Shown here piece by piece: positions 1-26,648 of a stretch of 26,648 nt of DNA. This DNA is from a virus: IMG/VR virus record IMGVR_UViG_3300043449_002136, positions 1-26,648 of that record. The stretch is one strand, 5' to 3'. The notes under the pieces are model-generated. The model made no database searches and had not been told where the DNA came from. It worked only from the letters and a program-made list of their open reading frames with translations. Position 1 is the stretch's first letter; every line of letters begins with the position of its first letter. Both the position numbers and the translations under genes were made by a program.

Positions 1-199
1 CAAAAGGAAAGTATTTGTGAGCAACAGTATTGCCATACGCATCAAATACTGTTCCACTTGCGGTAAGACGGCCATGAAATCCATCCCCCTTCCCATAAAA
101 AGAAGCTCTTGAGCAATTAGCTGCTTGTACACTATTAGGAAGCAGACTATAAAGACCAACGAGCGAAATTGTAGCAAGTTTTGAAATTTTAGATAGCAT
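1..199 (-). CDS. Secreted RlpA-like (double-psi beta-barrel) protein, N-terminal part
   Basis: The frame is open from an ATG at 199 to the window edge (66 codons), so the C-terminus is missing. Residues 1-27 form a signal peptide: basic start (MLSKISK), hydrophobic core (LATISLVGLYSLL) and an Ala-x-Ala-like end (SVQAA). It is followed by ASFYGKGDGFHGRLTASG and a VFDAYGNTVAHKYFPFG segment, which matches the opening of the RlpA family (A-S-x-Y-G...F-H-G-R-x-T-A-S-G...A-H...P-F-G). RlpA proteins of bacteria are periplasmic and act on peptidoglycan; some are lytic transglycosylases. A phage copy could help lysis or wall remodelling, which is inference. No clear lipobox is seen. The start has no Shine-Dalgarno sequence. 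Upstream lie a sigma70-type and a late promoter and a GC-rich leader. Confidence 0.72.
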   Translation of the reverse strand, partial: MLSKISKLATISLVGLYSLLPNSVQAANCSRASFYGKGDGFHGRLTASGTVFDAYGNTVAHKYFPF

Positions 200-314
200 T
201 TAATTGAATAGAACTCGTCATCCTGGCTTGGAAGCCGTGCCAAATCCCCGTTCTAAAGGGCAGCATTCCCCAGGCTCTAAATCACTAAAAACATAATGAA
301 AAAGTATTTAGTGA
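200..314 (-). ncRNA. Candidate structured 5' leader of the rlpA-like gene
   Basis: If transcription starts about 7 bases after the -10 box at 321-326, the RNA would begin near 314 with a perfect 9-bp stem (arms 307-315 and 281-289, ATCACTAAA and its complement). A markedly GC-rich stretch follows (about 221-275) with short self-complementary segments such as GGCTTCCAAGCC at 225-236 and a TGCC/GGCA pairing. The surroundings are AT-rich, so this stands out. I do not recognise a known riboswitch or RNA family, and a tRNA fold could not be completed. Confidence 0.35.
304..311 (-). promoter_or_regulatory. T4-type late promoter (CTAAATAC)
   Basis: CTAAATAC on the minus strand is the same octamer found in front of several late genes here. 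It would give a leader of about 98 bases to the rlpA-like gene. It sits within one arm of the 9-bp inverted repeat, so a late transcript would lack that arm's 5' end. Confidence 0.5.
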
Positions 315-320
315 TGAGTT

Positions 321-349
321 ATCTTAACATAGATAACTGATTCTGTCAA
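321..349 (-). promoter_or_regulatory. Sigma70-type promoter for the rlpA-like gene
   Basis: TTGACA at 344-349 and TAAGAT at 321-326 on the minus strand are separated by 17 bases. The -35 box contains the TGA stop codon of the preceding 67-aa gene. Confidence 0.7.
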
Positions 350-549
350 GAGATCATAACAACCTCAAGTTGTCCATTTGGATCATCAAAACCACCTTCA
401 ATGCTGTAATTGATCCATTCATTAAATTCTTCATTAAGAGCAATGGCATCTTCATGGCGATCCTCTCTGATTAGAACTTCAAAGCGATCAATACTCCACT
501 GAGTGGTTTCAATAATGAGTTTTTGAGATTTTTTGTTTTTGTTTTCCAT
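346..549 (-). CDS. Small acidic conserved-type protein, function unknown
   Basis: A 67-residue reading frame with ATG at 549 and TGA at 346. It is preceded by a textbook sigma70-type promoter 22 bases upstream, which is the main reason to believe it. The protein is acidic in its second half, predicted mostly helical, with no membrane segment or signal peptide and no motif I recognise. There is no strong Shine-Dalgarno sequence; a short GTTC/GAAC stem lies in the brief leader. Its promoter suggests early expression, and small early T4-like genes of this kind often act on host functions, but nothing here shows which. Confidence 0.65.
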   Translation of the reverse strand: MENKNKKSQKLIIETTQWSIDRFEVLIREDRHEDAIALNEEFNEWINYSIEGGFDDPNGQLEVVMIS

Positions 550-570
550 GGTTCTTGACTGAACTTTTTT

Positions 571-599
571 AGTATAGCACCCCCAATACCCTTTGTCAA
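571..599 (-). promoter_or_regulatory. Sigma70-type promoter for the 67-aa gene
   Basis: TTGACA at 594-599, a 17-base spacer, and TATACT at 571-576 on the minus strand. It is divergent from, and only 10 bases away from, the plus-strand late promoter at 610-618. Confidence 0.8.
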
Positions 600-609
600 G
601 GGGGGTTGG

Positions 610-618
610 GATAAATAC
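610..618 (+). promoter_or_regulatory. T4-type late promoter (GATAAATAC), plus strand
   Basis: ATAAATAC at 611-618 lies 18 bases before the ATG of the plus-strand GIY-YIG gene, the same spacing as the minus-strand late promoters. It is the only late promoter seen serving a plus-strand gene. Confidence 0.65.
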
Positions 619-635
619 ACAAAATGCGTTAAAAA

Positions 636-1103
636 ATGAACTGGAAATATAACCAACAAGATTTAATTGATGTCCCTAAAGATATGGAAGGGTTTGTTTA
701 CATTATTATAAATTTAACTAATAAGAAAAAGTATATTGGAAAGAAAAACTTTTGGGAAAGAAGGAAAGATCCAAAAACAGGAAGAAGAAAAAAGAAAGAA
801 AGTAACTGGAAGAAATATTTTGGATCTTGTCAAGAACTAAAAGATGATGTAAAAAAACTCGGTGAAGATAAATTTCACCGAGAGATTTTATATCTTTGTC
901 CTCATAAAAAATCAATGTCTTATTATGAAACTTACGAACAATTTAAAAGACAAGTAATTTTATCTGATGAGTATTACAATTATAACTTAGAAGGTAAGTT
1001 CTTCAAAAGTGAAAGAGAAAACATTTATAACATAGTGCAGATCAATGATGCATTTTTACTTCTTGAAGATAGTCCAATACCTCACCCAAATATTTTTGGA
1101 TGA
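636..1103 (+). CDS. Free-standing GIY-YIG endonuclease (Seg-like)
   Basis: 155 residues. The GIY-YIG core is clear: GFVYIIINLTNKKKYIG at residues 19-35, a lysine/arginine-rich stretch (41-55), SNWKKYFGS at 56-64, then FHREIL with Arg82 and YYETYEQF with a likely catalytic Glu98. Short proteins with this order are widespread in T4-like cyanophages and resemble the Seg homing nucleases of T4, which cut phage DNA and spread by repair. It is the only convincing plus-strand gene in the window and has its own late promoter and terminator, so it is an autonomous unit set between minus-strand genes. Its last 62 bases overlap a minus-strand 52-aa gene. Homing activity is inferred. Confidence 0.85.
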   Translation: MNWKYNQQDLIDVPKDMEGFVYIIINLTNKKKYIGKKNFWERRKDPKTGRRKKKESNWKKYFGSCQELKDDVKKLGEDKFHREILYLCPHKKSMSYYETYEQFKRQVILSDEYYNYNLEGKFFKSERENIYNIVQINDAFLLLEDSPIPHPNIFG

Positions 1104-1200
1104 GGTATTTTTCTTGTGGAGAATAACTCTCATGATCTATCCGTAGCTTCAGTTTATGCACTTTTGCAATTAAACTAAAGATATCAGTATTATGTATCAT
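1042..1200 (-). CDS. 52-aa conserved-type small protein
   Basis: A 52-codon frame begins with an ATG that overlaps the stop of the upstream gene (TGATG at 1198-1202) and ends TGA at 1042. The protein reads MIHNTDIFSLIAKVHKLKLR, then a charged helical part (SPQEKYLIQKYLGEVLDYLQ) and a His-His end. The LIAKVHKLKLRID and SPQEKYL...YLxxVLDYL pattern resembles small conserved proteins of cyanomyoviruses as I remember them. The composition is clearly coding-like, amphipathic and free of oddities. Translational coupling to the upstream late gene is likely. The 3' end runs antisense through the plus-strand nuclease gene. Function unknown. Confidence 0.6.
   Translation of the reverse strand: MIHNTDIFSLIAKVHKLKLRIDHESYSPQEKYLIQKYLGEVLDYLQEVKMHH
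1080..1112 (+). terminator. Rho-independent terminator of the GIY-YIG gene
   Basis: Arms 1080-1090 and 1095-1105 pair over 11 positions with one C-A mismatch around a TATT loop, followed by TATTTTTC. The stem overlaps the last codons and stop of the gene, and it lies antisense inside the 52-aa gene. Confidence 0.75.
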
Positions 1201-2081
1201 CAGACGTTTATAGTTGACATCACAGGAGGTCTTGGCCTAGAAGTTCTTGGTTGAGCTTGTTGAGTAGCCACTCTGGCTGCTCTGGCTCTTTGTTGAAAAC
1301 TTCTGTAGGTTTGAGTTGAGGTTGGTCTTTGATCAAACCGTGCTCTTGTTGCAGAAGAGAATCCGGGCCTGGGTTGGGAGGGTGTTGGCCGAGCGGCGGA
1401 GGTTTGTGATCTTGCTGAGCCCGTAGTTACACGAGATGCGCCAGATTGGCTTGAAGTACCAGAGCCTGTGGTCATACGAGATGAACCAGTCTGTCTGGTT
1501 AGTTGCTGACCACCAGTCGGAGTTTGTCCAGAACCCATTGTTACTCTTTCAGCACCTCTGGGTTGAGTTGGTTGCCGTCTGGCAATAACATCAGCTTCAC
1601 CAGCCATTCGGCCAGAAGCAAAGCGGTCCCGCACACCGGGCCTTCTTTGTTGGGGCTCTGGAGTAGAATCATATTCGTCATCATCTGAACCAGTATACCT
1701 GGAACCACGACCACTTGCATAACCACTCCCGTAGGCTCTTCCAGCGGAACCAGCTATACGGTCAGAGAGACCTTTTACATAACCAGCAGCCCTAAAAGGA
1801 GCCTTAGCCACACCTTTAATTACATCCTTTATTCCTTCTAATACAACTGTATGATTTTCATTCAGTTGATTTGATTCATAAAGATAATGTTGTACACCTT
1901 CAATTTCCTCAAGCATTACATTCTTAATTTGTCTTAGAGAATAACTTTTCTCTAAGTTTTCAAGAATAAATGACTCAATAGATTCTTGTACCTTATGTTG
2001 TTTAAAGGTTGTTCGGTTTTCGTTTAAAATTTCTTCTAATAATTGAAGAAAGTCCTCAGATAAATTTCTATGTTTTGTCAT
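1200..2081 (-). CDS. Late basic Ser/Thr/Arg/Gln-rich protein, probable virion component
   Basis: 293 residues from ATG 2081 (an in-frame GTG lies six bases upstream). The start is two bases after the TGA of the upstream gene, so the pair is coupled. Residues 1 to about 80 are helical and acidic (EDFLQLLEEILNENR, ESIESFILENLEKSY, VMLEEIEGVQHYLYESNQL). From about residue 95 it is low-complexity, Gly/Ser/Arg/Thr/Gln/Pro-rich and strongly basic, with imperfect repeats of the type R(M/V)TTGSG/RVTTGSA. No enzyme motif is visible. The acidic helical head plus basic disordered tail, and late-promoter control, match the other putative structural genes here (2084-3208, 11701-13140, 14387-14986). A role in the capsid or with packaged DNA is inferred from this pattern only. 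Confidence 0.7.
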   Translation of the reverse strand: MTKHRNLSEDFLQLLEEILNENRTTFKQHKVQESIESFILENLEKSYSLRQIKNVMLEEIEGVQHYLYESNQLNENHTVVLEGIKDVIKGVAKAPFRAAGYVKGLSDRIAGSAGRAYGSGYASGRGSRYTGSDDDEYDSTPEPQQRRPGVRDRFASGRMAGEADVIARRQPTQPRGAERVTMGSGQTPTGGQQLTRQTGSSRMTTGSGTSSQSGASRVTTGSARSQTSAARPTPSQPRPGFSSATRARFDQRPTSTQTYRSFQQRARAARVATQQAQPRTSRPRPPVMSTINV

Positions 2082-2083
2082 TA

Positions 2084-3208
2084 TCACTCAGCGAGATACT
2101 CTTGGGTGATGTCAAATAGAGTGTTTTCACTTAGATTTTCAATAATGTAAAGAGCGCCGTCTACATCATTTGCATAACCTTCGGCGATTAGATCCTCAAG
2201 GATTGTGTCAAGAAGGTATTCATAAGAAGCGTTGATTTGCTTGGGAGCCTTTCTTGCAGAACGCTTAACACCAGAAGCTGCTCTCATTGCGGTTTGTTGC
2301 TTACCCTTTGCGGTTTGAGGCTTACTGACACCACCAGGACCAGCAAAGCTAACACCAGAAGGTCCAGAACCAGCCATAGCAGCTCTTAATCTTTCAGCAG
2401 CAGCGGCTTTACGGGCTGAAGTGGTAGTACGAGCCGGGGTAGTCTCGCGGGCTGGGGGAAGAGCCGGAGGAGTTCTTCTTGCTTCTGGTTTTGCTTTAGG
2501 AGCAGCGGGAGCCCGTAGTTGTGCTGCTACCTCACGACCATAAGCCTCACGCTCTCCTGCGGCAGCTGCCTTATTCACTCTTGACACATTTCTACGAAAA
2601 TCGGATTGAAGATTACGTTGGCGCTCACCAGCACCGCTTAGTTCGTATTTTGCGGCAGAAGCAGCCCGACCAACGCGACCAACCAAATTAGCACCAGCTC
2701 TTAGTAGACCACCAAGTTTTGCCTGACCTTCTTTACGAGCCTGATTCATAGTAGAGGCTACAGGTGATAGAGCCTTTTTAGCCATTCCAAAGCCAGCCTT
2801 GGCGCCATCCCAAGCGGCCTTTACGGTTTTGATGGCACCCTGTACTCTTGCTGCTCTCCGAGCGGTTCTTTGATTGGCTTCTTTAGCTGCAGTAGTTGCC
2901 TTAGTATCAGCTGCTTGCTTTTCCTTAAACTTTTGTCTTTGTGCCAGTTGAGCCGGAGTCATCCGGGCTTCACTAATAACTTGATAAGACTCAGTAATTA
3001 CTTCAGGTGAAGCGCACTGATAAACAGTATCAAAAGCTTCCTGTAGTGAGCAACCATAATCTTGAAATTCCCAGATAAGAGATTCAATTACAGCCTGAAT
3101 ATCTTCATCAAGCATATAATCAACGAATCTAAGGTTATCATTAAAGTCTTCTGTTAGACTTTGTTTATAAACAGATTGATAAGCCTCGGTTAGAAAATAA
3201 GCAGCCAT
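2084..3208 (-). CDS. Late Ala/Arg-rich protein with acidic helical ends, probable virion component
   Basis: The frame opens upstream of 3208, but the likely start is the ATG at 3208 (MAAYFLTEAYQ), because a late promoter at 3236-3243 puts the RNA start near 3229. This gives 374 residues. Residues 1-75 form an acidic helical region (DNLRFVDYMLDEDIQAVIES). The middle is Ala/Arg/Lys-rich and low complexity (RRAARVQGAIKTVKAAWDGA; Pro/Arg/Thr repeats). The last 45 residues form a second acidic module containing DLIAEGYANDVDGALYIIE. That module recurs at the N-terminus of the protein at 14387-14986 (EEYLISEGYADNYKSAQKIV), so the two are modular relatives. Such modules are common in cyanophage structural proteins. 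No Shine-Dalgarno sequence is apparent. Confidence 0.75.
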   Translation of the reverse strand: MAAYFLTEAYQSVYKQSLTEDFNDNLRFVDYMLDEDIQAVIESLIWEFQDYGCSLQEAFDTVYQCASPEVITESYQVISEARMTPAQLAQRQKFKEKQAADTKATTAAKEANQRTARRAARVQGAIKTVKAAWDGAKAGFGMAKKALSPVASTMNQARKEGQAKLGGLLRAGANLVGRVGRAASAAKYELSGAGERQRNLQSDFRRNVSRVNKAAAAGEREAYGREVAAQLRAPAAPKAKPEARRTPPALPPARETTPARTTTSARKAAAAERLRAAMAGSGPSGVSFAGPGGVSKPQTAKGKQQTAMRAASGVKRSARKAPKQINASYEYLLDTILEDLIAEGYANDVDGALYIIENLSENTLFDITQEYLAE

Positions 3209-3235
3209 TGTTATATTGTTGTGTTTATTATACAA

Positions 3236-3243
3236 GTATTTAG
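3236..3243 (-). promoter_or_regulatory. T4-type late promoter (CTAAATAC)
   Basis: CTAAATAC on the minus strand directly follows the nrdB terminator and lies 28 bases before the ATG at 3208. Confidence 0.7.
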
Positions 3244-3264
3244 CAAAAAACCCCTTTCGGGGTT
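3244..3264 (-). terminator. Rho-independent terminator after nrdB
   Basis: AACCCC (3259-3264) GAAA GGGGTT (3249-3254) followed by a T run on the minus strand, 9 bases past the nrdB stop. A GAAA tetraloop caps a GC-rich stem, the classical form. It closes the gp61-nrdA-nrdB transcript just before the next late promoter. Confidence 0.88.
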
Positions 3265-3272
3265 GAGGAAAC

Positions 3273-4427
3273 TTATAGTTTGAACCCAGAAAAAGCATCT
3301 GGTTTCATGTCTTGATTAATTCCACCAACAACATAACCTGTAAGATTTTCTTCTTGGGGGGGAACTTGTTCATTTTTTGAATTGAGCCATTTACTCATCC
3401 AAGGCAATGGGTCAGCAGATAGGGGAATATCATAGGCAGGTTTGAGGCCGATAGCCTTCATTCTTCGGTTGGCATTCCATTCAATATAATTATAAAGAAG
3501 TTTTTCATTAAGTCCAATCATAGAACCATCTTTAAACAAATACTGAGCCCAGGCTTTCTCTTCATTTACAGCCCTATCAAACATAGCATAAGACCAATCC
3601 TCTTCCTCTTGCGCGATCTTCGCCATATCAGGATCGTCACCCTTTTTCCATTTTGTGAGAATGTTCTGAGTAAGAACTAAGTGAAGAGCCTCATCAATTG
3701 CAATTTTTTTAATGATTTTAGCCGAGCCTTCCATCAGCTGCAATTCACCAAAGGCAAAACTACAGGCAAAACTAACATAAAAACGAATACCTTCTAAGAT
3801 ATTAACGTTCATAATTGCGCGATATAGCTTACGCTTTACTTCATACAATTCAGACTGCCCAAGTGTAACCCCCTCGTTATTGAACTTCCAAAGTTCAGAA
3901 GAACCATAATTCTGTGCTGAATTAATAAAATCATTATAAGATTCAGTTACACTTGATGCTCGCTCAAGAATTCTTTCATCTTCAATAATAGTATCAAATA
4001 CCTCAGTTGGGTCGGTATAGACATTTTTAATGATGTAGGTATAGGAATAACTATGAACCATTTCCATAAATTCCCAAGCAATAATAGCAGATTCCAATTC
4101 CGGTAAAGAGCAATATGGTAAAAATTGACCCGGCCCCCTACCCTGCACAGAATCTAACATAATCTGATACTTCAAATTAGAAGTAAAAATGTGTTTTTGC
4201 TCGGGGCGTAGCTTCATGTAATCAGCTCTGTCTCTTTGCAAAGGAAACTCTTCTGGTCTCCAAAAAGCCCCCAATTGCTCCTGCGTTAGCTTATAAAAAA
4301 CTGGATATTTATTGATATCATATCGCTGAACTCCAAGTGGAGACCCAAAGAACATAGGCTGTTTCGTGTACTCTACTTTATTTGAATTAAAAACAGTCAT
4401 TCCCTTAATCTCAGATTGTGCAACCAT
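3273..4427 (-). CDS. nrdB: Class Ia ribonucleotide reductase small subunit
   Basis: 384 residues, close to the 375 of E. coli NrdB. It carries the di-iron/tyrosyl-radical cofactor that generates the radical used by NrdA to reduce ribonucleotides. The radical-site motif E122-x-x-H125-x-x-x-Y129 (MEMVHSYSYTYII) matches E115/H118/Y122 of E. coli. FTSNLKYQIMLDSVQGR (81-97) and a second helix with AIDEALHLVL (ExxH) supply the other signatures. The C-terminal tail (DAFSGFKL) is the expected NrdA-docking peptide. The ATG overlaps the last 17 bases of the nrdA C-terminal gene, so translation is probably coupled. It is the last gene of the operon starting at 9251. No intein is present. Confidence 0.97.
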   Translation of the reverse strand: MVAQSEIKGMTVFNSNKVEYTKQPMFFGSPLGVQRYDINKYPVFYKLTQEQLGAFWRPEEFPLQRDRADYMKLRPEQKHIFTSNLKYQIMLDSVQGRGPGQFLPYCSLPELESAIIAWEFMEMVHSYSYTYIIKNVYTDPTEVFDTIIEDERILERASSVTESYNDFINSAQNYGSSELWKFNNEGVTLGQSELYEVKRKLYRAIMNVNILEGIRFYVSFACSFAFGELQLMEGSAKIIKKIAIDEALHLVLTQNILTKWKKGDDPDMAKIAQEEEDWSYAMFDRAVNEEKAWAQYLFKDGSMIGLNEKLLYNYIEWNANRRMKAIGLKPAYDIPLSADPLPWMSKWLNSKNEQVPPQEENLTGYVVGGINQDMKPDAFSGFKL

Positions 4428-4929
4428 CGCAGCTTGATTCCTCCGTCTCTTCTAATAGTTCGTTAATAAGATCGTCAACTTCTTTTCCATCTTTTGCGCC
4501 ATCGTATGTATTTAAATAATACGCAGTTTTGTGGCCCATTTTATAAGAATATAACCAATCGTTTACAATCTCAGACATAGGAACCAGCTTATCTGGATAA
4601 TGCTCTGGATTGTAGTTCCAATTCACACTAATTGCCTGATCTGTAAACTTTTGTAGAACAGATACTACATTCAAATACCCCCTATTTGACTTCATATCCC
4701 ACACTGTTGTATAGTTATTCTTTAAAGTTGCATATTGAGGAACAATTTGCTTTAGCCGACGCTTAACTGACAATAGTTCACGAGGTGGTTCAATGCCATT
4801 TGTAGCATTAGAGGTTAGTGAACTATTATGTGAGACAAGACCCTCACAGTTATAATGATGGACATCGGGAACTTCAATATCATATGTGGGTAGATTTTCT
4901 TTTGTATGAGAGATTTTAGTAACTTTCAT
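4411..4929 (-). CDS. nrdA: NrdA C-terminal half: C-intein (35 aa) plus C-extein
   Basis: 172 residues. Residues 1-35 are the C-terminal part of a split intein: TYDIEVPDVHHYN (block F) and GLVSHN (block G), with the penultimate His and terminal Asn needed for Asn cyclisation, then Ser as +1 nucleophile. Residues 36-172 (SSLTSNATNGIEPPRE..., ending SSCDGCTI) are the C-terminal part of class Ia NrdA, with the conserved SNATNGIEPPR segment and the terminal Cys pair that relays electrons to the active site. The protein alone cannot be an enzyme and must be joined to the product of 6027-8228. Its ATG lies inside the last codons of the HNH gene (14-base overlap), so it is probably coupled to that gene's translation. 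Confidence 0.93.
   Translation of the reverse strand: MKVTKISHTKENLPTYDIEVPDVHHYNCEGLVSHNSSLTSNATNGIEPPRELLSVKRRLKQIVPQYATLKNNYTTVWDMKSNRGYLNVVSVLQKFTDQAISVNWNYNPEHYPDKLVPMSEIVNDWLYSYKMGHKTAYYLNTYDGAKDGKEVDDLINELLEETEESSCDGCTI
4825..4929 (-). other. C-intein of the split NrdA intein
   Basis: 35 codons with blocks F and G, ending His-Asn before Ser+1. The length equals that of C-inteins of conventionally split inteins (about 35 residues). Confidence 0.9.
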
Positions 4930-5980
4930 TTTTAATAAACTCGTAATAATTTTTTAGTAATGTTTCCTTGGGTATGGAGCAATTTGCTCTTTTGGTGCTA
5001 TTCTCTAGTTTAGGAAGAATCTCAAGATTCACAACAGAACCAATAATTTTTGGATCTATCTCATCAACAAATCCCATTTTAATGGAATATTTGTGATCCA
5101 AATGATATTCTTTTGATCTGAGTGTTATGTTTTCTATCAACTCACCATAAAAAAATACACTTTCTCGCGTATATCTATTTACAAGAGATTTATATTTATT
5201 AAAATCATCAATGATAGAATCCTCCACCCATAGACCAAGTTCTACCATTTGGTCTCTATATTTTTTAGCATTTTTATCATAAATTTCTTTCCAAGTGTCT
5301 GGGTATTTTTCTTGAAGAAACTTTCTATTCCTCCCGTGTTGAGATTTTTTAATGGAAATAGCATCAAGAATCACCTCTGCTTGTTCTTTGGAATAACCAC
5401 GCTTTAGATAATACTCTTCAAACACACCAGCGTTAGATTTTTGATATGCACTCACCTGCTGAATTGCTTCAGTTTGGGTATTACCCCTTTTAATCCAATA
5501 CTCAACTCTTCGTTTACTTCTTTCACGAAACTCCTTTTCTTTTTGGGATTCCCAATCATTTCCATATTTTTCTTTAAACCACTCATCAGAAGATGAGTAT
5601 AAGCTCGTTTCTTGAAACTTTTGAAACATTTCTAAACCCTTTTTTTCGCCATGTCTTTGGATAAACTTTTCTTTAGATGTAGCTTTATCTGATTTAAATT
5701 GAGTTACTTTTTGTATAGCCTCTTCTTCTGTTATGTTTAGTTTCAATTTCCAATACTCAGGTAAATAAGCAACTCCTTTTTTATTTTTATTGTTTTTCAT
5801 AAAAATAAAAAAGTTGGCTATGACATTTAAATCAAATTTTTGTGGGTCTAATTCATCTAAAAGTTTCAGAAATGCTCTTGGGTCTAATGGATACAAATCA
5901 TTTAAAAACTTTATTTCTTTAGATGGCTCAGAAAGATTAAACTTTGTTCTTAGTATTTTACTGATTTTACTTCCCCGCAT
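4916..5980 (-). CDS. Homing-endonuclease-like HNH protein between the nrdA halves
   Basis: 354 residues. At the C-terminus YHLDHKYSI (His293, Asp295, His296), then VVNLEILP (Asn318) and LENSTKRANCSI (Asn327, Lys330) form an HNH nuclease motif. The rest is mostly helical and holds at least three copies of an EYW-x4-G-x4-EA-x-x-x-V repeat (about residues 75-92, 160-177, 189-206), alternating with W/F-x-x-x-YG-type segments. These are probably DNA-recognition modules. The same repeats occur in the GIY-YIG-like gene between the uvsX halves. Position between two halves of an intein-split gene, within the same transcript, matches the 'fractured gene' arrangement described in phage metagenomes. Its start codon is buried in an 18-bp inverted repeat. 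Target cleavage at intein-free nrdA is inferred. Confidence 0.85.
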   Translation of the reverse strand: MRGSKISKILRTKFNLSEPSKEIKFLNDLYPLDPRAFLKLLDELDPQKFDLNVIANFFIFMKNNKNKKGVAYLPEYWKLKLNITEEEAIQKVTQFKSDKATSKEKFIQRHGEKKGLEMFQKFQETSLYSSSDEWFKEKYGNDWESQKEKEFRERSKRRVEYWIKRGNTQTEAIQQVSAYQKSNAGVFEEYYLKRGYSKEQAEVILDAISIKKSQHGRNRKFLQEKYPDTWKEIYDKNAKKYRDQMVELGLWVEDSIIDDFNKYKSLVNRYTRESVFFYGELIENITLRSKEYHLDHKYSIKMGFVDEIDPKIIGSVVNLEILPKLENSTKRANCSIPKETLLKNYYEFIKNESY

Positions 5981-6023
5981 TTATGCCTCTTATAACTCTT
6001 ATTACTTATAAGAGGCATAAATG
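5978..6023 (-). promoter_or_regulatory. Inverted repeat sequestering the HNH gene start
   Basis: 5978-5995 and 6006-6023 are perfect 18-bp inverted repeats with a 10-base loop. In minus-strand RNA the 3' arm holds the AGAGG ribosome site, a 5-base spacer and the ATG (5978-5980). A transcript reading through from nrdA would fold this into a long stem and block initiation. The repeat starts 3 bases after the nrdA N-half stop, so it fills the whole junction. Confidence 0.85.
6003..6010 (-). promoter_or_regulatory. Late-promoter-like TATAAGTA inside the inverted repeat
   Basis: TATAAGTA differs from TATAAATA by one base and spans the 5' arm and loop. Initiation 5-7 bases downstream (about 5996-5998) would yield RNA lacking the 5' arm, freeing the ribosome site and ATG of the HNH gene. 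Confidence 0.55.
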
Positions 6024-6026
6024 TAA

Positions 6027-8228
6027 TCAGAATTCAACTATGTCATCATCAACTTCAATTTCATAAACTCGCTTCCAAATTTTACTACCGTCTGGTTGCT
6101 CTACTAAAAATCTATGGTTTGGAGTGCAATTAATAACTTTACCATTTTCAAAGGTTAACTCTACTGTTGGCTTTTTACCATTGTAGTAAAGTTTATCTAC
6201 AGGCTTGAATCCATCTTTGGTTTCAACTACAATAGGGTCACTAAGATCATACCACCCAACAAGGTCATTTTCTTCAATCTCTTGCCAATCAATACCACCC
6301 GCTTCTGCGATTTGATGGAAATCCATAAATCCGTCAGATGTTTTGATTTTATGTTTATAAAAAAGGCACGACTCACTTGGCATAAAACTCGAGAGTGTTG
6401 AATTACGTAGGCCATAAGTTAGAATATCTTGACGAAGTTCTTCCCAATCGTGACGGAGTTCAACAGAAGAAATCTCATCAACATCTTTCTTGTATGTGTC
6501 AATAGGTAGAATACCCTGAGAATACTTTGTCCTATTGAAATAGTCACAAGGTCCTTTTTCTTTTGCAAGATTCATTGATGCTTTAAGCAGATAATATTGG
6601 AAACTCTCTGCTAATTGATGAGTATGATCCCAGGCAGCTTGATCTTCATAAGATACTCCGAGTTTGGCGAAATAATGGGCCAAACCAACAAATCCAATAC
6701 CAAGTGAGCGCCTGGCTCGGGTTGATTTTTCTGCGGCAGGAACCACATAATCTTGAAAATCAATCAGCTCATCAAGACCACGAACAATAAGATCAGTTAC
6801 ATCTTCAAGTTCTTTGTCTGACTTTACGACTCCAACGTTTACGGCGCCCAATACACAGAGAGCAATTTCACCTTCTGTATCATCAAGAGTTTTAATTGGT
6901 GTTGTCGGAAGAATAACCTCCATACATAAATTTGATTGATTTACCTTATCAATAAAAGAACTATGTGAATTTGCGTGATCAATGTTAAAGATGTAAATGC
7001 GTCCTGTTTCACTGCGTTCATTTAGAAGACTAATAATCAGTTCTTGGGTATTAATTTGTTTTTTCTCTACATAAGGATCATTTTCATATTTTTCATACAT
7101 TACATCAAACTCTGGAGTTCCGAAGACATCGTAAAGTCCAGGTACATCATTAGGACAAAATAGACTAATTACTCCATTACCAATAAATCGCTCATAAAAC
7201 AGTTTTGACATTCCGATGGCATAATCAATATTACGCACACGATTTTCATCGTTACCTTTATTATTTTTAAGAACAATAACCTGTTCAATCTCTTTGTGCC
7301 AAATGGGACAAAAAACGGTCATACTGCCTTTACGCAGACCACCTTGATGCACTGATTCAAGGGCGCTTTGGAAAAACTTAAGATAAGGAACAAGACCAGT
7401 TGAAATAGTTTCTCCATTACGAATTTTAGATCCCAGAGCCCGAACACGCCCGACATCAAGGCCAATGCCTGCCCTATCGGCAACATATTTCATAATTGCC
7501 GAACCAGAAGCAGCAATACTATCTAGATCATCATCAACAGAAATCAGAGTGCAGCTCGCACCTTGTTTCTTATTAGTGCGAACTCCTGCCATAATAGGAG
7601 TAGGAATATTAATTTTATGTTTGCTACTCGCATCATAGTAGCGTTTAATATAACTCAAACGAGTCTCTTTGGGATAATTCTTAAAGAGCGTCAGAGCAAT
7701 CATCATGTACATGAACTGAGGAGTCTCGTACAGTTCTTTTGTTCTTCGGTCTTGTACCAGATACTTATCTACAACTTGACGAAGACCCGCATAAGTGAAA
7801 AGAAAGTCCCTATCGTGATCAATATAAGAATTTAGTTTATCAATCTCTTCTTTAGAGTAACTATCATACACACTGGAATCATAAACATTCTTTGCAACAC
7901 ATTGATTAATGTGCTCTTCCAGATGTGGTAGATCAATACGACCACCGTAAATCTGTTTACGAATGGCAAATAGAAGCAGACGTGCGGCAACATACTGATA
8001 ACCAGGATGCTCAAGAGAAATCAAATCTGATGCAGATTTGATTAGAATTTGTTGAATGTCATCTGTTGAGATGCCATCATAAAATTGAAGACCGCTATTC
8101 ATCTCAACCTGAGATGCAGACACTCCTGAAATGCCCGCACAAGCGGCTTCTACCATAAGATGGATCTTGTCAAGATCCAAATCTACAACATTACCGTTTC
8201 GTTTTTGAACCTTAATTTCTGTTTTCAT
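6027..8228 (-). CDS. nrdA: NrdA N-terminal half: N-extein plus N-intein (113 aa)
   Basis: Large, catalytic subunit of class Ia ribonucleotide reductase. I prefer ATG 8228 (MKTEIKVQKRNG), which overlaps the gp61 stop as ATGA; ATG 8243 would add five residues. Numbering from 8243: ATP-cone at the N-terminus, redox cysteines Cys231 and Cys463, and the active-site loop SNLCMEVILP with Asn438, Cys440 (thiyl radical) and Glu442. The extein ends GLRNSTLSSFMPSES at residue 625, in the substrate phosphate-binding loop (MPSETSS in E. coli), where the intein begins at CLFYKHKIKT. The protein then stops after IEVDDDIVEF. Extein halves sum to 757-762 residues against 761 in E. coli, so nothing is missing. 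This argues for trans-splicing, not decay. Confidence 0.95.
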   Translation of the reverse strand: MKTEIKVQKRNGNVVDLDLDKIHLMVEAACAGISGVSASQVEMNSGLQFYDGISTDDIQQILIKSASDLISLEHPGYQYVAARLLLFAIRKQIYGGRIDLPHLEEHINQCVAKNVYDSSVYDSYSKEEIDKLNSYIDHDRDFLFTYAGLRQVVDKYLVQDRRTKELYETPQFMYMMIALTLFKNYPKETRLSYIKRYYDASSKHKINIPTPIMAGVRTNKKQGASCTLISVDDDLDSIAASGSAIMKYVADRAGIGLDVGRVRALGSKIRNGETISTGLVPYLKFFQSALESVHQGGLRKGSMTVFCPIWHKEIEQVIVLKNNKGNDENRVRNIDYAIGMSKLFYERFIGNGVISLFCPNDVPGLYDVFGTPEFDVMYEKYENDPYVEKKQINTQELIISLLNERSETGRIYIFNIDHANSHSSFIDKVNQSNLCMEVILPTTPIKTLDDTEGEIALCVLGAVNVGVVKSDKELEDVTDLIVRGLDELIDFQDYVVPAAEKSTRARRSLGIGFVGLAHYFAKLGVSYEDQAAWDHTHQLAESFQYYLLKASMNLAKEKGPCDYFNRTKYSQGILPIDTYKKDVDEISSVELRHDWEELRQDILTYGLRNSTLSSFMPSESCLFYKHKIKTSDGFMDFHQIAEAGGIDWQEIEENDLVGWYDLSDPIVVETKDGFKPVDKLYYNGKKPTVELTFENGKVINCTPNHRFLVEQPDGSKIWKRVYEIEVDDDIVEF
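6030..6368 (-). other. N-intein of the split NrdA intein
   Basis: 113 codons starting with Cys1 (CLFYKHKIKTSDG, block A) and holding block B as VINCTPNHRFLV with the required T-x-x-H. No endonuclease domain is inserted. The break falls where homing domains sit in continuous inteins, the usual site for split inteins. Confidence 0.92.
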
Positions 8229-9199
8229 ACCATTCTTTTCCATTTGTTAAATTTGAGTTGAGCTGTGAGACCTTGAAAAGTATTGTTCTTAATGATGTTC
8301 ATCACATCTATGTTGTTAAGAACCATATCGTTGATGTCTTGTTTTTCTATCGGGCTACTTGGCCAGATTACAATTTGAAATCCTTGTGAGATTATTTTTT
8401 CCATTCTCTGAAGAATTTCTTTATTTCTTGGTTCGTTGTCATAAACATAGACTGGGTGAGAAATATTTAGTTGCGATAAGTTTACATCAGCTCCACACAT
8501 TCCGATAGAGTTATCAACAAATTCGGAATCAAATGGCCCCTCAAGAATGTAAACCGGAGAATCCAGTTTAACATCATCATAACCATAAACCTTTGGCGCG
8601 TGTTCCACTAACATAACTGTCATGTACTTAGCTGCCGATTTACGAATTGCTCTACCTTGAATACCAATCAATTTCTTTTTATAGTAAAGAGGTATTACAA
8701 TACGCTCTTCATCCATTGAAACATCTTCAAATACTGGAGTTAATGTATTAACAAACTTTTTAAACTCTTCGGCATAATAAAACCTGTCTGGATTTAATTT
8801 TCGTGAAATTAAATAATCCCTGATTTTTTTATTTTCGCTTGATTTCGGTAGATCTAATTTTTCTTTAAATTCTGGTGGCTTAAAATCAAACTTTGGAGTT
8901 TCAGCTGGAAAGTTTTTTCCGGTGTGCCCATTAGAAAACTTTTCCAGGCAATATTGCCTATGTAGCAAAGGATCAACTTCTTTAATGAAGTTGTTCAAAG
9001 AAGTATTTGCGCCACAGTTGTGGCACTTGTAATTTGTGTTATTTCTAATTTGATAGAAATACCCACGAGCCTTATTTTTGTTTCTCTTTGAATCACCACA
9101 TAAAATACATCTACAGTTGTAAAGATTGTTCTTGACTTTCTTAAACTTTTCAAGTTTTGGAGAAAGAAGATTGATGTATTTTTCGTCTACATAATCCAT
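8225..9199 (-). CDS. 61: DNA primase, T4 gp61 family
   Basis: 324 residues (T4 gp61 has 342). The N-terminal zinc ribbon has the pairs Cys31/Cys34 and Cys59/Cys62 (CILCG...KCHNCG). The Toprim-like catalytic part shows VYILEGPFDSEF with Glu220 and VYVYDNEPRN with Asp254/Glu256, the acidic metal-binding residues. It makes RNA primers for lagging-strand synthesis together with helicase gp41 (15864-17228). It is the first gene after the promoter at 9222-9251, with only about 15 bases of leader and no clear Shine-Dalgarno. Its stop overlaps the nrdA start (ATGA). Confidence 0.93.
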   Translation of the reverse strand: MDYVDEKYINLLSPKLEKFKKVKNNLYNCRCILCGDSKRNKNKARGYFYQIRNNTNYKCHNCGANTSLNNFIKEVDPLLHRQYCLEKFSNGHTGKNFPAETPKFDFKPPEFKEKLDLPKSSENKKIRDYLISRKLNPDRFYYAEEFKKFVNTLTPVFEDVSMDEERIVIPLYYKKKLIGIQGRAIRKSAAKYMTVMLVEHAPKVYGYDDVKLDSPVYILEGPFDSEFVDNSIGMCGADVNLSQLNISHPVYVYDNEPRNKEILQRMEKIISQGFQIVIWPSSPIEKQDINDMVLNNIDVMNIIKNNTFQGLTAQLKFNKWKRMV

Positions 9200-9221
9200 T
9201 TACGATTTGTTCACTCAAGCC

Positions 9222-9251
9222 ATAATAACACAAAGAAGGCAGACCTGTCAA
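9222..9251 (-). promoter_or_regulatory. Sigma70-type promoter for gp61-nrdA-nrdB
   Basis: TTGACA at 9246-9251, an 18-base spacer, and TATTAT at 9222-9227 on the minus strand. The TGA stop of the upstream gene lies inside the -35 box. Confidence 0.8.
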
Positions 9252-9703
9252 GGGTCTCTGCGAACTTCTTCTTGTGATGAGCTGGTGGTGAGACTGCGAT
9301 CAACCCAATTTGAGACCAAAGGAGAAAGAAGACCGGTCATTACAACTAAGACACATCCAATGCCAACTGTCATCCATTTTACTTTAATAATGTCATCAAG
9401 TCTGGTGTCTATCTTACTAACTCTTTCAGATACGTCTATTTCTATTTTTTCTATTCTTTGCTCTGTTCTTTTATAATCATTAGTCAAAGATGTTTCTATT
9501 TCTTCAACCATTTTTATAATCAAAGAATCTGTTTTACTACACTGTTCTATTTTTTGTTCGTGAACAGCCAACATTTTAATTAGATTAGTGTTTGCCTCAC
9601 TAATCTTTTCAATAGCATCATTAAGCTTAGAAATATTATTTGTCACCTCAAATAACTTCTGTTCTAAAACAGCAATTTTTACTGAATCTTCGGTGGTCTG
9701 CAT
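9248..9703 (-). CDS. Coiled-coil protein with one C-terminal membrane segment (XhlA-like)
   Basis: 151 residues. Residues 5-105 are heptad-like and charged (KIAVLEQKLFEVTNNISKLN; RIEKIEIDVSERVSKIDTRL), predicting a long coiled coil. Residues 111-131 (MTVGIGCVLVVMTGLLSPLV) are a single hydrophobic helix, then a short polar tail. This layout is like the XhlA/hemolysin-type membrane proteins of phages, some of which assist lysis, but no diagnostic motif allows a firm assignment. A perfect T4 late promoter TATAAATA lies 46 bases upstream of the ATG, which fits a late lysis or envelope role (inference). No Shine-Dalgarno sequence is strong. Confidence 0.72.
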   Translation of the reverse strand: MQTTEDSVKIAVLEQKLFEVTNNISKLNDAIEKISEANTNLIKMLAVHEQKIEQCSKTDSLIIKMVEEIETSLTNDYKRTEQRIEKIEIDVSERVSKIDTRLDDIIKVKWMTVGIGCVLVVMTGLLSPLVSNWVDRSLTTSSSQEEVRRDP

Positions 9704-9727
9704 TGCTTTGAAATTTATTTGAGTTTA

Positions 9728-9779
9728 TCATAATAATACTTTATAAATTATTTATAAAATTATTAGTTTTTATTATGAT
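9728..9779 (-). repeat. AT-rich inverted repeat around a late promoter
   Basis: ATCATAATAA at 9728-9737 and its complement at 9770-9779 are perfect 10-bp arms. Within them lies a second palindrome (TTATAAA-TTA-TTTATAA, 9741-9757) that includes the late promoter. The outer arm begins at the stop codon of the 80-aa gene. It may act as a weak terminator or control element. Confidence 0.5.
9749..9756 (-). promoter_or_regulatory. T4 late promoter, exact consensus TATAAATA
   Basis: This is the only exact TATAAATA noted ahead of a gene in the window. It serves the coiled-coil membrane protein at 9248-9703. Confidence 0.75.
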
Positions 9780-10021
9780 TAAACAATCCACTTTCTATAT
9801 TTTTGAGGAATAGCCCGAAGGTCTAAATCAGTAATGTTATCGGAGGTTTCTTTTCCCTTTTTTCTTCTTACAGGTTTTCCGAAGAATAGAGGCATTGGTT
9901 CTGTTGTTCCTGCAGTTGGTCCTTCAGCGGGAGAATTAACACCAAATGCACCACCAGTTCCGGGGGCATTTGCGACCATATTCTCTTTTATGATTTTAAT
10001 AACTCGGTCTAAAGGACTCAT
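9779..10021 (-). CDS. 80-aa phage protein, function unknown
   Basis: ATG 10021 overlaps the end of the upstream gene by 26 bases, with a GAGAAG-type ribosome site in that gene. Residues 1-17 are helical (SPLDRVIKIIKENMVA). The middle is Gly/Pro/Thr/Ala-rich and probably disordered (NAPGTGGAFGVNSPAEGP), then come a basic PVRRKKGK and a hydrophobic end (DLDLRAIPQKYRKWIV). The N-A-P-G-T-G-G-x-F pattern recurs in small conserved proteins of T4-like cyanophages in my memory. Position between structural-type genes suggests a virion or assembly protein, which is inference. Confidence 0.7.
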   Translation of the reverse strand: MSPLDRVIKIIKENMVANAPGTGGAFGVNSPAEGPTAGTTEPMPLFFGKPVRRKKGKETSDNITDLDLRAIPQKYRKWIV

Positions 10022-10394
10022 TTGTTAACTTCTCTAACTCTAAGGTACAAAATTCATCTTCAGGAATTTCGTGAATGTAACATTTAGGATAATCAGGAAG
10101 ACGGTTTAAAAATAAAATAAAAACTTTCAAACATCCCCACAAATCAGAATCAATTTTATGAAATAACATTGGAGTTGTTGCATCACCAAAGATATTATAA
10201 AGAATAATAAAGTGATTGATTAATAAATGTGTTTTAAGAATTCCTGTACTCTTGTATTTTTTCAAAAGTCTTTTAATGTATTTGAAATGCCCCAGGTCCT
10301 TTTGAAAGTCTTTTTCAGTTAGGGCCTGGGGATTTTCATAATTTTTTATCGCAAAGAGTAAGAAATTATCTTTATTCAGCTCACTAAAAATCAT
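9996..10394 (-). CDS. Conserved T4-like phage protein of about 130 aa, function unknown
   Basis: 132 residues, a compact, mostly helical protein with a well-ordered composition. MIFSELNKDNFLLFAIKNYE, FKYIKRLLKKYKSTG, LLINHFIILYNIFGDATTPM and IPEDEFCTLELEKL match what I recall of a widespread T4-like phage family (FKYIKR...LNH-x-I-x-LYN-x-FG). The hydrophobic stretches look like core helices, not membrane segments. The start follows the stop of the structural gene by 6 bases, with a TTATAAATG sequence overlapping the ATG. No ribosome site is evident. Confidence 0.8.
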   Translation of the reverse strand: MIFSELNKDNFLLFAIKNYENPQALTEKDFQKDLGHFKYIKRLLKKYKSTGILKTHLLINHFIILYNIFGDATTPMLFHKIDSDLWGCLKVFILFLNRLPDYPKCYIHEIPEDEFCTLELEKLTNESFRPSY

Positions 10395-10400
10395 TTATAA

Positions 10401-11411
10401 TCAGGCACGTACAGATAGAATTTGTGTTCCAGTGCCTAAAGAACCAGTTGTTCCACCACCACCAACATTACGGATAATGTCGGAAGTAAAGGTCTTGGTT
10501 ACGGCACCACCATCATAAGAGTCGGTGATTACACCAACAACACCAGCAGAAAGATTAATCTGTAGATTAGTCTGGGTTGTTCTGGTACTAAAGGTTGCAG
10601 CAACACCGGCACTAATGCTAGAAGCTGAAGTACTACCAGTACCAATAGTCACAGAAGTAGCGCCAACAGAAACTACATTAGCATTTGTAAATGCCCCAGT
10701 AACTGAAAGTGAAGATCCAGCAGATACACCAGAAACACTATTTACAAAGATTACAGATGAACCAGCGGCAACAGTTGCACTAATTGCAGTAGTGTTGAAG
10801 TTAACTTGGGCAGTTAGAACAGTAGTTGGAGGAGTAAAGGTAAATGCAACTCTGTTAGTAATCTGACCATTGTAATTGGAAGAAACGGTTATTCCCTTAT
10901 CATTAAAGAAGTTATGAACAGGGCAATTGCGAGCAATTGAAGTTGCAGTTGCTACAATTGAGGTTGATTGATTTGCGTTATTTGCGTCAAAAGTATTAAT
11001 GAGTACAGTAGCACCAGCGGTTACGTGGACTAACTCATTATAAACTAGATGAACTTCTGGAGCAGAAGTGCTGGTTGAAATGAAGGTGGTCGCACCAGCT
11101 GAAATAGAAATAGGTGAAGAAAGATTGGGATCTTCAAAGAAAATAGCTACTGGAGTAGCGGCACCAAGGCCAGTACGGTTTGATCCAATTCCAGTTGTGT
11201 TGAGACCAACCACAGGAACAAGAATCTCATCATAATAAGAAGTTGAAAGACCGTTATGGTTACGAGTCCCATAATTGCGGTAAACCCAACCACGCTGGTC
11301 AGCAAAACAATTATGTGGTGTGCGATTCCGATCAACATCACTTAGATGCTTTGGAATTGCATAATTGTTATCTAAAGTTTCGGTAGTGGTAGAAATCCCC
11401 CAGATAGCCAT
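10401..11411 (-). CDS. Beta-rich virion structural protein
   Basis: 336 residues. The N-terminal part MAIWGISTTTETLDNNYAIP...NCFADQRGWVYRNYGTRN resembles structural proteins of cyanomyoviruses. From about residue 95 the protein is Ser/Thr/Ala/Gly/Val-rich with alternating hydrophobic residues (ISAGATTFISTST, VSGVSAGSSLSVTGAF), typical of beta-sandwich or fibre-like surface proteins. No catalytic motif, signal peptide or membrane segment is seen. A late promoter lies 33 bases upstream and an AGGT ribosome site precedes the ATG. Likely in the mature particle, possibly a head or tail decoration, but the exact position is not readable. Confidence 0.78.
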   Translation of the reverse strand: MAIWGISTTTETLDNNYAIPKHLSDVDRNRTPHNCFADQRGWVYRNYGTRNHNGLSTSYYDEILVPVVGLNTTGIGSNRTGLGAATPVAIFFEDPNLSSPISISAGATTFISTSTSAPEVHLVYNELVHVTAGATVLINTFDANNANQSTSIVATATSIARNCPVHNFFNDKGITVSSNYNGQITNRVAFTFTPPTTVLTAQVNFNTTAISATVAAGSSVIFVNSVSGVSAGSSLSVTGAFTNANVVSVGATSVTIGTGSTSASSISAGVAATFSTRTTQTNLQINLSAGVVGVITDSYDGGAVTKTFTSDIIRNVGGGGTTGSLGTGTQILSVRA

Positions 11412-11443
11412 TCTTTTTACCTATTTTACTTTTGTTATATTAA

Positions 11444-11451
11444 GTATTTAG
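11444..11451 (-). promoter_or_regulatory. T4-type late promoter (CTAAATAC)
   Basis: Lies 33 bases before the ATG of the beta-rich structural gene and 13 bases downstream of the terminator hairpin that ends the previous unit. Confidence 0.7.
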
Positions 11452-11463
11452 TACTTCACAAAG

Positions 11464-11493
11464 ATTAAAAAAAGGGGGCATTAGCCCCCCTTT
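11464..11493 (-). terminator. Rho-independent terminator
   Basis: On the minus strand GGGGGC, loop TAAT, GCCCCC, then a run of seven or more T. The stem spans 11474-11479 and 11484-11489, just after the 54-aa gene. Confidence 0.9.
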
Positions 11494-11498
11494 GAAAA

Positions 11499-11663
11499 TC
11501 AGACTAGAAGCTTTTTACGAACTAGGTCAACAACATAATTATCAATGTTATTGTCAGTAGTAGCAGCATAACGATCTAATAGGGCAATTACTAGCTCCTT
11601 TACTTCTTTTGAAGCCATTAGAGAAAATAAAATGGGCTTCATTAGAGAAACAATCTTTGCCAT
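11499..11663 (-). CDS. 54-aa conserved-type late protein
   Basis: ATG 11663 to TGA 11499, 54 codons. The protein begins MAKIVSLMKPILFSLMASK and continues with EVKELVIALLDRYAA and NYVVDLVRKKLLV, an amphipathic helical protein with a hydrophobic N-terminal third. Support is unusually complete for its size: a CTAAATAC late promoter 27 bases upstream, a good AAGAGG ribosome site, and a strong terminator directly after it. It is thus a separate, single-gene late unit. I recall similar MAKI...-type small proteins in cyanomyoviruses; function unknown. High expression is likely given its private promoter and terminator. Confidence 0.82.
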   Translation of the reverse strand: MAKIVSLMKPILFSLMASKEVKELVIALLDRYAATTDNNIDNYVVDLVRKKLLV

Positions 11664-11689
11664 TTTGACCTCTTGGGTTAAACGTATAG

Positions 11690-11697
11690 GTATTTAG
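11690..11697 (-). promoter_or_regulatory. T4-type late promoter (CTAAATAC)
   Basis: CTAAATAC 27 bases before the ATG of the 54-aa gene and only 4 bases upstream of the 479-aa gene's stop. Confidence 0.7.
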
Positions 11698-11700
11698 GAA

Positions 11701-13140
11701 TCAGACTCTTTTTGGAATACCCTCGTGCTTGGTAGAGGCATACTTAATCAACTCTTTTTCTGACATAGAGTCTGCAAGTTCAATGACTTGCTTGCTTACT
11801 TTAGATTTGGGCACTTCACCACGCTTGTATGCAAGAGCAAGACCAAATAGCTTTTGTTGCTGCTCACTTACTGCTTTCTCTTCAAGATAAGCCTCGTGTA
11901 ATTCTTCTACAGTGTAACCACCGAGATCAGTCCCTTCTCCAAGAACATCATCAACCCAAAATCTAAAATCTTCGCCAAATAGCTTACCAATTCCGGCACG
12001 AATGCCTTGGGCAACAGCACTGGTAGTTGTATCACCTCGTCTACGGGCTGCTGCAGTAGTACCAGCACCTTTACCCATAGCTCCACCAACTTTAGAAATG
12101 TCTTCACCAGCTCTTCTGGCTGCCTTTTTAACTCCAATTCTACCAAGTTGGGCAAGTTTACTGTCACTTGCAGTATTAAGAGCTGTGGTGGCCCCACTGG
12201 CTGCTTTCTTAACAGTAGATGCAGTTTGGCCAGCCAGATCTCTCGCAGTTTTTAATGCACTACCAACTCGCTCTCTGGCTTTACGATCAGCCTCAACTCT
12301 TTGTTGAATAAAATTAGCAACTGCATTAAGAGCACCGGCTTTTTGTGGAGCAGCTTGTGGTTGAGCCTCTTTTGCTACATCAACGGCAGTTTTAACTTTG
12401 TCAGTATTAATTTTTTTCCGCATCACACCAGGCATTCTGGTATCTAAGGATCTAATTGCCTTTCCCTGTGCTACTGCCGCCTTTGTGAGTTTTCCTGGGG
12501 CTGCTTTTTGTGAAATTCCTCTTTCCTTTCCAGTGGCAGGAGTTTTTTTCTTCCCAGTCAGAGTCCGTGCTTCTGCAATAATATAATCTTCAGCAAGATC
12601 AAAAGCAAACTCTACAAAGTTATCAATTCCAACTTCTTCGGCAACAATCTCAATACCTTCTTCATTTAACCCTTGCTCACAAAAATACTCGGCAGCAATT
12701 TCTATTACATCATTAATGTATTCCTCATCTAAAATAAACTCATCAATAAGTTCTCCACCAAAACTTTCAGCAACTGAACTCAAAGTTGGTTTAAGATTTA
12801 CGGCTTTTGTTGCATAATTATTAACTTTTTTCTTTCCTATCTGAGTTTCTTCGTCAGATACAACCTCACATAAATCCTGTCTCCAATTGGAGAAACTTTC
12901 GTTCGCTTGGACTTTAGGTTTAACAGTATATTTACCAGCCACATAATCGGTGGCTTCTTTTTTAGACATTCCTGATGCCATCATACGGGCAATCATGACA
13001 TCCATAAAATTATTAAGACCATCTTTATTCTGGTCTATTTCTTGGTCTCCACTTACATCTTTTTTACCAGGCTCTATTTCAACCTTTTCGTTTAGGGTGG
13101 AAATTTGTTTAAGATAAATTTCTCTGATGTCTTGAAACAT
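11701..13140 (-). CDS. Late modular protein with DUF3008-like C-terminus, probable structural protein
   Basis: 479 residues. Residues 36-45 (DQNKDGLNNF) form an EF-hand-like loop of the D-x-N-x-D-G type. Residues 115-195 are acidic and helical (DEFILDEEYINDVIEIAAEY). Residues 200-385 are basic, Ala/Lys/Arg/Thr-rich and low complexity. The last 55 residues (EQQQKLFGLALAYKRGEVPK...ADSMSEKELIKYASTKHEG) match the DUF3008 pattern (Q-Q-x-x-G-x-A...A-D-S-M-S-x-K-x-L-x-x-[FY]-A-S-T-K-H-x-G-[LI]-P). Late promoter at 13168-13175. Similar basic modular proteins are particle components in cyanomyoviruses; a prohead or internal role is inferred. Confidence 0.8.
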   Translation of the reverse strand: MFQDIREIYLKQISTLNEKVEIEPGKKDVSGDQEIDQNKDGLNNFMDVMIARMMASGMSKKEATDYVAGKYTVKPKVQANESFSNWRQDLCEVVSDEETQIGKKKVNNYATKAVNLKPTLSSVAESFGGELIDEFILDEEYINDVIEIAAEYFCEQGLNEEGIEIVAEEVGIDNFVEFAFDLAEDYIIAEARTLTGKKKTPATGKERGISQKAAPGKLTKAAVAQGKAIRSLDTRMPGVMRKKINTDKVKTAVDVAKEAQPQAAPQKAGALNAVANFIQQRVEADRKARERVGSALKTARDLAGQTASTVKKAASGATTALNTASDSKLAQLGRIGVKKAARRAGEDISKVGGAMGKGAGTTAAARRRGDTTTSAVAQGIRAGIGKLFGEDFRFWVDDVLGEGTDLGGYTVEELHEAYLEEKAVSEQQQKLFGLALAYKRGEVPKSKVSKQVIELADSMSEKELIKYASTKHEGIPKRV

Positions 13141-13167
13141 TATTAGTAAATTTTAGATTCTTAATAG

Positions 13168-13175
13168 TTATTTAG
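13168..13175 (-). promoter_or_regulatory. T4-type late promoter (CTAAATAA)
   Basis: Overlaps the stop codon of the nucleotidyltransferase-domain gene (the TAA is part of the octamer) and lies 28 bases before the ATG at 13140. Confidence 0.6.
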
Positions 13176-14361
13176 GTTGTAGACTCTTTTTATACTTTTT
13201 CAAAAAGTCTTTTGCTCCCATAAGATCTGCAACATATTTTGTAAGTTTAAAAGTACCAACTTCTCTTTGGTTGGATGGAACACCAGATTGATTTGTCCAT
13301 TCTGTAAGGTCTTGTATCCAAGATTTAAACATTATGTTATCTTCTGTTACACAAATTAAATAATTTGGACCTCTTCGTTTTACAGTTCCGATAAGACCAG
13401 TATTTAAATTCTCAACAATGCTCCCAACTTGGAAAATTTTATCTTGATAATATTGCTCTCTTAGCTCTTTAATGTCCATTCTTGGAGCAACTTGCCAGGT
13501 TTCTTTTATGTTTGACCCGTATGCCCTCTGAACAGCCTGAAATAAACTTTGGGCATCCTTTGGTGATACTCCGGTTGGAAGACTAACCTTAAATGTTTGA
13601 AAATCGTCTTCCAGGGCAGCCTTTCTCATTTTTGAAGAGTCACTACCTTCTGTGTAATCAGGATCAGTTGAATCTGAAGGAATAACATTAATTTCATCAA
13701 AATCATACATTTTACCATTGTATTGAGTTGCAAGTCTGTCAAATTCAGACATTTTATTGGCGCCAGTCACAATATTAACAACCTTATAATTGTCTTCAGA
13801 AAATGCTACAAGAGCATCAAAAATACTTACGATATCTGGATTATCTTTAATTTGTTTTTTATATTCTGGAAAGATTCTTTCCATAAATCTTATTTTTGAA
13901 TTTGGCTCCAGTGGATTTTTTGAATTATCCTGAGCCCTTGATGGGTAGATAAAAAAGTCCCCATCTGAAGCAATTTCAGCAGCTTTATCTAATAGTTTTT
14001 GATGACCTTTTGATGGTGGGTTGAATCTACCAAAAACGACAGTAACTGTTTTTGCTGATTTTGGTTCTTTAATAGGCTCAACTTGTTTTGCTTTTTGTGG
14101 ACCAGGGCGATCAACTGCTTTTATTTTTGGTTGGGCAATCGGTTGAGGTTTTGGTAATCGTCTTGGTGCCGGAGGGGGCTCTACTTTTTGTGGTGATTTA
14201 GGAGTAACAAGAACAAACTCACCATTTACTGTTCTACCACGAATTTTTCCGACACCATCAACCCAGTTTCCGTGTCCATCCGATTCAAATCCACGAGCCT
14301 TTGCAATTTCAGTGGCTCTTGAACTTCTTGCTTCGTGAATAAAACTGGTAAACCCCTTCAT
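13168..14361 (-). CDS. Nucleotidyltransferase-domain late protein
   Basis: 397 residues in three parts. Residues 1-100: short N-terminal domain and a Pro/Lys linker. Residues 104 to about 290: a nucleotidyltransferase fold with VVFGRFNPPSKGHQKLLDKA (motif at 110-120; the usual [HT]-x-G-H is S-K-G-H here) and the second signature GSDSSKMRKAAL (SSKMR 242-246, like ISSTxxR). Residues 310-397: a small domain (FQVGSIVENLNTGLIGTVKR...NYLICV), KOW/SH3-like by eye, known from phage structural proteins. Phage relatives are often annotated 'cytidylyltransferase'. Substrate unknown; FAD, CMP or pantetheine adducts are all possible. Its place among late structural genes suggests it is packaged, which is inference. 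Confidence 0.8.
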   Translation of the reverse strand: MKGFTSFIHEARSSRATEIAKARGFESDGHGNWVDGVGKIRGRTVNGEFVLVTPKSPQKVEPPPAPRRLPKPQPIAQPKIKAVDRPGPQKAKQVEPIKEPKSAKTVTVVFGRFNPPSKGHQKLLDKAAEIASDGDFFIYPSRAQDNSKNPLEPNSKIRFMERIFPEYKKQIKDNPDIVSIFDALVAFSEDNYKVVNIVTGANKMSEFDRLATQYNGKMYDFDEINVIPSDSTDPDYTEGSDSSKMRKAALEDDFQTFKVSLPTGVSPKDAQSLFQAVQRAYGSNIKETWQVAPRMDIKELREQYYQDKIFQVGSIVENLNTGLIGTVKRRGPNYLICVTEDNIMFKSWIQDLTEWTNQSGVPSNQREVGTFKLTKYVADLMGAKDFLKKYKKSLQPK

Positions 14362-14383
14362 TATGGTTAATTCTCTTATGTGT

Positions 14384-14391
14384 TATTTATG
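14384..14391 (-). promoter_or_regulatory. T4-type late promoter (CATAAATA)
   Basis: CATAAATA overlaps the stop of the upstream gene and lies 23 bases before the ATG at 14361. An AAGAGAA ribosome site follows. Confidence 0.65.
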
Positions 14392-14986
14392 GTGTTCTGG
14401 GAAGTCTTCCACCAGTACTTGTCACTCTGGCTCCAGAAGTTCTTCCCGCTGGATTTGGTTGCCAAGAGGTTTTTTCCATACCACCCAACGAATTCAAAGG
14501 AATTCCAGTTGAAGTTGTTCTATGGGAAATTCCGGTTTCTCTTGTTGCAGCATTTGCAAGACGTTCTCTTTGAGAAGGTCTATTTGCAGAAACAGTGCCC
14601 CCAGTTCTTGTCATTCCACCTCTTGTTGTTTGTGGTTTTCCTCCTTCTCTTGTCGCACTTCTTCCGGTCATTCCTTTGGTTTGAGGAACGGGATTTTCTA
14701 CATTTAATTTGTTTATAGCCTGAGTTATTCTACCTAGATTTTTAGTGGTTTGAATGAAATCACCTTTTTTTCTTCCTGTTCTTATCTCAGTTGCGGCTCT
14801 TGATGTTCTTGCTCTTGTTTGTGCAGCGATTTCAGATGGACTCGGCCTATTCCCCCTACGCTCTCGCCAGGGAACCATAGCCTCCATAAGTTCTGAATAC
14901 CATAAGTCACTCATTGCTTCTACAATTTTTTGTGCCGACTTGTAGTTATCGGCATACCCCTCAGAAATTAAATACTCTTCTAACAT
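14387..14986 (-). CDS. Late basic low-complexity protein with N-terminal EGYA module
   Basis: 199 residues from ATG 14986 (MLEEYLISEGYADNYKSAQK); an in-frame GTG at 14995 is less likely. Residues 1-35 form an acidic helical module ending IVEAMSDLWYSELMEA. It is the same module type as the C-terminus of the 2084-3208 protein (LIAEGYANDVDGALYIIENL) and of many cyanophage structural proteins. The remainder is basic, Arg/Thr/Ser/Gly/Pro-rich, with repeats such as TRGGMTRTGGT and GRTSGARVTSTGGR, and is probably disordered. Late promoter at 15022-15029, right after a terminator. No enzyme motif is visible; particle protein by inference. Confidence 0.75.
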   Translation of the reverse strand: MLEEYLISEGYADNYKSAQKIVEAMSDLWYSELMEAMVPWRERRGNRPSPSEIAAQTRARTSRAATEIRTGRKKGDFIQTTKNLGRITQAINKLNVENPVPQTKGMTGRSATREGGKPQTTRGGMTRTGGTVSANRPSQRERLANAATRETGISHRTTSTGIPLNSLGGMEKTSWQPNPAGRTSGARVTSTGGRLPRTP

Positions 14987-15021
14987 TTTATCCACTTCTT
15001 GTGAGCAATGATGCTTTAATA

Positions 15022-15029
15022 GTATTTAG
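15022..15029 (-). promoter_or_regulatory. T4-type late promoter (CTAAATAC)
   Basis: Immediately follows the T run of the terminator at 15031-15054 and lies 36 bases before ATG 14986. Confidence 0.7.
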
Positions 15030-15030
15030 T

Positions 15031-15054
15031 AAAAAAGGAGCGTTTTATCGCTCC
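15031..15054 (-). terminator. Rho-independent terminator ending the gp43-to-48-aa operon
   Basis: On the minus strand GGAGCG, loop ATAAAA, CGCTCC, then TTTTTT. Stem arms at 15049-15054 and 15037-15042, 8 bases after the stop of the 48-aa gene. Confidence 0.9.
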
Positions 15055-15061
15055 CCTTAGG

Positions 15062-15208
15062 TCAACTCTTCAGTTCTTCAATTGCTTGCCGAAGCCGAAC
15101 AATTCGCTCTGGAGCATGTTGTTGACTATAATTTTTAACCTCTCGCTCAAGAATTTCAATAATGTCTTGGGCTTCTTGTTCTGTTAGATTTAGTTTAACT
15201 TTACTCAT
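15062..15208 (-). CDS. 48-aa helical protein, function unknown
   Basis: The frame is open upstream, but ATG 15208 is preceded by a strong AAGGAG eight bases away, so I choose it. The product (MSKVKLNLTEQEAQDIIEIL, ending RIVRLRQAIEELKS) is a short charged helical protein, coiled-coil-like and soluble. It is the last gene before the terminator at 15031 and follows dUTPase by 10 bases. It could be a small regulator or subunit, but no motif shows this. Confidence 0.75.
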   Translation of the reverse strand: MSKVKLNLTEQEAQDIIEILEREVKNYSQQHAPERIVRLRQAIEELKS

Positions 15209-15218
15209 TTTAATCTCC

Positions 15219-15860
15219 TTAATTTTTAAGTCCAGTGGAACCAAATCCACCTTCACCTCGTTTGCTGTCCGGTAGTTCACCTACCTTGATTTCTTCAACA
15301 CTCCAGGCTCCCTGATCAATTACAATCTCATAAAGACCCTGGGCAATGCGAGAACCGTGCGTAAAGATGTGAGCGGCTGAACCTGTATTTTCAAGACTCA
15401 CTCTAATCCAATCCCGATATCCCTTATCAACAATACCAGGACGATTTGTTACGGATACTTTATGTTTACAAGATAATCCGCTTCGGCTGACAATTTTATA
15501 AACAGGAAGGAATGGATAGATTTCTTCAACATCTGGAAGAGCAATTTTAAATCCGGCATTAATTAGTTTGGTTTCTCCTGGAAGAAGACTGACACAGCCT
15601 CCAGAAGAAGCGATTGCCTCTGATGAAATACTATCGGGTTCTACTTGTTTACCATCAATACAAATCTTATCTGCGCGATTGTTTTGAAAGGCATTGATCA
15701 CCTCAATTACAATTTTGGATACTTCAAATTCGTCTAACGGAACAAAAGCTTTTAGATCTGAACCAGCATCTTCACCTGGATGTGCAGGGCGAGGAATAAA
15801 ATTAGAATCCTCAGCATAAACAGAAGGCTTTAGTTTTTGAAATAGTTCTTTGGTAATCAT
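15219..15860 (-). CDS. dut: dUTP diphosphatase (dUTPase), trimeric type, with insertion
   Basis: 213 residues against about 150 for the usual trimeric enzyme. It hydrolyses dUTP to dUMP and pyrophosphate, which limits uracil in DNA and supplies dUMP for thymidylate. All five motifs are present: I EDAGSDLKA (30-38), II RSGLSCKHKV (126-135), III GIVDKGYRDWIRV (142-154) with Asp145 and Tyr148, IV GSRIAQGLYEIV (169-180), V SKRGEGGFGSTG (199-210). About 45 extra residues lie between motifs I and II (roughly 42-90), where the family has a short turn. Between gp41 and a 48-aa gene in the replication operon; starts 4 bases after the gp41 stop. Confidence 0.92.
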   Translation of the reverse strand: MITKELFQKLKPSVYAEDSNFIPRPAHPGEDAGSDLKAFVPLDEFEVSKIVIEVINAFQNNRADKICIDGKQVEPDSISSEAIASSGGCVSLLPGETKLINAGFKIALPDVEEIYPFLPVYKIVSRSGLSCKHKVSVTNRPGIVDKGYRDWIRVSLENTGSAAHIFTHGSRIAQGLYEIVIDQGAWSVEEIKVGELPDSKRGEGGFGSTGLKN

Positions 15861-15863
15861 AAG

Positions 15864-17228
15864 TTAAAATTGAAAATCATTGAATTTAGCAGTTAAACTA
15901 GAGGGTTCTTCCTCTTCTTTATAAACAAATTGTTCTTCCTGTTGAACAGATTGATCTACATCATAAAGTCTCATTTTTTCATAATCAACTCCACAAGTAA
16001 ATCGTAGCAGCTTGCCCTTTCTATTGTATCGGTTCTTGAGTTGCTTGAACAAATATTGACCCATAGATTCCAACTCTTCGGTTGAAATTACAGCCAACAT
16101 AAAATCAGCAATGTGACCAAGTTTTGCGGATTCGCTAATGGCCTCAAGTGTTGGGTCACTATTTGCCTGATTGTTTCGGTTTGCCTGAACACCAGACCAA
16201 ATGGGAACGTCATTCTCTTTTGCAAATCCTCTAAGCTCTTCTGCAATAGCACCAACATATTCATAAGAATTTGCAAATCCACGTTTAATTCTTGAAGAAG
16301 CACAAATACTTAAGTAATCAACAAAAATTACATCTGGTTTAAAATTCTTCTTGAGCTTTAATTCATTGATCAAAGACTTAAAATGAATGATAGAGGCTCC
16401 TGTAGTTGGGTATTCTTTGACAATCAACTTACCCTGTGTTTTGCGAGTAAAGTTATTAATTTTTTTATTGAAGTTATCCTTGGTTAACTTTTCAATTTCA
16501 TCAATGTTGATGTCAAGACAATTTGAATCAATTCTTTTTGCAATTTCCTCTTCTGCCATCTCCAATGAAATGTAGAGAACATTCTTACCTTGTCGTAGAT
16601 AAGAACTGGCAAGGCTTGTAAAAATTAGGGTTTTGCCCACGTTGGTTCCACCCAAAATTAAATTAAGCGTTTTATTAGATACTCCACCCTTTGTAATTCT
16701 ATTAAAATACTCAAGGTCAAAAGGTATTTTCGCCTGAATGTCGTGATAATACTCAAATCGTTCATCACTATCTTCAATGTAATCGTGACCAACGTGATTA
16801 TCAAAGGAAACAGCAAGAGCATCTTGAAGAATAGATGGAATAGAATCTCTATTCTTTTTTTCTACTTGCCCATCAGCAATCTGAATAGATTCCATCAGAG
16901 CAAGATAGATTGCTTGATCACGGCACCACTTTTCAGTGGTGTCCATTAGCCATTGATTTTCTACCGGAGAATTTTCAAAACCTTCAATAATGTTAGAAAT
17001 TTCAGAAACAGTTTCTGCATTGAGATCTGTCCTTTTTTCTATTTCAATGTATAAAGCCTCCTTAGATGGAGGATTGTTATACTCATTGATAAATTCGTGA
17101 ATTTCGGTAAAGATAGTTCTGTGTGAATACTCTTTAAAGTATTCAGATTTAAGAAAAGGTAAAACCTTTCTTACATAAGCCTCATTATAAATTAGATTCT
17201 TAAGAATTAAGAATTCAACTTTCTCCAT
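15864..17228 (-). CDS. 41: Replicative DNA helicase, T4 gp41 (DnaB-like)
   Basis: 454 residues (T4 gp41: 475). Hexameric 5'-3' helicase that works with primase gp61 on the lagging strand. Walker A is GGTNVGKT at 193-200, Walker B PDVIFVDYL with Asp304, and a RecA-type core follows (VLYISLEMAEEEIAKR; SESAKLGHIADFML). The N-terminal 150 residues are helical, as in the DnaB collar. The Walker A loop is intact, notable because gp41 is a common host of split inteins elsewhere and its neighbour uvsX carries one in exactly this loop. ATG 17228 overlaps the end of uvsX by 14 bases. Confidence 0.95.
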   Translation of the reverse strand: MEKVEFLILKNLIYNEAYVRKVLPFLKSEYFKEYSHRTIFTEIHEFINEYNNPPSKEALYIEIEKRTDLNAETVSEISNIIEGFENSPVENQWLMDTTEKWCRDQAIYLALMESIQIADGQVEKKNRDSIPSILQDALAVSFDNHVGHDYIEDSDERFEYYHDIQAKIPFDLEYFNRITKGGVSNKTLNLILGGTNVGKTLIFTSLASSYLRQGKNVLYISLEMAEEEIAKRIDSNCLDINIDEIEKLTKDNFNKKINNFTRKTQGKLIVKEYPTTGASIIHFKSLINELKLKKNFKPDVIFVDYLSICASSRIKRGFANSYEYVGAIAEELRGFAKENDVPIWSGVQANRNNQANSDPTLEAISESAKLGHIADFMLAVISTEELESMGQYLFKQLKNRYNRKGKLLRFTCGVDYEKMRLYDVDQSVQQEEQFVYKEEEEPSSLTAKFNDFQF

Positions 17229-18423
17229 AACTAAATTCTTTCCTTGCGATTTCGTCTAACTGTTGCATTACTTCTTCAGTGAAGTATTCTTGTGGGTTGG
17301 CAAGAATAGTTTTAGCATAAATTTTCTTACCGTCCATTTCATAACGTCCTGCTACATTCTTCCAGAGTCCACCCTTTTCACCAAGCTCAAGCAGTCCATA
17401 ATAACGGTCAAGACCGCGCTCATCATAGTAAAGGCGAGTCTCAACTTCCTGATTTTCTTTACTCAAACGAGACTTAAAGGTTTTAGCCTTGATAATGTTT
17501 CCGATGACTTCCGCTCCATCTTTTTCTTTTGATTTTGATAATTCAATAATTGTAGATGCAGAGTAAGCAAGTCCACTACCACCACTCTGAACCGTAGCAG
17601 CTCCATAACCAGAGACATTTGCATATACGTGGTTTGTAACAATCATTGGAATCTTTGCTTGGCCAAGTTTTAAGGTTAGCATTCTAAATGCACCTTTAAT
17701 AAGAGCAGCTTTTGTCATATCCTTAACATCCTTTTCGGCAAGAGCATCACCAATCTCTTTATTTGTAGAAAGCATACCAAGACTATCAAGAACAAAAAAA
17801 CAAGGTTTTCTCTCTTGTTCTGGCTTTTTCATATAAAGATCAACCGCCTTCAAAGCTTTAGTTCTAAACTCTTCAACAGTAACTACATTAAGAACAATTG
17901 TTCTGGAAACATCAATACCTCGGCTTTGAAGTAGTGATTTCGTAATAGCCGCTTCAGTATCAAAATAAAGACAATATCCCTCTGGATTTTGCTCTAAAAA
18001 GTTCTTAATGACGGCTAAAGCGAAGAATGTGTTGTGATGATAAATGCCAGATTTTGGATTTGAAATATACCAATGAGGATAATCAATAGAAATGTCATAA
18101 ACATTTTCAAACCCAATGGGGGTTTTTTCCACTACAGTTTTTTTACCATATGAAGAAGCAATTTCTTTAGCATCAATTGCTTTAACACTTGTCGCTGTCT
18201 CGTAATCTTGAAAGATATGATTCACTGAACACTCAAATTTGTCTCCATCATCAAAGTCTAATCGTATAACTTCATTGTTATTTTTAGTTACGACTTCATT
18301 AATTCTAGTGAATCCTGTGGGGGTTTTTACATAAAGTTCATCTGTAACCGCACACGGCTCTTCGTGATTTCCATTACCATAGAGTTTATAAAGTTGTTCA
18401 TATGTAAGCTCAAGTTCAACCAT
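17215..18423 (-). CDS. uvsX: UvsX C-terminal part: long C-intein (131 aa) plus C-extein
   Basis: 402 residues. Residues 1-131 are most of an intein: TPTGFTRINEVV, then DKFECSVNHIF (block B with Ser in place of Thr), VYDISIDYPHWYISN (block F) and SGIYHHN (block G, His-Asn end). After it comes Thr+1 and the recombinase body: TFFALAVIKNFLEQ, YCLYFDTEAAITKSLL, CFFVLDSLGMLS (Walker B), VTNHVYANVSGYGAATVQSG (L2-like, with the GG-x-G-x-x-YS element after it). UvsX is the phage RecA-like strand exchanger. The Thr that completes Walker A sits here and its Lys is in the other half, so ATP binding needs splicing. ATG follows GAGG at good spacing and overlaps the GIY-YIG gene stop. Confidence 0.92.
   Translation of the reverse strand: MVELELTYEQLYKLYGNGNHEEPCAVTDELYVKTPTGFTRINEVVTKNNNEVIRLDFDDGDKFECSVNHIFQDYETATSVKAIDAKEIASSYGKKTVVEKTPIGFENVYDISIDYPHWYISNPKSGIYHHNTFFALAVIKNFLEQNPEGYCLYFDTEAAITKSLLQSRGIDVSRTIVLNVVTVEEFRTKALKAVDLYMKKPEQERKPCFFVLDSLGMLSTNKEIGDALAEKDVKDMTKAALIKGAFRMLTLKLGQAKIPMIVTNHVYANVSGYGAATVQSGGSGLAYSASTIIELSKSKEKDGAEVIGNIIKAKTFKSRLSKENQEVETRLYYDERGLDRYYGLLELGEKGGLWKNVAGRYEMDGKKIYAKTILANPQEYFTEEVMQQLDEIARKEFSYGES
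18031..18423 (-). other. C-intein (131 aa) of the atypically split UvsX intein
   Basis: 131 codons containing blocks B, F and G. In conventional split inteins block B is in the N part; here it is in the C part. This is the arrangement of the atypical AceL-TerL-type inteins. Confidence 0.88.
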
Positions 18424-19408
18424 TTAGTTTTTCCTCATTTATGTTAGTGATGTTATATTTTTTTAAAAGTGATATAGCTTCAGTTAGATTGCTATCAGTA
18501 TAAAGAAAACATTCAGTAGTTTTTATTATAGTAGGAGAATATGTTTTCTTAAACATTTTATGGAACTCATTTTCCAAATCAATTGCCTCATAAGCATTCA
18601 TTTGTTTAAAAAGGATAATATTATATTTTAAAGAAACTTTCCATCTTTTAGTGATGTTATCTTGTTTCGTAAGTCCATATTTTACAATTTGATTATTCTT
18701 ATCATTTAGAGTTATTAGATAAAAATTTAGTTTATCCTGCTCTTTAACTGTTTTTTTGGTGTAATACCCAACATGTGCGTTTAGCCTTCGTTTTTCATTA
18801 ACAAAATCTAAATCTTTTCCACTTTCGTAAAAAGTTTCATACCACTTTTGATTTTTTTCTTTCCATCTTTTTGTTCCCTCTTCTTCACCATATTTTGAAA
18901 TATAAAATTCAAGGCTCCGAGACTGTTTTTGAGAAATTATGATTTTTGCTTCCTCTTCTGTATAACCTTGTCTAATCCAATATTCTGGTCTTCGTATTGA
19001 GGAATTGATGAATGTATCTGGATCATTTTCTAATCTGACTTTAACAGATTTTTTTCCATTTTGTATTTTATTTTCTTTGAATGTTTCATATTTTTTTCTA
19101 CCAATGTCTTCACCATATTTTTCTATCCAATGTTCAACATTTTGGAGTTTTTTCATAGAAACACTCAAATTTTGTTTTTGCTCTTCAGTTGCTATTCTAC
19201 CTTTTAGACGTTCTCCGTTATTTTGAATCCTCCTAACTTCTTCTTTTGCCTGTTCAAGTGTGAAGCCCCTGTTTAGCCAATATTCAACACACCTCACACT
19301 ACTTTTTCTACATTCAGCTTTCGCTTTAACCTTTGCCTCTTCAGAAGAAAATCCTTGAAGTTCCCAATAAATAGGCATCCTAGGATTATTAGTATGATTT
19401 CTTGTCAT
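18416..19408 (-). CDS. GIY-YIG-like homing endonuclease candidate between the uvsX halves
   Basis: 330 residues from ATG 19408 (a TTG nine bases upstream is possible). Repeats of the EYW-x-x-x-G-[FY]-[ST]-x-E-x-A type occur near residues 13-33, 42-62 and 142-162, interspersed with YGEE-x-G-x-x-[RK]W segments. The same repeats build the HNH gene between the nrdA halves. The C-terminal 100 residues (NFYLITLNDKNNQIVKYGLT, TKRWK, then LENEFHKMF and TTECFLY) look like a divergent GIY-YIG/T5orf172-type nuclease, with a YGLTK replacing YIG, an Arg near 255 and a Glu near 279-281. The catalytic assignment is by eye and moderate. A late-promoter-like octamer lies 22 bases upstream. Stop overlaps the uvsX C-part start. 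Confidence 0.75.
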   Translation of the reverse strand: MTRNHTNNPRMPIYWELQGFSSEEAKVKAKAECRKSSVRCVEYWLNRGFTLEQAKEEVRRIQNNGERLKGRIATEEQKQNLSVSMKKLQNVEHWIEKYGEDIGRKKYETFKENKIQNGKKSVKVRLENDPDTFINSSIRRPEYWIRQGYTEEEAKIIISQKQSRSLEFYISKYGEEEGTKRWKEKNQKWYETFYESGKDLDFVNEKRRLNAHVGYYTKKTVKEQDKLNFYLITLNDKNNQIVKYGLTKQDNITKRWKVSLKYNIILFKQMNAYEAIDLENEFHKMFKKTYSPTIIKTTECFLYTDSNLTEAISLLKKYNITNINEEKLNG

Positions 19409-19429
19409 AATATACAAATGTAGGCGATT

Positions 19430-19437
19430 CTATTTAG
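19430..19437 (-). promoter_or_regulatory. Late-promoter-like CTAAATAG for the uvsX-embedded nuclease gene
   Basis: CTAAATAG on the minus strand, 22 bases before ATG 19408 and 21 bases after the uvsX N-part stop. It has the same spacing as other late promoters in the window. Confidence 0.5.
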
Positions 19438-19457
19438 TGGGAAACTCCCTTCAAAAA

Positions 19458-19724
19458 TTAAAGCATTTCTTTTATTTTGTTTGCCGTCTCCTCGTCGCAA
19501 TACAATACAATCTTTTCAGTTCCACGAGCACATTTTCCCGTGCTACTGGCCCCAGCTATAGAAGTGATCTTATTTCCAGAAATACCACCAAAAATGCTAC
19601 CTGAAACCAGCGCATTAAAAATGTATGAACCCGTATCAACATAAGTTTCAGTCTCATCAATATCAGATGCTAATGAGGTATAATCCCCACCAATTTCTTT
19701 TACAATGTCTTTTAAAAAATCCAT
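19458..19724 (-). CDS. uvsX: UvsX N-terminal part: 64-aa N-extein plus 24-aa N-intein
   Basis: 88 residues. Residues 1-64 match the start of T4-like UvsX and end in the P-loop ITSIAGASSTGK, i.e. Walker A up to its Lys. Residues 65-88 (CARGTEKIVLYCDEETANKI, then KEML and stop) are a very short N-intein beginning with Cys1. The spliced product would have 335 residues, like UvsX of cyanomyoviruses (T4: 391). An AAGGAG ribosome site five bases upstream overlaps the gp43 stop. On its own the polypeptide has no function I can propose. Confidence 0.9.
   Translation of the reverse strand: MDFLKDIVKEIGGDYTSLASDIDETETYVDTGSYIFNALVSGSIFGGISGNKITSIAGASSTGKCARGTEKIVLYCDEETANKIKEML
19461..19532 (-). other. 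N-intein (24 aa) of the atypically split UvsX intein
   Basis: Only 24 codons, starting Cys-Ala-Arg-Gly. The other half of the intein starts at 18423. Length is comparable to the 25-residue N part of the AceL-TerL intein. Confidence 0.88.
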
Positions 19725-19732
19725 AAAACTCC

Positions 19733-22231
19733 TTAACTAAAAAATGAATCTAATGTGTTTGTTTTTTCTATAGACCAACCAACAACATCTAAAATGGTCT
19801 TAAGCGGTTGAATGAACGCCTTTTCAAATTGAGCATCATAATCAACATATTTCTCTAAGTCAAGATCCCTTGGGAACCTTTGTACAAATGCGATCACGTT
19901 TTCGTGAATTGGATTTGGTAACTTGAGGTAACAGTATTTAATCTTCTCCCCATTGCGAATAAATGGGTATTTTGTTGAAAGTCTATTCTTTTTAATATGA
20001 TGATTGTAAAGAAGAGAACCTCTTACGTGAATTGGAACCCCAACCCCAGTCCCCTTTTTATAAATTGTGTGTTGAGAAAAATGTTTCTCAATGTCAGAAA
20101 CTCCTGTGGGGGTTGAAATGTCTTCTGGTGGTAGAGACTTGAATTCTTTACGAACTAATTCAATATAAGAAATCATTTCATCTTCTGTACCACTCACAAG
20201 AATTGCGAAAGCCTGTTTAATTTTATCCCGACAAAAAGCTGGTGTTGAAGATTTAATTGCCTCAATGCCTGTAATTGAAAGCTGAGGTTCACTAAACCGA
20301 ACACCTTCATTATCCCAGACATTTACAATATAACGTTTTTTAGCTGGAATAATAAAACTATCTGCAATCTTTTCCCTTTTCATAAACAACTTATGAGCAT
20401 AAGAGTTCATGTATTCTGCCAATTCCCTATAACATTTGTCAATGTATTCTTGAATTGTGGTGGCAAAGATTTTATCCAAAAAGTCAATTACCTCAACCTT
20501 TGTTGGATTTTTACCAGAAAAGATTTTATCAACCAAAGGTTGCATATTCAAAAATGCAGAGTCTGTATCTGAATAGATTACAAAATCAAAATCTTGAGTT
20601 TTCAATAATTTATTAAAGTATGCATTTAGTTTATTTCCAATCCAACGAATCGCTAACTGGCCTGTGGATGTGATCGCCTCTGCATTTGCCAATTCATAAA
20701 ATCTGAAATAGTTTGAACCCATTGCACCATACCCACTGTTCAAACAGGTTTTGAGTGAGTTTTGCATCACCTTGTACTTTGAGATTTGTTTTTTCAAATC
20801 GTCATTTTTTTCCTTCTCATACTTTTTTTGATACTCAATCATTTTGTCCTTAAAAAACTTTCGTTTATTGAACATCTGTTCAAGAATCTCGGGTAAAAAT
20901 CCTTTGATGTCTTTTCTAAACATAGCCCCATTTGGAGCAATAGAATAAGAACATCCAGAAATGTCTACAGTTTGGTTTAAAAACCCCTCAATTGAAGCTT
21001 CATCAAATCGTTCATCAATTAAAGTTTCTGGACTCACGTTTACTCCCATAATAATGTGGGGATACAGACTCTGAAGGTCAAGACTAACAGTGTAACCGTA
21101 TTTACCAGGAGTAGGAACCTTTACATAAGCTCCAATAAACTTATCAGGCTTATCTGCTACTTTTTTAGGAGGGACAACAATGTTTTTTTGTTTGAGATGA
21201 TTATAGATGATTGCGTCCCACATTCTTACCTGAAAGAAAACATCTTCATAATTTGTTTTAGATTGATAAGCAAAAGCAATTGCCATTTCAATCAACCGAA
21301 GTTTGTCTTCCAACTTATCTACAAGTTCTGTGTCTTTAATATTGTATTTGGTAAATAAAGACCAATCATTCATAAAAAAGTCATTGAAAGTTTCATACTC
21401 TGTATGGTCTAACTTTCTTTCTTTCAATTCATCATAAGCAATTGTATCAAGACGATAATTCTCTGGTTTATGTAGTGAATACTTACGATAAAGCTCTAAA
21501 AAGTCTAAGGTAGAAATGCCATAAACATCATAATAAAATTCTTCACGATTGTTAATTTCTGTTCGTTTTTCTAAAACTTTACCCCAGATAGAGAATCGTT
21601 TTGACTGACCAGGACCAAGAGTTTTGTCAATTCTTTTAATAATATAAGGAATGTCAAAAAACTTTACATTATGACCGGTAATGACTTCTGGATAATCATT
21701 TTCCCAAAATTCTAAGAACCTTGAGAGTAAATCCTTTTCATCAGCACACTCAAAGTAAGTATTATTCTCTACTTTTTCTGAGAACTGACGACTACCCCAA
21801 GTGTATGTTTGTTTGGTGGAGTAGTCCTGAAGAGTGATTAGAAGGATCTCTTCGTTTGCAGATTGTACGTCAACCCCAGCATAGGCTGTGGTCTCAATAT
21901 CAATGGTTACAAGTTTAATCTTGTTAATGTCAAACTCAATCTCATCGGGATAAGATTCTGAGATGTATTGATAGATAGAATCTACATTGCCATAAATTTC
22001 AAAACCATCAATATTTTTATACTTGTCTAAGAATTCTCTGGTGTCCTTAAGTGTGCCGGGTTTAATTGGGGAAACAGATTCACCTTTTAGTGTTTTGTAT
22101 TCAGTTGGAATCTTAGATTTAACAAAAAGAGTAGGACCAAAATCTACACAATCTTTAAAATGAACCCCATTATCATAACCCCGAACATAGATATTATTTC
22201 CAATTTGTTTGACGTTTGTGTAAAAGCGCAT
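19733..22231 (-). CDS. 43: Family B DNA polymerase, T4 gp43
   Basis: 832 residues (T4 gp43: 898). Replicative polymerase with proofreading. Exonuclease motifs: I TIDIETT (Asp111, Glu113), II GHNVKFFDIPYI (Asp192), III YNIKDTEL (Asp299). Polymerase motifs: A VSLDLQSLYPHIIMG (Asp384), B LKTCLNSGYGAMGS (493-505), C IYSDTDSAFL (Asp554, Asp556). The C-terminal LDSFFS is a plausible clamp-binding tail for gp45. No intein interrupts motifs A to C, although these are frequent intein sites in family B polymerases. Starts directly at the end of the 83-aa gene; its stop overlaps the ribosome site of uvsX. Confidence 0.97.
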   Translation of the reverse strand: MRFYTNVKQIGNNIYVRGYDNGVHFKDCVDFGPTLFVKSKIPTEYKTLKGESVSPIKPGTLKDTREFLDKYKNIDGFEIYGNVDSIYQYISESYPDEIEFDINKIKLVTIDIETTAYAGVDVQSANEEILLITLQDYSTKQTYTWGSRQFSEKVENNTYFECADEKDLLSRFLEFWENDYPEVITGHNVKFFDIPYIIKRIDKTLGPGQSKRFSIWGKVLEKRTEINNREEFYYDVYGISTLDFLELYRKYSLHKPENYRLDTIAYDELKERKLDHTEYETFNDFFMNDWSLFTKYNIKDTELVDKLEDKLRLIEMAIAFAYQSKTNYEDVFFQVRMWDAIIYNHLKQKNIVVPPKKVADKPDKFIGAYVKVPTPGKYGYTVSLDLQSLYPHIIMGVNVSPETLIDERFDEASIEGFLNQTVDISGCSYSIAPNGAMFRKDIKGFLPEILEQMFNKRKFFKDKMIEYQKKYEKEKNDDLKKQISKYKVMQNSLKTCLNSGYGAMGSNYFRFYELANAEAITSTGQLAIRWIGNKLNAYFNKLLKTQDFDFVIYSDTDSAFLNMQPLVDKIFSGKNPTKVEVIDFLDKIFATTIQEYIDKCYRELAEYMNSYAHKLFMKREKIADSFIIPAKKRYIVNVWDNEGVRFSEPQLSITGIEAIKSSTPAFCRDKIKQAFAILVSGTEDEMISYIELVRKEFKSLPPEDISTPTGVSDIEKHFSQHTIYKKGTGVGVPIHVRGSLLYNHHIKKNRLSTKYPFIRNGEKIKYCYLKLPNPIHENVIAFVQRFPRDLDLEKYVDYDAQFEKAFIQPLKTILDVVGWSIEKTNTLDSFFS

Positions 22232-22482
22232 CAGTTCTTAATACTTTCCTCGTATTTTACCATCAGTTTTGTAGTTGGTTTTACCATCGTCAGAAGTTTA
22301 TCAGAGTGAAATGGCATAGTATTTTGGGTTGTAAATTCAATCAACCATGGTTTAAGTTCGTCGCCAACAATTTCAAATGGTTCCACAAGTTCATAATTTG
22401 GATCGCCAAGTTCAGCTTCCAATTGGCGAATTTGAGAAATCAAACGGAGCCCATTTTCAAAAATAAACACAAAGACATTCAT
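22231..22482 (-). CDS. 83-aa small conserved-type protein before gp43
   Basis: The frame opens at 22515, but ATG 22482 (MNVFVFIFENGLRLISQIRQ) follows AAGGAG by four bases, so it is the start. Residues 1-20 are hydrophobic/amphipathic, followed by LEAELGDPNYELVEPFEIVG and a soluble C-terminal half rich in Lys and Thr. I recall similar short proteins next to gp43 in cyanomyoviruses; no function known to me. It is the first gene after the promoter at 22506-22534 and shares the gp43 transcript. Its stop touches the gp43 start. Confidence 0.8.
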   Translation of the reverse strand: MNVFVFIFENGLRLISQIRQLEAELGDPNYELVEPFEIVGDELKPWLIEFTTQNTMPFHSDKLLTMVKPTTKLMVKYEESIKN

Positions 22483-22505
22483 AGCTCTCCTTATCGGCTC
22501 TTTAG

Positions 22506-22534
22506 AGCATAGCATAAAAAACGGAGCAAGTCAA
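22506..22534 (-). promoter_or_regulatory. Sigma70-type promoter for the gp43-uvsX-gp41-dut operon
   Basis: TTGACT at 22529-22534, a 17-base spacer, TATGCT at 22506-22511 on the minus strand. The -35 box and spacer lie inside the hsp20 terminator stem, so terminator and promoter share the same bases. Confidence 0.72.
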
Positions 22535-22560
22535 CTGATATGTGCCAGTTGAAGCTCCGT
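22515..22560 (-). terminator. Rho-independent terminator after hsp20
   Basis: ACGGAGC (22554-22560) pairs with GCTCCGT (22521-22527). An inner CAACTG/CAGTTG stem lies within, and a run of T follows the outer stem on the minus strand. Confidence 0.85.
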
Positions 22561-22591
22561 TTGCGGCGACGAAATTGGGGGTAGCCTAAAA

Positions 22592-22599
22592 GTATTTAG
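22592..22599 (-). promoter_or_regulatory. Late-promoter-like CTAAATAC at the hsp20 stop codon
   Basis: CTAAATAC contains the hsp20 TAA and sits in a GCCTAAA/TTTAGGC palindrome (22584-22601). No reading frame lies between it and the terminator at 22515-22560. Confidence 0.4.
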
Positions 22600-23012
22600 G
22601 CAATTTCATATGTTTTTTTCTTTTGATGTTCTGGAATTACCCGAACAAGATGAATCGTCAAGAGACCATCCGAAAACTTAACATCAGAAACCTCAACATC
22701 ATCACTTAAGAGAAAAGTTTTATTAAAAGACCTACGAGCAAGACCTCTATGGATATACTCTTGTGTGTCTTCTTCTAATTTTTTAGCCTCAATGAAAAGT
22801 TTATTCCATTCTGTGGAAACTTCTACATCTTGTTTTGAGTATCCGGCCAGGGCCAACTCTAATCTAAAGTGTGTAGAGTCCTCTTTGACAAGATTATGAG
22901 GGGGATAATTAGAGTGAGAATCAAATGTTGAGTTGACTCTATCAAACCATTCATCAAGCCCAATTGAATGGCGGCGAATCGCGTTGATAGGGGTTAAACT
23001 GGTTGTTAGCAT
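22596..23012 (-). CDS. hsp20: Hsp20-family small heat-shock protein
   Basis: 138 residues. The alpha-crystallin domain spans about 38-125: FRLELALAGYSKQDVEVSTE, an IEAKK strand, and DVKFSDGLLTIHLVRVIPE, which is the G-x-L-T-[IV] signature. Small heat-shock proteins bind unfolding proteins as oligomers; in T4-like cyanophages the gene is a characteristic marker beside gp43 and regA. A near-perfect AGGAGG ribosome site lies upstream of ATG 23012. The promoter at 23072-23100 and a 5' stem-loop (23043-23069) suggest strong, possibly stabilised, expression. Confidence 0.95.
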   Translation of the reverse strand: MLTTSLTPINAIRRHSIGLDEWFDRVNSTFDSHSNYPPHNLVKEDSTHFRLELALAGYSKQDVEVSTEWNKLFIEAKKLEEDTQEYIHRGLARRSFNKTFLLSDDVEVSDVKFSDGLLTIHLVRVIPEHQKKKTYEIA

Positions 23013-23042
23013 AATAGACCTCCTAAAAGCATCTAAACAATA

Positions 23043-23069
23043 ATGAGTGTCCCATTAGGCGACACTCAT
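23043..23069 (-). promoter_or_regulatory. Stem-loop at the 5' end of hsp20 mRNA
   Basis: ATGAGTGTC (23061-23069) and GACACTCAT (23043-23051) pair perfectly over 9 bp with a 9-base loop. The expected transcription start (about 23065) is at the outer edge, so the hairpin would sit at the RNA terminus. No T run follows, so it is not a terminator. Confidence 0.6.
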
Positions 23070-23071
23070 AA

Positions 23072-23100
23072 ATTATTTATTATTCGGGCTAAAATGTCAA
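23072..23100 (-). promoter_or_regulatory. Sigma70-type promoter for hsp20
   Basis: TTGACA at 23095-23100, a 17-base spacer, AATAAT at 23072-23077. An overlapping late-like AATAAATA (23074-23081) could add late expression. Confidence 0.7.
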
Positions 23101-23116
23101 CTTCTGGAAATCCGAA

Positions 23117-23133
23117 CCTCAGGTTCGGAAATC
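23117..23133 (-). terminator. Stem-loop after regA
   Basis: CCGAACC-TGA-GGTTCGG on the minus strand, directly after the regA stop. The stem is strong, but only ATTTCC follows, so termination may be weak or the hairpin may protect the 3' end. Confidence 0.5.
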
Positions 23134-23134
23134 G

Positions 23135-23590
23135 TCACTCTTCTACTTCTTCGTTAAAGCGATGCTTCTTTTTGCCCACTGTATACTTTTCAATGATTTC
23201 ATAGTCAGCAGCATCTTTATGGCTCAGGACTTTAATCTGATTCATTGGGCACATATCTTCAATTTTTTCTGGATTTACGATATTTACAATACCCCAATCA
23301 CGAAGAAGGGCGCAAATACGATTCCTACGTTGAATGTCATTATGAGTTAGGCGACATTCGCCACCATCAATCACTAGCATTTCTTTAAAATGGGCCAGGC
23401 GGTATGTACCCCGCTTGTGGAAAATAACAACCGAAGGATAAAGAGTTTTTGATTTACGAGAAAGAATTCCAACTCTACGAAGAGTTTCTCTCGCAATATT
23501 AAAATCATCTGGACGATTGAGAGTGATCTCAACCATCATAGATTCATCCCAATCAATATACTTGGGTTCAGTGCGTTCATTATTATTCAT
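23135..23590 (-). CDS. regA: Translational repressor RegA
   Basis: 151 residues from ATG 23590; T4 RegA has 122. The conserved part starts at MVEITLNRPDDFNIARETLR (Met 23536) and includes VGILSRKSKTLYPSVVIFHK, AHFKEMLVIDGGE, DIQRRNRICALLRDWGI and KYTVGKK, in line with T4 RegA (MIEITL..., HFKEML, LLEDWG, KYTIG). The extra N-terminal 17-18 residues may reflect a start further down (23539 or 23536); no Shine-Dalgarno sequence decides this. In T4, RegA binds early mRNAs near their start codons and represses clamp and clamp-loader genes, which are its neighbours here. Downstream of gp62, possibly with extra transcription from a late-like motif at 23620. Confidence 0.93.
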   Translation of the reverse strand: MNNNERTEPKYIDWDESMMVEITLNRPDDFNIARETLRRVGILSRKSKTLYPSVVIFHKRGTYRLAHFKEMLVIDGGECRLTHNDIQRRNRICALLRDWGIVNIVNPEKIEDMCPMNQIKVLSHKDAADYEIIEKYTVGKKKHRFNEEVEE

Positions 23591-23618
23591 AAAACTTTAA
23601 AAAATAAAACATCTCAAT

Positions 23619-24005
23619 CTATTTATGCCCTCCAACATTTAGACGAGTTTCAATATAAGATAATTGCTCGCGGGTTAAAATCTTCAGAACATCACGAGCT
23701 TTGTCAGTATTATACCCGTAAAAAGTTTTTACATTATCTAAATCTTGCAATTCTTTTTTTCTTGCCCAATCCGAGTAGCGACGCTTTGTCTTAATACTGT
23801 GAAGATAAAACTGATACTGCATATCCTTATCAAGCAGATAGTACCGATTCATTTCATTGGCATACAAAATTGTATCCAAATGAGCTGACATCAGACGATT
23901 AATCACAAAAGGATTATACCTTTTAATGTTATCTGAATTTTCTTCTAAAAGATTATTCTTTTTTTGATTGATAGAATTTAACCAATCTGATAATTCTAAT
24001 GTCAT
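23619..24005 (-). CDS. 62: Clamp-loader small subunit gp62
   Basis: 128 residues, shorter than T4 gp62 (187) but usual for cyanophage-type relatives. Helical protein with LSDWLNSINQKKNNLLEE, INRLMSAHLDTILYANEMNR and SDWARKKELQDLDNVKTFYG, the latter resembling the conserved gp62 core (YPFF...N-x-Y). It joins gp44 to load the gp45 clamp on primed DNA. Identity rests on this similarity and on the fixed gene order gp44-gp62-regA. ATG overlaps the gp44 stop by four bases (ATGA-type). Confidence 0.88.
   Translation of the reverse strand: MTLELSDWLNSINQKKNNLLEENSDNIKRYNPFVINRLMSAHLDTILYANEMNRYYLLDKDMQYQFYLHSIKTKRRYSDWARKKELQDLDNVKTFYGYNTDKARDVLKILTREQLSYIETRLNVGGHK
23620..23627 (-). promoter_or_regulatory. 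Late-promoter-like CATAAATA ahead of regA
   Basis: CATAAATA within the last codons of gp62, 30 bases before ATG 23590. The spacing is right for a late promoter, but it is embedded in coding sequence. Confidence 0.4.
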
Positions 24006-24943
24006 TTAAAAGTTACCTTACACATTAATTCAATTAAACAAGCAAGAAGATTGATCTCATTATCACAAACAAAGGCAGATTTGTATTGGTAATCCGCAAT
24101 AATCAAGATTGCTTCTGGAATACTTGTTGGAACAAGATTTTCATAAAGAGAATCATAAATCTTACGAAGAATAATATTTGGATCATTATCAAGATTCTCA
24201 ACTACCCATTTACGAACTTCCTTAAAATTCTTTTCTTGCATATGTTTTACAAGACTTGAAATCTTAACATCAGAAACTTGTGCAAGAATTCCAGTGTCAA
24301 TTGCCCCACTTGATGCATAACGTTGAATCTCATTAAGAGTGCGGCGAAAATCTGGGAAATACTTAGAAATAACCTCAACTAGAACCTTTGGCTCATAAGG
24401 TATTTTTTCTGTATCTAAGATAAAACAAACCCTCTTAAAAAACTCAGCCGCAATCTTTGGTTTTTCCTTTGAAGAAATTGTAAAATCAATTACTGCACAC
24501 CTTGAATGAAGGGGTTGAATAATCTTATTTTTATAGTTACAAGTAAAAATAAAAGAACAATTACCCTGAAGTTCTTCAATAGAAGCCCTTAGAGCAAGTT
24601 GGGCATCGTGAGTGAGATTGTCACCCTCATCAATGAGCAAGATCTTCTTTCCTGTTTGTGAAAGAGATACTGTTGATGCATAATTTTTTACCTTATTTCT
24701 GATTACATCAATGGAACGTTCATCAGAACCATTAATAATCATAAAATCTCGCTGAAGATCCTGGGCGAGGGCACGAATTGTTGAGGTTTTTCCACAACCA
24801 CTTCCTGCTGCCAGAATCATATTGGGGACATTGCCAGAATCACGAATGTCCCTAAAATAAGATTTTAAATTCTCTGGAAGAATACAATCTTCAATCTTTT
24901 TAGGGGCGTAAGATTCAACAAAAAGAAACTCTTTATTCATCAT
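24002..24943 (-). CDS. 44: Clamp-loader ATPase subunit gp44
   Basis: 313 residues (T4 gp44: 319). AAA+ ATPase of the clamp loader. Walker A GSGCGKTS at 47-54, Walker B ILLIDEGD with Asp105/Glu106, sensor 1 FIFTCNYKNKI with Asn136, and the SRC motif LHSRC (147-149) carrying the trans-acting arginine finger. The opening (FVESYAPKKIEDCILPENLK) is typical of gp44. Two ATGs in tandem (24943 and 24940) follow TTATAAATG, with no Shine-Dalgarno sequence. That AU-rich start could be a RegA target by analogy to T4. The terminator at 24955-24991 separates it from gp45. Confidence 0.96.
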   Translation of the reverse strand: MMNKEFLFVESYAPKKIEDCILPENLKSYFRDIRDSGNVPNMILAAGSGCGKTSTIRALAQDLQRDFMIINGSDERSIDVIRNKVKNYASTVSLSQTGKKILLIDEGDNLTHDAQLALRASIEELQGNCSFIFTCNYKNKIIQPLHSRCAVIDFTISSKEKPKIAAEFFKRVCFILDTEKIPYEPKVLVEVISKYFPDFRRTLNEIQRYASSGAIDTGILAQVSDVKISSLVKHMQEKNFKEVRKWVVENLDNDPNIILRKIYDSLYENLVPTSIPEAILIIADYQYKSAFVCDNEINLLACLIELMCKVTFK

Positions 24944-24954
24944 TTATAAATCAC

Positions 24955-24991
24955 GAAAAAAATAAAAAGAGCACAAGAAACTTATGCTCTT
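24955..24991 (-). terminator. Rho-independent terminator between gp45 and gp44
   Basis: AAGAGCA-T-AAG, loop TTT, CTT-G-TGCTCTT on the minus strand (arms within 24967-24991), followed by TTTATTTTTTT. It would lower the clamp-loader to clamp ratio. Confidence 0.85.
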
Positions 24992-24997
24992 CAAAAA

Positions 24998-25663
24998 TCA
25001 ACCAAAAGTACTATCAGGCTCAAGCGCAATAGTGTAAAGAATATTAGATTTTGTATTCACAAATTGAGAAACATTTTGTTTTGATAGACTCACTTTGTAG
25101 GAACCAGGCAAAAGCTTTAGGTTTTCAATCTTAAAGTTAAATGTGAACTGCTTATCGGTTTCGCCAACTTCCAATGAGTATTCGTTAGAAGTATCATTCT
25201 TCTTATCCCGAACAATCAGACGAACAGCTCCATCAACACCAACCACAGCAAGATCAAACAATTGGTAAATTGAAGATGCTTTAAGAATCTTCTGTAGTTG
25301 AGAATGTTCCAGTTGAAACTCAACTTCAACAGATGGTAGAACAATGCTCTTATCTGGAGGAGTGATGATTACGGATGGATCTGCAAAGAAATACTTCGCT
25401 CGGCGCCTTCCTTCTTTAATCACAAGATAAGAATCATTATCAAAATCTAATTGAGGTTTGTCATAAAGAGATAGACCATTTAGAAATTGATTCAAATCAT
25501 AAATCGCAAAGTCCTTTGGGAATTCTTCCTCAACCGTTGCTTCGGCAAGAACATTACGCATACCAGAAATGGTGCGTAGTTGATTTCCTTGTTTAATGTA
25601 AATAGACTGGTTAATAGAAGCAAAATTTTTCAGAATAACCAGTGTTTCAGAGGATAGGTTCAT
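24998..25663 (-). CDS. 45: DNA polymerase sliding clamp gp45
   Basis: 221 residues (T4 gp45: 228). The protein has the alternating beta-strand composition of a clamp (NLSSETLVILKNFASINQSI at the start; QFTFNFKIENLKLLPGSYKV near the end) and the length and place expected of gp45. It encircles DNA as a trimer, tethers gp43 and, in T4, is also the mobile activator of late transcription, relevant to the many late promoters here. Starts 9 bases after the DUF3310-like gene. No clear ribosome site. Confidence 0.93.
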   Translation of the reverse strand: MNLSSETLVILKNFASINQSIYIKQGNQLRTISGMRNVLAEATVEEEFPKDFAIYDLNQFLNGLSLYDKPQLDFDNDSYLVIKEGRRRAKYFFADPSVIITPPDKSIVLPSVEVEFQLEHSQLQKILKASSIYQLFDLAVVGVDGAVRLIVRDKKNDTSNEYSLEVGETDKQFTFNFKIENLKLLPGSYKVSLSKQNVSQFVNTKSNILYTIALEPDSTFG

Positions 25664-25674
25664 AATGTATGTAA

Positions 25675-25998
25675 TCAGCGAAATTCGTTTAGACCGTTTT
25701 CTTGACGGCGATAATGCCCATCAAAGTGAAGGAGAAGCATTGCGTAGTGAATAACCTTTAAAATATCTCTTTTATTGCGTCCTTCTTTTTCTCCATAACG
25801 AGAAGAATATTTTAGGATGTTTGCCTGACAAAATCCCGTGGCAAGTCCTTTGGCTGCCATCAGATCAATTGTCTGAATGTTTTCATAACCTGCCTCACCA
25901 CCACAGTAATGTCCATTGTAGGTGCTGGCTACATAATCCTCAATGTCTTTGAGAATTTTAGCCTCATCGTATTTCCAAAAATGTTCTTTATCTGACAT
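25675..25998 (-). CDS. DUF3310-like small protein
   Basis: 107 residues. The pattern HYCGGEAGYENIQTIDLMAA, CQANILKYSSRYGEKEGRNK and DILKVIHYAMLLLHF resembles the phage DUF3310 family (H-Y...E-x-I-D...G-N-x-x-K-Y-x-x-R...D-L-x-K-A-x-x-Y). Members are common beside replication genes of tailed phages and sit between gp45 and gp46 in cyanomyoviruses. Their biochemistry is not settled as far as I know. It is the first gene after the promoter at 26039-26067, with an AGGA element some 15 bases before the ATG. Confidence 0.82.
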   Translation of the reverse strand: MSDKEHFWKYDEAKILKDIEDYVASTYNGHYCGGEAGYENIQTIDLMAAKGLATGFCQANILKYSSRYGEKEGRNKRDILKVIHYAMLLLHFDGHYRRQENGLNEFR

Positions 25999-26038
25999 AA
26001 TGTTTTTTCAAGTCCTAATGTGTTGAACGGACCAATCC

Positions 26039-26067
26039 AGCATAACACGGTGGTGTCCGTTTGTCAA
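26039..26067 (-). promoter_or_regulatory. Sigma70-type promoter for DUF3310-gp45
   Basis: TTGACA at 26062-26067, a 17-base spacer, TATGCT at 26039-26044 on the minus strand, starting 5 bases after the gp46 stop codon. AACGGAC/GTCCGTT arms flank the -10 and part of the spacer. Confidence 0.8.
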
Positions 26068-26071
26068 GGGA

Positions 26072-26648
26072 TTATTTGGATGTCTCCATTTTAACTGAGA
26101 AGTTCCCCTTCTTCTCAAAACCGATTACTCGGTCAAATTTTTCCTCAATTCCTTCTCTGTGAGAGATAATGAACACATTCTTGTGTTTCATCTCAGTTTT
26201 AATAATTTTTAAGAAGTCATTAACTCCTTCCAAATCTAAAGAATTTTCTAAAATCTCATCATAAATGTTAATGTTTACATTTGAAGAATTTTTAATTTCT
26301 GCAACTTTCATAAAAGCAAAAGTTATAGCAAGGTCAATTCTTTGCTTTTGACCTTGTGAGAAGCTATTGTAAGAAAAGTTTTCATACACTGGTGTACAAA
26401 TACTCTCATTAAACTCTTCGTCCAAAACAAAATTGACATAAAAATTCATTGCCTGAAGATAACGATTAATTTGCTGATTAATCAAAGGCAAATACTTCTT
26501 AATAATTTTAGTTTTTACACCGCCATCTTTAAGGAGGCTGGTTGAAAACTCATAATATTGAAGTTCATCCTTCTTTTTTTCATAATCCTCTTTTGCTTGT
26601 TTGAGTTCTATGAAAAATTCCTCAAGTTTTTTATGTTCTGTTGTTCTA
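26072..26648 (-). CDS. 46: Recombination endonuclease subunit gp46, C-terminal part
   Basis: The frame stays open from the TAA at 26072 to the window edge, so the start is outside; the TTG at 26491 is an internal codon. About 192 residues are visible: end of a coiled coil (EEFFIELKQAKEDYEKKKDE), then the C-terminal ABC ATPase lobe with the signature FSQGQKQRIDLA, Walker B INIYDEILENSLD and the H-loop NVFIISHREG. gp46 is the Rad50-like partner of gp47 in resecting DNA ends for recombination-dependent replication. Confidence 0.94.
   Translation of the reverse strand, partial: RTTEHKKLEEFFIELKQAKEDYEKKKDELQYYEFSTSLLKDGGVKTKIIKKYLPLINQQINRYLQAMNFYVNFVLDEEFNESICTPVYENFSYNSFSQGQKQRIDLAITFAFMKVAEIKNSSNVNINIYDEILENSLDLEGVNDFLKIIKTEMKHKNVFIISHREGIEEKFDRVIGFEKKGNFSVKMETSK

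What the first reader, a model, noticed from the sequence alone, without database searches (positions are those of the whole stretch)
17215..19724. uvsX is split inside Walker A by an atypical intein: 24-aa N part, 131-aa C part
Seen: the P-loop GASSTGK ends at 19533, a 24-residue Cys-led piece follows and stops. The other gene starts with a 131-residue intein fragment holding blocks B, F and G before Thr, which completes the P-loop. Known: most natural split inteins break late (about 100/35). Early-split ones such as AceL-TerL and the VidaL examples are few and prized because the N piece is so short. By eye, the break is upstream of the LYKLYG helix that in AceL-TerL lies in the N part, so the site may be distinct even within that group.
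Basis: partly seen in the sequence, partly recalled or inferred. Interest (0 to 1): 0.9.

Follow-up and report, generated by a model that had tools for sequence, protein, structure and literature searches.

The report
Early-split UvsX intein, VidaL type
A phage's DNA-recombination gene (uvsX) is cut in two inside its ATP-binding loop, and the two proteins are very probably stitched together by an early-split intein of the same type as the already characterised VidaL intein, so this is a real and useful new member of a known kind rather than a new break site.

Summary
On the minus strand uvsX is split between K and T of Walker A: the N gene ends GASSTGK plus a 24-aa Cys-led IntN; the C gene starts with a 131-aa IntC ending HHN, then T. 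An ORF of about 330 aa lies between. Eleven other distinct viral contigs share this split and four carry the same intein unsplit. Both halves are under purifying selection. An unsplit relative (63% identical to the joined halves) is predicted as a HINT domain at pLDDT 96.9; the window's break falls right after an extra helix that follows strand beta-2. The break lies before the helix that AceL-TerL keeps in its N piece (S2), but it is the S1 site known from VidaL and PolB16 OarG. The solved VidaL intein also turned up here, identical, inside a phage uvsX P-loop: same gene, same break, insertion point 3 residues away, ORF between the halves. Differences: insertion point, a helical tail that lengthens IntN from 16 to 24 aa, and a probable GIY-YIG-type endonuclease. 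Side findings: split and unsplit forms within one family, and uvsX in three pieces. Splicing itself is inferred, not shown.

The parts
19533..19724 (-). N-extein: first 64 residues of UvsX, ending in GASSTGK of Walker A
   Evidence: PHROG 97 hit, E 7.8e-16
19461..19532 (-). IntN, 24 aa: Cys1, block A, beta-2 and a helical tail; TAA stop at 19458-19460
   Evidence: 11 split relatives share C1, K7, I8, Y11, L24 and Ile/Leu20; helix 14-24 in the L004 model
18416..19408 (-). ORF between the intein halves, 330 aa from its ATG (a TTG start is at 19417): putative homing endonuclease with YWxxxG repeats and a GIY-YIG-like C-terminal domain
   Evidence: the endonuclease assignment is below cut-off
18031..18423 (-). 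IntC, 131 aa: beta-3 and first core helix, blocks B (ECSVNH), F (VYDISIDYPHWY), G (GIYHHN)
   Evidence: HINT fold of the unsplit relative
17215..18030 (-). C-extein: UvsX from the Walker A Thr (+1 nucleophile) to the end
   Evidence: PHROG 97 E 2.3e-71, Pfam RecA E 6.3e-11

Best explanation
A naturally split class 1 intein with an S1 (VidaL-type) break, inserted between Lys and Thr of the Walker A loop of a T4-like phage UvsX recombinase, in the 'fractured gene' layout with a putative homing endonuclease gene between the halves. Shown: the gene layout, intact catalytic residues, recurrence in other phages, purifying selection on both halves, and a confident HINT fold for an unsplit relative. 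Inferred: IntN docks into IntC; Cys1 forms a thioester, Thr+1 attacks it, the terminal Asn cyclises, and GASSTGK is joined to TFFALAV. Only the joined protein has a complete P-loop, so loss of splicing would cost the phage its recombinase, which protects the element. Also inferred: the middle ORF cuts empty uvsX P-loops and so spreads the cassette.
For: Layout and residues; same split in eleven other distinct contigs, unsplit in four; median dN/dS 0.14 (both exteins and IntC) and 0.27 (IntN) with synonymous sites near saturation; the halves stay intact where the middle ORF is lost (L003), reduced to a remnant (L094) or broken (L009); AlphaFold2 pLDDT 96.9, pTM 0.90 and Foldseek matches to inteins including VidaL; VidaL shares gene, break and layout.
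Against: No splicing assay. The two window halves could not be co-folded; the model is of an unsplit relative. Pfam's intein model does not detect either half. The endonuclease class of the middle ORF rests on sub-threshold hits.
Confidence: 0.93

Rival explanations
1. A new early-split position, distinct from every known one.
For: IntN is 24 aa against 16 in VidaL and 15 in PolB16 OarG, and ends with a helix they do not seem to have.
Against: IntC begins at the homologous residue in VidaL (MIEEKKVTVQELRELY against MVELELTYEQLYKLYG); the added residues lengthen the loop on the N side and do not move the break past a core element.
Confidence: 0.06
2. A decayed element: the halves no longer splice and uvsX is inactive, or the halves work unjoined.
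For: Other phages carry split, functional genes without protein joining, for example nrdA of Aeh1 (PMC2988022).
Against: All splicing residues are conserved across 11 split and four unsplit members, with purifying selection on IntN and IntC; the break is inside the P-loop itself.
Confidence: 0.05
3. Assembly or sequencing artefact.
For: Unsplit versions of the intein exist (L004, L097, L107, L108).
Against: A whole conserved ORF lies between the halves, with the same 8-nt overlap with IntC in most relatives from independent samples.
Confidence: 0.01

Closest known systems
VidaL intein (PDB 6vgv/6vgw; IntN 16 aa)
   Same: uvsX P-loop, S1 break, IntC of like length, ORF between the halves in L117
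   Different: 24% identical over the joined sequence; inserted 3 residues upstream (GESG|..|SGKS); +1 Ser; no helical tail on IntN; its ORF looks Vsr-like by eye
PolB16 OarG split intein (IntN 15 aa)
   Same: S1 break by the literature (PMC10189870, PMC13014065)
   Different: Ser1/Ser+1, DNA polymerase host gene
AceL-TerL and GOS-TerL split inteins, Cat consensus (PDB 6dsl)
   Same: Early split with a short IntN (25-37 aa)
   Different: S2 break after the first core helix; that helix is in IntN
Fractured genes (Dassa et al. 2009; paper not held, recalled)
   Same: Split intein with a free-standing endonuclease gene between the halves
   Different: The endonuclease family described there is, from memory, Vsr-like; the ORF here looks GIY-YIG-like
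gp41 helicase intein of cultured Vibrio phage vB_VmeM-32 (KU160494)
   Same: 27-aa IntN with a similar tail, S1-type break, ORF between the halves, P-loop insertion; not recognised as split gp41 in its annotation
   Different: Different gene; 28% identical to the L004 intein

Membership tests
Inteins (class 1, HINT fold) | Cys/Ser/Thr at 1, block B T/SxxH, block F, terminal HN, Cys/Ser/Thr at +1 | tested here: met
   Cys1, SVNH, VYDISIDYPHWY, HHN, Thr+1
Inteins (class 1, HINT fold) | HINT fold | tested here: met
   Unsplit relative L004: pLDDT 96.9, pTM 0.90; Foldseek hits are inteins. Window pair itself not modelled.
Inteins (class 1, HINT fold) | Protein splicing activity | not testable with these tools
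   Needs an assay
S1-split inteins (VidaL, PolB16 OarG) | Break between beta-2 and the strand/helix that starts the core, short IntN | tested here: met
   IntC start aligns with VidaL IntC start; position on the L004 model
S2-split inteins (AceL-TerL, GOS-TerL) | First core helix inside IntN | tested here: not met
   The LTYEQLYKLYG helix is in IntC
Fractured genes | Split intein with a free-standing gene between the halves | tested here: met
   ORF 18416-19408 between IntN and IntC
Fractured genes | Intervening gene is a homing endonuclease of the Vsr-like family (recalled) | tested here: inconclusive
   No Pfam or PHROG family above cut-off; weak GIY-YIG-clan hits instead
GIY-YIG endonucleases | Match to a family model above cut-off | tested here: inconclusive
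   MUG113 hits in 3 of 9 records, E 4e-6 to 2e-5 for one record, all below cut-off; window copy not hit. Invariant NFY, KYGLT, KRW, LEN, TECF. AlphaFold model poor, Foldseek empty.

The most novel reading that the evidence does not exclude
The helical tail of IntN is a docking element that marks a distinct subclass of S1-split inteins in phage P-loop ATPases (UvsX, gp41, RFC clamp loader, ClpB-like) able to switch between split and unsplit forms. All 11 split UvsX members with a readable IntN keep the tail (Ile/Leu20, Leu24), while unsplit L097 has lost it and unsplit L107/L108 have another segment there.
Probability: 0.25. Interest if true: 0.6.

Novelty: new member of a known kind. Interest (0 to 1): 0.42.

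Why it matters
Few early-split inteins are characterised, and they are valued because the short N piece can be made by chemical synthesis. This scan adds a family of about a dozen Cys1/Thr+1 relatives with natural unsplit versions as controls, so how a short N piece docks becomes directly testable. It also places VidaL's own gene in a phage uvsX P-loop. Pfam's intein model misses both window halves, so such genes are likely under-annotated.

Tried and rejected
Pfam and PHROGs on the middle ORF: nothing above cut-off. AlphaFold model of the middle ORF: pTM 0.38, Foldseek gave nothing meaningful. Direction of the split/unsplit change: trees unresolved, one clade of unsplit forms not rejected (AU p 0.205 protein, 0.068 DNA), so neither splitting nor re-fusion is claimed. 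Cellular genomes: three weak archaeal intein hits, no family members. Literature: no held paper pairs UvsX with a split intein; Dassa 2009 and the GOS-TerL paper are not held. From memory only and unverified: Neugebauer 2017 may already name a 'VidaL UvsX-2' intein.

Full report
Observation. The window's minus strand carries uvsX in two genes. The first (19724-19458) ends in the Walker A stretch GASSTGK followed by a 24-residue piece that starts with Cys. The second (18423-17215) opens with 131 residues ending HHN and goes on with Thr and the rest of UvsX. Between the halves lies a 330-aa ORF whose stop overlaps the IntC start codon by 8 nt; the same overlap is seen in L001, L009, L081, L093, L095, L096 and L101.

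Relatives. Searches of viral contigs found the same split in L001, L002, L003, L009, L081 (C half only; the contig begins inside the middle ORF), L093, L094, L095, L096 (near-copy L099), L101 and L105. The same intein is unsplit in L004 (near-copy L092), L097 (near-copy L098), L107 and L108. It is patchy: of the 80 best uvsX relatives only five carry it. The middle ORF is missing in L003, reduced to a remnant in L094 and broken into three frames in L009, yet both intein halves stay intact there. Pairwise comparison shows synonymous sites near saturation with conserved protein: median dN/dS 0.14 for both exteins and IntC, 0.27 for the 24-codon IntN. This argues that both halves are used.

Fold. 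The unsplit L004 intein, modelled with the split halves in its alignment, gives pLDDT 96.9 and pTM 0.90. Its order is strand 7-11, helix 14-24, strand 33-37, helix 38-45, then the rest of the fold. The window's IntN of 24 residues ends at the end of that extra helix. Foldseek against PDB returns inteins, with VidaL 6vgv at target TM 0.76. The window pair itself could not be co-folded with the tools at hand.

Where the break is. Two natural early breaks are named in the literature held: S1, right after beta-2 (VidaL, PolB16 OarG), and S2, after the first helix (AceL-TerL, GOS-TerL) (PMC13014065; PMC10189870). Our IntC begins MVELELTYEQLYKLYG, VidaL's MIEEKKVTVQELRELY. The family profile meets VidaL from position 23 but CatC (S2 group) only from 47, and CatN carries the helix residues EDLYQRLA at its end. 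So the break is S1. The longer IntN reflects an added helix, not a shifted break.

VidaL's own gene. A search with VidaL IntC found it at 98-100% identity in four viral contigs. In L117 the IntN CLPKEAVVQIRLTKKG follows ...VFAGESG, and the IntC ends GIVSHN before SGKSYFCAG; the full pair matches PDB 6vgv, and both exteins hit PHROG 97 UvsX-like recombinase. A solved S1 intein is thus also a uvsX P-loop intein, three residues upstream of ours, with a 373-aa ORF between its halves (absent in L119). This lowers the novelty of the finding.

Middle ORF. It holds YWxxxG(Y/F) repeats that also occur in the ORFs lying inside the nrdA split intein of this window, VidaL, the Vibrio phage gp41 intein, and ClpB-like and clamp-loader split inteins. 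Its C-terminal region has invariant NFY, KYGLT, KRW, LEN and TECF residues, and three homologues hit the MUG113 model, which I recall as a GIY-YIG-clan family, below cut-off. GIY-YIG is the likeliest class but is not established. T4 SegA, a GIY-YIG enzyme, cuts uvsX (PMC2988022), so such a target is plausible.

Wider family. Early-split inteins with IntN of 27-30 aa, inserted in P-loops, appear in gp41 of cultured Vibrio phage vB_VmeM-32 and in metagenomic clamp-loader and ClpB-like genes. A scan of cellular genomes gave no members.

Verdict. A real, very probably functional S1-split intein and a new allelic family within a known kind. Splicing, docking by the helix and homing by the ORF are inferences.

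Noticed in passing
window 4411-8243 (-): nrdA is split by a canonical (late-break) intein: N gene 6027-8243, C gene 4411-4929, with a 354-aa HNH-like ORF (4916-5980) between. One contig thus holds an early-split and a late-split intein in two genes.
   Followed up: partly
L009 5001-7250; L094 1848-4648: uvsX in three pieces: the early-split P-loop intein plus a second, late-split intein further on, at different sites in the two contigs. The middle protein carries an IntC at its start and an IntN at its end, which implies natural tandem trans-splicing. L110 shows the same for its middle and last pieces.
   Followed up: partly
window ORFs 18416-19408 and 4916-5980; L086, L109, L112, L117: ORFs inside unrelated split inteins share YWxxxGY repeats joined to what look like different nuclease domains (GIY-YIG-like, HNH-like, Vsr-like by eye), as if one DNA-binding module had been paired with several nucleases.
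   Followed up: partly
L090 (KU160494.1, Vibrio phage vB_VmeM-32): This cultured phage has gp41 split by an early-break intein and uvsX split by another intein with a SegG-like ORF between; the record's annotation leaves the gp41 pieces unnamed.
   Followed up: partly
L114 / L115: A helicase gene with a P-loop intein whose N and C frames overlap out of frame near the same early position; a true split or a frameshift was not decided.
   Followed up: no
L129 2186-3355: Clamp-loader gene with an early-split P-loop intein and no ORF between the halves, followed by what looks like a second intein at the DEC (Walker B) site.
   Followed up: no
window 636-1103 (+): A free-standing SegE-type GIY-YIG endonuclease gene (Pfam PF19835, E 4.6e-36).
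   Followed up: no
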